The translations under genes and the position numbers were made by a program. 64,000 bases of DNA from Saprospiraceae bacterium (GTDB taxonomy: Bacteria; Bacteroidota; Bacteroidia; Chitinophagales; Saprospiraceae): contig JALHLK010000020.1 in the NCBI GenBank assembly GCA_022844565.1, positions 1 to 64,000 on the forward strand, given 5' to 3'. Below, one piece after another: positions 1 to 64,000 of this stretch (position 1 is its first letter; each line of letters begins with the position of its first letter). The notes under the pieces were generated by a model. That model was not told where the DNA came from. It searched no databases and saw only the letters and a program-made list of their open reading frames with translations.

Positions 1-1
1 T

Positions 2-103
2 GCTATTTCAGCTTTAGTTGCTTATCAAACCTTTGAAAAAAAACCAAGCATCAAAATCAAGCACGAACTTGACTCTTTTAAACCCTTTTTGACTGCAGCT
101 TAA
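2..103 (+). CDS. 3' end of a CDS truncated by the window edge; possibly Gfo/Idh/MocA-type oxidoreductase C-terminus
   Basis: Open frame AISALVAYQTFEKKPSIKIKHELDSFKPFLTAA* ending TAA at 101-103; family guess is weak. Confidence 0.4.
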   Translation, partial: AISALVAYQTFEKKPSIKIKHELDSFKPFLTAA

Positions 104-259
104 ACATTATTCACGTTAAATTAATATAAAGCATTGATTTAAACTTGAAAGATTGAGTTTTTAGATTATTTCTAATATTAACTTTTGTGTCTAATCCTTC
201 TTTTCTTTGTTTTGGCACCCCAAGATCCAAAGTTCTTAGACACAAAAGTCAAATGATTA

Positions 260-3200
260 TCACTTCAACCCCGATAAATATTCTACTAAATCCCTAATCT
301 CACCAATCGATATTTTCTTAGCAGCATTGGGCATGCTCGATGGCAACATTTCCGTGGTTTTAATACGAGATTTGGCTAATACCAGTGGTTCAGCTTCCGA
401 GGTTTTTAAAGTGATGGCTTTTGCATTGTCTGACATCAAAATACCCGTGTGGGAGACATCATCCGTGAGTGTGACAATCGCTGTACCGTAACCTGGAGCA
501 ATTCTAACATCTGGCTTGACCATCGCCTCGAGGATTTGTTCTCTTGACAATGTACTTCCAATCTTACTCAAATCTGGGCCTACATCACTTCCTTCCCCAT
601 CCACTTTATGACATCGTATACACATTGCTGTAGAATTCCAGAAAAATGTACCATACCCTTTTCCACCGTCTCCTCCGTAGAGCGCATTACTATAATTGTC
701 GGTAATAGCGCTTTTTCTCTTTATATCAAGCGATGCGGTAAACTTATCATTTTTAAGGGAGTCTATTAACGTGAAGAACTCTAATTCAATCTCCTTAGGA
801 AGTTTGTCTTCGTTGAATGTTTTGATTAAGACATTTACCGATGGCTCGACGGTCTTAGGTTTAAGATTAGCCATCAGTTTAAGTATTTGTTGCTTTTCTT
901 TTGATGATCCATTTTTAAAAGTAAGATCAGCCATCTCAGAAAATTGGGCTCCATTGACCATACTGTCATCAATCAAACTTATTGCGACACTTTTAAGTTT
1001 ATCAGACTTGGAAGTCAAACTTGCTTTTACAACATCATTGATTTTATCTAATTTTAAAGATTTGAGTGATCTTAAAAGGACACTTTTTAAATCTTCGTCT
1101 TTAGTACTATAGAAAAGATCAACAAGTAATGATTTGCTCTCGGCAATATTGTGCGCTACCATCATTTTTGCAACTGCAGCTAAATCTTGAGTATTAGACA
1201 TCTTTAAGAGTTGGCTATAATTAGCCTTTACCATAGACCTCACTTCGGCAGAATCTCTTGTTACAACACCAATGTACCTACCATCTACTCTATCCAGTAC
1301 AGACGGATTGTGCCATGAACTTAAGGCAGAAAGGGCCTCTTGCCTCAATGGGCTAGGCGTTTCTTTGGCTAATGAATAGTCAAAAAGAAGTTTGAGTGAC
1401 TCAGAATTACCCGTTCGTACAGCCGCATTGATAGCTCTACGCATGATGATTTCATTTTTATTTCCAGGGCTCATAAGAAGTTTAGCCAATTGTGGCATGG
1501 CTTTAAGGATGCCACCATCATCATTGATTCCTCTTGCTGCTTCTGCCACAATATCCTGATTTTTTTCAGACAAAAACTGTGTTAATCCTTCTGATTTTAA
1601 TCTTCGTAAAGTCAATACCGCTGCTAATCGTATGTGCTCATTTTCATTGGAAGCAAGTGAGATTAAATCTTTAGCATCTGCTATTTGAGATAAGCTATGT
1701 ACTATCGCATGTCTTAAATACAAATCAGATTTGCCTATCTTTTTAGTAACTTCAAGCAATGGTTGGTAAGCTGTTTTAACCTTCATTCTTCCTAAAGCCT
1801 CAGCAGCGTGAAATACCAATCTACTGGATGGATTTGTCAATAAATTTGTGATTTGCTCCGTTGCGATAGGTTTTTTTGGATCACCTAAGACCTTTACTAC
1901 TTGTGTTAATACTTCTGGATCAGTATCATTTAAAAGTGGTACTAACAAAGCACTAACAGCATCGTCACTTCTGTATAGTTGGCCCAAGCCCCATATAGCG
2001 TGTACTCTTTTTAGCAATGGATTTCCTGCTTTAGATGCATCAGATAAAAGCATTTTACCCTTTTCTCCCGATTCTACGAGTAGAAATTGAGCTTTAAGGC
2101 GTATTCTCTTATCTTCATTTCCTAAATATGTTGCCAAAGTATCTACTGACAACTTGGTGAAGTCTTGCGAAAGAATCATTTTTGTCCTCTTTCGCTGATT
2201 TTCTAAACTATTATCAGTGACATCAATTTTCCAAATTCGACCATAATCTTTAGTATTCCATCCTGTGACCCAATCAGAGGCATAAAGTGCTCCATCTGGA
2301 CCAAATTGGATACCTGTTGGTAGAATACCGGAAACGATTTCTTCTTCCGTATCCAAATCAAATGATGATCCTTTTGGCTTTAATCCGAAAGACCATATCT
2401 TAGAATTTGCAGGACTTCCCACAAATTCCACCACGAAAAACTTGTTCAACCATTTTTTACCTAATGCGGTACCCGGATTATGAATAAATCCTGTTGGGCC
2501 ATTATGAAAATTTTTGATAGGAGGAAGGATGTATGCAGCTTGACCTTCATGATATGGTTTATAGAGATTTTCGTCCATCCACACATTATAATTATTATTT
2601 TTAGGGTCTGAGTACTTGCCAAATTGCCAATGTGTCCTCCAACCCGCATCACTACCTTGCACGATGTGTACCAGCCTTTCGCTTTCACCAGCATGATCAC
2701 CGTCGTTATCGCATGTGATGATATTGCCAAAGTCATCAAAAGCAAATTCATGCGTGTTACGCAACCCAGTGGCTATAATTTCAAAATCAGAACCATCAGG
2801 ATTTGATCTACAAATTACACCACAATGAGGGTGAGGATATTTTTTACCTTCTAAATCTTCGATAGATGCACCAATATCTCCAATACCCCAGTAAATCTTA
2901 CCATCTGGCCCTTCTACCACTCCTGACACATTGTGCCCACTAAATCCGATATGCACAGCATAACCCTTACTGATCGATTTCTTTTCATCCCATAAACCGT
3001 CATTATCACTATCTGTGAGTCTCCAAATATTGGGTGCCATACCAAGAAAAGCGTCGCGCGCACGAACGAGCAATCCACCTGCGATGTCTGTGATTTCATC
3101 CATCATGTTGATCATATATCCACGTGCTTTATCAGCAAAACCGTCGCCATCCGTATCTTCTATTATGTGAATCTCTTCTTTTTGCACACCCAGATCTTTC

Positions 3201-3676
3201 CAATCGTGTACTCCATCCTTATTTAGATCTGGTACCCAAGTATTGGTTGCTGAGAATTCAGGTGCGAATACACCTCTCAAAAATTTTCTTCTATCTTCGG
3301 GGCTTTCCAATGCTATCGAAGGTATTTTCCAATGTTCAAATCCTCGGATATCAAACTCACTATTTTTTTGCCTTACGGTCCTGGTCACATAAGCAGTTCC
3401 TTTATCATCTATTTGAAGTGCGATTGGATCTGGCACCATCGAATCGGAAGCCCATATTTTAGCATTCAAACCACTGGCTAATCGAATGGATGTATTTTTT
3501 TCTATGTCAGCAGCCATGGTTTCGACCTGACTTTTGTCAAATTCGACTGTTTTATACAGCGTTAGAGGGCTTTCTCCTTTTGTATTATTCCCTTCGGAAG
3601 AGTCACTTTTTTTACAGCTAGAAATGGTCAGTATAACAATAAATACAAATGATGTGCGGCTAAAAAACTTTTTCAT
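260..3676 (-). CDS. PVC-type haem-binding CxxCH protein: lipoprotein, beta-propeller dehydrogenase domain, HEAT repeats and C-terminal cytochrome c
   Basis: Lipobox-like ISSC; propeller-like region with Asp-rich motifs (DTDGDGFADK); HEAT-like alpha repeats; MCIRCHKVDGEGSDVGPDLSKIG haem motif. Confidence 0.85.
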   Translation of the reverse strand: MKKFFSRTSFVFIVILTISSCKKSDSSEGNNTKGESPLTLYKTVEFDKSQVETMAADIEKNTSIRLASGLNAKIWASDSMVPDPIALQIDDKGTAYVTRTVRQKNSEFDIRGFEHWKIPSIALESPEDRRKFLRGVFAPEFSATNTWVPDLNKDGVHDWKDLGVQKEEIHIIEDTDGDGFADKARGYMINMMDEITDIAGGLLVRARDAFLGMAPNIWRLTDSDNDGLWDEKKSISKGYAVHIGFSGHNVSGVVEGPDGKIYWGIGDIGASIEDLEGKKYPHPHCGVICRSNPDGSDFEIIATGLRNTHEFAFDDFGNIITCDNDGDHAGESERLVHIVQGSDAGWRTHWQFGKYSDPKNNNYNVWMDENLYKPYHEGQAAYILPPIKNFHNGPTGFIHNPGTALGKKWLNKFFVVEFVGSPANSKIWSFGLKPKGSSFDLDTEEEIVSGILPTGIQFGPDGALYASDWVTGWNTKDYGRIWKIDVTDNSLENQRKRTKMILSQDFTKLSVDTLATYLGNEDKRIRLKAQFLLVESGEKGKMLLSDASKAGNPLLKRVHAIWGLGQLYRSDDAVSALLVPLLNDTDPEVLTQVVKVLGDPKKPIATEQITNLLTNPSSRLVFHAAEALGRMKVKTAYQPLLEVTKKIGKSDLYLRHAIVHSLSQIADAKDLISLASNENEHIRLAAVLTLRRLKSEGLTQFLSEKNQDIVAEAARGINDDGGILKAMPQLAKLLMSPGNKNEIIMRRAINAAVRTGNSESLKLLFDYSLAKETPSPLRQEALSALSSWHNPSVLDRVDGRYIGVVTRDSAEVRSMVKANYSQLLKMSNTQDLAAVAKMMVAHNIAESKSLLVDLFYSTKDEDLKSVLLRSLKSLKLDKINDVVKASLTSKSDKLKSVAISLIDDSMVNGAQFSEMADLTFKNGSSKEKQQILKLMANLKPKTVEPSVNVLIKTFNEDKLPKEIELEFFTLIDSLKNDKFTASLDIKRKSAITDNYSNALYGGDGGKGYGTFFWNSTAMCIRCHKVDGEGSDVGPDLSKIGSTLSREQILEAMVKPDVRIAPGYGTAIVTLTDDVSHTGILMSDNAKAITLKTSEAEPLVLAKSRIKTTEMLPSSMPNAAKKISIGEIRDLVEYLSGLK

Positions 3677-4114
3677 GAATCTACGATTGTTTGATATTTA
3701 AAAACAAAAACTCTAAAGTAGTTGTATTTTCAAAATATTCAAATATTCATGATTAGAAAAACAAATGAAATTGCAAAAATGATAGAAACCAAATATTTAA
3801 GTCTGAATTAGGTTTAAAATTTAAATTTAAAAATCGTGTTTTTCGAGTTAAATTTTATGTTCAAAAATCAGTATATTTTAGGTGAAAAAGAAGAAACAAA
3901 AGTGCTCCATTTTTCAGAAAAAATACTTTAAAATATACTTGCAAAATTGTAGAAAAAAGTGTATATTTGTTATGAATCAATGGTTAAAGAAATGTTTTAG
4001 CAAATGAATCTTATTTTCTAATCCTCTACAGTTTCATAGGTGAAAAGGTCAGGATTGAAATAGGTAATTAACATCTCAAAAAAATAAACGGTAAACAAAT
4101 TAAAAAGAAATATA

Positions 4115-4870
4115 ATGGAAACAACATTCAAAAACAAAGTAGCACTTGTAACGGGTGGCTCATTTGGAATTGGCAAAGCCACAGCTCTTGCATTTGCAAA
4201 AAAAGGAGCTATGGTTGTCATCGCGGACTGGGTGGAAGATTTAGGAACACTAAATGAAATAAAATCGATTGGAGGCGAAGCAATCTTTATTAAATGCGAT
4301 GTGTCAAAGACCGAAGACGTGAAAGCAATGATAGAAAAAACAATCGCCACTTTTGGGAGGTTAGATTATGCTTTTAACAATGCAGGAATTGAAGGAAACA
4401 ATGGAATCACGCAAGAATGTACAGAAGAAAATTGGGACAAAACCATAGGCATAAACCTAAAGGGTCTTTGGCTTTGCATGAAATATGAAATTCCTGAAAT
4501 TTTAAAACAAGGCAAAGGTGTAATCGTCAATTGTGCATCCATAGCAGGACTGGTTGGATTTCCAGGTCTACCTGCTTATGTAGCGTCTAAACATGGTATA
4601 ATAGGATTGACAAAAACAGCTGCATTAGAATGTGCTAAACTCGGAATCAGGGTCAACGCTGTTTGCCCAGGTGCTATAAAAACAGCCATGATCGACAGAA
4701 TCACTGGAAACGCAAAAGAAGTAGAAGAACAGTTTGCAGCGATGGAACCTATTGGGCGTCTCGGGCAGCCGGAAGAAGTAGCCAATGCAGTATTATGGCT
4801 GTGTTCAGATGAAGCTTCGTTTGTGACAGGACATGCCATGCCGGTAGATGGAGGATGGGTGGCACAGTAA
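4115..4870 (+). CDS. SDR family NAD(P)-dependent oxidoreductase
   Basis: TGGSFGIGKA, NNAG, YVASKHG, PVDGGW motifs. Confidence 0.95.
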   Translation: METTFKNKVALVTGGSFGIGKATALAFAKKGAMVVIADWVEDLGTLNEIKSIGGEAIFIKCDVSKTEDVKAMIEKTIATFGRLDYAFNNAGIEGNNGITQECTEENWDKTIGINLKGLWLCMKYEIPEILKQGKGVIVNCASIAGLVGFPGLPAYVASKHGIIGLTKTAALECAKLGIRVNAVCPGAIKTAMIDRITGNAKEVEEQFAAMEPIGRLGQPEEVANAVLWLCSDEASFVTGHAMPVDGGWVAQ

Positions 4871-4891
4871 TAATGGTTATCATATTTTAAG

Positions 4892-4931
4892 TTCAACCCA
4901 AAGTAAGCACCAGTGCTTACTTTGGGTTGAA
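4892..4931. terminator. Perfect 19-bp inverted repeat; candidate bidirectional terminator/hairpin
   Basis: TTCAACCCAAAGTAAGCAC-CA-GTGCTTACTTTGGGTTGAA, 22 nt after the SDR stop; no clear U-tract. Confidence 0.6.
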
Positions 4932-5027
4932 TCAATAGTGACAAAATGCATTATAACTTACAATTAATTTTTACCATTCTATGTGCTAAAGTAAATACCT
5001 AATTTAATCGAAGATAAAAAGTAACAT

Positions 5028-5858
5028 ATGAAACTATTAGTAACCACCGATTTTTCAGTAAACTCGAAAGGTGCCATTAGATTTGCTCAAACGCTTGCTA
5101 AGCAATCCAAAGAAATAGAGGTAGTTTTTTACCACGCTATCAAATTTATTAAGCCAACTGTTTGGAATGATATTTTTTATAGTGCTTATCAACAAGAAGA
5201 AATTGAGCGACTTACAGCCGAGCTCAAAAACTTTGTATATGAAACAATTGGTCAAAGTAAAGATACATTTACCACTGTTAATTTTATAATTGACGCAGCT
5301 ACTTCAACAGAAAAGGACATCATAAGATATGCCGAAGAAAATAAGATAGACATCATTTGTATGGCAACCCGTGGTGCAGGTTTGTTAAGAAAGATTATGG
5401 GTACTCATACATCCCATGTCGTTAATAATTCTAGTATTCCAGTTTTGGTTATCCCAAGTTACTATCGTTCTAAGGCATTAAAAAAAGTAACGTATTTATC
5501 TGATTTTGAATATCTAAAGAAAGAAATGGAAATAGTTTCAAAATTTTCGAACACTATAAAATCCAGTTTTGAAGTATTGCATTACTCATCCATTGTTATG
5601 GACGAAAATGAGTTTGAATACAATAAAAATCTTTTTGTTTCAGGAGAATACAACGATATCAAACTTAACATTGTCAAAAACACCTTGGAATTGTCTTTAG
5701 TGGAAAGAATCTCTCAATTCATTAATAAATCGAAGCCTGATCTTTTAATCATGTTTACCAAAAGGGAAAAGAGTTTTTTTGAAAGAATATTTCTGCCCAG
5801 TAAATCAGCCGAACTTACTTATACAACTAAAGTGCCTGTCTTGATATTTTCCAAATGA
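5028..5858 (+). CDS. Universal stress protein (two Usp-like domains)
   Basis: N-terminal KLLVTTDFSVNSKGAIRFA; IDIICMATRGAGLLRKIMGTHTSHVVNNSSIPVLVIP. Confidence 0.9.
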   Translation: MKLLVTTDFSVNSKGAIRFAQTLAKQSKEIEVVFYHAIKFIKPTVWNDIFYSAYQQEEIERLTAELKNFVYETIGQSKDTFTTVNFIIDAATSTEKDIIRYAEENKIDIICMATRGAGLLRKIMGTHTSHVVNNSSIPVLVIPSYYRSKALKKVTYLSDFEYLKKEMEIVSKFSNTIKSSFEVLHYSSIVMDENEFEYNKNLFVSGEYNDIKLNIVKNTLELSLVERISQFINKSKPDLLIMFTKREKSFFERIFLPSKSAELTYTTKVPVLIFSK

Positions 5859-6331
5859 AATTCGTTAAAGGTAACTTTGTTGTAAATATTTTTCGGAAAG
5901 CAAAGATTAGCTTTTTAAAAATATACTATGCTAGAGGGAGTGCTCATGAAGTTGCATTAGGAGCAGCGATTGGTGCATTTTGGGGTGTCTTCCCAACATT
6001 TGGATTAAGTACAATTTTATCGCTGTTATTATACAAAATCTTTCGTTTTAACATCGTTGCCGCCATATCTGGTGCGTTTATTTCTAATCCTTTAACGAGT
6101 CCTTTTTTATTGATGATAAGCTATAAGGTTGGTAGTTATTTTATTAAAACCGATATTCAATTTGATTATGATAATTGGTATAAAACCTTACCCCAAATTG
6201 GGTATGTTTTGTTTGTAGGTTCGACCATCGTTAGCTTAGTCACTGGATTATTTGTTTATTATATCACTAAATATGCTATTGAGCGTAGGCGCAACCTAAA
6301 GCATTACAAACCTATTCAAAATACAAAATGA
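5855..6331 (+). CDS. DUF2062 domain membrane protein
   Basis: GSAHEVALGAAIGAFWGVFPTFGLSTILSLLLYKIFRFN...ISNPLTSPF, typical of DUF2062; ATGA overlap with the upstream gene. Confidence 0.8.
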   Translation: MKFVKGNFVVNIFRKAKISFLKIYYARGSAHEVALGAAIGAFWGVFPTFGLSTILSLLLYKIFRFNIVAAISGAFISNPLTSPFLLMISYKVGSYFIKTDIQFDYDNWYKTLPQIGYVLFVGSTIVSLVTGLFVYYITKYAIERRRNLKHYKPIQNTK

Positions 6332-8916
6332 ACTATCACATTTTATCCATTCATGAAATCCAGCAATTGCTTAACACAAAGAGAGATGGTCTACATCAGT
6401 CTGATGCAGAAGAACGTTTACGTGAAAATGGAAGAAATGAATTAATCGAAAAAAAGAAAAAACCGACATGGCTAATCTTTTTTAATCAATTTAAAGAAGT
6501 AATGATATTGATACTGCTCACAGCGGCAGCGATATCTATTGCAATTGGCCATACTAAAGACGCGATTGTCATTCTAATCATTGTTTTCCTCAATGCGATC
6601 ATAGGATTTGTACAAGAGTATCGCGCTGAAAAAGCAATGGCTGCTTTAAAAAAAATGTCTGCATCAAACTCTATGGTTAGGAGAAATGGCAGTATTATTG
6701 AAATAGCATCTTCAGAATTAGTAATAGGTGATATTGTGATATTGGAGGCGGGGAATATTGTACCTGCTGACATACGTCTTTCTGAAACTCATTCGCTCAA
6801 AATAGAGGAATCATCACTTACAGGTGAGTCCCATTCTGTTGATAAACTTACCAAAGAACTACAATCAGAAGATTTGCCAATTGGTGATCGCAATAATATG
6901 GCATTCAAAAGCACCATAGTTTCGAATGGACGAGGAGAAGGTATTGTAGTAGCAACGGGAATGAATTCTGAAATAGGACGCATTGCTAAACTTTTACAAG
7001 AAGAAGAAAGCCAAACACCGCTTCAAAAGAGGTTAGCGGATTTTAGTAAAAAACTGTCTTTCATCGTGATTGGTATTTGTGGCGTTTTATATGGTGTTGG
7101 TTTACTTCGTGGCGAAGATCCTATTCAAATGTTGCTAACCGCTATTTCAGTGGCAGTAGCTGCCATACCTGAAGCTTTACCCGCTATAATTACCATTGCA
7201 TTGGCCTTAGGAGCTAGACGTATGGTAAGTAAGAATGCATTAATACGTAGACTTCCGTCTGTCGAAACTTTGGGGTCTATAACGTATATCTGCTCTGACA
7301 AAACAGGCACCATTACCCAAAACAAAATGACCGTTACTGACACTTGGCAACCAAATTCCATCGTAACATTTCAAAACTTGAACGCAGAAGAAGTATTACT
7401 TTTTGCTATGGAACTCAACCATGATGTTTCTGTCAATGAGTCAAACAATTTTAAGGGAGACCCAACCGAAATAGCCATTGTGGAATATACAAGAAAGCAT
7501 AGCCTTTATCGCGAATTATGGAAAAGTATGCGTAGGGTAGAAGAATTGCCCTTTGACGCAGAGAGAAAACGAATGACTACAATTTACGCGATCAATGATC
7601 AGTACATAGCCGTAACAAAAGGTGCAGTAGAATCCGTATTAAAATGTTGCACCACAAATGATGAGGCTGAAATTTCGAAAGCGGTCATTCAGTTTGCTCA
7701 ACAAGGTAAAAGAGTTTTATCATATGCTTTTACCATTTTGGACAAATTACCTGAAAATACTACCATCCAAAATACAGAAGAGCATCTCAACTTTATTGGC
7801 ATCGTTGCAATGATAGACCCTCCGAGAGAAGAGGCAAAGAAGGCAATAGCGGATTGCTATACGGCAGGTATCACACCCGTGATGATAACAGGCGACCACC
7901 CAATAACTGCTCATGCTATAGCCCTTGAAACTGGTATTATCCATAAAAAAACGGATAGAATTGTTACTGGGATTGAATTACACGAATACACAGATGAAGA
8001 GTTTGAAAAGGAAGTTGAATACATAAAAGTTTATGCTCGAGTGTCACCAGAACAAAAGTTGCAAATAGTCAAAATCCTTCAAAAGAAAAACCATTTTGTT
8101 GCTATGACTGGTGATGGAGTAAATGATGCCCCTGCCTTGCGAAGAGCCAACATAGGTATTGCTATGGGCATAACGGGAACGGATGTAAGTAAAGAAGCAG
8201 CCCAAATGATTTTATTGGATGATAATTTTGCAACCATCATAAAAGCAGTAAAAGAAGGAAGAAGAATTTATGATAACATCAGAAAATTTATAAAATATAC
8301 CCTGACCAGTAATGGTGGAGAAATTTGGACAATTTTCTTAGCTCCCCTCATTGGATTGCCCATACCGCTTATACCCATTCATATTTTATGGATTAATCTA
8401 GTGACAGACGGACTACCCGGGTTAGCCTATGCAGCAGAACCCGCAGAAGACAATATTTTACAACAACCGCCTCGCAAAACAGATGAAAGTATATTTTCAA
8501 AAGGTTTAGGGCTTCACATATTTTGGGTTGGATTGCTAATGGGTGCAGTTTGTTTAGGAACACAAGCTTGGGCTACACACCTCGGTAACGATAAATGGCA
8601 AACAATGGTCTTCACCGTACTATGTATAAGTCAGATGGGACATGCCATGGCAATTAGAAGCGATTTGAAATCACTATTTCAACAAGGAGTTTTTGGCAAC
8701 AAACAATTAGTAGGTGCTGTGCTACTCACCTTTGCTTTGCAAATGGCAGTAATTTATGTTCCTTTTTTACAAGAAATTTTCCGTACAAAATCTTTGACGC
8801 TCATTGAATTATTAATTTGTATAGGCGTATCAAGTATTGTTTTCTGGGCAGTAGAAATAGAAAAATTTGTGAAGCGGAGAAAAATAAGCATCTCAATTAA
8901 AAAGAAATATCATTAA
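6328..8916 (+). CDS. Cation-translocating P-type ATPase (P2A/Ca2+-type)
   Basis: CSDKTGTITQNKMTV, TGES, PEALPA, MTGDGVNDAPAL, N-terminal cation ATPase region; ATGA overlap. Confidence 0.95.
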   Translation: MNYHILSIHEIQQLLNTKRDGLHQSDAEERLRENGRNELIEKKKKPTWLIFFNQFKEVMILILLTAAAISIAIGHTKDAIVILIIVFLNAIIGFVQEYRAEKAMAALKKMSASNSMVRRNGSIIEIASSELVIGDIVILEAGNIVPADIRLSETHSLKIEESSLTGESHSVDKLTKELQSEDLPIGDRNNMAFKSTIVSNGRGEGIVVATGMNSEIGRIAKLLQEEESQTPLQKRLADFSKKLSFIVIGICGVLYGVGLLRGEDPIQMLLTAISVAVAAIPEALPAIITIALALGARRMVSKNALIRRLPSVETLGSITYICSDKTGTITQNKMTVTDTWQPNSIVTFQNLNAEEVLLFAMELNHDVSVNESNNFKGDPTEIAIVEYTRKHSLYRELWKSMRRVEELPFDAERKRMTTIYAINDQYIAVTKGAVESVLKCCTTNDEAEISKAVIQFAQQGKRVLSYAFTILDKLPENTTIQNTEEHLNFIGIVAMIDPPREEAKKAIADCYTAGITPVMITGDHPITAHAIALETGIIHKKTDRIVTGIELHEYTDEEFEKEVEYIKVYARVSPEQKLQIVKILQKKNHFVAMTGDGVNDAPALRRANIGIAMGITGTDVSKEAAQMILLDDNFATIIKAVKEGRRIYDNIRKFIKYTLTSNGGEIWTIFLAPLIGLPIPLIPIHILWINLVTDGLPGLAYAAEPAEDNILQQPPRKTDESIFSKGLGLHIFWVGLLMGAVCLGTQAWATHLGNDKWQTMVFTVLCISQMGHAMAIRSDLKSLFQQGVFGNKQLVGAVLLTFALQMAVIYVPFLQEIFRTKSLTLIELLICIGVSSIVFWAVEIEKFVKRRKISISIKKKYH

Positions 8917-8954
8917 CCAAGCGATAAAGTATTTCTAATTGAGCTCTTTGAGCA

Positions 8955-10052
<1,098 letters not shown>

Positions 10053-10179
10053 GTTATTAATTTTATAATACAAAAGTCAGTGCATTTCATGTAGCAATTC
10101 ATACCCAAATTACCTTTTTAATTACCACTTTTACTTAAAATACTTTACATAGAAAGTTATTAGTTGTATTTATCTAAAT

Positions 10180-11121
10180 TTGTTATTCGAAATCATCAAA
10201 ATGGATAAAATTGTAAAAATAGAAACGGTCGCTCAATACAATACAATGCGAGGTGTAAATACATTACATCCTTTAATCACTGTTGTAGATTTATCAAAAG
10301 CACAATCAATGCCAGCCCAAACTTTTAATTTTGGGCTGTATGCAATATTTTTGAAAGAACTAGATTGTGGTGAGTTAAAATATGGTCGAAGGACCTATGA
10401 CTACCAAGAGGGCACAATTGTATTTATAGCTCCTGGTCAAGTTTTGGGGGTACAACCAGGTGTCAAGACTTTTGTACCAAAGGGATTGGCTATATTATTT
10501 CACCCAGACCTTATAAAAGGGACTTCCCTTGGTAAAACCATCCATGATTACACCTTTTTTTCTTATGATGTGAATGAAGCGCTTCACTTATCCGATAAAG
10601 AAAGGATTATAGTTTTAGATTGTATCAATAAAATACAATATGAATTAGAACAATCAATAGACAAACACAGCAAAAAACTTATATCCTCAAATCTAGAACT
10701 GTTTTTTAACTACTGCACCAGATTTTATGACCGCCAATTTATAACGAGAGATCATGTAAATAAAGGTCTTTTAGAAAAATTTGAAGAAGTATTGTCAAAG
10801 TATTTCTCATCAGAATCATCGTTTAACAAGGGATTGCCCTCAGTAGCATTTTGTGCAGATGCTTTACATCTTTCGCCTAATTATTTTGGAGATTTGATTA
10901 AGAAAGAAACAGGTAGGACTGCTCAGGAGTACATCCAAACCAAAGTTATTGACTTAGCTAAAGAAAAAATTCATGATAATAATAAATCCATTAGTGAAAT
11001 AGCATATGAGTTAGGTTTTGCTTACCCACAACATTTTACAAGGTTGTTCAAACAAAAAGTAGGAATTACTCCTATTGAGTACCGAAATTTAAATTATAAT
11101 GTTGAGTTTTTTCAAAACTAA
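10180..11121 (+). CDS. AraC family transcriptional regulator
   Basis: C-terminal double HTH: LSPNYFGDLIKKETGRTAQEYIQ...SISEIAYELGFAYPQHFTRLFKQKVGITPIEYR. Confidence 0.92.
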   Translation: MLFEIIKMDKIVKIETVAQYNTMRGVNTLHPLITVVDLSKAQSMPAQTFNFGLYAIFLKELDCGELKYGRRTYDYQEGTIVFIAPGQVLGVQPGVKTFVPKGLAILFHPDLIKGTSLGKTIHDYTFFSYDVNEALHLSDKERIIVLDCINKIQYELEQSIDKHSKKLISSNLELFFNYCTRFYDRQFITRDHVNKGLLEKFEEVLSKYFSSESSFNKGLPSVAFCADALHLSPNYFGDLIKKETGRTAQEYIQTKVIDLAKEKIHDNNKSISEIAYELGFAYPQHFTRLFKQKVGITPIEYRNLNYNVEFFQN

Positions 11122-11144
11122 GTCTAGATGAGTTCCTTTTTGAG

Positions 11145-11924
11145 CTAATTTACCATTTTTGCATGAATTTCATTCAACTGTTTGCTCATTTGATTGATTT
11201 TGTCTTCGAGCATGGCATTAAAAGTAGCTTTTGTATCTGAAAAACTGAGGTGGGCATGGTACTGCCAAATCTCATCTATTTCTGTGTAAGGAAGTCCGTA
11301 AGGTAAGTATGTCTCATTATCTGATACAAGTGTCAATCGCTGATCTTTGGCGATGTTTCTAACCCTTTTATAGACGACGCCATCTCTTTTACTGATAATT
11401 ACATACGTTTTATTGTCTTTTACTTGAGAAAGGTCTTCGATATATCTACATATCACAATACTGCCAGATTCTAAAGGCAACATGCTGTCTCCTGATATCT
11501 CAAAACCCCTGTAATGTCCTCTTGGTAAATTAGGAAAATGAATCTTAGGCAATTCTTTGATAAACTCAGGATTGGTATAACTATCTAGGTATCCTGCTTC
11601 TGCTTTTGTATTGACCAACTCAATATTTGATTGATCAGATAGATTCATGGTAACAGCCAAAACCTTCGTCTGATTTTGTCCAGCATTGACGATGGTTTCA
11701 CCGATTTTATTTTTGAGAAGACTATCGATATCAACTTTAAAAACCTTGGATATCTTAATCAATAAATCCAAAGATGGGTGGGTGTTACCTCTTTCATATT
11801 CACCTAAAGTAGATCTAGGAATCATTAATTTTTCTGAAAGATCTTGCTGAGTAAACCCATGAATCTTCCTTAGATGTTTTACATTTTCTATTAAATACAT
11901 AGCAATTAGATACTTTGAATGCAA
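11145..11924 (-). CDS. XRE HTH / S24 (LexA-like) peptidase transcriptional regulator
   Basis: HTH FTQQDLSEKLMIPRSTLGEYERGNTHPSLDLL; S24 GDSMLPLESGSIV and VYKRVRN. Confidence 0.9.
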   Translation of the reverse strand: MHSKYLIAMYLIENVKHLRKIHGFTQQDLSEKLMIPRSTLGEYERGNTHPSLDLLIKISKVFKVDIDSLLKNKIGETIVNAGQNQTKVLAVTMNLSDQSNIELVNTKAEAGYLDSYTNPEFIKELPKIHFPNLPRGHYRGFEISGDSMLPLESGSIVICRYIEDLSQVKDNKTYVIISKRDGVVYKRVRNIAKDQRLTLVSDNETYLPYGLPYTEIDEIWQYHAHLSFSDTKATFNAMLEDKINQMSKQLNEIHAKMVN

Positions 11925-11981
11925 AAATAACTAAATAATGGACAAATAAAAAACTAATTTAAAGGATTTTTAGCTTTTAAC

Positions 11982-13715
11982 TTATTCTTCTCCTTTTTGA
12001 CCTAAAAATCTCAAATCAGCACCTTTGGGAGCAGTTAACTTGATTCTTTCGATAATCCGAGGTAAGTACATCGTATTATAGCGCAACCTAGTCACATGGT
12101 TAGGTAAAGTAGGATCTCCATTCCAACAATGCTCTGCTCGATCTCCGTATTTTACTTCGCCTCCATAGTGAGGATTTTTGGTTGCATTCAAAATTTCTTC
12201 AGCTAGATATACTGCATTATTCAAGTAGTAATTGTCCATATCTCCACAATACAAATGAATTTTACCTTCCAGGCTTTTGCCCTTCTTAGGCCAATCTCTT
12301 TTGATAATATGGGCCAAATCAAAGTTTTCTTTCCAATATTTTGCTACCTCTTTATTGATATTTCCACTCTCTTTATCCCAGATTCTTTGAGGGTAACCAT
12401 CTTTGTCCATTGGTGAGTAGGTTGCTTCCCATATATCCCATTGCTGACCTGATCTACTTTTTGACCCCAAAGCAAGTTCATACATATTTGCACTTTTCAA
12501 GGAGGTGGATATATGCCCAAGATAATCTCTTTTTCCAGGTCTTTCTACCGTGGAGTAAGGACCTTTTTTTACATAGGCATTTTCATCTTCATAAATATTC
12601 ACTACTGTAAAGGCTCTAAAATCTATCGGATCAGGACATGCAGCAAAGCAGCCATTGTACTCTTCAGGATAAAATAATTGCGCTGCCAAAGCTTCCCAAC
12701 CACCCGTTGAGCCACCATACAAAAATCTACCCCAACCGGCTCCAATACCTCTAAACTGCTGCTCGATATACGGTATCAATTCAAAAGTTATGGCATCTCC
12801 ATATGGCCCCTGACAAGCAGAATTTACCGCATAACTGTCATCGTAATACGGTGTTGGATGCTGAATTTCTACAACCAAATATCTTGGAAATGTATCACTC
12901 ACCCATTTTTTATAAAAATTATACGCTTCTTGCTTTTGAAACTTGTTGTACCCATATACTTTAAACCTTTCGGAATAGTCCTTAGTATCCATATCTGCGG
13001 GTGGAGGCTCGGTACTAAATCCTCCAAAATCTGATGGAAAATGACCATGATAAATCAACAGTGGATATTTCATATCATTTTCTTTTTCAAAATTGTGGGG
13101 TATTAACACATGCGCTCCTAAGTATACATCTTTGCCCCAAAAATCACTGAGCAACTTACTTCTCATTTTTATATGCTTGACATATCGGGTATCTTGTGGC
13201 TCCTCAATGGCAGGGATCTCCATATCCAACGACAAGCTAATCACCCGCGGTTTTTTAGGCTCAATATATATCTTTTGTGTAGTTGAATAAATATTGCCCG
13301 GTTTTCTATTCCATTGTTGTCCCTCACCTTTATCTGGTGGTAATTGCACCACATGACCTGTTGACAAATTAAAAGTCTCATAAATGTTTAAAAATGCCTG
13401 GACATAGTACCACCCCTCCTCCAATTGGTCAAACTTTTGGCTCGGATACCCATGATATGGAGTAGAAGAAGGAAATAACTTGGTCGTACTTGGTCCCCAC
13501 TTATTTACATCCATACCAAAGACCTGCTGAGATTGATAATCGTCTCTAATACTAAATCTCGGCTCCGGCTTTTCTTCTTTCGAAAGCAAAATCAAAAGTC
13601 TACCATCCAATGGCTTACCCGATTTATGCATTACTTCAAACTTAAATGCTGCCTGCGATTGCAAAGCAATTGCGGCTGTCAGAAATAGTAAAACAAATAA
13701 ATTTTTCATGATCAA
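11982..13715 (-). CDS. Secreted alpha/beta-hydrolase (putative esterase)
   Basis: Signal peptide; LLIYHGHFPSDFGG and nucleophile-like GGSTGGWEA. Confidence 0.75.
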   Translation of the reverse strand: MIMKNLFVLLFLTAAIALQSQAAFKFEVMHKSGKPLDGRLLILLSKEEKPEPRFSIRDDYQSQQVFGMDVNKWGPSTTKLFPSSTPYHGYPSQKFDQLEEGWYYVQAFLNIYETFNLSTGHVVQLPPDKGEGQQWNRKPGNIYSTTQKIYIEPKKPRVISLSLDMEIPAIEEPQDTRYVKHIKMRSKLLSDFWGKDVYLGAHVLIPHNFEKENDMKYPLLIYHGHFPSDFGGFSTEPPPADMDTKDYSERFKVYGYNKFQKQEAYNFYKKWVSDTFPRYLVVEIQHPTPYYDDSYAVNSACQGPYGDAITFELIPYIEQQFRGIGAGWGRFLYGGSTGGWEALAAQLFYPEEYNGCFAACPDPIDFRAFTVVNIYEDENAYVKKGPYSTVERPGKRDYLGHISTSLKSANMYELALGSKSRSGQQWDIWEATYSPMDKDGYPQRIWDKESGNINKEVAKYWKENFDLAHIIKRDWPKKGKSLEGKIHLYCGDMDNYYLNNAVYLAEEILNATKNPHYGGEVKYGDRAEHCWNGDPTLPNHVTRLRYNTMYLPRIIERIKLTAPKGADLRFLGQKGEE

Positions 13716-13782
13716 ATGTTGTATGTGGGGTAAATATAATCAACCCTTTTAAAAGATTGATAGAATTTTTAGTTAAAATGAA

Positions 13783-13934
13783 TCTTTGGCTGTTGGTCTT
13801 TTGTTGTTTGTCTTTGGCAGTTGGTCTTTGGTCTTTAGGTTTTGGTCTTTGGCTATAGGTCTTTAGCAAATGTAAGAGGGTCTTTGGCTGTTGGTCTTTT
13901 GCTGTTGGTCTTTGGCAGTTGGTCTTTGGTCTTT
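13783..13934. repeat. GGTCTTTGG-rich direct repeats (two 54-bp modules)
   Basis: Modules 13783-13836 and 13881-13934 differ at 2 of 54 positions by eye; each is built from GTCTTTGGCxGTTG units. Confidence 0.9.
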
Positions 13935-13954
13935 GGCGAGATGAATACAATTTC

Positions 13955-13986
13955 AACATTGCACCATTTGAACATTGCATCATTTG
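13955..13986. repeat. 16-bp tandem duplication AACATTGCAyCATTTG
   Basis: aacattgcaccatttg / aacattgcatcatttg. Confidence 0.8.
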
Positions 13987-14074
13987 AAAATTTGAACATT
14001 CCCCAAAACATTTTCCCCCATAAATCATTAAATATTCGTACTTTCGCGTCACAAAACAATAATTGTAGTAAAAA

Positions 14075-14689
14075 ATGGAACAAACAGTAGCTAAAAGCCC
14101 TATCATGTTATACACAGAGCAGACTCCCAATCCTGAGACGCTCAAATTTGTTACAAATAAAATGTTGTACAGAGGTACTGCAGACTTCAAAGAAGCGGAG
14201 ACAGCAGAAGAGTGGTCGCCTCTAGCGGCGGCTTTATATTCTTTCCCTTATACCAAAGGAGTGTACATATCTAGCAATTTTGTTACCATCACCAAAGAGT
14301 TTACTTACAATTGGACAGACATCATGCTGCCCCTCAAAGAATTTATAAAAAATCACATCAGTGAGGAGAAAGGCATTGTCCTAGAAGGATATGAAGCCGT
14401 ACAGAAAGAGCAACAAACCAAAGCCCTTGAAGCCATGTCTTACAGTGGCAACGAAGCTGAAATCGTGATCAAAATCAAAGAACTCATCGATGCACACGTC
14501 AAACCAGCCGTAGAAATGGACGGTGGCAACATCGAATTCAAATCTTTTGACAATGGTGTCGTAACCGTAATCCTACAAGGTGCGTGTAGCGGCTGCCCAT
14601 CTTCCACCATCACGCTTAAGTCGGGTATCGAAGGTATGTTGAAGAGGATGATACCGGAGGTGACGGAGGTAGTGGCGGAGATGGATTAG
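14075..14689 (+). CDS. NifU family Fe-S scaffold/carrier protein (N-terminal Scaffold + C-terminal NifU)
   Basis: MLYTEQTPNPETLKFVTNK; VKPAVEMDGGNIEFKSFDNGVVTVILQGACSGCPSSTITLK. Confidence 0.93.
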   Translation: MEQTVAKSPIMLYTEQTPNPETLKFVTNKMLYRGTADFKEAETAEEWSPLAAALYSFPYTKGVYISSNFVTITKEFTYNWTDIMLPLKEFIKNHISEEKGIVLEGYEAVQKEQQTKALEAMSYSGNEAEIVIKIKELIDAHVKPAVEMDGGNIEFKSFDNGVVTVILQGACSGCPSSTITLKSGIEGMLKRMIPEVTEVVAEMD

Positions 14690-14702
14690 GGATTAATAAT
14701 CC

Positions 14703-14918
14703 ATGGAAGAAAAATACAAAAATATTACTCGTGAAGAATTCATGAACTTTTTCAGAGATGATGAAAAATTAAACGAACTTACTGTTGATGATAGGGTCGA
14801 AATTTTTCAATCGATTTTGGTTGGGAGTAGTGATATAACAAAAGAGCTTCTAGACGGTTTACTTAGTGACTATTGTGCTGATAGGTTAGAGGTGAGTGAG
14901 AAAGCAATTACAAATTAA
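14703..14918 (+). CDS. Small hypothetical protein, possibly coupled to the following helicase
   Basis: 71-aa ORF on the same strand between nifU-like and helicase genes; no recognised domain. Confidence 0.55.
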   Translation: MEEKYKNITREEFMNFFRDDEKLNELTVDDRVEIFQSILVGSSDITKELLDGLLSDYCADRLEVSEKAITN

Positions 14919-14982
14919 ATCCTCGTTGTTTTACAAAAAATAGAAGCGTACACACTTATTTTGAGGGTTTTTTGGGTAATCA

Positions 14983-17900
14983 ATGCTAAATAATCGTTAC
15001 ATTTACATTGGAACTTATCTAACTAGAAAATTTATAGGTAATATGGTTTTGGGAATATATGAAGACTTAATTACTCAATTAATATCAAAAAAACTATCCG
15101 AGCTTGACAATGAAAAATATTACATCAATAAATCAATAGTTGATAAAGAAGAAGCTGCAAATATTCTTTCAAGACATTTATCTTCTAAAATAAAGTTAGC
15201 TTTAAATACTTTAAAAGGAGACGACCAAGTTGATCGTCAAATTGAAATTGCAAATAAAATTATTCATTTTTTAGGGCAAGAAATTAAAGATGAAGACTTT
15301 AATGATGACTTAATTGCAAAAGAAGGGGAGATATTAAAAGCGGTTTTTACTAAGATTGATGCTCATTTTTCAGATCTCAAATCGTATTTGAAAGAAATTA
15401 CACCTTACACGAGGTTAACGCACAGTGAATTGTTTACTGGAGGCAATACAGGCTTATCTTTAGAAAGTGAATTAAGAAAGGAAATTTTATCATCAAATAA
15501 AATAGACTTACTTGTTTCTTTTATCAAGTTTAAAGGAATAATAATTTTAGAAAAAGAACTCAGGGAATTTACAAATAGAGGAGGAAAGTTAAGAGTAATT
15601 ACCACTACTTATATGGGGGCCTCTGATTATAAAGCAATTCAATTGTTATCTGAATTTGAAAATACTGAAGTCAAAATATCCTATAATACAGGTAACGAAA
15701 GATTACATGCCAAAGCATATTTGTTTTTTAGAAATAGTGGTTTTCATACTGGATATATTGGTTCTTCAAATTTTTCTCGATCAGCTTTAACTGATGGATT
15801 GGAATGGAATTTGAAAATTACGACAAAGGAAGTCAGTCACATAATTGATAAATTTCAAAAGACATTTGATGCGTATTGGTTAAGTGATGAGTTTGAAACG
15901 TTTGATTTATTTAAACACAAAGAGAAATTAATCAATGCATTAAAACAAGGAAAATTTTCTAAAGAATACCTGCCTAGTACGTCATTTTTTGACATAAAAC
16001 CATTCCCTTATCAAAACGAAATTTTAGAAAAGTTAGATGTAGAAAGAGTAGTACACCATAGATACAAAAATTTATTAGTAGCTGCAACAGGAACAGGAAA
16101 AACAGTTATTTCTGCTTTTGATTATAAACGATTTAAAATAGAAAATAAATCAGCAAAATTATTATTCTTGGCTCATAGAAAAGAAATCTTGACTCAATCA
16201 ATGTCAAAATTTCAAGGTATTTTAAGAGATAATAACTTTGGCGAATTGTGGGTTGATGGTTTAGTACCAAATAATTTTGAGCATGTATTTGCATCAGTTC
16301 AATCAATTAATAATCAAATAAACAATTTACATTTAAGTCCTGAATATTATGATTATATAATAATTGATGAATGCCATCATCAGGCAGCAAATAGTTACAG
16401 ATCTATTTTAAAATATTTCAAGCCAAAAATCCTACTAGGTCTTACTGCAACACCGGAGCGAATGGATGGTGGCGATATTCTTGAAGATTTTTGTTATAAA
16501 ATTGCAGCAGAAATAAGATTACCTGAGGCTTTAAATAGAAAGTTGCTTTGTCCTTTTCAATACTTTGGAATAACAGACAGCATTGATTTGTCAAATGTGG
16601 GGTGGGAACGGGGTAAATATGTTGCTAGCGAATTATCAAATCTATACACTGCCAATGATAGAAGAATAAATGAAATAATTTATAGCTTAGATAAATACAC
16701 CAAAGATTCTAAAGATTTAAGAGCAATTGGGTTTTGTGTTTCTATGGAGCATGCAAAATATATGGCTGAAAAGTTTTTGCTAGCTGGATTTAATGCAGAC
16801 TATTTAACAAGTGTAAATTCCCAAAATAGAGATTTAGTTAGAAAGAAGTTAATTAATAAGGAAATCAATTATTTATTTGTTGTAGATATTTTTAATGAAG
16901 GTGTTGATATACCAGAAATCGATACTGTCTTATTTTTAAGACCAACTGAAAGTCTTACAGTTTTCCTTCAACAATTAGGAAGGGGCTTACGATTAGCAGA
17001 AGGTAAAGATAGTCTTGCTGTATTAGATTTTGTAGGTAACTCAAGACCTGAGTACAATTTTGAAAATAAATTTAGGGCATTAATAGGTAAAACAACAACA
17101 ACTGTACGAAGAGAAATTGAAGATAATTTTCCTCATTTGCCCCTTGGTTGTTCAATTGTTTTAGAACAAAAAGCAAAAGAAAGTATATTAAGTAATATTA
17201 TTAATGCCACTACTTTAAATAGAAATCAAATTATTCAAAAAATAAAAAACTTTCAACATCAGACTACATTGCCTTTAACCTTAAAAAACTTTATTGAGTT
17301 TTACAACATTCCAATTCAAACAATTTATAAAAAAGATAGTTGGAAGAGGTTGTGTCAATTAGCTGGAGTAATCAATGATTTTGATGATAGAAATGAAAAA
17401 AGTATTGTTTCAGCAATCTGCAATAAATGGCTTTCATCAAATTCCCTAAGTTACTTTAGTTTTATAGTAAAGATTGCAAAAAAAAGATTTCAAGTTAAAA
17501 TCTCAGAATTTCACGAAGTTGAAAAAAGTATGTTACTAATGCTCCATTATGATGTTTGGCAAAAAGCAGGAGGTTTTAATTCATTGCAAGAAAGCATAAT
17601 TGAAATAGGCAAAAATAAAATTCTTGTTGACGAAATAATAGAGGTAATAGAAATATTAATTGACAAAATTGATTTTAAGGAAATTGATATAAAGTTACCA
17701 TATTCACAGCCTTTAAAAATACATGCAAGATACACGAGAGATCAAATTTTAGCAGCATTCAAATTAAGTTCATTTGAAAAAAAATCTCCCAGTAGAGAAG
17801 GTGTTGCAGAAAACCAAGATTTACTAACTGAATTACTTTTTATAAACTTAATAAAATCAGAAGAAAAATTTTCACCAACAACAATGTACGATGATTATGC

Positions 17901-18183
17901 CGTCAATGAATTTTTGTTCCATTGGCAAAGTCAAAACTCTGCGAGACCTGATTCCGGAAAGGGATTGTCTTACATACATCATCAAGAGAATAAAAAAATA
18001 ATTTTACTTTTTGTAAGAGAAAAGGCTAATGACGAAAATGGTAATACAATGGGCTATGTTTTCATAGGAGAAGGTAAACTGAAAGATTACTATGGTTCAA
18101 AACCTATGAGTATAAATTGGGAACTAAATGAACCTATGCCTCATTATTTGTATAAGGATTCCGCAAAGCTTGCAATAAGTTAA
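14983..18183 (+). CDS. PLD-like nuclease / SF2 DEAD-DEAH helicase / DUF3427 protein (start may be 15043)
   Basis: PLDc_2-like HAKAYLFFRNSGFHTGYIGSSNFSRSAL; Walker A ATGTGKT; DECHHQ; GLTATPERMDG; QQLGRGLR; C-terminal DUF3427-like region. Confidence 0.9.
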   Translation: MLNNRYIYIGTYLTRKFIGNMVLGIYEDLITQLISKKLSELDNEKYYINKSIVDKEEAANILSRHLSSKIKLALNTLKGDDQVDRQIEIANKIIHFLGQEIKDEDFNDDLIAKEGEILKAVFTKIDAHFSDLKSYLKEITPYTRLTHSELFTGGNTGLSLESELRKEILSSNKIDLLVSFIKFKGIIILEKELREFTNRGGKLRVITTTYMGASDYKAIQLLSEFENTEVKISYNTGNERLHAKAYLFFRNSGFHTGYIGSSNFSRSALTDGLEWNLKITTKEVSHIIDKFQKTFDAYWLSDEFETFDLFKHKEKLINALKQGKFSKEYLPSTSFFDIKPFPYQNEILEKLDVERVVHHRYKNLLVAATGTGKTVISAFDYKRFKIENKSAKLLFLAHRKEILTQSMSKFQGILRDNNFGELWVDGLVPNNFEHVFASVQSINNQINNLHLSPEYYDYIIIDECHHQAANSYRSILKYFKPKILLGLTATPERMDGGDILEDFCYKIAAEIRLPEALNRKLLCPFQYFGITDSIDLSNVGWERGKYVASELSNLYTANDRRINEIIYSLDKYTKDSKDLRAIGFCVSMEHAKYMAEKFLLAGFNADYLTSVNSQNRDLVRKKLINKEINYLFVVDIFNEGVDIPEIDTVLFLRPTESLTVFLQQLGRGLRLAEGKDSLAVLDFVGNSRPEYNFENKFRALIGKTTTTVRREIEDNFPHLPLGCSIVLEQKAKESILSNIINATTLNRNQIIQKIKNFQHQTTLPLTLKNFIEFYNIPIQTIYKKDSWKRLCQLAGVINDFDDRNEKSIVSAICNKWLSSNSLSYFSFIVKIAKKRFQVKISEFHEVEKSMLLMLHYDVWQKAGGFNSLQESIIEIGKNKILVDEIIEVIEILIDKIDFKEIDIKLPYSQPLKIHARYTRDQILAAFKLSSFEKKSPSREGVAENQDLLTELLFINLIKSEEKFSPTTMYDDYAVNEFLFHWQSQNSARPDSGKGLSYIHHQENKKIILLFVREKANDENGNTMGYVFIGEGKLKDYYGSKPMSINWELNEPMPHYLYKDSAKLAIS

Positions 18184-18292
18184 TAGTTAAAAAAAACAAT
18201 ATTTTTTTTTACAATAATAGACTCTTAAATTTTTTTTATCATAAGCATCCTTTTTATATTGCCCACAACCCTCTTAGCCTTTACTACTCAAT

Positions 18293-18430
18293 AAAATAAT
18301 AAGGCAAAAAAAGGCCGAATAGGGCAATTCCCATTGCCCTATTACCATCCATATTTTCATAATACACTGATATATAATACATTAATTCAAGCATCTATAT
18401 CAAATAAAAGGGCAATAAAAGGGCAATTTT
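18293..18430. repeat. 138-bp direct repeat, upstream copy flanking the AlbA_2 gene
   Basis: Aligns without gaps to 19795-19932; 11 mismatches counted by eye. Confidence 0.93.
18318..18343. promoter_or_regulatory. Perfect inverted repeat AATAGGGCAAT-tccc-ATTGCCCTATT
   Basis: 11-bp arms, 4-nt loop, within the direct repeat. Confidence 0.8.
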
Positions 18431-18452
18431 ATTAAAATATTGCTTATCTTTG
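18406..18452 (+). promoter_or_regulatory. Tandem iteron (AAAAGGGCAAT)x2 followed by TATCTTTG -7 element
   Basis: Exact tandem 11-mers 18406-18416/18417-18427; TAnnTTTG match 18445-18452; ATG at 18476. Confidence 0.65.
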
Positions 18453-18475
18453 CCTATAATTATCAATAGCATCAC

Positions 18476-19801
18476 ATGGCAGAGTCACAAAATATCGAAT
18501 ACAAAAGCTCTTGGAGAGATGAATACATCAAATGGATTTGTGGATTTGCAAATGCATCGGGTGGTGTGATCTATATTGGAATAGATGATGATGGAGAAGT
18601 GGTAGGATTAGAGGATTCTAAAAGACTTATGGAGGATATTCCTAATAAAATTCGGGATATACTAGGAATAATTGTAGATGTGGATCTACAAAACAAAGAT
18701 GGTAAAGATTTTATCAAAATCACTGTAGATAGTCATCCGTATCCTGTAAGTTATAAAGGACAATATCACTTCAGAAGCGGAAGTACCAAACAAGAGTTGA
18801 AAGGAACGGCTCTTGATAAATTCCTTCTGAATAAATCGGGTAAAAAATGGGATGGAGTTCCGATACCATATATCTCGATCACGGATCTAAAAAAAGATAC
18901 ATTAGAGTTTTTTAAAAATAAAGCTTCGCTAAGCCAAAGAGGCAATGAGTCAGTACTTACCGACTCAGACGAGATGTTATTGGAGAATCTGCACTTGATA
19001 GAAAATGGCTTTTTAAAGAGGGCAGCAATATTGTTATTCCATCCCGATCCTCAGAAGATCATCAACGGCAGTTTTATCAAGATTGGTTTTTTTAAATCGG
19101 ATGATGATCTTATATATCAAGATGTTATCGACGGTAATCTTTTTGAACAAGTGGAGCAAACCATGAAGTTGTTGTATAGCAAATATTTCAAAGCTTTGAT
19201 CAGGTATGATAAATTGCAAAGAATAGAAGAATATGAATACCCTTATGCCGCAGTCAGAGAAGCGCTTCTTAATGCTATTGCCCATAAGGATTACGCAGGA
19301 TATACGCCCATCCAAATCAGTGTGTATGAAGATTATTTTATGATATGGAATGAGGGTCTATTGCCCGAAAGGTGGACCGTAGATAATCTTTTGGTCAAAC
19401 ATCCATCTATACCATTTAATCCTGATATTGCAAATGCGTTTTTTAGGAGTGGATATATAGAATCATGGGGCCGAGGTACACTCAAAATAATTAAGGAATG
19501 CGAAGCATATCAATTGCCTGTCCCAAAATTTAAGTATGATATGTCAGGATTTTTTGTAAGGTTTAATAAATATAAATATGATTCAAATGGTCTTATGCAA
19601 CTTGGTCTCAATGACCGACAAATAGACTGCATCCTCGACATGATGAAAAATCGAATAAAAATGACCAATCAACTATATCAAACCAAATTTGCTATTTCTA
19701 AACGCACAGCAGGAAATGATCTAAAACAATTGGTCGACGATTTTTCCCTTCTCACCAAATCAAATACCAAAGGCCCGGGTCTTTTCTATTCTCTAAAATA
19801 A
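18476..19801 (+). CDS. ATP-binding / Schlafen AlbA_2 domain protein with C-terminal winged-helix-like region
   Basis: ESQNIEYKSSWRDEYIKWICGFANASGGVIYIGIDDDGEVVG; PYAAVREALLNAIAHKDY; YIESWGRGTLKI. Confidence 0.93.
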   Translation: MAESQNIEYKSSWRDEYIKWICGFANASGGVIYIGIDDDGEVVGLEDSKRLMEDIPNKIRDILGIIVDVDLQNKDGKDFIKITVDSHPYPVSYKGQYHFRSGSTKQELKGTALDKFLLNKSGKKWDGVPIPYISITDLKKDTLEFFKNKASLSQRGNESVLTDSDEMLLENLHLIENGFLKRAAILLFHPDPQKIINGSFIKIGFFKSDDDLIYQDVIDGNLFEQVEQTMKLLYSKYFKALIRYDKLQRIEEYEYPYAAVREALLNAIAHKDYAGYTPIQISVYEDYFMIWNEGLLPERWTVDNLLVKHPSIPFNPDIANAFFRSGYIESWGRGTLKIIKECEAYQLPVPKFKYDMSGFFVRFNKYKYDSNGLMQLGLNDRQIDCILDMMKNRIKMTNQLYQTKFAISKRTAGNDLKQLVDDFSLLTKSNTKGPGLFYSLK

Positions 19802-19932
19802 TAGGGCAAAAAAACACCGAATAGGGCAATTCCTATTGCCCTATTACCATCCATTCGTTCATAATGCACTGATATATAATACATTAATTCAAATATCTAC
19901 ATCAAATAAAAGGGCAATAAAAGGGCAATTTT
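19795..19932. repeat. 138-bp direct repeat, downstream copy (starts within the AlbA_2 stop-codon region)
   Basis: See 18293-18430. Confidence 0.93.
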
Positions 19933-20064
19933 TGCATTTTGTCGTGAAATTGAGCTCAATATCGTAATTGGGCTTGTTGAAAAAGTCATCAAGCCATAGA
20001 TAGCCTACACTTTGATAATATATTGTTCTTTTGTCTTGATACATGACTGATCGATGCTTTAGCA

Positions 20065-20089
20065 AAATTGTGATACGAAATCACAATTT
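20065..20089. other. Hairpin AAATTGTGAT-acgaa-ATCACAATTT
   Basis: Perfect 10-bp arms, 5-nt loop, in non-coding debris. Confidence 0.6.
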
Positions 20090-20435
20090 AGTGAAGGAAC
20101 CGAAGAAAACTTTCTGAGGGGGACCAAAAAATCAAGGCTGTTAGAAATTTAACTAAAATCTTTCCTTCAATCCTAAATTCTAAAAACTCGCTTTAACAAA
20201 TGTACATCTTTCTTGACTTGAGGCTATATTTACTTCATCGCAACTTTATTAAGCAGAAAGTGCTCAAACAGTTTAGAATTTTTAACGGATTGATTACAAG
20301 ATTTCTTAACGCTAAATTTCTAAAGGCCGCCCAAGAAAAAGAAATTCCAGCAACTCATTTGCTAGGAAAATTAATACGCAGTACAAAAAGCCCTAAGTAT
20401 AATAGAAAATCGAAACTTAACTCCAATTATAAATT

Positions 20436-20909
20436 TTACAAAAGGAAAGGAATCAGCATTTTTGTATTTTGTTGATAGAGTGCATACGTAGGATATTGTA
20501 CCGCAAGAAGGCGCTCTTCGTATCTAGCTTTGAAGTAAAATAGTACCACCAACAATAAGGAGGTGATCACTAAGGTCATACTGCCTTGGTAAAGGCTGAT
20601 GCCTATGGTGGCAAAAATTATGCCCGTATAGATCGGATGCCGTACATAATGATACAATCCGTTTGTCACCAATTGTCCATTTTGCTTTGGTGTCGGGAAA
20701 GGTGAGAGGCTTTTGCTCAATTGTATGATTGCTATCGACACGACCAGCGCACCTAATACGCCTAATACCAAGCCCAATAGACGGACGGCATAGGGTATCT
20801 CAAGACTATTTTCTTTATTTATTAAAAATACAGAAAGTAACAAAAACTGTATACCTACATATAGTATATCTTTAGTTGGGTACATGAGTTTTTTATTCAA
20901 GGGATTCAA
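20436..20909 (-). CDS. Isoprenylcysteine carboxyl methyltransferase-like / methyltransferase family membrane protein
   Basis: NGLYHYVRHPIYTGIIFATIGISL; R-Y-E-E-R-L near the C-terminus. Confidence 0.85.
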   Translation of the reverse strand: MNPLNKKLMYPTKDILYVGIQFLLLSVFLINKENSLEIPYAVRLLGLVLGVLGALVVSIAIIQLSKSLSPFPTPKQNGQLVTNGLYHYVRHPIYTGIIFATIGISLYQGSMTLVITSLLLVVLFYFKARYEERLLAVQYPTYALYQQNTKMLIPFLL

Positions 20910-21285
20910 TATATGTTATGGATAATTGCAGTTGCTCTGCAATAATGGCTTTATTAATGCCACTTTTTAACATCAGTTTTATAGCTTCTTCTTGTTTTCT
21001 TTGAGCCTCTTCTTGTTTTCTCTGAGCTTCCTCTTGTTTTCTTTGAGCCTCTTCTTGTTTTCTCTGAGCCTCTTCTTGTTTTCTTTGAGCCTCTTCTTTT
21101 AAAAGACGTTCTTCAGCCACTAAAGTTTCTTGAATTTTGACCCTATCCTCATAATCCATGATTTCTTTGATAAAATCGTCTTCTATCTCCATTTCATCCC
21201 TTACTTCCTTTACTTGAACGGCTTTTTTTAACCTATGGATAATAGGTCTGAACTGTACTGGGAAATCTTGCTCTTTTACATTCAT
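20893..21285 (-). pseudogene. C-terminal remnant resembling Rpn/PD-(D/E)XK nuclease family transposase, with EEAQRKQ heptad repeats
   Basis: VRDEMEIEDDFIKEIMDYE, long charged coiled coil, C-terminal MLKSGINKAIIAEQLQLSITYIESL; N-terminal nuclease half absent. Confidence 0.55.
20984..21100. repeat. 21-bp in-frame tandem repeat encoding EEAQRKQ
   Basis: About 5 units of cttcttgttttctytgagccy. Confidence 0.9.
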
Positions 21286-21381
21286 GAAATGTATGTCTTT
21301 ACTCTTTTTTTAAAAACTACATCATATCCCGGGTTTGCAATAAGCATGACAACGTTTATCATACAAAACTAATAAAACTTT

Positions 21382-21774
21382 TTACCTAAACCTAACCTTC
21401 CCACTCAAAAAATATGTCTCCACAATCGTAAACACAGCATATATCACAATGTACGGTATGATAAAATTGGTGTTAGGCAAGTTATGGGTAAGTGTGTAAT
21501 ACATCGGTATGGCTACAACTACGACAAACTTGACAAGAAAGTTGATGTAAGCAAGACCTAAGAAATTTTTTTCATCGTTTTTTTGACTAAAATATGCTGC
21601 CAAAAGCAAAGTAAACCAAATGATGACCAAAAAAATGACGATAGACCAAATTAAGAATGGAAGATAACCTTTGAAGGGCTCAAAACGGGTTATAACATAC
21701 GAGAATATCCCTAGGCCAATGGATGTAATCGTAATCCAAAAGGAGAATTTGACGAGGTCCGTACTATTTTTCAT
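21382..21774 (-). CDS. Membrane protein, probable ATP synthase subunit I-like (start at MKNSTDLVKF)
   Basis: Four hydrophobic segments; overlaps the AtpZ stop; position in an atp-like context. Confidence 0.55.
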   Translation of the reverse strand: MKNSTDLVKFSFWITITSIGLGIFSYVITRFEPFKGYLPFLIWSIVIFLVIIWFTLLLAAYFSQKNDEKNFLGLAYINFLVKFVVVVAIPMYYTLTHNLPNTNFIIPYIVIYAVFTIVETYFLSGKVRFR

Positions 21775-21988
21775 TGAGTTCTTTAATGAGTTTGTACATA
21801 AAAGCAACAAAAACCAAAAAGAGCAGCACAATCGTAATAACTGGAATCTCTGACCAATCTAGGTATTTATCTATTTTGAGTCCTCCCCACAATGTGAGGC
21901 CAAAAATTGCGAACAATTGAAATCCTAAACTACTATATTTTACAAAGCTTGAAGCCGGTCGTTTGTACTTTTTTTTAGGCTCAATCAT
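21764..21988 (-). CDS. AtpZ/AtpI family protein
   Basis: Short protein with YSSLGFQLFAIFGLTLWGGLKIDKYL and a second TM. Confidence 0.85.
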   Translation of the reverse strand: MIEPKKKYKRPASSFVKYSSLGFQLFAIFGLTLWGGLKIDKYLDWSEIPVITIVLLFLVFVAFMYKLIKELNEK

Positions 21989-21996
21989 TTTAGGAA

Positions 21997-22410
21997 TTAC
22001 AACGTTACCACTAATTCTTTTGGCTTAGATCCAGACTTTGATATTTTACCCATAGAGCATGTCACATTATACAATGCACCCGCTTGTACAGTCAATTTAT
22101 CAGTAATTATCTCACCATCAATTTTAGCTGTCTCACGTACATTTAGTAATTCAGATACTTGTAGTTTACCCTCGAATACACCTTCAATAACGGCATTTTG
22201 GCAAGTTACATTACCTTTGATCCGACCTTCTGGACCAATAACCAATCTACCTGAACAGTCAAGGTCACCTACTAATTCTCCATCTATTCGTATATCTGAA
22301 CTAGCTATTATTGAGCCTTGTATCTTTGTTCCTGCTACTATCGAGTTATTCGAGTTGGGGGTCACTGTACCACTTCCATTTGACATATTTTCAGCTTTTT
22401 TACCAAACAT
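21997..22410 (-). CDS. Bactofilin / polymer-forming cytoskeletal protein
   Basis: GTKIQGSIIASSDIRIDGELVGDLDCSGRLVIGPEGRIKGNVTC beta-helix repeats. Confidence 0.93.
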   Translation of the reverse strand: MFGKKAENMSNGSGTVTPNSNNSIVAGTKIQGSIIASSDIRIDGELVGDLDCSGRLVIGPEGRIKGNVTCQNAVIEGVFEGKLQVSELLNVRETAKIDGEIITDKLTVQAGALYNVTCSMGKISKSGSKPKELVVTL

Positions 22411-22577
22411 GATTTATTATTTTTTATTTCAAAGCTCAATTATAAAAAAATTAATGATTAATATGGTAAGGGTTTAAAGTATAAATTTTATCGTAATATG
22501 TAAAAACGCCCTAAAATGGAAGGTTTTTACGCGATTACATGTCCACCAATATCGTATTTTAATTTAGTTCTTAGGGC

Positions 22578-23372
22578 CTAAATTTTTAGAAATTTCTGTG
22601 TAAAGATTTTACCTTCAGCTAAGGTTTGAACAAAATATGTATTGGCTGACAATGCGGAAATATCGATCCTTTTCAAATCAGTATCTTCTACTTCCATTAT
22701 AAGATAGCCTAGATGGTTGTATACCTTTACTACTTTTATGCTTTTGTCATATTTAAACTCCAAATAAGTTGACGTAATATTGGTTATTAAGATCGGTTTT
22801 GCCTCGATTTCAACTGCTTCATTACTGGTAGTTGATTCATACAAGAAGGTTTTGGACTTGACGATTGCATTGTCACCAATAGAATTATCGTCATCATTGC
22901 CAACTACACCAGCGTAATAAAGTTTTATACTGTCCTTATCACCAAGTTGGTTGGGTGACTTCCAAGTTGCCGTGAAGGTGGCTGAAGTACTTCTGTTATT
23001 ATGAGAAATATAGGTTCTGTTTAAGTCTACTACGCGCTTGACCCTGCTACCTATAGTGGGAAAAGAACCCGCCATTAATTCTTTAGAGGTAAGCGGTACC
23101 ATCTGAAAACCAAACACAGCTGCTTTGCTAGTGCTGTCGATTAGTTGAACATTTACGGTGTAGTCCGTATTTGGTAAAATCTTCTGAACTTTTTTATTGG
23201 CTTTATCGATGAGATCAATTTGTATTTCTGGTTTAAAATTTCCGCGGATATGACAGTTTAGACAAGTCACATTATCTACTTCTCCTGGAGCACCTGCATT
23301 ACCAATGGGGCGCCCCCTTCTATCTGACAAAAAAGTCAAAGAAATTATAACAAAAATTACAATCCTAAACAT
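22578..23372 (-). CDS. Secreted choice-of-anchor V-like protein with CxxCH motif and T9SS type A C-terminus
   Basis: GAPGEVDNVTCLNCHIRG; C-terminal KVYNHLGYLI...YFVQTLAEGKIFTQKFLKI. Confidence 0.8.
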   Translation of the reverse strand: MFRIVIFVIISLTFLSDRRGRPIGNAGAPGEVDNVTCLNCHIRGNFKPEIQIDLIDKANKKVQKILPNTDYTVNVQLIDSTSKAAVFGFQMVPLTSKELMAGSFPTIGSRVKRVVDLNRTYISHNNRSTSATFTATWKSPNQLGDKDSIKLYYAGVVGNDDDNSIGDNAIVKSKTFLYESTTSNEAVEIEAKPILITNITSTYLEFKYDKSIKVVKVYNHLGYLIMEVEDTDLKRIDISALSANTYFVQTLAEGKIFTQKFLKI

Positions 23373-23612
23373 AATTCTTTTTTAAGCACTCATTTAGTAT
23401 ATAGAAAGTAGGGCTAATTGGTTTCACTTATAGACTGTAAAAGTGAGAAATAGTTTAATAAATCGAACAGATTGAATCAAAAAATCTTATCATTTCAATT
23501 TTTTTGCTGAAAAAAGCGGTAATCCCTGTGTTAATAGTCAAGTAAACAAAAATTGTATAAATATTTTGATCAATAATATTACTTTTGCGAAATTTTTAAT
23601 AAAATATTCATT

Positions 23613-24527
23613 ATGAGTTTATTGACGATAGGAACGATGGCGTTTGATGATGTAGAGACACCATTTGGCAAAGCAGAAAAAATAGTTGGTGGTGCGTGTA
23701 CATACATTAGTTACGCTGCATCTTATTTTACAAATGATATTAACCTCAGCGCTGTAATAGGTGGAGATTTTCCGAAATCAGAGTTGGAGACGTTAAAGCA
23801 AAAAGGGGTCAACTTAGAAGGACTTGAAATAAAAGAGGATGAAAAATCTTTTTATTGGTCAGGAAAGTACCATATGAATATGAACAGTCGTGATACATTA
23901 ATCACTGATTTGAATGTTTTGGCTGACTTCAATCCTGTACTTCCTGAGTCTTACAAATCTAGTCAATATGTGATGTTGGGCAATCTTACACCTTCTATTC
24001 AAGCCAGTGTGCTAGACCAATTGGATGGTACTCAAAAGTTGATTGCTATGGATACGATGAACTTTTGGATGGATGTCGCAATGGAAGATTTGAAAAAAGT
24101 AATAGCGCGTGTCGATTTACTTATCATTAATGACGAAGAGGCAAGACAATTGTCGGGTGAGTATGCCATCGTAAAGGCTGCAAGAGTCATTAAAGATATG
24201 GGTGTAAAATATCTAATTATCAAAAAAGGGGAGCATGGAGCCCTTTTATTTTATGATGACCATATTTTCTTTGCACCGGCTATTCCATTAGCAGATGTAT
24301 TTGATCCAACGGGTGCGGGTGATACTTTTGCAGGTGGTGTGTTAGGGTATTTAGCAAAAACCAAAGACCACTCTTATGCCAATTTTAAAAGATCAATAAT
24401 TTATGGGTCAGCTATGGCTTCATTTTGTGTAGAAAAATTTGGCGTAGAGCGTTTAAAAGAATTGGATCAAGAGACCATCCAAGCACGAGTAAGAGAATTT
24501 TATGAACTGGTCAAATTTGAAATCTAG
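23613..24527 (+). CDS. PfkB family carbohydrate kinase
   Basis: VFDPTGAGDTFAGG; IVGGACTYISYAA. Confidence 0.93.
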   Translation: MSLLTIGTMAFDDVETPFGKAEKIVGGACTYISYAASYFTNDINLSAVIGGDFPKSELETLKQKGVNLEGLEIKEDEKSFYWSGKYHMNMNSRDTLITDLNVLADFNPVLPESYKSSQYVMLGNLTPSIQASVLDQLDGTQKLIAMDTMNFWMDVAMEDLKKVIARVDLLIINDEEARQLSGEYAIVKAARVIKDMGVKYLIIKKGEHGALLFYDDHIFFAPAIPLADVFDPTGAGDTFAGGVLGYLAKTKDHSYANFKRSIIYGSAMASFCVEKFGVERLKELDQETIQARVREFYELVKFEI

Positions 24528-24644
24528 AAACTAAGTTATTTAGTATTAATGAGTTGGCAAATAATTCATTTAATATTAAAATAAAACTTAATATAAATCA
24601 ATCTTGGTATTATATTTGCTATTAGAAAATATAAATAAAGGCTT

Positions 24645-25241
24645 GTGTACGGATATTTAAAGGGTAAAGTGACAAATAGAACGCCAACATTTGTGTATTT
24701 AGAATGTGGGGGAGTTGGCTATCAAGTCAATATAAGTCTCAATACTTATGGTGATTTAGAAGGTAAGGAGGATATAAAACTCTACACACATCTGCAAGTA
24801 AGAGAGGATGATATGAGTCTATGGGGCTTTTTGAGCGAAAGCGAAAAGCAACTTTTTATTCTCTTGATCTCTGTATCTGGTGTAGGAGCAAATACGGCAA
24901 GAGTAATCATGTCTTATTTAAAAGTTGAAGAATTACAACGTGTCATAGCCAACGGTGATGCCGTGAGCCTTGCAAAGATCAAAGGCCTTGGTCCAAAAAC
25001 GGCTCAAAAGATCATAATCGACTTAAAAGATAAAGTGATGAAGCTGGCGGGCATTGAAGTAGACGTAACAAGCAAACAAGGTATAGACAATAAGTTAAAA
25101 GATGATGCGTTATCAGCCTTATTAGCCTTGGGCTTTGCTAAAGCTTCGGTTGAAAAATCAATCAACCAAGTCATCATGAAAAATCCGAATATAGACCAAG
25201 TAGAAAACCTAATAAAAGAAGTGCTAAAACATATGAGTTAA
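24645..25241 (+). CDS. ruvA: Holliday junction branch migration protein RuvA (GTG start)
   Basis: YGYLKGKVTNRTPTFVYLECGGVGYQVNIS; LAKIKGLGPKTAQKIIIDLKDK. Confidence 0.95.
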   Translation: MYGYLKGKVTNRTPTFVYLECGGVGYQVNISLNTYGDLEGKEDIKLYTHLQVREDDMSLWGFLSESEKQLFILLISVSGVGANTARVIMSYLKVEELQRVIANGDAVSLAKIKGLGPKTAQKIIIDLKDKVMKLAGIEVDVTSKQGIDNKLKDDALSALLALGFAKASVEKSINQVIMKNPNIDQVENLIKEVLKHMS

Positions 25242-25282
25242 TTTTTAAACGATCAGTATACTATTGAAAGTTAGATATCGTT

Positions 25283-28200
25283 ATGTTATTCGTAAATAAA
25301 AAAGTGAATTTAAACAGCGTTTTGGAATATAAAGTAAGAAAAGTAGTAAAAAGCTGGAGGTTTTTTGTTTTGGCTCTTGTGATTGGATGTATCAATATTG
25401 GTGCCAGCACAAAGTATGTTACAACAAAGAAAATCCCTGTAAATAGCAAAAGAGTATCAATTAAAGATACCTTACCTACCGAAAGGCCAGGAGATAATTA
25501 TTTTTTAAACAAGTACAAAAATCCATTTGATGTCAACACGAGCCTCATCAAAAGAGAGGTAAATTATGATGTCAGAACCGGAAAATACATCCTGACCGAA
25601 AAAATTGGTGACGAACTGTACAGAGAACCTACCTACCTAACTTTCGACGAATATCTCAAATTTAAGTCTAAAGAACAAGAAACAAAATACTTCGAAAGTT
25701 TAAATGGTTTTAGTGATTTCAGAAATAAAAACCTAAGTGATAGGCTTAAAAAATTGGATCCTATGTCTAAAATTGACTTAGGAAAATCAATGATCGACCG
25801 ACTATTTGGTGGTACAGAATACAATATCAAACCAAGAGGTAGCGTAGACCTTACATTGGGATTTTTTAGTTATCAAAAGAATGAGGATCCTTCACTCTTA
25901 GCCAATTTTCAAAGACAACTATTTATTCCAGGCGACTTCAATATGAGACCCCGATTGAGTGTAGATGGTGGTATAGGGGAAAAACTAAAGTTGAATTTCA
26001 ATTATGACAATCAAAATACCTTTAATTTTGACCGTCAGATTAAGTTAAAGTACGACTCTGATCAATTTTCAGAAGATGATATCCTAAAGAAAATAGAAGC
26101 GGGTAATGTAAATCTACCTTTGCGAGGGTCATTGATACCTGGTGTGCAAAATCTATTTGGTCTTAAGACAGATCTTCAGTTCGGTCATCTCAAACTATCT
26201 ATTTTAGCGGCACAGCAACAATCAAAAAGAAATAGTCTACAAGTACAAAATGGATCAGCCATCCAAGATATAGAGGTAAGACCTGATGAATATGACGAGA
26301 ATAGACACTTCTTCATTTCGCACTTCAATAGAGCCACTTACGAAAGAACACTACAAAACATACCTCAAATCAATACATCTTTTCGAGTAGCACAGATGGA
26401 AGTATGGATTTCTGATGATAGACCCGACTATCAACAAGGTAGTACAATGATTGCTGCACTTGCTGATTTAGGAGAATCTGATATCAATAAGTATACATCG
26501 AAGAATACTTTATTCCCCCCAACATCGCCACTTCCTGTTTTTTTAACAGATATTACTAATATACCACTTCCAGACAACAAAGCAAATGGCCTGTTTGAGC
26601 GGCTGGTGAATGACCCTGGTGTAAATTCAATTGATAAAACAAGTGCTTCATTGAGTGGTCCAAACTATAGACTACGACAAAATAGAGACTTCGAAGTATT
26701 CAGAGGAAGGTTATTAAATTCAAGTGAATATACTTTTAATCCACAATTGGGTACACTTTCTTTAAATATCAGGCTGAGACCTAATCAAGTATTAGCCGTT
26801 TCATACAAATATTTTTATACCGCTAGATGTGATACCATTTATACTGTGGGGCAGATTGCCTCAGAAGGGCTAGAAAGTAGCTCGGCTCGAGATATCAACG
26901 GACAGCCGCGAGCTACTCCTCCAAAAGTAATTTTTACAAAACTCCTTAAGTCTACCAACCAAGTGACTAACTCACCTTCTTGGGACTTGATGATGAAAAA
27001 CGTTTATAACTTACAAACATCTTCTCTCAATAAAGAAGGTTTTGATTTTGATATATTTTATGAAGATGATTTTGATGATGGATCTTTGAAGAAATTCTTA
27101 CCTGAAGAATCCCTCAGGAATCAGCCGCTACTACAAATATTTGGAGTAGATAAACTTAATAGATTTGGTGATCCTCAACCTGACGGTGCATTTGACTACA
27201 TACCTGGCGTTACTGTTATTGAGCGGACAGGAAGTATTATTTTTCCAGTGTTAGAACCCTTCGGATCAAGACTTGAATCTGTGATTACTGATCCTGTACT
27301 CCGCGAAAAATATGTCTACAAACAACTGTATGATACAACCATCACTATAGCCAGACAAAGTCTTGAGTTAAATAAATTTGTGATGAAAGCCAGGGTAAAG
27401 TCATCAAATACTGGTGAATATAATCTAGGTGGCTTATTTATCCAAAGAGGGTCTGTGAGAGTTACTGCAGGTGGCATACTTTTACAAGAAAATGTAGATT
27501 ATGAAATCGATTATGGTGTGGGTAGATTGAGAGTAATCAATCCAGCATACTTATCTCAAGGCACACCAATCCAAATCAATTTTGAAGACAACGCTGTATT
27601 TGGACTGCAACAAAAGAATATGTTGGCCTTGCGGGCAGAATATGATTTTAGCAAGAAGTTTTCGATTGGAGCTACAGCTATGCGGTTATGGGACAGACCA
27701 TTTACTCAAAAGGTAAACATTGGAGAAGATCCGATTAACAATAAGATGTATGGTCTCGACGTCAACTTTGCAGACGAAACACCATGGTTGACTAAAGCCT
27801 TGGACAAGTTGCCATTTTACAGTACAAATGCACCTTCTAGTGTTAGTTTTTATGGAGAAGCAGCGTATATGCAACCGGGATATAGTAAAGCCATCAATCT
27901 ACCTGGGCAAAAAGATCCTGTAGTTAGTTTAGATGATTTCGAGGGTGCTATCAATGGTCTATCCTTAGGGGGCTTTAATACCAATAGTTGGATGATTTCG
28001 AGCGTGCCTTCAGAATTTCCAGAATCGACCTTTAGCAATGACATATTAAATGGTGTGAATCGTGCTAAAATTAACTGGTATCAGATAGAAAGGTCGGGTG
28101 ATGCAAGAAAAACACAAACCGACCGAAGTCACCCATATACAAGGATCATTGAGCAAACAGAATTATTTCAAAGAGAGGTACAAATAGGTCAAAATGAATT

Positions 28201-31200
28201 GTTCACTTTTGATGTAGGATATTATCCAGATGAAAGAGGGCCTTACAACTTTGATAAACCACAAGGTAATGTGGGTTACTCGGCAGGGGTGAGTTTTGAT
28301 CCAAGAACACAAAAATTCTCGCTTAACAATCCTCGATCAAGATGGGGAGGTATCATGCGATATTTTCAAAACTCTGATTTCGAGGCAGCTAATTATGAGT
28401 TTATAGATTTTTGGGTGTTAAATCCTTTTATGGAAAGACCAGACGGTATTCGCCATGCCAACGGTGAGACGGGCGAAATCATCTTCCAATTGGGTAATAT
28501 TTCAGAAGATATTCTAAAAGATGGACTACAGTTTTTTGAAAATGGTATGCCAGGAGTAAATGATCCAAATCCCACCGGAAGTGTAGTCGATACTCGATTG
28601 GGTCGTGTACCTATCAATATACCTATCGTCAATGGCTTTGATGGTGTAAATGGTAAAGTGCAAGACTTAGGCCTCAATGGAATGGGCGATGATCAAGAGC
28701 GTGTAAAACATGCTACATGGATAGACGAAATGAATGCTTTTGCTGGACAGCCTGTACAAAGTATAATTGATGACCCCGCGGGTGATAATTTTAGATATTT
28801 TGGTGATAAAACATTTCCTGATGATGCACCATTGCTCACGAGGATGAAGGAATTTAACAATCCACAAGGAAACGCTCCATTGGATAATACTGGCCAAGGT
28901 GTGGGAGGTCAAGTATTGAGAGGTAATAGATTACCAGATTCTGAAGATTTGAATAATAATAGATCTTTGGATCAAGGAGAATCTTATTTTAGTTACACAC
29001 TACCTGTTAGAAACCAAAATGGTTTTATCGATAGTACTACTGCTGGACCTTATTACAGACAATCAAGAAAAACGGTTAACACCAATGGTCAGGAGGAAGT
29101 CTGGTACAGATTCCAAATACCTTTAAACAGTGGTATCGCAAAAGATATTGATGGTTTTAGAGCCATTCAATTCATGAGGATGTATTTTACAAAATTCTCA
29201 ACAGCCAAGACCTTTAGGTTTGCAGAATTCCAATTGGTGAGAAGTTCTTGGCGGAGGTCTAATAATATCTGTAAAGGTATTGACTCTTCTCCAAATGAAG
29301 TTGACTTTTCTGTAGATGAAATAGGTGTAGAAGAAAATAGTAACAAATTACCTTTCAACTACGTCACTCCTAAAGGAATAAAGCAAGAGCGTCTTTTTGG
29401 TACATTGACCAATCTACTGCAAGACGAGAAGTCAATGGTATTAAACTTTTGTAACTTGCAGGCAGGCTGTCAAATAGCAGTCAATAAATTGTCAAAACTA
29501 GATTTAAACCTATATAAAAAACTGCAACTTTTTGTTCATTTAGAATCAAAAGAAAAGCAAGCAATCGACCCAGGTAAATTGGCTATTTTTATCAAATTAG
29601 GTAAAGATATGTTAAACAACTATTATGAGTACGAGATGCCTCTTAGAGCATCTACACCTGGCAATGCCAATGTGACGGATAGTGTATGGTTAGAAGATAA
29701 TTTTGTAGAAATTGTTTTAGAAAAATTTAAAGATCTGAAACTGGCAAAACTCGAAAATGGTATATTAGAAGCCGATGACCCAGATAGGCCAGGAGCCAAA
29801 TTAAGGATAAAAGGTGTACCAAGCTTAGGGTTTGTAAAAGTAATGGAAATAGGTGTAAAAAACCTTGATCCTGTTAATACTTTTTGTGGAGAAGTTTGGA
29901 TCAATGAATTAAGAGCTACGGGTCTTTCTCAAAAAGGTGGTTTTGCAGCACAGGCAAGAATGCAGGCAAAATTAGCTGACTTCGGTGAATTAAACCTTAC
30001 CGGTAATCTTAGTACCATAGGATTTGGGGGGATAGATAAACGATTGCAAGAAAGAGCACAAGAGCAGGTGTTGCAGTACAACATCGCCACAACACTTAAT
30101 CTTGGTAAACTATTACCTAAATTTTTGCCGATCAATGTACCTTTCTTTGCACAATATAGTAAGGAAGTCGTTACTCCATTATTTGACCCATATCAGTTAG
30201 ATATCACGGTGGATCAAGCAGCAAGTGTTGTACCAGAATCAGAAAGAGCAGGCGTATACGAACGTGCCAATCAAACTGTGACTACCCGATCCTTAAACAT
30301 GACAAACATCAGAGTAGAAGGCACAAGTAGTAACAAGCCATGGAGCCCTCAAAATATTACGGCCAGTTATGCCTACAATGAAACCAATAGAACAGATCCA
30401 GTCATTGCCTCAGACCTCACATCAGAGACCCAGATGAACCTCGAGTATAATTATGCTACAAAAGGCCTGAGTATCCAACCATTAAAAAGTATTAAGTCAA
30501 AATATTTGAAGTTGTTATCGGAATTTAATTTCAATCTTTTGCCAAATAGAATAGGTTTTAATACGGGATTGAATAGATATAAAAACTCGAGAGCATTTAG
30601 ATTTCCAGATGTACCTATTTTCCAATTTGATGACTCTAGATTCAGATGGGAAAGAAATTACAACTTAGATTGGGAGCTTACAAAAGCCATACGACTCACC
30701 TTTACAGCTCAATCTTCCGCAATCGTCGATGAACTCCGACAAGTAGGAATCGCAGATACAAGAGAAGGTAGACCTTGGGTCAATGAGTTAGGTCAAGACT
30801 TTACTCAACAAGTATCTCAAAATCCTAACGCTGTTCGAGATTATCGGATGGATAATTTAGCAGATTTAGGTCGTACAAAAAATTATAAACATTCGATCAA
30901 CCTTACCTACTCAAAGTTGCCATTCCACTTAATACCATTGTTGGATTTTGTAAGTGCTTCGGCTGATTATCGTGCAGATTACAATTGGAATGGAGGTGCC
31001 TTAATCAGTATTGATGAAACTGGCAATTTGATGGGCAACGTCATACAAAATACACAGCAACGATCAGCCAATGCTACCCTAGCTTTTGACAAGTTGTACG
31101 AAAAATGGGGCTATCTAAAGAAAATACAAGGAACTTCGGGTGGTCGTCAGGTACCACAACAACGATCTAGAACAAGACCTGATGCCGCAGCTGCAGCTAA

Positions 31201-32716
31201 TCAGCCTAAAGACAGAAGTGCCGCTAAGAAAGAGTCAGGAGAGCCAAGTGTAATCGAAAAAATACTGATCAGACCACTATTGGTATTGAGGTCGATCAAA
31301 TTAAGTTATCGCGAAGATTTGGGTACAAGCCTACCGGGATTCATGCCACAAGCATCTCTTTTTGGATTAGAAAAATTTAGTTCACCAGGTTGGGCTTTTG
31401 CAGCAGGATTACAGCCAAATATCGATCATCGCAATACTAATAATTTCTTACAAGCCAATAAAACTGATTTTAATAAGAGTGTCAACTTTAATGACCAGAT
31501 CATGCAAAACGAGCGGCAGACGCTGAGCAGCAAGATCCTTTTAGAACCTTTTAGAGACTTCGTATTAGATATAGATTTTATAAAAAATTATAGAAGAGAT
31601 CATACCGAAGTATTTAAATCGAAAGATGGCAATGATTATATGCAATTGGCTAAATATGATATTGGTTCTTTTGATTATACCAATTTTGGAATGAATACGA
31701 TCTTCCAAAGTAGCAGAGACGTATATGCTCGGTATAAGGCTTATAAAATCATCACCTCCAGAAATTTAGCAAATGTGCCCAATGCTGGAGCACACCCTAA
31801 AGATGCTGAATATCGTGAAGGGTACGGTCCTACTTCCTATGCGGTAAACGTACCAGCATTTTTAGCTGCTTACACTGGACAAGACTTGGGTGATGTAAAT
31901 AACAAAATTCAAGATCAAGTCAAAGCTTTGAACTTCTTACCAAAGCCAAACTGGGCATTAAGGTATGATGGACTTTCTAAGTTAGGCATGTTTAAAGATG
32001 TGCTAAGTAGTTTTACATTGAGACACGCCTACAAATCTGTGATCAGCATAGCTAGGTTTAATACCGCTCCTGACTTTACGGAGAATAATCCTTGGCTCAC
32101 AAGCCCTTCAAACAACAACTACTATTCTCAATTGGAAGTACCTATGCTGACGTTGACAGAAGGATTTAGCCCTTTGATCGGAATCCAAATGAAGACAAAA
32201 TCCAACTTCAATCTGAATCTAGAATATCGAAAAACAAGAAACATGGATTTAAGGCTGAATGCTAATGAGCTGGGAGAAACGAATTCACGTGAATTGGTTA
32301 CTGGATTGGGATACACAGTTCAAAATTTCAAAGGATTTAGGTCTACAAAAAGTAAAAAGCGATCTGTAAGAGCTAAGAAAAAAACAGACGAAGAGGATGA
32401 CACAAAGCCAAAAAGCCAAAACCCACTGGCAGGATCACCACTCCAACCAGCTCAGAATAGGACCTTGACATTTACTTCAGACTTTAGTTTTAGAGATGAT
32501 AAGACAGAAATATATCGATTGGATAATGAAGCTAATGCACAGCCACAAAAAGGAGGCTTAACCATCGCATTCAAGCCGAACATCGAATATCAAATGTATA
32601 AAAACTTATCGATACGACTTTTCGCAGATTATTCAAGGACGGTACAATATACGATTAATCCTTTTCCTCTTACCCGCCTACAAGCTGGTACAATGGTCAG
32701 GTTTAATTTCAATTAA
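25283..32716 (+). CDS. sprA: T9SS outer-membrane translocon protein SprA/Sov
   Basis: 2477-aa protein with SprA-typical architecture, immediately downstream of ruvA as in many Bacteroidota. Confidence 0.93.
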   Translation: MLFVNKKVNLNSVLEYKVRKVVKSWRFFVLALVIGCINIGASTKYVTTKKIPVNSKRVSIKDTLPTERPGDNYFLNKYKNPFDVNTSLIKREVNYDVRTGKYILTEKIGDELYREPTYLTFDEYLKFKSKEQETKYFESLNGFSDFRNKNLSDRLKKLDPMSKIDLGKSMIDRLFGGTEYNIKPRGSVDLTLGFFSYQKNEDPSLLANFQRQLFIPGDFNMRPRLSVDGGIGEKLKLNFNYDNQNTFNFDRQIKLKYDSDQFSEDDILKKIEAGNVNLPLRGSLIPGVQNLFGLKTDLQFGHLKLSILAAQQQSKRNSLQVQNGSAIQDIEVRPDEYDENRHFFISHFNRATYERTLQNIPQINTSFRVAQMEVWISDDRPDYQQGSTMIAALADLGESDINKYTSKNTLFPPTSPLPVFLTDITNIPLPDNKANGLFERLVNDPGVNSIDKTSASLSGPNYRLRQNRDFEVFRGRLLNSSEYTFNPQLGTLSLNIRLRPNQVLAVSYKYFYTARCDTIYTVGQIASEGLESSSARDINGQPRATPPKVIFTKLLKSTNQVTNSPSWDLMMKNVYNLQTSSLNKEGFDFDIFYEDDFDDGSLKKFLPEESLRNQPLLQIFGVDKLNRFGDPQPDGAFDYIPGVTVIERTGSIIFPVLEPFGSRLESVITDPVLREKYVYKQLYDTTITIARQSLELNKFVMKARVKSSNTGEYNLGGLFIQRGSVRVTAGGILLQENVDYEIDYGVGRLRVINPAYLSQGTPIQINFEDNAVFGLQQKNMLALRAEYDFSKKFSIGATAMRLWDRPFTQKVNIGEDPINNKMYGLDVNFADETPWLTKALDKLPFYSTNAPSSVSFYGEAAYMQPGYSKAINLPGQKDPVVSLDDFEGAINGLSLGGFNTNSWMISSVPSEFPESTFSNDILNGVNRAKINWYQIERSGDARKTQTDRSHPYTRIIEQTELFQREVQIGQNELFTFDVGYYPDERGPYNFDKPQGNVGYSAGVSFDPRTQKFSLNNPRSRWGGIMRYFQNSDFEAANYEFIDFWVLNPFMERPDGIRHANGETGEIIFQLGNISEDILKDGLQFFENGMPGVNDPNPTGSVVDTRLGRVPINIPIVNGFDGVNGKVQDLGLNGMGDDQERVKHATWIDEMNAFAGQPVQSIIDDPAGDNFRYFGDKTFPDDAPLLTRMKEFNNPQGNAPLDNTGQGVGGQVLRGNRLPDSEDLNNNRSLDQGESYFSYTLPVRNQNGFIDSTTAGPYYRQSRKTVNTNGQEEVWYRFQIPLNSGIAKDIDGFRAIQFMRMYFTKFSTAKTFRFAEFQLVRSSWRRSNNICKGIDSSPNEVDFSVDEIGVEENSNKLPFNYVTPKGIKQERLFGTLTNLLQDEKSMVLNFCNLQAGCQIAVNKLSKLDLNLYKKLQLFVHLESKEKQAIDPGKLAIFIKLGKDMLNNYYEYEMPLRASTPGNANVTDSVWLEDNFVEIVLEKFKDLKLAKLENGILEADDPDRPGAKLRIKGVPSLGFVKVMEIGVKNLDPVNTFCGEVWINELRATGLSQKGGFAAQARMQAKLADFGELNLTGNLSTIGFGGIDKRLQERAQEQVLQYNIATTLNLGKLLPKFLPINVPFFAQYSKEVVTPLFDPYQLDITVDQAASVVPESERAGVYERANQTVTTRSLNMTNIRVEGTSSNKPWSPQNITASYAYNETNRTDPVIASDLTSETQMNLEYNYATKGLSIQPLKSIKSKYLKLLSEFNFNLLPNRIGFNTGLNRYKNSRAFRFPDVPIFQFDDSRFRWERNYNLDWELTKAIRLTFTAQSSAIVDELRQVGIADTREGRPWVNELGQDFTQQVSQNPNAVRDYRMDNLADLGRTKNYKHSINLTYSKLPFHLIPLLDFVSASADYRADYNWNGGALISIDETGNLMGNVIQNTQQRSANATLAFDKLYEKWGYLKKIQGTSGGRQVPQQRSRTRPDAAAAANQPKDRSAAKKESGEPSVIEKILIRPLLVLRSIKLSYREDLGTSLPGFMPQASLFGLEKFSSPGWAFAAGLQPNIDHRNTNNFLQANKTDFNKSVNFNDQIMQNERQTLSSKILLEPFRDFVLDIDFIKNYRRDHTEVFKSKDGNDYMQLAKYDIGSFDYTNFGMNTIFQSSRDVYARYKAYKIITSRNLANVPNAGAHPKDAEYREGYGPTSYAVNVPAFLAAYTGQDLGDVNNKIQDQVKALNFLPKPNWALRYDGLSKLGMFKDVLSSFTLRHAYKSVISIARFNTAPDFTENNPWLTSPSNNNYYSQLEVPMLTLTEGFSPLIGIQMKTKSNFNLNLEYRKTRNMDLRLNANELGETNSRELVTGLGYTVQNFKGFRSTKSKKRSVRAKKKTDEEDDTKPKSQNPLAGSPLQPAQNRTLTFTSDFSFRDDKTEIYRLDNEANAQPQKGGLTIAFKPNIEYQMYKNLSIRLFADYSRTVQYTINPFPLTRLQAGTMVRFNFN

Positions 32717-32800
32717 TATTTTTACTCGAAACAAAAATTGGACTTAAAACGTATATTTATAATAATTTAGAAGAAAATAATGTTTTAAGTCAAAGGTTAT

Positions 32801-34198
32801 ATGTCTAAAAAGGCCATTATTTTGATTATTGTATTAATGTCTACTGCTTTGATAGGAGTCAGCTCGATACAATTTTTTTGGCTACAAAAATCTTATTCAC
32901 TCCAAGAAGAAGCATTTGACGATCGAATCCTTCTGGTTTTGAGCCGTACTAAAGAGCGATTGCTAGAAGAATTGCAAAAAGACATCAAGTCACAAGACAT
33001 CCAAAAAACGCTAAAGAAGCTTAAGGACGGATGGGAACAGGATAAAAATCTAGAAGAAGAGTTAATAAAAAATTTTCTGTATGCGGATACCAATGTCTTG
33101 GATAAAATTTCGCCTTTCAATTTATCCGTTATAGATTCATTTTTAAGAAGAGACCTGATCATCAACCAGGGTATTATGTTGGATTACCAATATGGTATTT
33201 ATTCCAATAAAAGCAAGAGCTTTTTCATGAAAAATGGAAACTATGTTGTAGAATTTGAAGACAACAAGTCCTCCTCAACCATGAGAGATGAAGCTAAAAT
33301 TTTATCTACTCCTTATCGAATATCATTATTTGAGGATTTTCAGTATAGTGAACCATCAGATCTGATATTGTATTTTCCTGGGAGACAGGGTTTTTTATGG
33401 AAAGCTTTGCTTCCTATTATGATTTCTTCTATCATTTTTACTTCACTTATATTGTTTTGCTTTTTTTATACTATCAACATCATTTTCAAGCAAAAGAAAA
33501 TATCAGAAATAAAAAATGATTTTATTAATAATATGACCCATGAGTTTAAGACTCCTATAGCTACCATTTCCTTAGCTACAGACTCTATTGGTAGTCCGAT
33601 GATCATAGGCAATGAAGATAAAATTAGACGATTTCTCTCTATCATTAAGGCAGAAAACCGAAGAATGCTGGATCAAGTAGAAAAAGTACTCCAAATGGCC
33701 CGCTTCGAAAAAAATGAAGTAGAATTAAAAAATGAGGAGGTCAATATCAATGATTTAATGCAAACCGCAGTAGATAACGCCCAACTCAAAGTAAGTGAAA
33801 GAGGTGGTTCAATCAGTCTAGATTTGTCAAGTAAGAAGCCGATCATTATGGCAGATAAAACCCATATCTCAAATATTTTAGCAAATCTCTTAGATAATGC
33901 GGAGAAGTACACAAGGGAAACCCCACGTATAGAAGTAAAAACTACAGATGAAAAAGAAGGTGTCCAAATTATGATAAAAGACAATGGTGTAGGGATATCA
34001 AAAGAAGATCTAAAAAATATATTTGAAAAATTTTATCGCGTGCACACAGGTAATTTGCACGATGTAAAAGGCTTTGGTTTAGGTTTAAGTTATGTCAAAT
34101 CAATTGTGGATGTTCACGGTGGTAGAGTGTTTGTAAAGAGTGAATTGGGTAAGGGAAGTGCGTTTTACGTAACCTTACCTTATAAAAAACGAAAATAA
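32801..34198 (+). CDS. Sensor histidine kinase (RprX-like)
   Basis: NMTHEFKTPIATISLA; DNAEKYT; DNGVGISKEDL; GFGLGLSYVK. Confidence 0.93.
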   Translation: MSKKAIILIIVLMSTALIGVSSIQFFWLQKSYSLQEEAFDDRILLVLSRTKERLLEELQKDIKSQDIQKTLKKLKDGWEQDKNLEEELIKNFLYADTNVLDKISPFNLSVIDSFLRRDLIINQGIMLDYQYGIYSNKSKSFFMKNGNYVVEFEDNKSSSTMRDEAKILSTPYRISLFEDFQYSEPSDLILYFPGRQGFLWKALLPIMISSIIFTSLILFCFFYTINIIFKQKKISEIKNDFINNMTHEFKTPIATISLATDSIGSPMIIGNEDKIRRFLSIIKAENRRMLDQVEKVLQMARFEKNEVELKNEEVNINDLMQTAVDNAQLKVSERGGSISLDLSSKKPIIMADKTHISNILANLLDNAEKYTRETPRIEVKTTDEKEGVQIMIKDNGVGISKEDLKNIFEKFYRVHTGNLHDVKGFGLGLSYVKSIVDVHGGRVFVKSELGKGSAFYVTLPYKKRK

Positions 34199-34269
34199 TT
34201 AAAAAATTACCAAAACAGTTATTAATTTCGTGCTAAATAATTAACAGTATTATTATAATTTTAAAATAA

Positions 34270-34971
34270 ATGAGCGGAAAAATTTTATTAGTAGAAGATG
34301 ACAGGAACTTTGGCGATGTACTAAAGTCTTATCTCGAAATGAATGAATATGATGTAACATTGGCTACAGACGGAGAGCAAGGTCTTATTGCTTTTAGAAA
34401 TGGGCAATATGATCTATGTATATTTGATGTCATGATGCCTAAGAAAGATGGATTTACTTTGGCCAAAGAAGTTAGAGAAAAAGATAAAACTACTCCAATC
34501 ATATTTTTAACAGCTCGTAATCTAAAGGAAGATGTTCTTGAAGGATTTAGAATAGGAGCCGATGACTACATCAGCAAACCTTTCAATAGTGAGGAACTTC
34601 TTTATAGAGTGATGGCTATCCTCAAAAGGGCTAAAAAAGAGGAAGCACCAGAAAGTGATGCTAAAGAATTTTTAATAGGTCAATATCACTTTAACTATCC
34701 ACTGAGAATTCTAACTTTTCAACCAGATGGAGAAACAGATAAACTTTCACCTAAAGAAGCACATCTTCTAAGAATGTTTTGTTTAAAAAAGAATGATGTT
34801 CTGGAAAGGTCTGAGGCACTCTCTAAAATTTGGGGTGAAGACAATTATTTTACTGCAAGAAGCATGGATGTATTCGTAACTAAACTTCGAAAGTATCTTG
34901 CTAAAGATGAGAAATTAGAAATCATGAATATTCACGGTAATGGTTTTAGACTGGTAATAAAAGAAGATTAA
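34270..34971 (+). CDS. OmpR-family response regulator (RprY-like)
   Basis: LVEDDRNFGDVL...FDVMMPKKDGFTLA...KPF; C-terminal winged helix. Confidence 0.95.
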   Translation: MSGKILLVEDDRNFGDVLKSYLEMNEYDVTLATDGEQGLIAFRNGQYDLCIFDVMMPKKDGFTLAKEVREKDKTTPIIFLTARNLKEDVLEGFRIGADDYISKPFNSEELLYRVMAILKRAKKEEAPESDAKEFLIGQYHFNYPLRILTFQPDGETDKLSPKEAHLLRMFCLKKNDVLERSEALSKIWGEDNYFTARSMDVFVTKLRKYLAKDEKLEIMNIHGNGFRLVIKED

Positions 34972-35692
34972 ATAAAACCAAATTTTACAAAGATTTATTA
35001 CTCATTTTATGAAATTAGTGCCGTCTGACCAATTTGGTTATGATAGCAACTCAATATCTTTTTTTTACGTTTGCAAAGTGTTTAAATAAATAGTATAGTT
35101 GTAGCGTTTTAGGCCTTGTACTATTAAATGATCAATCTCATACTACATAAGAATCATTATTGTAATAAAGTATTCCAGTTAAATTCTTATAGTTTAATGT
35201 GTGAGGTCACTCCTAAAACGCTCCTTAGCTTAATTTATGAAATATTATTTATTTTAATTCATTGAATTTTAATTATTTGTAATTTTTAAAATTTGTGAAT
35301 TTGTGGCTTTTAGACTTTACGGAGTGGACTCAAGGTGTTAATTTGATAGATGTTTATTTTAAACCGCTATCGGCCTAAATTAGGGGTTTAACTAAGAGTA
35401 GCCGCTGAGCAAATTGGCTAAATAGTATAAACACAAAGATTGAAACCTTCAATAGTATTAATATTCTTATCTACTAGAAATATTTTGAAATTCATGTGAA
35501 AAATTTAAATTTTCGTGGTTTTTACCCATCTCGACATCAATAATATTTTATAATTTTGCCTTATAAATATTATTTTATTCTTTGACGAAATTATTGTTTA
35601 AAAATTCATATTAGTTTTACGGTTTTTTGAATACTAATTATCATTATACAAGGTGATAAATCAAAGAATATTATAGTTTTTCGATTTCTAAT

Positions 35693-37549
35693 TTGATAAA
35701 TCATTTATTAATGCGTAATATCATTACTTTTTTATTACTCTATCTCTTGCACAATCTTTATGCTCAGCCTTATACAGATTATTTAGGAAGAGGTCATGCG
35801 CAAGGCATAACAGTCACCACAAGTAATAATTATGGAGGCTCCTCAGGAATGGCTACCGTCAATGGGTCTGGGATAGATCATAAATTTTTTGACGCAGCTA
35901 GGTTTCTTGGGCAAGCCACCTTGGGCGTAAAAAAACCTTATATTGGGCAAGTTGCGAATATGGGATATGAAGCTTGGATAAATGATCAGTTTACAATACC
36001 ACCTTCATTAATTGTACCAAAAGTCAATCGTATTTGGGATACACTCAAGACTTTGCAAGTAGTCTATCGATTGGCAAATGGGCTTGATACTGCAGATATT
36101 TTTGGTCCTTATTCTCTTCACTTTAATTATGCATGGTGGGATAATAACATCAAAGCTCAAGATCTATTAAGACAAAGGGTTGCATTAGCGCTTTCAGAAA
36201 TATTGGTTATATCTCATGACTCACAATTAGGTGATTGGGCTAGAGCACTTGGGTCCTATTATGATATTTTTGTAGGAGATGCTTTTACAACTTATAAAAG
36301 TATACTTAAGAAAGTAACCTATCATCCAGCTATGGGACATTATTTGAGTCACCTCAACAATCCTAAAACTGATACAACAAAAAATATTAGACCTGATCAG
36401 AACTTTGCACGAGAGATTATGCAGCTGTTTACTATTGGTCTCTATGAACTCAATATGAATGGCACACTCAAACTTAATGCCCAAGGTCAACCCATACCTA
36501 CATATGATAATGATGACATCGCTGAAATGTCTAAAATATTTACTGGTCTCGGGCCCGGTGAAAAGGAACCTTATGTTTGGTGGTCGTTATTTGCTTATTT
36601 TGGGTTAGATATCTATGGTACGCATAAGCAGATTCCGATGAAAATTTATATCGAGCATCACGAACCAGGAAGTAAAAAATTACTCAAAACAACCATAACT
36701 AGTCCAAATAATACAGGTGACGAAGACATCGATCAAGCCATTAATGTCTTAATTAATCATCCCAACACGGGACCTTTTATTGCTAAATTACTCATACAAC
36801 GGTTGGTCAAATCCAACCCAAGCCCTGCATATATCCAAAGAGTGGCTAATGCTTATTATACACCGAACGCGAGTGGTGAGATCAGTGACATGAAAAACAT
36901 CATCAAAGCAATCTTGCTAGATCCCGAGGCAAGAAGCGTTGAAGACCAGTATAATCCTACTTCGGGAATGAAAAGATCACCCTTTGTGTCTGCTATACAG
37001 TTTGCGAGATCCATTGATATCAACTCACCGCTCAAAACTTCAAATAATCAACCTACAGATTTATATCTCAACAATAGTTTTGATCTAAATGAAGACTTCG
37101 GACAAACAGTTTTGGGCTCACCTACAGTTTTTAATTTTTATCCTTCTGATTTTAGTCCAATTGGTCCATTGAATGATCTCAACTTAGTGGCCCCTGAATT
37201 CAAATTGCTGAATTCTTCAAAAGCAATATCTGGCATCAATAAGATACACGGTTGGACAATTTGGGAAGCCATTTTTTGGGATTGGGAGGATGACAAAATA
37301 TTGCCCACAACTAATTCGACTCTTAATAAAACCAACTTATTACAATATGCCCATGATACGGAACTGCTTATGAATGAAATTGACAAGCTTTTGACCTATG
37401 GTCAACTGTCAGATCAATCTAAGAAATATATTCGTACAGCTTTAAATGGGGTAAGGCAGAATACTTTTGGAAACAATTGGAGGAACGAGAGGCTTAAATT
37501 GGCACTTTTCTTAATCACTATTTCATCCGATTTTGTAATCATTAAATAG
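35693..37549 (+). CDS. DUF1800 family protein
   Basis: FDAARFLGQATLG; NFAREIMQLFTIGLYELN; GPFIAKLLIQRLV. Confidence 0.9.
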   Translation: MINHLLMRNIITFLLLYLLHNLYAQPYTDYLGRGHAQGITVTTSNNYGGSSGMATVNGSGIDHKFFDAARFLGQATLGVKKPYIGQVANMGYEAWINDQFTIPPSLIVPKVNRIWDTLKTLQVVYRLANGLDTADIFGPYSLHFNYAWWDNNIKAQDLLRQRVALALSEILVISHDSQLGDWARALGSYYDIFVGDAFTTYKSILKKVTYHPAMGHYLSHLNNPKTDTTKNIRPDQNFAREIMQLFTIGLYELNMNGTLKLNAQGQPIPTYDNDDIAEMSKIFTGLGPGEKEPYVWWSLFAYFGLDIYGTHKQIPMKIYIEHHEPGSKKLLKTTITSPNNTGDEDIDQAINVLINHPNTGPFIAKLLIQRLVKSNPSPAYIQRVANAYYTPNASGEISDMKNIIKAILLDPEARSVEDQYNPTSGMKRSPFVSAIQFARSIDINSPLKTSNNQPTDLYLNNSFDLNEDFGQTVLGSPTVFNFYPSDFSPIGPLNDLNLVAPEFKLLNSSKAISGINKIHGWTIWEAIFWDWEDDKILPTTNSTLNKTNLLQYAHDTELLMNEIDKLLTYGQLSDQSKKYIRTALNGVRQNTFGNNWRNERLKLALFLITISSDFVIIK

Positions 37550-37555
37550 AAACCG

Positions 37556-39004
37556 ATGCAATCAAGAAGACAATTTATAAAAAATGCAAGCTGTGCAGCT
37601 GTTGGAGGTATAACGATGGGTTCAACTTTGTTGAATTTTAGAAGTCTCAATGCCGCAGTGCAAAGCAATGCTTTTAATCTCAACAATGATTATAGAGCAA
37701 TGGTCTGTATCTTAATGGGCGGGGGTAATGATTCTTACAATATGCTTATTCCTGCTGATAGCACCGCAGTCAATTCTAATTATGATGTGTATAAAAAATC
37801 AAGGTCCAATTTAGCACTGCCTTTCAACAATGTTTTAAAATCTGCAGCATTGCAAAACAACGGGATACCATTAGGATTACACCCTGCTATGACGAGTGTA
37901 AAGCAAATGTATGACAATGGAGAGCTGGTTTTTTTAGCCAATGTAGGGACTTTGGTTGAGCCCGTAGACACGGTTACTCAATTGCGGAATAAGTCAAAAA
38001 AATCACCTCTAGGCTTATATTCTCATTCTGATCAAGCGTATCAATGGCAGACAGGAGTTCCTCACGAAAGGTCTTCGACTGGCTGGGGAGGCAAAATTGC
38101 TGACTTAGTCAATTCATGTAATAGTGGGCAGGATATTTCAATGAATATTTCTCTCTCAGGTACCAATGTGTTTCAAACAGGTAATGAAGTAATCGAATAC
38201 TCTATTAGTCCTTATAATGGGGTAGTTACAATCAATAATGATGGGGGAACATGGGCTCTTCCACAAATTATTAAAACTTCATTGGATTCTATGTTATACA
38301 ATCCATACACGGATGCTTATAAAAAGACCTATATCGACACTACTAGAAAAAGTAGAGAGGGTGCTGCTTTACTCAAATCAGCATTAACCACGGCACCAAC
38401 ATATACTACTCCTTTTGTAACCTCAAATGAGTTGAGTAGATCGCTTAAATACATAGCAGATGTAATCGCCACTCGATCACTTATTGGTCATAATAAAAGG
38501 CAAATTTTCTTTGTAGAATTTGGTGGTTGGGATCATCATGATGAGGTATTAAATAACCAAAACGAGATGCTTGGAATTGTTAATCAATCTTTAGATACAT
38601 TTGCTAAAGCATTAAAACAAATCGGTGTATTCAATCAAGTTACTACCTTTACGATGTCTGAGTTTGCAAGGACACTCACATCAAATGGTAATGGTACTGA
38701 CCACGGTTGGGGAGGTAATGTTATGGTAATGGGTGGGGACCTTAAAGTCAATAATGGAGTAAAAGGTAGAAAAGTATTTGGCAACTATCCTTCACTTGCT
38801 TTAAAAACTACGATAGATTTAGGCAATGGTGTCTTGATACCTAGTCTTTCTACAGATGCTTATTTTGCAGAATTGGCTCTTTGGTTTGGACTCCCTCCGA
38901 GTGAACTGCCGCTGATCTACCCAAATATAAACAAATTTTATAGTTACCAACCAGGTACTATGCCTATTGGATTTATGGGCAGTCAGGGTTCAAGCTGTAT
39001 GTAA
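37556..39004 (+). CDS. DUF1501 family protein with Tat-like signal
   Basis: MQSRRQFIKNASCAAVGG; VCILMGGGNDSYNMLIP; FARTLTSNGNGTDHGWGG. Confidence 0.92.
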   Translation: MQSRRQFIKNASCAAVGGITMGSTLLNFRSLNAAVQSNAFNLNNDYRAMVCILMGGGNDSYNMLIPADSTAVNSNYDVYKKSRSNLALPFNNVLKSAALQNNGIPLGLHPAMTSVKQMYDNGELVFLANVGTLVEPVDTVTQLRNKSKKSPLGLYSHSDQAYQWQTGVPHERSSTGWGGKIADLVNSCNSGQDISMNISLSGTNVFQTGNEVIEYSISPYNGVVTINNDGGTWALPQIIKTSLDSMLYNPYTDAYKKTYIDTTRKSREGAALLKSALTTAPTYTTPFVTSNELSRSLKYIADVIATRSLIGHNKRQIFFVEFGGWDHHDEVLNNQNEMLGIVNQSLDTFAKALKQIGVFNQVTTFTMSEFARTLTSNGNGTDHGWGGNVMVMGGDLKVNNGVKGRKVFGNYPSLALKTTIDLGNGVLIPSLSTDAYFAELALWFGLPPSELPLIYPNINKFYSYQPGTMPIGFMGSQGSSCM

Positions 39005-40053
39005 TGATGATCAAAAACATATATTATAAACTTAAATTAATACAGATGTGTAAAAAAATACTCTCATTAATGTTTTTATCGCTTATTACAATTGTTGTTT
39101 TGTCAAGTCAATCCCATCCCGATCGTCATAGTTCTGTCACTTCTGATGCATGGCTTTCTTGTGCTACATCTATTAATCCTAACGGTACAAGAGGAAATAG
39201 CCATTGGATCAGGTACGATTTGGGTCAAAATTATAATATTTCTAATATAGACATATGGAATTTTAATCATCCAGATTCTCTCAACATGGGTGTAAAAGAT
39301 GCCTATGTTGATATCAGCTTGAATGGAGTCACTTGGACAAACGTGGGTCAATTAACAGTGCCAAGAGCAAATGGATCCACCCTTTATGCTGGAGTGAAAG
39401 CAGTTCATAATCTTGGCTTTCAGCAAGCAAGATATGTTTTGATTACCCCTTTTACAAATTACGGGGGTGGCTCATGTTTTGGGATAGCAGAGTTGCAATT
39501 CAATCTTACAGCTCCAACATTACCAGTTACGATTTCGGATTTAATTACTCAATGTGGTGGAGACAATGCTACAATCAAATGGAAATCTCATGAAGAAAAG
39601 GATATTGCAACTTATGAGATTTTAGGCTCTGATGATGCAAACGATTGGAGCATTATTAAGACAGTTCAGCCAAAAGGTAGCGGGATTTATTCTGAAGGTC
39701 TAGGGCAAAGTGCACCCTATTATTTGCGTGTCCAAGCTACAGAAGTAAATGGAAATCTTATTACCTCAGACATAGTGGTCAATGATTGTAGCTTTAACAA
39801 ATCAGCTATAGAAATTTCGCCCAACCCTTTTAGCAATCAATTTACCTTAAGCCTCTTACAATCTGAGACGGTTAAACCGAAAAACATGAGAATCATCGAC
39901 ATTTCTGGGAAAGAAGTATTTAATCAGACTTTTGAGACAACAGGTAGATCATCATTTTTGATTCAACCTATGGGTATTATTCCAGGTGTTTATTTTGTAG
40001 AGTTAAACATGTATGGTGATAAGAAATTTGTTTTGAGGACGGTTAAGATTTAA
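39004..40053 (+). CDS. Secreted protein with F5/8 type C (discoidin)-like domain and T9SS type A sorting C-terminus
   Basis: SHWIRYDLGQNYNISNIDIWNF; C-terminal EISPNPFSNQFTLSLL...KKFVLRTVKI. Confidence 0.85.
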   Translation: MMIKNIYYKLKLIQMCKKILSLMFLSLITIVVLSSQSHPDRHSSVTSDAWLSCATSINPNGTRGNSHWIRYDLGQNYNISNIDIWNFNHPDSLNMGVKDAYVDISLNGVTWTNVGQLTVPRANGSTLYAGVKAVHNLGFQQARYVLITPFTNYGGGSCFGIAELQFNLTAPTLPVTISDLITQCGGDNATIKWKSHEEKDIATYEILGSDDANDWSIIKTVQPKGSGIYSEGLGQSAPYYLRVQATEVNGNLITSDIVVNDCSFNKSAIEISPNPFSNQFTLSLLQSETVKPKNMRIIDISGKEVFNQTFETTGRSSFLIQPMGIIPGVYFVELNMYGDKKFVLRTVKI

Positions 40054-40131
40054 TTTATTCAAGAAAAGTATATTAGGCAAGATCTAAAAACTCCTTAAAG
40101 CGAAGATTCGGTTTTTATTGATTGGTTATAT

Positions 40132-41013
40132 TTACACATGGATGACCCCGGCCAATTGTACCACCTTACTCAACGAAGGATTTTTATTACTTTTTTTCCA
40201 CATCATTGATATCTCTGACTTTTGGTTGATATGAGGTAACGGTATGAATTGTAGCCTGTCGTTGGCAAATTGCTGGAAAGATAAAGGCAATAAAGTAATT
40301 CCAAAATGATGTTCTACCAACTTCATGACCGTGTGACCATGCACCGATTCGTGTACAATGTTAGGACTAAAACCTGCCTCATGGCAAATACTTAATTGTA
40401 AATCATAATAAGCTTCACCATCATTTTTAGAAGGAAGAATGAATTTTTCGTCTTTAAATTGGAGGATGCTTTCAAAATTATGAATGGATATCGGATGTGG
40501 ATTAGGTAGTACGAAGGCAAAAGGTTCTTTAAAGATGACGAAGGATTCTAACTCCTCATCGCGATCAGGATTTCTTAGAAAAGCAATATCAAGCTTGCCG
40601 TCTTTTATTTCTTTCTCTTGAGCAATAGAGGTCAATTCATTTAGATACCAATGGATATTTGGAAAGGTAGATGCGATATTATCTAAAAATGTAGGTAAGA
40701 AAGTGTGGATGCAAGAGCCTACATAACCAATTTTTATCTCCCCTTTGGTCCCATCTCCAATCCATTTAATCTCTTTTTTAGTATCTTCTATTTGATTCAT
40801 TATCTTCTCACATTGACCCTTAAGATAGGCACCTTCATGAGTTAAGGCTACGTTTCTTTTGTTTCTCGCAAAGAGTTTGACTCCAAGATCTTCCTCTAAT
40901 TCTTTGATTTGTTTTGTTAATGCGGGTTGTACAATATGTAAGATATTAGCAGCATGGCCAAAGTGCAAAGTATCACACAATATTAAAAATGATTTTAAGT
41001 GTCTTAATTCCAT
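40132..41013 (-). CDS. LysR family transcriptional regulator
   Basis: MELRHLKSFLILCDTLHFGHAANILHIVQPALTKQIKELEEDLGVKLFARNKR. Confidence 0.95.
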   Translation of the reverse strand: MELRHLKSFLILCDTLHFGHAANILHIVQPALTKQIKELEEDLGVKLFARNKRNVALTHEGAYLKGQCEKIMNQIEDTKKEIKWIGDGTKGEIKIGYVGSCIHTFLPTFLDNIASTFPNIHWYLNELTSIAQEKEIKDGKLDIAFLRNPDRDEELESFVIFKEPFAFVLPNPHPISIHNFESILQFKDEKFILPSKNDGEAYYDLQLSICHEAGFSPNIVHESVHGHTVMKLVEHHFGITLLPLSFQQFANDRLQFIPLPHINQKSEISMMWKKSNKNPSLSKVVQLAGVIHV

Positions 41014-41051
41014 TAATTACTATAAGTTATTAAAACTGTAAAAATATACTA

Positions 41052-41064
41052 TTATTAGTAATAA
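41052..41064. promoter_or_regulatory. LysR-type T-N11-A palindrome TTATTA-G-TAATAA
   Basis: Perfect 6-bp arms in the divergent lysR/hutH intergenic region. Confidence 0.5.
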
Positions 41065-41075
41065 GTTAAGTGACT

Positions 41076-41083
41076 TACCTTTG
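41076..41083 (+). promoter_or_regulatory. TACCTTTG, candidate -7 element for hutH
   Basis: Matches TAnnTTTG 18 bp upstream of the hutH ATG. Confidence 0.55.
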
Positions 41084-41101
41084 TATTTGTAAATTAATAG
41101 T

Positions 41102-42607
41102 ATGGAATTATTGACTAAGAATATCACGGTAGATACGGGATGGATAGATATTGAAGATTTTATGTATCTTATTGAGCAGCGGGCAGATTTGACATTATCT
41201 GATGAGGCCATTAAAAAAATCGTAAAATGTCGTGAATACTTAGAAGATAAGCTTAAAAATGACGAGCATACTTTTTATGGAATCAACACTGGTTTTGGCT
41301 ATTTACAAAATGTAAAAATTGAAGGTGAAGACATCAAAAAACTCCAACACAACTTAATTCTTTCACACGCATGTGGTGTAGGTGAGGAGGTGCCTTTGGA
41401 GATTGTCCGATATATGATGCTTTTGAAAATTAAGTCATTGTCTTTAGGTTATTCTGGCGTCAAAATTGAAACAGTTGAGCGTCTTTTAGCTATGTTTAGG
41501 CTCGATATTTTGCCGGTTATCTACACACAGGGGTCTCTAGGTGCCTCAGGTGATTTGTGTCCTTTATCTCATATGGTCCTCCCATTAATTGGTGAAGGAT
41601 ATGTTTTTTATGAAGGGTTAAAACGGCCCGCATCCGATGTCTTGAATGAACTAGGCTGGGCGCCACTTCAACTTGGTGCTAAGGAAGGCCTTGCGCTGAT
41701 CAATGGCACACAGTTTATGCTTGCTTATGGTGTATATATTTTGGATAAAGCCAAAAAATTGAGTAAATGGGCAGACTTAATCAGTGCAATTTCAATCGAT
41801 GCTTTTGGAGCGTCTATTGAGCCTTTCCATGACAACATTCACAAAGTTCGCAATCAAAGGGGACAAATACGAGTAGCCCAAAATATTCGACAGATTTTGA
41901 AAGGTAGCGAATTGATTGCTATGAAAAAGGATCAGGTACAGGATCCTTATTCCTTTAGGTGTATCCCACAAGTTCATGGAGCAACACTTGATATGATGGA
42001 TCAACTTGCCATAACAATAGAAAATGAAATGAATGCTGTGACAGACAACCCTCTGATTTTTGTAGATGATGATCTCATCCTTTCAGGTGGAAATTTTCAC
42101 GGACAACCTTTAGCCTTGGTATTTGATTTTGCTGCTATCGCCCTTTCAGAACTTGGTAATATATCTGAGAGAAGGGTATTCCAATTACTCTCAGGACAGC
42201 GAGAATTACCACTATTTTTAATTAACAACCCAGGTCTCAATTCTGGATTGATGATCGCTCAATATACTGCTGCAAGTCTTGTAAGTGAAAATAAACAGCT
42301 TTCTACCCCTGCTTCAGTTGATTCGATAGTGTCTTCCAATGGACAGGAAGATCATGTAAGTATGGGTGCAAATGGAGCAAGACAATGTAAAAGTGTTTTG
42401 GATAACGTTGAAAAAATATTGGCAATTGAACTGTTGACTGCTTCCCAAGCATTATCTTTTCGCAGTCCATCAAAGTCTTCAGTTCAGATAGAAAGTGTTT
42501 TTTCTGAATTTAGAAAATTAATATCGTTTAACACGGAAGATAGGCTTTTACACATTGATATGATCAAAAGTATTGACTTCATGAAGTCCCATCAATTAAG
42601 TAATTAA
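41102..42607 (+). CDS. hutH: Histidine ammonia-lyase
   Basis: GSLGASGDLCPLSHM MIO motif; FYGINTGFG. Confidence 0.95.
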   Translation: MELLTKNITVDTGWIDIEDFMYLIEQRADLTLSDEAIKKIVKCREYLEDKLKNDEHTFYGINTGFGYLQNVKIEGEDIKKLQHNLILSHACGVGEEVPLEIVRYMMLLKIKSLSLGYSGVKIETVERLLAMFRLDILPVIYTQGSLGASGDLCPLSHMVLPLIGEGYVFYEGLKRPASDVLNELGWAPLQLGAKEGLALINGTQFMLAYGVYILDKAKKLSKWADLISAISIDAFGASIEPFHDNIHKVRNQRGQIRVAQNIRQILKGSELIAMKKDQVQDPYSFRCIPQVHGATLDMMDQLAITIENEMNAVTDNPLIFVDDDLILSGGNFHGQPLALVFDFAAIALSELGNISERRVFQLLSGQRELPLFLINNPGLNSGLMIAQYTAASLVSENKQLSTPASVDSIVSSNGQEDHVSMGANGARQCKSVLDNVEKILAIELLTASQALSFRSPSKSSVQIESVFSEFRKLISFNTEDRLLHIDMIKSIDFMKSHQLSN

Positions 42608-42680
42608 ACAGTAAAAAGCACATAAGTATTTTACAATAAAATTGAGTATAAATTTCTTAGATACTAAAAATGACAAAACA

Positions 42681-44336
42681 ATGTTGGTTATAGAGGATAA
42701 AATACATATTAAAGAAACTGTAAATCAAGGATTAAGCTGTAAAGGTTGGCAACAAGAGGCAGCACTACGTATGTTGTTGAATAATTTACATCCAGATGTA
42801 GCGGAAAAGCCAGAGGAATTGATTGTATATGGAGGTAGAGGTAAAGCAGCCAGAAACCATGCAGCTTTGGAGCGAATTATTGCAAGTCTGAAGGATCTAG
42901 AAGATAACGAAACGCTTCTCATTCAGTCTGGAAAACCTGTCGGAATCATGCCTACGCACAAAGATGCCCCAAGAGTCTTGATATCAAATTCTCAATTGGT
43001 GCCTAATTGGGCTAATTGGAATCACTTCGACGAATTGGAGAAAAAGGGTCTTATTATGTACGGCCAAATGACAGCAGGTTCGTGGATTTATATTGGAACA
43101 CAAGGTATCGTACAAGGTACGTATGAAACCTATGCACAAATGGCAAAAAAACATTTCGGAGGATCGCTAAAAGGTACATTGAATGTCACGGCAGGTCTTG
43201 GCGGAATGGGAGGTGCGCAGCCTTTGGCGATTACCATGAATGGTGGCGTTGCTCTAATCGCTGAAGTAGAAGCGTGGAGAATTCAGAAAAGACTCGATAC
43301 AAGGTACCTAGATGAACACATCAAAGATATTGACAAAGCAATTGATCGAGCCTTACAATATAAAAAGGAAGGAAAAGCCATCTCCATTGGTGTAGAGTGT
43401 AATGCCATAGACCTACTTCAAAGACTTATTGAAAGAAGAATAACACCCGATAGCCTGACTGATCAAACCTCCGCACATGATTTATTGACAGGTTATTTTC
43501 CCAACACGCTCTCGACCCAAGAAGCTTTAGATATGCGGGTGGCTGATCCTGATAGATATGTAAAAGAGTGTTATAAATCTGTTGCAGTCCACGTGGAGTA
43601 TATGTTGACATTACAAAAAATGGGTGCCATCACCTTTGACTATGGTAATAATATCCGTGCTAGAGCAAAAGAACATGGAGTTGAAAATGCCTTTGATTTT
43701 CCAGGTTTTGTGCCCGCTTTTATTCGACCGTTGTTTTGTGAAGGTAAAGGTCCCTTCCGTTGGGTAGCTTTGTCAGGAGATCCAAATGATATCAAGATGA
43801 CGGATGAAGCCATTTTAGAACTTTTCCCCGAAAATGAATCACTCCACAGATGGATAAGGATGGCCCAAGAAAAAATTGCTTTCCAAGGCTTGCCAGCTAG
43901 AATATGTTGGCTAGGTCAAGGAGAGCGAGAAGAAGCAGGTCTGTTATTTAATGAATTGGTAAAAACTGGTAAGGTAAAAGCACCCATAGTGATAGGCCGT
44001 GACCATCTCGATACAGGTTCTGTAGCTTCTCCAAATCGCGAAACAGAAGGAATGTTGGATGGTTCGGATGCCATAGCTGACTGGCCAATACTCAATGCCT
44101 TGCTCAATACCGCTGGAGGCGCTACTTGGGTTTCTTTACATCATGGTGGTGGTGTGGGTATGGGATATTCGATTCATTCGGGTATGGTCATTGTAGCAGA
44201 CGGTACCGACGATGCTGCTCGAAGACTCAAACGAGTACTTCGTAATGATTGTGGCATTGGTGTCATCAGACATGCTGACGCAGGATACGAATTAGCTAAA
44301 GAAACTGGCAAAAAACATCATTTATTACTTGAATAA
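42681..44336 (+). CDS. hutU: Urocanate hydratase (likely ATG start at 42681 rather than TTG 42642)
   Basis: [53 protein letters not shown]. Confidence 0.95.
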
Positions 44337-44351
44337 ATAAGCAGCAATAAT

Positions 44352-45578
44352 TTGAAACTTATTAAAAACATAAAGACATTGCTTGGTGTCAATTGGGGAA
44401 GCAACCTAATTAAAGGCAATGCCATGTCCAATATACCTAGTCTTGAAAATGCATTTTTGGTGATCAATGATGGTAGGATTGAAGATTTTGGAGCAATGTC
44501 TTCGCTTCCTCAAGAAGATAGTTTGGACACAGAGATCATAGATGCATCGGGTAAATATGTCTTACCAGCTTGGTGCGATTCGCACACACATATCGTATAT
44601 GCAGGCAGTCGAGAAGGTGAGTTTGTTGATAAAATCAAAGGATTGACCTATCAAGAAATTGCTGCAAAAGGTGGCGGCATACTCAATTCTGCCAAAATCC
44701 TCAATGACACATCGGAAGACGATCTTCTCGAAAGTGCTTTAACTCGATTGAACGAAATCAAAAACTTGGGTACGGGAGCCGTAGAAATCAAAAGTGGATA
44801 TTCTATGACTTTGGAAGGCGAGATCAAAATGCTAAAGGTCATCCAAAAGTTAAAAAATATATGTCCCCTTTTGATCAAATCAACTTACCTAGTACACACT
44901 TTCCCAAAAGAATTTCTACATGATAAAGAAGGATATGTCAATGAAGTGTTGACAAAACATATCCCAAAGATTGCTGAAGAAGGATTAGCCGACTTTATTG
45001 ATGTATTTTGTGAAGATGGTTTTTATAGTGAAGAACAGGCGGATCGCATTTTAGAGTGTGGTACTAAATACGGATTGATCCCAAAAGTACATGCCAACCA
45101 ATTGAGTAATTCTGGAGGACTCCAAACTGCCATAAAAAACAAAGCCATCTCCGCTGATCATTTAGAACAAATTGGAGACCTCGAAATTGCGTTGCTCAAA
45201 GCATCTTCTACGATTCCTACACTACTCCCTTCAGCTGCTTTTTATTTGAGATTACCCTATCCACCTGCCAGAAAACTCATAGACGAAGGTTTGGGTTTTG
45301 CCCTTGCTACTGATTACAATCCAGGATCTTCACCTTCGGGAAATATGCCACTCCTCTTATCATTAGCATGTATCCAAATGAAGATTACCCCTCAAGAAGC
45401 CATCACAGCCGCAACGATCAATGGTGCTGCTGCAATGAATGTAGCCCAAGAATTAGGCAGTATAGAAAAAGGAAAAATAGCTAACATCATCATCACCAAA
45501 CCGATGCCTTCTATCGACTATCTACCGTATAGTTTTGGCTCCAACCTCATCGAAAAAGTACTCATTAAAGGATCGTAA
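44352..45578 (+). CDS. hutI: Imidazolonepropionase
   Basis: PAWCDSHTHIVYAGSREGEF; ALATDYNPGSSPSGNMPL. Confidence 0.95.
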   Translation: MKLIKNIKTLLGVNWGSNLIKGNAMSNIPSLENAFLVINDGRIEDFGAMSSLPQEDSLDTEIIDASGKYVLPAWCDSHTHIVYAGSREGEFVDKIKGLTYQEIAAKGGGILNSAKILNDTSEDDLLESALTRLNEIKNLGTGAVEIKSGYSMTLEGEIKMLKVIQKLKNICPLLIKSTYLVHTFPKEFLHDKEGYVNEVLTKHIPKIAEEGLADFIDVFCEDGFYSEEQADRILECGTKYGLIPKVHANQLSNSGGLQTAIKNKAISADHLEQIGDLEIALLKASSTIPTLLPSAAFYLRLPYPPARKLIDEGLGFALATDYNPGSSPSGNMPLLLSLACIQMKITPQEAITAATINGAAAMNVAQELGSIEKGKIANIIITKPMPSIDYLPYSFGSNLIEKVLIKGS

Positions 45579-45580
45579 TC

Positions 45581-46513
45581 ATGGTAAAATTTAAGTATTA
45601 TACGAAAGCAGACATTTTACACTACACTTCTACACGAGAAGGAGAAGTAAAATTGGGTGAAAATCTTAACGCAGGATTAGACACAAGTACAAAATATGCC
45701 ATAATTGGCTTACCCGAATCGATCGGTGTAAAACTCAACAAAGGCATAGGTGGTACTGAAACGTTATGGCCCAATTTCCTACAATCATTTTGTAATATTC
45801 AAGCCACTGACTTACTTCTAGGAGCCAATATCACCGTAGTAGGACATTTGGAAATAGAGAATGATGTCACCGTCGAAGAGATTGACAACCTTGTTACTAC
45901 CCTCATAACCGAGATATTACAATCAGGAAATATACCCATCATCATCGGTGGTGGTCATAACAATGCCTATGGTAATATCAAGGGCAGCAGCCTACATTTT
46001 AATCAGCCCATCAATGTCATCAACCTTGACCCACATGCTGATTTTCGCAGGCTAGAAGGCAGACACAGTGGCAATGGCTTTTCATATGCTATGTATGAAG
46101 GTTTTCTTGATAAATATGCGGTTGTGGGCTTACATCACAATTATAATTCACAAGCCATGTTAGACCGTATGGCTCAAAATCCCAACATCCAATGCTCCTT
46201 TTACGAAGATATTTTTATCAAAGAGCAAGTCACTTTTAGAGAAGCTATCCAGAATGCCCGATCCTTTGTCCAAAACCGCCCGATTGGTTTAGAAATTGAC
46301 CTAGACAGCATAGAATACAGCCTTACAAGTGCAATGACACCTTGTGGATTACAAAGTAAAGATGTCAGACAATTTGTATACGCAATTTCTCAATTGTCAC
46401 AAGTTGCTTACCTACATATTGCGGAAGGTGCGAGTCAATTGGACAATGGTAAATCAAATTTGATGATGGGCAAGTTGGTGAGTTATTTGGTGAGTGATTT
46501 TGTGAGGGGGTGA
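45581..46513 (+). CDS. hutG: Formimidoylglutamase (arginase family)
   Basis: IIGGGHNNAYGNIKG; INLDPHADFRRLEGRHSG; EIDLDSIE. Confidence 0.9.
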   Translation: MVKFKYYTKADILHYTSTREGEVKLGENLNAGLDTSTKYAIIGLPESIGVKLNKGIGGTETLWPNFLQSFCNIQATDLLLGANITVVGHLEIENDVTVEEIDNLVTTLITEILQSGNIPIIIGGGHNNAYGNIKGSSLHFNQPINVINLDPHADFRRLEGRHSGNGFSYAMYEGFLDKYAVVGLHHNYNSQAMLDRMAQNPNIQCSFYEDIFIKEQVTFREAIQNARSFVQNRPIGLEIDLDSIEYSLTSAMTPCGLQSKDVRQFVYAISQLSQVAYLHIAEGASQLDNGKSNLMMGKLVSYLVSDFVRG

Positions 46514-46613
46514 GGCTTGATTAAGTTTTAAGTTATTATTCCTGTAGCCTCCTTTTATTATCTAAATTCCCATTCTTGTGTATCTTTGTTTCCGATCTTA
46601 AATACAAAGCACA

Positions 46614-49130
46614 ATGAAATTGCGAATCCTATTCTTACTTTTTGTACTCCTCTTTGGTTTAGATATTTACGGACAAGTCAATAGTAATCTAAAAGAATTA
46701 GATTCCGTCTTGACCTACTTACATCAAACCAAACGATTCAATGGCACGGTACTTTATGCAGAAAACGGTCAATCAATTTACAAGAAAGCATTTGGAGTTG
46801 CTAACTTTGAAACAGAAGAAAAACTTACCACCAAGTCATCATTTAATCTTGCTTCTGTAAGTAAACAATTTTTCTGTGTAGCAATAGGTCAATTGGCTGA
46901 TAAAGGATTACTCAAATTGGATGATGATTGCAAAAAGTATCTACCAGAATTACCATACAACGGCATTACGATAAGAAATCTGATGAACCAAGTTTCTGGG
47001 ATTCCAGAGTACTTCGATCTTTTTATGAATCACAAGACACCGCTGGATACATTGACGAACGAAGGGTTGATCAAACTTTTCCAGAAACACCGACCGCCTT
47101 TGGATTTTCCAACAGGTAAGGAGTGGGCATATAGTAATACCAACTATGTGTTTCTGGCTTCCATCATTGAGCGCGTTTCAAAAATGCCCATACCTGAATA
47201 TTTTGAAAAGAATATTTTTAAACCCTTAAAGATGGAAGACTCTTATGTCTATACGATCAAAATGCCAAAACCTGCCAATCATGTCTTGGGTTTTAGCGAG
47301 TTAGCAAATGGGAGAAAATTAAATGATTTGACAACTTTTGATGGTTTAGTAGGAGATGGTAATATTTATTCTTCGGTGGAAGATCTTTTGATCTGGGAGC
47401 AAAGTTTTTATACAACTACTTTAATATCAGATAAGTATAAAAAAGAAATTTTCAAGCAAGTAAAACTAAAAGATGGAAGTAGTCATCCTTATGGATTTGG
47501 CTGGATGATTGAAGATGAAAAGGAACAAGTATATATGCACACAGGTGGCTGGGCGGGCTTTGGCAATATCATCTACCGTGATGCAAAGAAAAATCGCACA
47601 GCTGTAGTATTGAGCAGCGGCAGCAATGGATTGGCCAATCGAGTATCGAGAGATTTTTTTAAAGGCCAAAAATTATCAGTACCGACCACATTTTTAATTA
47701 AGAATGTGTCCCTAATAGATGGTACTGGCTTAAAAGCACGCAATGAATCAGTAAGAATAGAAGGAAAACGGATCAAAGAAGTGGGCAACTTGACGCCTTT
47801 TGAAAATGAAGAAGTCATCGATGGGCAAGGTAAAATACTTGCACCTGGTTTTATTGATAGTCATAGCCATCTTCAAGGATATCTAAGTGTCTATCAAGAT
47901 GCGATTGCGGCATTAAATCAAGGTGTCACCACCATCGTATCAGGTCAAGATGGAGGTAGCGAACCTATTGATAGCATCCTAGCATCTCTCAAAGCCAACC
48001 CTACCGCAGTAAATATTGCAACGTATACTGGGCATGCCACGATCAGAGCAAAAGTGATGGGGAATAATGATTTAAATCGGGCTGCCACTAAAAGCGAAAT
48101 TAAGAAAATAGGCGCACTGCTAAAATCTGAAATGAAAAAAGGATCACTCGGCTTATCTACAGGACTTGAGTATGAAGATGGATTTTACAGTAGTCGCCAT
48201 GAAATCATAGAGTTGGCTAAGATTGCAGCGGCTGACAAAGGTAAATATATTAGCCATATCAGGAGTGAAGATATTTCTATGCGAGAAGCCATTGATGAAA
48301 TCATTACTATCGGACGAGAGGCTAAAATACCTGTGCAAATTTCTCATATCAAAATTGCATTAAAAGATGATTGGGGAACGGCCCCCCAACTCTTATCCAT
48401 ACTCCAAAATGCGAGGGCAGAAGGCATTGATATCACAGCTGATTGCTACCCATACGATTTTTGGAACAGTACACCAAGAGTATTGTTTCCAAAAAAAGAT
48501 TTTAAAAGCATAGATGGAGCCCAATACGCAACAGAACATTTATTTGATGCAGATGAATCTATCATGATCAGGTACAAACCCAATAGAGTGTACGAAGGTA
48601 AGTCTGTAGGCGAAATAGCAAAATTACGAAATGAAACCCATGCCCAAACTTTATTATACATCATTGCAGAAGCAGAAAAATTTGAAAAAGAGAATCCTAC
48701 TGCCTATGGCATCCAAACCATCATGGGAAAATCAATGTCGGAAGAAGATGTAATGAGTTTTCTTGCATGGCAACATACGAATGTATGCTCTGATGGTGGT
48801 AACGGAGGTCATCCACGAGGATATGGCAGCTTTACTAAAATATTGAGTCGCTATGTCAAAGAAAAGCAAATTTTGTCTTGGGAAAATGCCATAAATAAAA
48901 TGACCGCACTCTCAGCCGAACATGTAGGTATAAAAAATCGGGGTATCATAGCGCCTGATTATTTTGCAGATCTCGTATTGATAGATCCTGACACAGTAAA
49001 GGATAATGCTAGCATTGATGACCCAAAAGCACTGTCAGACGGCATTCTTAAAGTTTGGGTTAACGGCATATTGGTCTATAAAGATAAAGCATCAACCCAA
49101 AAATACCCAGGTGAATTTATTAAAAGATAG
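46614..49130 (+). CDS. Fusion: beta-lactamase/PBP-like serine hydrolase + D-aminoacylase-like amidohydrolase
   Basis: SVSKQF (SxxK), YSNTNY, HTGGW in the N-terminal half; GKILAPGFIDSHSHLQGY and a D-aminoacylase-like C-terminal half. Confidence 0.9.
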   Translation: MKLRILFLLFVLLFGLDIYGQVNSNLKELDSVLTYLHQTKRFNGTVLYAENGQSIYKKAFGVANFETEEKLTTKSSFNLASVSKQFFCVAIGQLADKGLLKLDDDCKKYLPELPYNGITIRNLMNQVSGIPEYFDLFMNHKTPLDTLTNEGLIKLFQKHRPPLDFPTGKEWAYSNTNYVFLASIIERVSKMPIPEYFEKNIFKPLKMEDSYVYTIKMPKPANHVLGFSELANGRKLNDLTTFDGLVGDGNIYSSVEDLLIWEQSFYTTTLISDKYKKEIFKQVKLKDGSSHPYGFGWMIEDEKEQVYMHTGGWAGFGNIIYRDAKKNRTAVVLSSGSNGLANRVSRDFFKGQKLSVPTTFLIKNVSLIDGTGLKARNESVRIEGKRIKEVGNLTPFENEEVIDGQGKILAPGFIDSHSHLQGYLSVYQDAIAALNQGVTTIVSGQDGGSEPIDSILASLKANPTAVNIATYTGHATIRAKVMGNNDLNRAATKSEIKKIGALLKSEMKKGSLGLSTGLEYEDGFYSSRHEIIELAKIAAADKGKYISHIRSEDISMREAIDEIITIGREAKIPVQISHIKIALKDDWGTAPQLLSILQNARAEGIDITADCYPYDFWNSTPRVLFPKKDFKSIDGAQYATEHLFDADESIMIRYKPNRVYEGKSVGEIAKLRNETHAQTLLYIIAEAEKFEKENPTAYGIQTIMGKSMSEEDVMSFLAWQHTNVCSDGGNGGHPRGYGSFTKILSRYVKEKQILSWENAINKMTALSAEHVGIKNRGIIAPDYFADLVLIDPDTVKDNASIDDPKALSDGILKVWVNGILVYKDKASTQKYPGEFIKR

Positions 49131-49141
49131 TAATAATATTT

Positions 49142-50212
49142 ATGGAAGCTAACTCAAAACCTAAAGCAATAATATTAACAGACGGACTACTGCATACTTC
49201 CGATGCAAAAACTGCACACGGTCTCATCAGAGGTACAGATCGATTTGAAATAGTAGCCGTAATCGATGGTATACATCATGGTAAAGATGCAGGAGTAATA
49301 GTCGATGGCATCAATCGCCATATCCCGATTTTTGCAGACATAAAAGAAGCTATGGAAAAAATAGCCAATATTGAGTATTGTGTAATTGGAGTTGCTACAG
49401 TGGGCGGCATTATGCCTGAGCATTTTATTCCCATCATAGAGTCTTGTATTATCAATAAAATAAATATTGTCAATGGCCTACATCATTTGCTACAAGAAAT
49501 TCCACAAATAGTAGCTTTAGCCAATCAATACAATGTAAATTTAATTGATGTCAGAAAACCAAAAGATAAGAAAGATCTCCATTTTTGGAATGCCAGTATC
49601 TATAAGGTAAAGGTGCCGATCATAGCAGTTGTGGGTACGGATTGTGCTTTGGGCAAGAGAACCACTGCGAGATTGGTTAAACAAGCTTGTTTAGATAATA
49701 AAATCCAAGCACAGATGATTTATACAGGACAAACCGGCTGGATGCAAGGTGGTAAATATGGTTTTATTTTTGATTCGACACTCAATGATTTTATATCGGG
49801 AGAACTAGAACATGCCATTGTCACATGTTATCAAGAGACCAATCCAGATATTATCCTTTTAGAAGGGCAAGCATCCCTGAGAAACCCAAGTGGCCCTTGT
49901 GGATCGGAGTTTCTAATCTCGGGAAATGCAAAACATGTCATCCTTGTCCATGCTCCTAAACGAAAGCATTACGACCATATGCAAGAATGGGGAGAAATAC
50001 CCCCAATCAAAGATGAAATCGAATTGATAAGACTTTATGGTTCTAAAGTCATTGCAGTGGCACTCAATACTGAAGACTGTACAGATACGGAAGCACTAGC
50101 CTTTCAGACCAGTTTTGAAAAAGAGCTATCCTTACCAGTGCTACTTCCTTTACAGCAAGGTGTCTCCAAGATTATTCCTTTCATTCATACATTGATAAGG
50201 ACAGAACAATGA
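49142..50212 (+). CDS. DUF1611 family P-loop protein (DgcN-like candidate)
   Basis: AVVGTDCALGKRTTARLV; IYTGQTGWMQGGKYG; LLEGQASLRNPSG. Confidence 0.88.
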   Translation: MEANSKPKAIILTDGLLHTSDAKTAHGLIRGTDRFEIVAVIDGIHHGKDAGVIVDGINRHIPIFADIKEAMEKIANIEYCVIGVATVGGIMPEHFIPIIESCIINKINIVNGLHHLLQEIPQIVALANQYNVNLIDVRKPKDKKDLHFWNASIYKVKVPIIAVVGTDCALGKRTTARLVKQACLDNKIQAQMIYTGQTGWMQGGKYGFIFDSTLNDFISGELEHAIVTCYQETNPDIILLEGQASLRNPSGPCGSEFLISGNAKHVILVHAPKRKHYDHMQEWGEIPPIKDEIELIRLYGSKVIAVALNTEDCTDTEALAFQTSFEKELSLPVLLPLQQGVSKIIPFIHTLIRTEQ

Positions 50213-51249
50213 AAATTAAGTCGATCAAAGTCTGGTTAGAACATCTACCATTAACTAAGCCATATACCATTGCTTATAAAGTAATCGAAGATACCGAAAT
50301 TGTTTTTTTAGAAATACTTTTAGAAAATGGCATCGTCGGCTTGGGTGCTTCAAACCCTTTTGAAGATGTCATAGGTGAAACACCCCAACAAACATTAATA
50401 AACCTTAGTGGTGATTATTTACAAAGTTTTGTTGGTAGAGACATCAATGATTATAATACACTCATAGACGAAGCAATTTTGCACTTCCCTACTATGCCAG
50501 GAACAGTAGCAGCCATCGACATAGCCCTTCACGATGCTTTTTGTAGGTCAAAAGGTATTAGAATTGTGGATTTATTTGGTCAAAAAGTAGATGGCCTACT
50601 CACCTCTGTAACGATAGGAATCAAAGATTTAGACCAAATGATGGACGATGCAAAGGCGTATCTTGCCCAAGGATTTAAAATCATAAAAATCAAAACAGGT
50701 ATCGATGTAGAGGAAGATATAGCAAGAGTATCGCGTTTGTCTGAAGAATTTAAAAGAAAATTGCTCATCAGAGTGGATGCCAATCAAGGTTATGACATCA
50801 ATCAATTACAATATTTTTTGAAAAAAACAAAGCATTTGGGTATTGAATTGATCGAGCAACCTTTAAGAATAGGAGCCGACATAGAATTGCTGAAGTGCAC
50901 AGACGAAGAGCGAAAGATATTTGTAGCCGATGAATCACTCATTGACCTTGCTTCTGCAATACATTTGTGCAAAAACCCTATACCCTACGGCGTTTTTAAC
51001 GTAAAGTTGATGAAATGTGGCGGTATAAAAAATGCTCGAAAAATTGCACAGATCGCAAGACAAGCAGGCATTGATTTATTCTGGGGTTGCAATGACGAAA
51101 GTAATGTTAGCATTTCTGCTGCGCTACATGTAGCCTATAGTTGCGAAAATACCAAATATCTTGACCTCGATGGCAGTTTTGATCTAGCTTATGATTTGAA
51201 ACAAAGTGGGTTTGTGGTGGATGAAGGGAGGATGTATTGTGTAGTTTGA
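50209..51249 (+). CDS. Dipeptide epimerase / enolase superfamily racemase (DgcA-like candidate)
   Basis: KIIKIKTG; LIRVDANQGY; ELIEQPL; IFVADESLI; VKLMKCGG. Confidence 0.93.
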   Translation: MKIKSIKVWLEHLPLTKPYTIAYKVIEDTEIVFLEILLENGIVGLGASNPFEDVIGETPQQTLINLSGDYLQSFVGRDINDYNTLIDEAILHFPTMPGTVAAIDIALHDAFCRSKGIRIVDLFGQKVDGLLTSVTIGIKDLDQMMDDAKAYLAQGFKIIKIKTGIDVEEDIARVSRLSEEFKRKLLIRVDANQGYDINQLQYFLKKTKHLGIELIEQPLRIGADIELLKCTDEERKIFVADESLIDLASAIHLCKNPIPYGVFNVKLMKCGGIKNARKIAQIARQAGIDLFWGCNDESNVSISAALHVAYSCENTKYLDLDGSFDLAYDLKQSGFVVDEGRMYCVV

Positions 51250-51296
51250 TATTGTAAATGCCTTGTTTTGATAAGAGTATTAACAAATTTTATTTC

Positions 51297-51341
51297 TTGC
51301 CATTTGACAATATAATTATCATAACATGTTACATAACTTTG
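51297..51341 (+). promoter_or_regulatory. TTGCC-ATTT-GACAA dyad + N23 + TAACTTTG
   Basis: Dyad 51297-51310; -7 match 51334-51341; upstream of the 51368 ORF. Confidence 0.7.
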
Positions 51342-51367
51342 TGAATTAAATTTCAAAGTACATTTAT

Positions 51368-52054
51368 ATGGAAAACAACACATATAAACTCGCCTCACTA
51401 GCGGCTTTTTTAACGGTAATTACCACTTTTTGTGTACATGTACTTTTTGCTGCTGGACCTACCGACTTTGAAGCAAGGATTTTATTATTCAAAGATCTAA
51501 TGTATATCATGCAAAGATGGGTAATCATTTTACATGGACTGTTGGTTTTTGTAACCATGTGGGGATTATTTTTGCATACTTATCGAAAAAGTCTCGTTTG
51601 GTCAGTTCCCGGACTCATTTTTTATACAGGTTTTATTATGGTAGAATTGGGTAGAATGATGTTTATTTTGTATTATTTAAATGGTCTACGCGAAAGATAT
51701 TTGACAGAAACGATGGCGACAACCAAGGAGATGTTGGCACATGATATCAATCAATTTACCTTAATTAGTTTTTCCTTATTTGGGCTGTTTATGCTTTTTA
51801 TTGCATTAGGAAATTTTTGTTTTGGTGCAGCGATGCTCAAAGTTGAAGGGTGGGGTAGAAAATTAGGTGTCTTATTACTCATATGGAGTGTACTCAATAT
51901 AATTGCACTTTTTAATCTTTCATATCAAAATCAAGTGATCTCAAAATTAATAGAATTTACTAATTTATATTTTCAAATGGGTATTCGATTGTCAATAGGG
52001 CTGTATCTATGGCATCTTGTGAAAATAAATAAGATATCAAATGTTATATATTAA
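51368..52054 (+). CDS. Multi-pass membrane protein, unknown function
   Basis: About 6 hydrophobic segments; long ORF with upstream promoter-like signals. Confidence 0.75.
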   Translation: MENNTYKLASLAAFLTVITTFCVHVLFAAGPTDFEARILLFKDLMYIMQRWVIILHGLLVFVTMWGLFLHTYRKSLVWSVPGLIFYTGFIMVELGRMMFILYYLNGLRERYLTETMATTKEMLAHDINQFTLISFSLFGLFMLFIALGNFCFGAAMLKVEGWGRKLGVLLLIWSVLNIIALFNLSYQNQVISKLIEFTNLYFQMGIRLSIGLYLWHLVKINKISNVIY

Positions 52055-52517
52055 AAAAAAACACAAAAAAATGAGAATTAAGAAAATGGTTCTAGTTTGG
52101 TTTTATTCTACTCTATTTACCGTAGCAATACATGGTCAAAAAGTTACTTCTATTGACATCGTCGAGGCTAAGGAGAAAGACATGGAAGAAGTTAATTATT
52201 TTTATGAAAAGAATTGGCTTGAATTTAGAAAAGAGGCATTGAAAAGTGGGTATATTACAGATTACAAATACTTGCAATCTCAGCCTGATTCACTTGGCAT
52301 GATAACCATGACTTTATTGACCGAATATAGTGATAGCACGATGTACAATAAAAGAGAGGAACACTTCAGGCCTATCATGAGTCGTATTTCGCCCAATGGT
52401 CCCAACTATTTGACCAATAGGAAAAACAAAGAATTTTTGAGATATATTCACGGTACAGATGGATTTCATAAATGGGAAGCCATCCAAAAATCAAAAAAGA
52501 AAGTAAAAAACAAGTAA
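52041..52517 (+). CDS. Small secreted hypothetical protein (start likely at MRIKKMVLVW)
   Basis: Signal-peptide-like N-terminus; overlaps the previous gene. Confidence 0.6.
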   Translation: MLYIKKKHKKMRIKKMVLVWFYSTLFTVAIHGQKVTSIDIVEAKEKDMEEVNYFYEKNWLEFRKEALKSGYITDYKYLQSQPDSLGMITMTLLTEYSDSTMYNKREEHFRPIMSRISPNGPNYLTNRKNKEFLRYIHGTDGFHKWEAIQKSKKKVKNK

Positions 52518-52701
52518 CTATTTAGGGCTTTGCGTTCGAATCATAAAGATAAGGACATTTAAGGCAGACGAGACATCGCTATTGACGAGAAAAAAGCCTG
52601 AAGTATTACTTAAATTGGACAGTTTTTGAGAAGACTGTCATAGGCCTTAATAGTTACTAAAAAAGATTAAAATTTTTCAAAACAATTTAAATACTTAAAA
52701 C

Positions 52702-53070
52702 ATGACAAATCCAGTAACGTGGTTTGAAATAGCAGCCACAGATTTAGAGAGAGCAAAAACATTTTACGAATCCGTTTTTGGAATTCAGTGCAATTATGTT
52801 GATATGCCAGGGTCACCGATGTATATGATGGGCTCAGATATGGCCGCTCCTGGGGCAGCAGGAGCATTGGTTAAGTCAGAAAACAATACTCCTTCTACAG
52901 ATGGAAATATGATCTACTTTGGATGTGCTGACGTCGCTGTCGAAGCTTCACGTGTAGAATCTGCTGGGGGTAAATTACTATTTCCAAAAGAAAGCATAGG
53001 CGAGTTTGGATTTATTGCACAGTTTATTGATACAGAAGGGAACAGGATAGGGTTGCATTCTAATCAATAA
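52702..53070 (+). CDS. VOC family (glyoxalase-like) protein
   Basis: PVTWFEIAATDLERAKTFYESVFG; FIDTEGNRIGLHS. Confidence 0.93.
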   Translation: MTNPVTWFEIAATDLERAKTFYESVFGIQCNYVDMPGSPMYMMGSDMAAPGAAGALVKSENNTPSTDGNMIYFGCADVAVEASRVESAGGKLLFPKESIGEFGFIAQFIDTEGNRIGLHSNQ

Positions 53071-53159
53071 AATTAAGTACTTAGCAATTTTGAAAATAGG
53101 AATTCGGTCCGGATTTTCATTTGAATTTTAATTTTACAAAGTTTAAACCAATACAGTAA

Positions 53160-53200
53160 GGACAAAAACAAAGTATGTTTTTCATCTTTTGTTTTTGTCC
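53160..53200. terminator. Hairpin GGACAAAAACAAA-N15-TTTGTTTTTGTCC
   Basis: Perfect 13-bp arms downstream of the VOC gene. Confidence 0.5.
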
Positions 53201-53362
53201 GATTCTGTCAAAAGAGTGGGTATGAAAATTACTAATTTTTTGAGTTACAACAGCAAAAAAATTGAGAATATTTTATGCTGGAATGGATTTTCCTTGTCTA
53301 AAAGATGTTAATAGTAAATCAATTTTAATAGAAATCTACGCTATGGCCACATGATTTTGGTC

Positions 53363-53794
53363 CTATAAGGTAATTAATTCTGGTCCTTTAATTTTAATCA
53401 CATGACAACAATCATGCCCTATCACAAATGACCTTTTTATTAAAACTTTTTCTTCTTTGTCAAAAATTGTGTATTCAATCATTTCTCCTGTAGGTTTGAT
53501 ATTTCTTACAAGATTATCATCAGCTATGGTGGCATAAAATGGACCGTGATCAAGAGGTTTGTTGAATGTGTATTCGTGGATGATATTATTTGTCTCAACT
53601 ATTCTGGAAGTGGCATGACTAAAAGATTTGATATCTAAGGTGGTTAGATCTATTGGAATAGTAATAGTAATCCACGATTTTGTACAGATGATATTGCCGG
53701 GAGGAGGGCAATCAATGTTATTGGTTACTAAATCTTCTTGCGCACATTTTGTAAATAATATCAACATTCCAAATAATAAAAACTGCTTTACCAT
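53363..53794 (-). CDS. Hypothetical lipoprotein
   Basis: MVKQFLLFGMLILFTKCAQE lipobox-like. Confidence 0.6.
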   Translation of the reverse strand: MVKQFLLFGMLILFTKCAQEDLVTNNIDCPPPGNIICTKSWITITIPIDLTTLDIKSFSHATSRIVETNNIIHEYTFNKPLDHGPFYATIADDNLVRNIKPTGEMIEYTIFDKEEKVLIKRSFVIGHDCCHVIKIKGPELITL

Positions 53795-53876
53795 GTTCTT
53801 TTTTTTTATTTAAAGACGTTCATTGAGATTAATTTGTTAGTAAAAAAAACCTTTTTATAACTTATAAAGGAATTAC

Positions 53877-53921
53877 TTGCCAAATGGCAATAACATTCTA
53901 ACTATTAATAACATACATTTG
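53877..53921 (+). promoter_or_regulatory. TTGCC-AAAT-GGCAA dyad + N23 + TACATTTG
   Basis: Dyad 53877-53890; -7 match 53914-53921. Confidence 0.72.
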
Positions 53922-53947
53922 TGTTATAAATGGATATTAAAAAAGCT

Positions 53948-54610
53948 ATGTGTAAATTCCTGCTTTCAACTTATATGTTTTTGTTTTTTATAATTTTTTC
54001 TTTTGGTTGTTCAAAGAAAAGTGAATTACTTTCTGATCCTATGGATATTAAGGTAGATGACCATTTCATTGAGGCGGAAGTAAATATTCTTTTTATAGGC
54101 AATAGCTTGACATATACCAATGATCTACCAAAACTCCTAAAGAATTTTGCATTTTCAAAAGGTAAGAAAATAAATGTGACTTGTCAATGTCTTCCAAATT
54201 ATGCATTGATAGATCATTGGACAGATGGCAAAATACAAAACCTGCTTAATTCAGAAAAATTTACCCATGTCATCATTCAACAAGGCCCATCATCTCAAGA
54301 AGAGGGGAGGCTCTGGCTTATGGAATATGGAGCAAAGATCAAAGAAGTGTGTGAAATAAATAAATCAAAATTGGCGTACTATATGGTATGGCCAGCAAGA
54401 TCTAATTATTTGACATTCGACGGTGTAATCAAAAATTATACAGACGCAGCGAAGGCTAATGAAGCAATACTTTGCCCAGTTGGACTTGAATGGAAAAAGC
54501 ACTTTGATCAAACCAATGACTTTTCACTTTATGGTCCTGACGAATTTCATCCTTCTTTAAAGGGCAGTATGAAAGCAGCAGAAATTATATATAGCTCAAT
54601 TTTTAAATAG
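53948..54610 (+). CDS. SGNH/GDSL hydrolase-like lipoprotein (ORF opens at 53930; Met at 53948 fits the promoter better)
   Basis: LFIGNSLTYTNDLPKLL; PDEFHPSLKGSMKAAEI; lipobox FSFGC. Confidence 0.8.
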   Translation: MCKFLLSTYMFLFFIIFSFGCSKKSELLSDPMDIKVDDHFIEAEVNILFIGNSLTYTNDLPKLLKNFAFSKGKKINVTCQCLPNYALIDHWTDGKIQNLLNSEKFTHVIIQQGPSSQEEGRLWLMEYGAKIKEVCEINKSKLAYYMVWPARSNYLTFDGVIKNYTDAAKANEAILCPVGLEWKKHFDQTNDFSLYGPDEFHPSLKGSMKAAEIIYSSIFK

Positions 54611-54733
54611 TAATAACTAGACAAATAAATATAAAAGATTATGCGACATTATTAAAAAGTGCGATTCTCATTAAGGCATAATTAATGATATTATTTAAAA
54701 TTAAGATTTAATTAACCTGTATATCGGGTTTTC

Positions 54734-54778
54734 TTGTCAAATGTCAAGAATATTATATGAAAAGCCATCCTATTTTTG
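54734..54778 (+). promoter_or_regulatory. TTGTC-AAAT-GTCAA dyad + N23 + TATTTTTG
   Basis: Dyad 54734-54747; -7 match 54771-54778. Confidence 0.72.
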
Positions 54779-54797
54779 AAAGATCAAATTAAATATC

Positions 54798-56009
54798 ATG
54801 AAAAATTTAAAATTACAAATTTCTACATTCGCTGATCTTTACACTTTTTCATTTCTAACTACTTTTTTTTATAAATTCACAAAACTAATTGGACCAAAGC
54901 TGCAGTTATTGTTTTCAATAAATTTATTGCTTTTAAGTCCAGCTTTTTCGCAACTCCAACCACTTTCCACTCCCAATGCAGGTGGAAACAGAAAAGCGTC
55001 AGTTTCTGAATTTATAGGATTTTGCGAAGTGAAAATTAACTACAACCGCCCAACAGTTAAAGGCCGTGAGGGTAAAATATGGGGTACAGACATTGCACAT
55101 TATGGGTTTAAAGACCTTCAATTCGGGACCAGCAAAGCTGCTCCGTGGCGGGTAGGTGCAAATGAGTGTACTACAATTTTTTTGTCTACAGATGCTAAAA
55201 TAGAAGGAAAAGATATCAAAGCAGGAAGTTATGGGTTATTTATGAGTTTAGGAGAATTCGAAACCATCGTAATTTTCAATAAAAATACTACTGCTTGGGG
55301 AAGTTATTCTTATAATCCGGCCGATGATGTATTGCAAGTCACAGTAAAAAATGAATCACTTGATAAAAGTCAAGAATGGATGAAATTTGAATTTGAAAAT
55401 CAGACGGATAATTCAGCCATCATAGCTCTTTCTTGGGAAAAAAGGAAGATTCGTTTTAAAGTGGAGGTAGATGCTTTAAAGTTGCAATTTGAAAGTTTTA
55501 AAAAGGAACTAGAAACACCTAAAGGTTTTACCAGTGGAGCATTTTCACAAGCAGCTAACTTCTGTCTCAATAATAACTATGAGTTAGAACAAGGTTTTGA
55601 ATGGGCTAACAGAGCCATAGCTCCAGTTTTCCCAGGGGAGAAAAATTTTGGAACGCTCCAAACGGTTGCAAATTATTTAGAAAAACAAGGTAAACAAAAG
55701 GAGGCAGATGCTATGATGAAAGAAGCCATTCCTTTTGGAAAGGTCGGTCAGGTGAATGTTTATGCTAGAAAATTACTAGGTCAAAATCGAAATAAAGAAG
55801 CTTTTGAAATCTATCAAACTAATTACAATAAATTTCCAAATATCTTTGCCAGTAATTTTGGAATGGTTAGAGCTTATTCGGGCATGAATGACTTGAAGAA
55901 GGCTTTAGAATTTGCAAGGTTAGCTTTGGCTCAGGCCCCAAATGCAAATCAAAAGACCATTGTTGAGCAAATAATTAAGGATTTAGAAGCTGGAAAAAGT
56001 GTAAACTAA
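54798..56009 (+). CDS. DUF2911 domain protein with C-terminal TPR-like region
   Basis: VEVKINYNRPTVKGREGKIWG-type DUF2911 sequence; PWRVGANECTTIFLSTDAKIEGKDIKAGSYGLF. Confidence 0.88.
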   Translation: MKNLKLQISTFADLYTFSFLTTFFYKFTKLIGPKLQLLFSINLLLLSPAFSQLQPLSTPNAGGNRKASVSEFIGFCEVKINYNRPTVKGREGKIWGTDIAHYGFKDLQFGTSKAAPWRVGANECTTIFLSTDAKIEGKDIKAGSYGLFMSLGEFETIVIFNKNTTAWGSYSYNPADDVLQVTVKNESLDKSQEWMKFEFENQTDNSAIIALSWEKRKIRFKVEVDALKLQFESFKKELETPKGFTSGAFSQAANFCLNNNYELEQGFEWANRAIAPVFPGEKNFGTLQTVANYLEKQGKQKEADAMMKEAIPFGKVGQVNVYARKLLGQNRNKEAFEIYQTNYNKFPNIFASNFGMVRAYSGMNDLKKALEFARLALAQAPNANQKTIVEQIIKDLEAGKSVN

Positions 56010-56025
56010 TTTATAAAAATAAACA

Positions 56026-56448
56026 ATGAATAGCAAACTATTAATTTTCTTTTTGTTAATCAGCTTGAGCTCTTTCGCACAAAATGACAAGCAATTAGTC
56101 GAAAAAGCGATGATGAATTATTTGGATGCTTTGTATGACGCGAGACCAGAATTGATTAAAGAAAGTGTGCATCCGAAGCTAAATAAATTTGGTTTTTATC
56201 GAGAAGGAAAAGATAAACCATTTGGCAAGATGGGTCAAATGTCCTTTGAAAGATTAGAAAAATTGGCAGGAGAATGGAACGCTGCAAAGAAAACAATATC
56301 TATTCCGAAAAAAGTAGAAGTGTTAGCAGTTCACGATAAAATCGCAATAGGTAAGGTTAGTGCAGAGTGGGGTTTTGACTTTATTCAATTGGTGAAAGAG
56401 GACAATAAATGGTTGATCATTAATATTGTTTGGCAAAGTCCAGAGTAA
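56026..56448 (+). CDS. NTF2-like / putative lumazine-binding secreted protein
   Basis: VEKAMMNYLDALYDARPELIKESVHPKLNKFGFYR; signal peptide. Confidence 0.8.
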   Translation: MNSKLLIFFLLISLSSFAQNDKQLVEKAMMNYLDALYDARPELIKESVHPKLNKFGFYREGKDKPFGKMGQMSFERLEKLAGEWNAAKKTISIPKKVEVLAVHDKIAIGKVSAEWGFDFIQLVKEDNKWLIINIVWQSPE

Positions 56449-56542
56449 ATTATATACCAATTGCTTTGTTATGGAGTAGAGGGCAACCTTCAACTTCCTT
56501 AATCAATTATCGAATTGTCATTGAAAGTCGGATATTTATTTA

Positions 56543-56737
56543 ATGGAATTAGAAGGATTTGGGCTCAATAGTCTTACTGATTTTCCTTTAGTGACTCCCT
56601 CTCAATTTGCTTATAAAATATCTTCTGTCGAGGGTTTACAGATTGTACGACAAATCATATTAAGTTATTTTGATATATATTTAAAAGGGAAAGTAATAGA
56701 TATCACTAACGCCAAATTAAAATTAGAAATTTATTAA
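56543..56737 (+). pseudogene. C-terminal remnant resembling an alpha/beta hydrolase (dienelactone hydrolase-like)
   Basis: LTDFPLVTPSQFAYKISSVEGLQIVRQIILSYFDIYLKG resembles the end of such hydrolases; only 64 aa remain. Confidence 0.4.
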
Positions 56738-56746
56738 ATTGAAACT

Positions 56747-57592
56747 ATGAAACTGATTACTTTGGTCTATTTATTTTATACTTTCATCCAACCTGATTTC
56801 GTCAAGATTGTAGTGGAAAAATCAAGAAAACCAATAATAGATTCAACAATCTTATTGAGTCAAGAGGAACTGATAAAAAATATTCAATTAGCACACGATC
56901 CAAACAGGATATGGAAAACAGTTTATTCCCTATCATTTGATCACGTCAATATACACGGAGAAAAGGCCGATTTACAATTTTGGTTGGCTAATGAAATGAC
57001 TTTACTGAGTACATGGGAGTATTACTCCGATTGGCCTTATGATAATTGTCAAATCGTGTTTGACGGTGGTAAAGTCTGGTCAAAGAACTGGAAAAGGGGC
57101 AACCCTCCTAAAATGATCGTTAATAATCACTTTTTCCAATACGCCCTTCCTTTTTTGTTGGATCACCCTTTATTCGAAATATCAAAATATGAATTAATCA
57201 AGCTACCATCGAAAGATGATCTTTATTATGCTATTCGCGTGGGCTTACCTAAAGCATTAGGAAATGCTCCAGAAAAGTACTTTAAAATTATAGTAGACCC
57301 AAAAAGTTTTATAATGGTGGCTTGGGAATATAATATAGCAGATGGAGAAATGTTAGATAGAATGAAACAACCATCCAATATTAAATCCATTGACAACTAT
57401 TTAAGTATTGTACAAGAACATGTTATTAAAGATGGCATGCTATTACCCTCAAAATACTATACCCTAAATCCAAAAGGAGACATTTCGGGCAATCATTTAA
57501 TTTGGAATTATCAAATGAACAATAAAGTAGACAAACAAAGATTTTTGATAAATGAAAAATTTGTTGTTGATGTCACAAAATATATTCGATGA
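56747..57592 (+). CDS. Hypothetical protein (DUF6503-like possible)
   Basis: Secretion-signal-like N-terminus; ORF with plausible composition. Confidence 0.6.
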   Translation: MKLITLVYLFYTFIQPDFVKIVVEKSRKPIIDSTILLSQEELIKNIQLAHDPNRIWKTVYSLSFDHVNIHGEKADLQFWLANEMTLLSTWEYYSDWPYDNCQIVFDGGKVWSKNWKRGNPPKMIVNNHFFQYALPFLLDHPLFEISKYELIKLPSKDDLYYAIRVGLPKALGNAPEKYFKIIVDPKSFIMVAWEYNIADGEMLDRMKQPSNIKSIDNYLSIVQEHVIKDGMLLPSKYYTLNPKGDISGNHLIWNYQMNNKVDKQRFLINEKFVVDVTKYIR

Positions 57593-57670
57593 AAGATTTG
57601 AGAGATTGAAGAGCGCAATTCTATCAATTTCTATTTTAATTTCTTTCCAAATGACAAGTATCAAATATAC

Positions 57671-58672
57671 ATGCCATATCGTTTTATAAGAATATCAAAA
57701 ATGATAAAATTAGTTATTATGTGCAGAAATGTGATATTAAAATTTTTCTTTTATTTTCTCTTTACATTTTCAAAGGCAATTTGTCAACAAATTCCTATTA
57801 CACCAGAGATTTTTTTACCAGGAATTATTTCTACAGGTCTTAACGAAAGAGATTTCGCCATTTCTCCAGATGGAAAGACAATTTATTTCACTGTTGTTGC
57901 ACCCCAAAATGTAACGAGCAGTATATTTTTCATAAAAAAACTCTCTAATAATTCTTGGTCAAAACCTGAAATCGCCCCTTTTTCCGGAAATTACACTGAT
58001 CTTGAACCCTCCTTTTCTCCAGATGCTAATAGGATTTATTTTGCTTCAAAAAGACCTATAAACGGCAAAGAGAAAAATGATTTTGATCTCTGGTATGTCG
58101 AAAGAAACAATAATGGATGGTCTGCAGCGAGACATTTAGATTTTTGTACAGATAAAGACGAATTTTATCCTTCAGTCACAAATGACGGGTCAGTCTATTT
58201 TACCGCTAGTTATCATCACGAAACAGGTAAAGAAGACATTTTTGTAAGCCGACATGTCAACAATAAATATGAAGAACCTACTGCCATGGATACAACTATC
58301 AACTCATCATTGTACGAGTTTAATTCCTACATTTCACCTGATGAATCATTTATCATTTTCACAGCATACGGCAGAAAAGGAGATAAAGGAAGAGGTGATC
58401 TGTATCTGAGTAAAAGAGTGGGTGGAAAATGGCAACCCGCCAAACCTTTCACTCAAATCAACTCCGACAAGCTGGATTATTGTCCTACAGTCAGTTTTGA
58501 TAAAAAAATTTTGTATTTTACAAGCGAGAGGACTAAGATAAAATCTAATGAGACAGGTAAGACACTCAAATATAACGATTTTATTAAGTTTCAGTATTCA
58601 ACTGGAAATGGATTAGGAGATATTTATTGGGTAAAATTTGAAGAAACTCCACTTGATGGAAGATTACATTAA
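57671..58672 (+). CDS. WD40-like PD40/TolB beta-propeller secreted protein
   Basis: FAISPDGKTIYFTVV; EPSFSPDANRIYFASKRP; PTVSFDKKILYFTSER. Confidence 0.85.
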   Translation: MPYRFIRISKMIKLVIMCRNVILKFFFYFLFTFSKAICQQIPITPEIFLPGIISTGLNERDFAISPDGKTIYFTVVAPQNVTSSIFFIKKLSNNSWSKPEIAPFSGNYTDLEPSFSPDANRIYFASKRPINGKEKNDFDLWYVERNNNGWSAARHLDFCTDKDEFYPSVTNDGSVYFTASYHHETGKEDIFVSRHVNNKYEEPTAMDTTINSSLYEFNSYISPDESFIIFTAYGRKGDKGRGDLYLSKRVGGKWQPAKPFTQINSDKLDYCPTVSFDKKILYFTSERTKIKSNETGKTLKYNDFIKFQYSTGNGLGDIYWVKFEETPLDGRLH

Positions 58673-58896
58673 AAGGTATGGTTTTCGAAAAAACAAAGAA
58701 TCAAATCAGGGACCCATCACAGTGTTCTTAGAAAATATCTAAAATAATAGATTTTAAGCTTAGCTCAACATAGCTATACCCTTTTAGAAACTTCATTGAG
58801 CTTGGGGTTTAGTTTTCAAAAGACAAAAACACAATATAAATTAATAAAAAAATTTACGTGCATCACCATCAAGTTGTTTAGTTTTTTCAAATTAGA

Positions 58897-59355
58897 ATGA
58901 TGAATAAATTATTTTCAAAGCAAGAGAAGATAAATAGATCTGAAAGTGAAATTTTTAACTTTCTGTGTAATCCATCTAATTTTCCATTTTTTCTTCACGA
59001 AGTAAAAAGCGCAAATTGGGTAAATGATTCACAATTGCAGGTAGGCAAAAAATATGAAGAAACAAGATTAATACTAGGAATACCTGTAAAAGCTATAGTA
59101 GAAATTTCTCAATTTGTTCCTGATAAAACAGTAGCTTATCTGAGTAAAGCATCTGGCGTCACAGGTGAATACGTGTATAATCTTTCTCCAAGTTTTGAAG
59201 GATGCTTTGTTTCATTAGATGCTTATGTAAAAACTGAAGGTTTTTTAGCGAAATTTATAGCTCCATTTTTTGTAATGTCGATGAAGAAAAGAGATGAACA
59301 TCAACTGACGTATTTAAAAGAATATATTGAAAAAAGTCAAAGTTTGTTTTTTTGA
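58897..59355 (+). CDS. SRPBCC family protein
   Basis: KINRSESEIFNFLCNPSNFPFFLHEV; C-terminal helix region. Confidence 0.75.
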   Translation: MMNKLFSKQEKINRSESEIFNFLCNPSNFPFFLHEVKSANWVNDSQLQVGKKYEETRLILGIPVKAIVEISQFVPDKTVAYLSKASGVTGEYVYNLSPSFEGCFVSLDAYVKTEGFLAKFIAPFFVMSMKKRDEHQLTYLKEYIEKSQSLFF

Positions 59356-59421
59356 TGAAGAACCTTATTATTCTAGCGGAGGAATAATTTTCAAAATTAT
59401 AATTTAACGATTTGCCTTCAA

Positions 59422-61827
59422 TTATTGCCCCGTTCTTCTTCTTTCCTCCTCAGATGCAGAAGGCCTATTATTTATACCTTTTACTTTATTGTTTCCAAAG
59501 TTATAATTATAAGAAATACTGGCCCATCGGGAGTCTGTATAATTTGTTATGTTAATGTTTAAATCAGAAAAATTTGTTTTTAAAGGTCTGATGTTGGTAA
59601 AAAAAATATCACGTACATTAAATCGGAAGATGCTTGACCCATATTTTTTCTGAATGCCAAAAGATACAGCTCCTGTAGGTAAAAACACAAATATACCTCC
59701 TGCTGTTGCATCCTGGTAGTTGGCTGTGAGTTCAGATGACCAATCTTTGCCCAGACTAAATGTATGATTTATATTGAAGTTGAAAGCAAGACTCTTATTG
59801 TCAAGTGTAAGATTACCAATATTACCATCAAAATCATTTCGTATGATGCTTAAAGTAGTGTGACTATTCCATCTTTTTGTGAATGACAAAGGTTTTTGGA
59901 TGACCAAACCGTAGTTATAAAAATGTGCAATATTAGTTACCGATCGAGACATAACACCAGTCTGATTATCTTGTGCTATAAAGCGTACACTTGCATCTTT
60001 GGTGTCATTGAAAAAAGATGAAACAACCCATTGTCCAGGAATATTGTAGGCTACTTCTGATCGCAAGCTAATTTGTGGCTTAAGTAAAGAATTACCCATT
60101 ATAAATGTATAATTGTCAAAGAAAAATAAAAATGGATTTAAATCCTGATAGTTGGGGCGGTCTATTCTCCTAGCTATACTCCATGTTAAAGTATGTTTTT
60201 TTGCAAAGTTTGTTTGCAGAGATATATTAGGAAATAAATTAAAAAATGATCGGTGAATCGAAGTATCAGAACTTACCTCATATCCATTAGCCAGAGTATG
60301 CTCACCTCTAAGACCCAAAGTTAGTTTTGATTTATTATTGGATTTGTTCCAAGAGACGTAAGCACTATTTATTTTTTCTGAATAGTCAAAATGATTGGTT
60401 CTCCCTAAGTCTGTCAGCATATCTCTATTCTTAAATATCATATCATTATCAGCATGCACTTTACTAAATTTGTATCCTAACTGAATCGAAGATTGATTTG
60501 ACAAGGTTTTTGTATAATCAGATTTGATGGCAGTGATGGCAATGTCTCCTTTTATATTTCCTGTTAATAGATCATCAGTGATCGTATTATTTTGTTCGAA
60601 AGTAGACACATACGACTGCTGGTCTCTAAAATTGTAGATTGCGTGTTCAATATCAAAAAGTAATTCTGATTTTGATGCTGGCAAAGCAATCTTATAATTG
60701 GCTCCTAAACTATAATTATTGTTATTCACTTTATTGTCAGTTTTGGTAGAAGTAGTTGCTATTCTCTCTCCAAAAGTATTAATAAATACAGATTCATTGT
60801 CCGCTTCTGTTTTATAAGTATGTGCATTGGCAGATAGATTTAGAATTATACTGTGATTTTTTTTAACTTCATAGCTCATACCTGATCGTAAATTATGAAT
60901 AAAATTTGGATACCATGCTGGCAGATCTTGGTTGAGTGTAAATGTTGGCAAACGACGATGTAATTCCTGAAGGATCCAATCTTCTCTGTAATTAAAATTG
61001 TAGTTAATCCAAGACTGTATGACAGAAGTTTTGTGATTTAGATTGATACCACCACCGTGTTTCTGAAATTTTCCTGACCCTATTTGTACATTGAGACTGC
61101 CATTTGTGCCCAAGGTTTCATTTTTCTTAGTTTTGATATTGATGACTCCAGCACTGCCCTCAGCATCATAGCCGGCAGGTGGTTGAGTCATGATTTCTAT
61201 TTTGTCGATAGCGTTTGTTTGTAAACCCCGTAGATATGCATTCAAAGATGGACCATTGAGCATTATTGGCCTGCCATCTTGAAAAATTCTCACTTGGGGA
61301 TTGCCTCTTAGATAAATATTGCCATCTCCATCTACATAAATCCCTGGTGACATACTGATTACATCTAATAAACTACTTCCGTCAGCAATGATACTATTAG
61401 CCACATTAAGTGCAATACCTTTTCCAGTATTTTCTATTAAGGGCCGCTTGGAAGTAACAACTACTTCTTGCAACATGTTTGCATTTTCTTCTAATATTAT
61501 TTTGTCTACTTCCAAATTTGCTCCCGAATAGTCAATGTGTGCAGACATATAAGGTGTATAACTCAATAGGCTGGCCATAAGATAATATTCCCCCTTTTTT
61601 AAATCTTCAAATCGATACATACCAGCTTCATTTGTAACTGTACCAGTTACAAATGAACTATCTATTATTTGATGTAATGATATCGTTACGAATGAAAGTG
61701 GTTTATGATTTTTGTCAAAAACCTTTCCTGAAATACCTTGGGCTTTTCCTATATTGATACCTAAAATGCTAAGCAATAAAATGTTTATTAGTTTTCTTTT
61801 GAGCATTGTAGTTTTTTTTATCTGCAA
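59422..61827 (-). CDS. TonB-dependent receptor-like outer membrane beta-barrel protein with carboxypeptidase-like N-domain
   Basis: GISGKVFDKNHKPLSFVTISLHQ; plug VDGDGNIYLRGNPQVRIFQDGRP; IEIMTQPPAGYDAEGSAGVINIKTKK. Confidence 0.92.
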   Translation of the reverse strand: MQIKKTTMLKRKLINILLLSILGINIGKAQGISGKVFDKNHKPLSFVTISLHQIIDSSFVTGTVTNEAGMYRFEDLKKGEYYLMASLLSYTPYMSAHIDYSGANLEVDKIILEENANMLQEVVVTSKRPLIENTGKGIALNVANSIIADGSSLLDVISMSPGIYVDGDGNIYLRGNPQVRIFQDGRPIMLNGPSLNAYLRGLQTNAIDKIEIMTQPPAGYDAEGSAGVINIKTKKNETLGTNGSLNVQIGSGKFQKHGGGINLNHKTSVIQSWINYNFNYREDWILQELHRRLPTFTLNQDLPAWYPNFIHNLRSGMSYEVKKNHSIILNLSANAHTYKTEADNESVFINTFGERIATTSTKTDNKVNNNNYSLGANYKIALPASKSELLFDIEHAIYNFRDQQSYVSTFEQNNTITDDLLTGNIKGDIAITAIKSDYTKTLSNQSSIQLGYKFSKVHADNDMIFKNRDMLTDLGRTNHFDYSEKINSAYVSWNKSNNKSKLTLGLRGEHTLANGYEVSSDTSIHRSFFNLFPNISLQTNFAKKHTLTWSIARRIDRPNYQDLNPFLFFFDNYTFIMGNSLLKPQISLRSEVAYNIPGQWVVSSFFNDTKDASVRFIAQDNQTGVMSRSVTNIAHFYNYGLVIQKPLSFTKRWNSHTTLSIIRNDFDGNIGNLTLDNKSLAFNFNINHTFSLGKDWSSELTANYQDATAGGIFVFLPTGAVSFGIQKKYGSSIFRFNVRDIFFTNIRPLKTNFSDLNINITNYTDSRWASISYNYNFGNNKVKGINNRPSASEEERRRTGQ

Positions 61828-61915
61828 AAGTATGTTCTAAATTATACTGTGTTTCTTTCAGAGTACATACTTAAAGAAAAGAATGATGAAATCAATTAAT
61901 ATCCTTTTCTAATGA

Positions 61916-63034
61916 TTGTACTTAAATATTAGAAGTTCGTATAGAGTTTCTTTTTATTCATACTATCTTTTGAAAATTAAGCTAATAATCAAATATCTTT
62001 GTGCAATAAACCAAGATTTGAAAAATCGTAAAAAAATAAATATTATCCTCATTCACACTTTGTTTTGGGTTTCGTTTTTTTGTTCACGTTTTTTGTTAAA
62101 TGTGCAATCAGAGATAACATTTCATCAAGTATTAGATACTTTGACTCATTCATTTCCGACGGTTATATTATTTTATGTGCTCCTGCTTGGAGTTACAAGG
62201 TTTTTGGAGATTGATAGATTACTATTATTCTGGGTTTGCACTGTAACATTGATATTTCTTTATGCTTTGGTAAGAAATTCTGGCATGTATATGTTGGATG
62301 CTGAGATATGGACAAAAAAAGACTATAATTTTATGTTCAAATCCAATATATGGAATGGTATTATTTTCTGTCTCTTATCTTTGGGATACTATTATTTGCA
62401 AAAGCAACAAGAATCAGAAAATAAAAATTTCATATTAAAATCGCAGCTTAATCAACGCGAATTAGACTACCTTAAAGCGCAAATGAATCCTCATTTTCTC
62501 TACAATACATTAAATTCTATCTATTCTGATGCATATGAAACAAACCCAAAACTAGCACGATCTATACTTGCTTTATCCGAAATGATGAGATATAGTTTTG
62601 ATAGGCCAGAACAAAAAGGATTGGTTAAACTCAAAGATGAATTAGATATTATCGATCAATATTTAGAAATTCAAAAGTCCAGATTCGGTGAAAAATTGAA
62701 TATAAATTTTGAAAAGGTAGGTACGTATAACTCCGAAGTTAATTATATTTTGCCTTTTGTATTAATAACCGTAGTTGAAAATGTTTTTAAACATGGTGTT
62801 TTTACAAAGAGAGATAAACCAGTCTCTATTTTGCTTTATGCTAACACACAAAATTTAACCTTTGATTGTAAGAATTATAAAACTAAAAGTGTACAAATAG
62901 ATGGGCCTTCAAATGGGAATGGAATCGAAAAAATAAAACGGATGTTGGAATTGAGCTATCCTAATCAATATAAAATGGATATCATTGAGGATGAAAATAT
63001 TTTTGAAATTAAGATGATAATTCCTTTGACATGA
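61916..63034 (+). CDS. LytS/YehU-like sensor histidine kinase
   Basis: LKAQMNPHFLYNTLNSIYSDA; LVKLKDELDIIDQYLEIQKSRFGEKL. Confidence 0.93.
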   Translation: MYLNIRSSYRVSFYSYYLLKIKLIIKYLCAINQDLKNRKKINIILIHTLFWVSFFCSRFLLNVQSEITFHQVLDTLTHSFPTVILFYVLLLGVTRFLEIDRLLLFWVCTVTLIFLYALVRNSGMYMLDAEIWTKKDYNFMFKSNIWNGIIFCLLSLGYYYLQKQQESENKNFILKSQLNQRELDYLKAQMNPHFLYNTLNSIYSDAYETNPKLARSILALSEMMRYSFDRPEQKGLVKLKDELDIIDQYLEIQKSRFGEKLNINFEKVGTYNSEVNYILPFVLITVVENVFKHGVFTKRDKPVSILLYANTQNLTFDCKNYKTKSVQIDGPSNGNGIEKIKRMLELSYPNQYKMDIIEDENIFEIKMIIPLT

Positions 63035-63744
63035 TGAATTGTGTAATATTAGATGATGAACCAGCGGCAATTCAACTACTCTCAAGATATGTAGAGAAAG
63101 TACCTTTTTTATATTTGGTAAAAACTTTTGAAGACCCTATAGAAGCGATGCTGTATTTTCAACAAAATTGTGTCGATTTACTCTTTTTAGACATCAATAT
63201 GCCTGACATCAACGGTATAGAATTTTCAAAAATACTCAGCACGAAAGCTAAGATTATCTTTACCACGGCCCACAGTGAGTTTGCTCTACAGGGTTTTGAT
63301 GTAAATGCAACTGATTACTTACTTAAACCCTTCTCTTTTGAAAGATTTTTTAAAGCATGCTGTAGAGTATTTGATAATCTTTTAGTTAGTACAGATGAAC
63401 TAATTAAAGTGTCGGACTATATCTTTGTTAAAAGTGGAACTTCTTATCTCAAAATCTATTACCATGATATTGTATATGTTGAAAGCAGACGAAATAACTT
63501 AATCATTCAAACGAAGGGCGAAGAAATTTTGATCTATGGATCACTTGTAGATTTTATTAAAAAACTTCCTCCTATATTATTTATCCGAATCCACAAATCT
63601 TTCTTAATCAATAAAGAATTAATAAAAGAAGCAAACATTGAAGAGGTTATTTTATCACATGAGCAAAAAAAGTATTCAATCCCGATAGGGTATGTTTATA
63701 AAGGTGCATTTCTAGAATTTTTGAAAAATAAGTCTTTAAACTGA
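63031..63744 (+). CDS. LytTR family response regulator
   Basis: VILDDEPAAIQLL...FLDINMPDINGIEFSK...LKPFSFERF; LytTR IHKSFLINK. Confidence 0.95.
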   Translation: MMNCVILDDEPAAIQLLSRYVEKVPFLYLVKTFEDPIEAMLYFQQNCVDLLFLDINMPDINGIEFSKILSTKAKIIFTTAHSEFALQGFDVNATDYLLKPFSFERFFKACCRVFDNLLVSTDELIKVSDYIFVKSGTSYLKIYYHDIVYVESRRNNLIIQTKGEEILIYGSLVDFIKKLPPILFIRIHKSFLINKELIKEANIEEVILSHEQKKYSIPIGYVYKGAFLEFLKNKSLN

Positions 63745-63818
63745 TTAATCTAATGATCTAAAATGGTAAATATTTGTAATGATTAAATACCATAATAATG
63801 TTTTTTTAAAAATTTGCG

Positions 63819-64000
63819 ATGTTTGATTTGATTTATAATTTATCAGTCAGAAAATTAAAAGAAAACATGAAGGCTATTCAAGAAATTTATAAAGAACTTA
63901 TGATTTATCCAAAGATTCAACAAGAACTTATAAATAGTCATAAACAAGAATATCTAGAAAAAAAAACTATTATCTTAAAACCTGGTGAAATATTAGATGG
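63819..64000 (+). CDS. 5' part of a CDS cut by the window edge; possibly Crp/Fnr-like
   Basis: ATG frame MFDLIYNLSVRKLKENMKAIQEIYKELMIYPKIQQELINSHKQEYLEKKTIILKPGEILDG open to the end. Confidence 0.4.
   Translation, partial: MFDLIYNLSVRKLKENMKAIQEIYKELMIYPKIQQELINSHKQEYLEKKTIILKPGEILD

What the first reader, a model, noticed from the sequence alone, without database searches (positions are those of the whole stretch)
51297..54778. Three identical-architecture promoters: TTGnC-N4-GnCAA, exactly 23 nt, TAnnTTTG
TTGCCATTTGACAA (51297-51310)/TAACTTTG (51334-51341); TTGCCAAATGGCAA (53877-53890)/TACATTTG (53914-53921); TTGTCAAATGTCAA (54734-54747)/TATTTTTG (54771-54778). Each dyad is separated from a perfect -7 element by exactly 23 nt. 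TTGnC-N4-GnCAA is the form of Crp/Fnr-superfamily sites (e.g. NnrR/HcpR-like TTGAC-N4-GTCAA). With a TSS about 4-5 nt after the -7 box, the dyad centre falls near -41.5, the class II activator position. The genes controlled (membrane protein, SGNH lipoprotein, DUF2911 operon) have no known link, so this would be an undescribed regulon.
Basis: partly seen in the sequence, partly recalled or inferred. Interest (0 to 1): 0.78.

Follow-up and report, generated by a model that had tools for sequence, protein, structure and literature searches.

The report
Crp/Fnr-type activator promoters in Bacteroidota
The three matching promoters are real, and they belong to a phylum-wide but apparently undescribed group of switches in which a small Crp/Fnr-type protein binds a mirror-image DNA site at one fixed distance upstream of the RNA polymerase start box, usually next to its own gene.

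Summary
Three TTGnC-N4-GnCAA dyads lie 23 nt upstream of TAnnTTTG. About 0.07 are expected in the whole 5.6 Mb genome at one fixed gap; four exist. The fourth precedes a duplicated copy of the SGNH gene.

The Crp/Fnr reading is strongly supported by comparative genomics. The CDS at 63819 does encode a Crp/Fnr regulator, and its closest paralogs lie on the contigs that carry the intergenic dyads. In 80 loci holding relatives of these regulators across Bacteroidota, complete dyads sit at exactly N22 from a near-perfect -7 box 53 times, against 0-10 (mostly 0-3) at other spacings. 77 of 80 loci have a strong or weak version, typically just 3' of the regulator gene and about 72 nt before the next start codon. 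A scan of 393 genomes with no regulator requirement gives 18 of 31 hits at N22.

An RNA-hairpin (terminator) reading fails: stem positions do not covary. Recognition-helix residue 181 is Thr/Ser instead of Glu, and the matching A of TTGAC becomes Y, fitting a published specificity code.

N22 puts the dyad at -41.5 (class II); the window's N23 at -42.5. Still inferred: activation, the signal, and which of three regulators is cognate.

The parts
51296..51310 (+). Operator 1, (C)TTGCCATTTGACAA, predicted Crp/Fnr-type site
   Evidence: PWM score 19.0, one of only three hits in the window
51334..51341 (+). -7 box TAACTTTG, N23 from operator 1
51368..52054 (+). 228-aa membrane protein, first gene behind promoter 1 (no Pfam or NCBIfam match)
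53876..53890 (+). Operator 2, (C)TTGCCAAATGGCAA
   Evidence: PWM score 20.0; duplicated at C11:108460
53914..53921 (+). -7 box TACATTTG, N23 from operator 2
53930..54610 (+). SGNH-like lipoprotein gene behind promoter 2; 76% identical paralog on C11 with its own N23 promoter
54733..54748 (+). Operator 3, CTTGTCAAATGTCAAG
   Evidence: PWM score 21.6; also found by the phylum scan
54771..54778 (+). -7 box TATTTTTG, N23 from operator 3
54798..56009 (+). DUF2911 protein, first gene behind promoter 3, followed by a lumazine-binding-like gene at 56026-56448
52702..53070 (+). VOC/glyoxalase gene inside the cluster, 44% identical to the commonest target of these regulators elsewhere; no strong site of its own
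63819..64000 (+). Start of the Crp/Fnr regulator gene C20a (203 aa, runs past the window end to C20:64427 plus stop); recognition helix TETSLSR

Best explanation
The three elements are operators of a Crp/Fnr-superfamily dimer that works as a class II activator on Bacteroidota sigma-A promoters. The dimer binds CTTGYC-N4-GRCAAG centred at about -41.5/-42.5; the promoter-proximal half lies where a -33 element would be, and the protein contacts RNA polymerase bound at TAnnTTTG. The regulators are small (about 190-203 aa) and form a subfamily with recognition helix T[DEN][TS][ST]LSR. Elsewhere their gene usually lies directly upstream of the controlled gene (VOC/glyoxalase, PhnB-like, YCII, DinB, SRPBCC, small membrane proteins). 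In the window genome, three promoters on C20 plus the copy on C11 form a small regulon served by one or more of the regulators C20a (window 63819), C20b (C20:72841) and C11a (C11:111119). Shown here by computation: site architecture, its phylum-wide conservation, and linkage to the regulator genes. Inferred: binding, activation rather than repression, TSS position, and cognate pairing in this genome. The signal is unknown.
For: Exact composites, about 0.07 expected genome-wide per fixed gap, 4 found. CDS 63819 is a Crp/Fnr protein: Pfam cNMP_binding E 3e-12; AlphaFold pLDDT 92 with a C-terminal HTH; Foldseek to FNR and other Crp/Fnr chains E about 1e-12 over ~195 columns; profile match to the Bacteroidota structure 3dn7 over 186 residues, 5e-23. 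The three closest of its 13 paralogs are on C20, C11 and C62, the contigs with the intergenic sites. 80 related loci: 8/8 dyad with a -7 box of at least 5/6 gives N22 = 53, other gaps 0-10; with a perfect box N22 = 17, all others together 1. 77 of 80 loci hold a strong or weak version; median dyad-to-ATG 72 nt. Flanking C (71/75) and G (68/75), not used for selection, extend the palindrome, and all window sites carry that C. Unconditioned scan of 393 genomes: 18 of 31 hits at N22; 13 of 17 fetched N22 loci have a Crp recognition helix within 1.5 kb, 0 of 13 at other gaps. Specificity code of PMC1274295 (R180-G3, E181-A6): E181 to T/S goes with A to Y (72/75), while xET paralogs have TTGAT or TTGAC at N22. 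-7 box at -12 to -5 (PMC9723704).
Against: The window sites are at N23, one base off the norm. Only one other regulator clade with N23 was found (L266-L268), and its grouping with the window regulators disappears when long branches are removed. C20a lies 9 kb from the sites, and neither C20a nor C20b has a detectable site of its own next to it. A fifth site, C11:110902, has no obvious sense gene downstream. No transcript data.
Confidence: 0.87

Rival explanations
1. Same Crp/Fnr operators, but the bound protein represses: it covers -35 to -48 and blocks RNA polymerase until a signal releases it.
For: Position alone does not prove activation; a -7 box with consensus match 6/6 (window sites) could work without an activator.
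Against: Strict one-base spacing between dyad and -7 box is what class II contact needs and a repressor does not. In the N22 set the -7 box is often imperfect (CAnnTTTG, GAnnTTTG, TTCCTTTG). No TTTG -33 element at 19-21 nt is seen in the window sites.
Confidence: 0.1
2. The dyads are RNA hairpins, such as intrinsic terminators of the upstream regulator gene, since they often start 4-20 nt after its stop codon and T-rich DNA follows.
For: Position behind the crp stop codon and T-rich positions 16-23.
Against: Stem positions 4/11 pair in 31 of 73 sites against 32.5 expected by shuffling, and 6/9 in 19 against 35.5. Spacing to the -7 box is fixed. 22 sites lie elsewhere than directly behind the regulator stop (overlapping it, or up to 2.7 kb away) or beside a regulator not located. 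Window sites follow other genes and lack a T tract.
Confidence: 0.02
3. The window sites are read by a transcription factor of another family with a similar palindrome, and the neighbouring Crp/Fnr genes are coincidental.
For: In the window the nearest regulator gene is 9 kb away; a LytTR response regulator (63031) is also near.
Against: The extended motif and the regulator genes go together across the phylum; LytTR sites are direct repeats (own knowledge); the motif fits the Crp/Fnr specificity code.
Confidence: 0.04
4. Chance resemblance plus duplication: a single promoter copied within the cluster.
For: 53877 and C11:108460 are copies.
Against: 51297 and 54734 do not align with the other cluster, their flanks differ, and the architecture recurs in dozens of unrelated loci.
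Confidence: 0.01

Closest known systems
FNR and DNR operators (TTGAT-N4-ATCAA; CTTGATnnnnATCAAG, PMC1274295)
   Same: 5-4-5 palindrome, flanking C/G, Crp/Fnr fold, class II position
   Different: Half-site TTGYC instead of TTGAT; Glu181 equivalent replaced by Thr/Ser; no cysteines in C20a or C11a, so no Fe-S sensing of the FNR type
HcpR1 (wyTTGACnnnnGTCAArw, PMC1274295)
   Same: TTGnC-N4-GnCAA is the nearest published motif
   Different: HcpR1 keeps Glu181 and A in TTGAC and controls hcp/frdX; here position 4 is C or T in 72 of 75 sites and the targets are VOC, PhnB-like, YCII, DinB and membrane proteins
E. coli CRP class II promoters (e.g. galP1; own knowledge)
   Same: Dimer at -41.5 overlapping the upstream promoter element
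   Different: TGTGA half-sites, cAMP, sigma70 -10 hexamer; here the Bacteroidota TAnnTTTG box
Bacteroidota sigma-A promoters (TTTG at -33, TAnnTTTG at -7; PMC7366714, PMC9723704)
   Same: -7 box
   Different: The -33 place is taken by the activator half-site
3dn7, Cytophaga hutchinsonii cyclic nucleotide binding regulatory protein
   Same: Closest solved structure by sequence profile, same size class
   Different: The match gives no target or operator

Membership tests
Crp/Fnr superfamily regulator (C20a, CDS 63819) | N-terminal cNMP-binding beta-roll | tested here: met
   PF00027 E 3.3e-12
Crp/Fnr superfamily regulator (C20a, CDS 63819) | Long dimerisation helix and C-terminal HTH | tested here: met
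   AlphaFold model with helices 133-159, 182-189, 193-202; Foldseek to full-length FNR and other Crp/Fnr chains. The HTH is not seen by Pfam
Crp/Fnr superfamily regulator (C20a, CDS 63819) | Arg185 equivalent in the recognition helix | tested here: met
   S197/R198 (the SR of SLSR) invariant in 33 sequences
Crp/Fnr class II operator (the three window sites) | Palindrome centred about -41.5 overlapping the upstream promoter element | tested here: inconclusive
   N22 gives -41.5 and N23 -42.5 if the -7 box is -12 to -5; no TSS data
FNR proper | N-terminal cysteines for a 4Fe-4S cluster | tested here: not met
   No cysteine in C20a or C11a
FNR / DNR / HcpR1 specificity | Glu181 equivalent with A in TTGA | tested here: not met
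   Residue is Thr/Ser and the base is C/T in 72 of 75 sites
cAMP-responsive CRP | Arg82-Ser83 of the phosphate-binding cassette | tested here: inconclusive
   By-eye alignment only: Arg82 appears replaced in C20a and C11a
Operator binding and activation | The regulator binds the dyad and stimulates transcription | not testable with these tools
   Needs EMSA and reporter assays

The most novel reading that the evidence does not exclude
Bacteroidota run a large, largely unrecognised layer of one-regulator/one-target class II switches by Crp/Fnr paralogs (14 matches in this genome). The dyad replaces the -33 element at a one-base-exact distance, and half-site sequence can be read from recognition-helix residues 180/181, with a minority of regulators having moved to a -42.5 register. 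They would control small detoxification-type genes (VOC, PhnB-like, YCII, DinB, SRPBCC), much as some ECF sigma factors do in other phyla.
Probability: 0.55. Interest if true: 0.7.

Novelty: new variant of a known kind. Interest (0 to 1): 0.6.

Why it matters
Promoter control in Bacteroidota is poorly mapped: the -7 box is known, the -33 element is weak, and activators with a known site and spacing are few. A motif with exact geometry that can be paired with the regulator next to it makes dozens of anonymous Crp/Fnr genes testable at once, gives a natural data set for protein-DNA specificity in this fold (Thr/Ser at 181 with TTGYC), and offers compact regulator-promoter pairs that could be built into reporters.

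Tried and rejected
RNA hairpin/terminator reading: rejected by pair counts. N23 as a shared trait of the window regulators and L266-L268: seen in one tree (support 83/83) but lost when the long-branch rows are left out, so not claimed. Counts from the 3-mismatch scan were not used as statistics: its control is the reversed pattern. SGNH homologues in other relatives have no such site upstream, so the link between SGNH and the site is local to this genome. Close relatives (>50% identical) of C11a were sought in about 650 genome searches of family and order and not found. A possible degenerate site before the VOC gene (CTGTCATAGGCCTT, near 52640) did not pass the PWM thresholds. NCBIfam gave only sub-threshold CRP/FNR matches for the regulators. 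Paper searches found no description of this motif or subfamily; subscription papers are not covered.

Full report
WHAT IS THERE. The three composites are exactly as described. In 64 kb there are only three TTGNC-N4-GNCAA dyads, and each has TANNTTTG 23 nt downstream. Composition gives 0.07 expected in the 5.59 Mb genome for any one gap. The genome-wide scan with gaps 10-40 found nine hits: four at N23 (three in the window, one at C11:108460) and five at other gaps inside genes. The dyad form TTGNCAWWTGNCAA occurs 15 times; the intergenic ones outside a low-complexity repeat are the four composites plus C62:11112, which lies 218 bp behind a Crp/Fnr gene and before a YCII gene, with N22-CATCTTTG.

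THE REGULATORS. The CDS at 63819 is a 203-aa Crp/Fnr protein. The genome has 14 matches to it; after itself the best three are C20:72856, C11:111134 and C62:10376, which are on the contigs with the sites. The predicted structure is confident (pLDDT 92) and matches FNR and other Crp/Fnr structures along its length. The best solved relative by profile is 3dn7 from Cytophaga. C11 and C20 share a segmental duplication: SGNH gene with its site, a TolB-like gene, and the regulator gene, 77-83% identical in DNA. The site at 53877 and the one on C11 are therefore not independent.

THE COMPARATIVE TEST. Eighty loci encoding relatives of the four regulators (Flavobacteriaceae, Chitinophagaceae, Sphingobacteriaceae, Dysgonomonadaceae, Cytophagales, a few outside Bacteroidota) were fetched. 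In these 0.8 Mb, 8/8 dyads with a -7 box of at least 5/6 occur at N22 53 times; every other gap from 5 to 45 gives 0-10, mostly 0-3. With a perfect box the numbers are 17 at N22 and 1 at all others. 77 of 80 loci hold at least one candidate at a looser threshold. The dyad usually starts 4-60 nt after the regulator stop codon (sometimes overlapping it, sometimes 0.7-2.7 kb away) and a median of 72 nt before the next ATG. The aligned sites show a longer palindrome than was searched for, ATTTCTTGYCATANGRCAAG, with C at -1 in 71/75 and G at +15 in 68/75. A scan of 393 phylum genomes for CTTGNC-N4-GNCAAG with any gap, without reference to regulators, gave 18 of 31 hits at N22; 13 of 17 fetched N22 loci carry a Crp/Fnr recognition helix within 1.5 kb, against 0 of 13 at other gaps. 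A caveat on independence: several of the 80 loci are closely related (e.g. Arenibacter, Zobellia, Algibacter), so 53 is not 53 independent events; the tree still spreads the sites over many deep branches.

GEOMETRY. With the -7 box at -12 to -5 (PMC9723704), N22 puts the dyad centre at -41.5, the class II position, and N23 at -42.5. A -33 TTTG element is not seen in the window promoters. N23 occurs in the window genome and in one other regulator clade of the same order, L266-L268, which also have two dyads in tandem. Whether that clade is the sister of the window regulators depends on long branches.

SPECIFICITY. PMC1274295 showed that residue 180 goes with base 3 and residue 181 with base 6 of the half-site (T3 T4 G5 A6 C7). 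The subfamily has Thr or Ser at 181, and base 6 is C or T in 72 of 75 sites. Paralogs with Glu at 181 in the same genome and elsewhere have A there (TTGAT or TTGAC), again at N22 (small numbers, five perfect cases). The Arg180 paralog C11b has a GTGAC half-site, also as the code predicts, though only in one of its two halves.

TARGETS. Pfam on 55 first genes behind sites, including four from the window: VOC/glyoxalase 19, PhnB-like 10, YCII 7, DinB 6, DUF1569 3, plus SDR, SRPBCC, DUF1801 and unnamed membrane proteins (families overlap). The window cluster contains a VOC gene 44% identical to such a target. This suggests stress or detoxification roles, but that is inference.

ALTERNATIVES. The RNA-hairpin reading is contradicted by the absence of pairing at positions 4/11 and 6/9. 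A repressor is possible, but does not explain one-base-exact spacing. Another protein family is unlikely given the linkage.

WHAT IS NOT SHOWN. No binding, TSS or expression data; the cognate regulator among C20a, C20b and C11a is not settled (neither C20a nor C20b has a site beside it); the effector is unknown. Literature searches found no description of this subfamily or motif, within open-licence papers only.

Noticed in passing
L051:7903 (C11:110902): A fifth site, CTTACCAAATGACAAG-N23-TACTTTTA, lies between the TolB-like gene and the convergent regulator gene with no sense gene downstream; it would read antisense to the regulator C11a.
   Followed up: partly
window 53930-54610 and 57671-58672; C11:108537-110884: SGNH lipoprotein, TolB-like protein and Crp/Fnr regulator genes are present twice in the genome (C20 and C11), 77-83% identical in DNA, in rearranged order.
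   Followed up: yes
L266, L267, L268: Regulators of the same order with N23 sites carry two CTTGNC-N4-GNCAAG-like dyads in tandem, about 22 or 48 nt apart, before a VOC or DinB gene.
   Followed up: partly
L096:2829, L098:5309, L095:4684: Other Crp/Fnr paralogs of this genome have TTGAT-N4-ATCAA or GTGAC-N4-GTCAA dyads, also 22 nt before a -7-like box and before the neighbouring gene.
   Followed up: partly
L177: A MAG labelled Limnohabitans (Pseudomonadota) carries a typical Bacteroidota regulator-site-target unit; probably a misbinned contig.
   Followed up: no
window 61916-63744: A histidine kinase (His_kinase) and LytTR response regulator pair sits just before the Crp/Fnr gene at 63819, transcribed in the same direction.
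   Followed up: no
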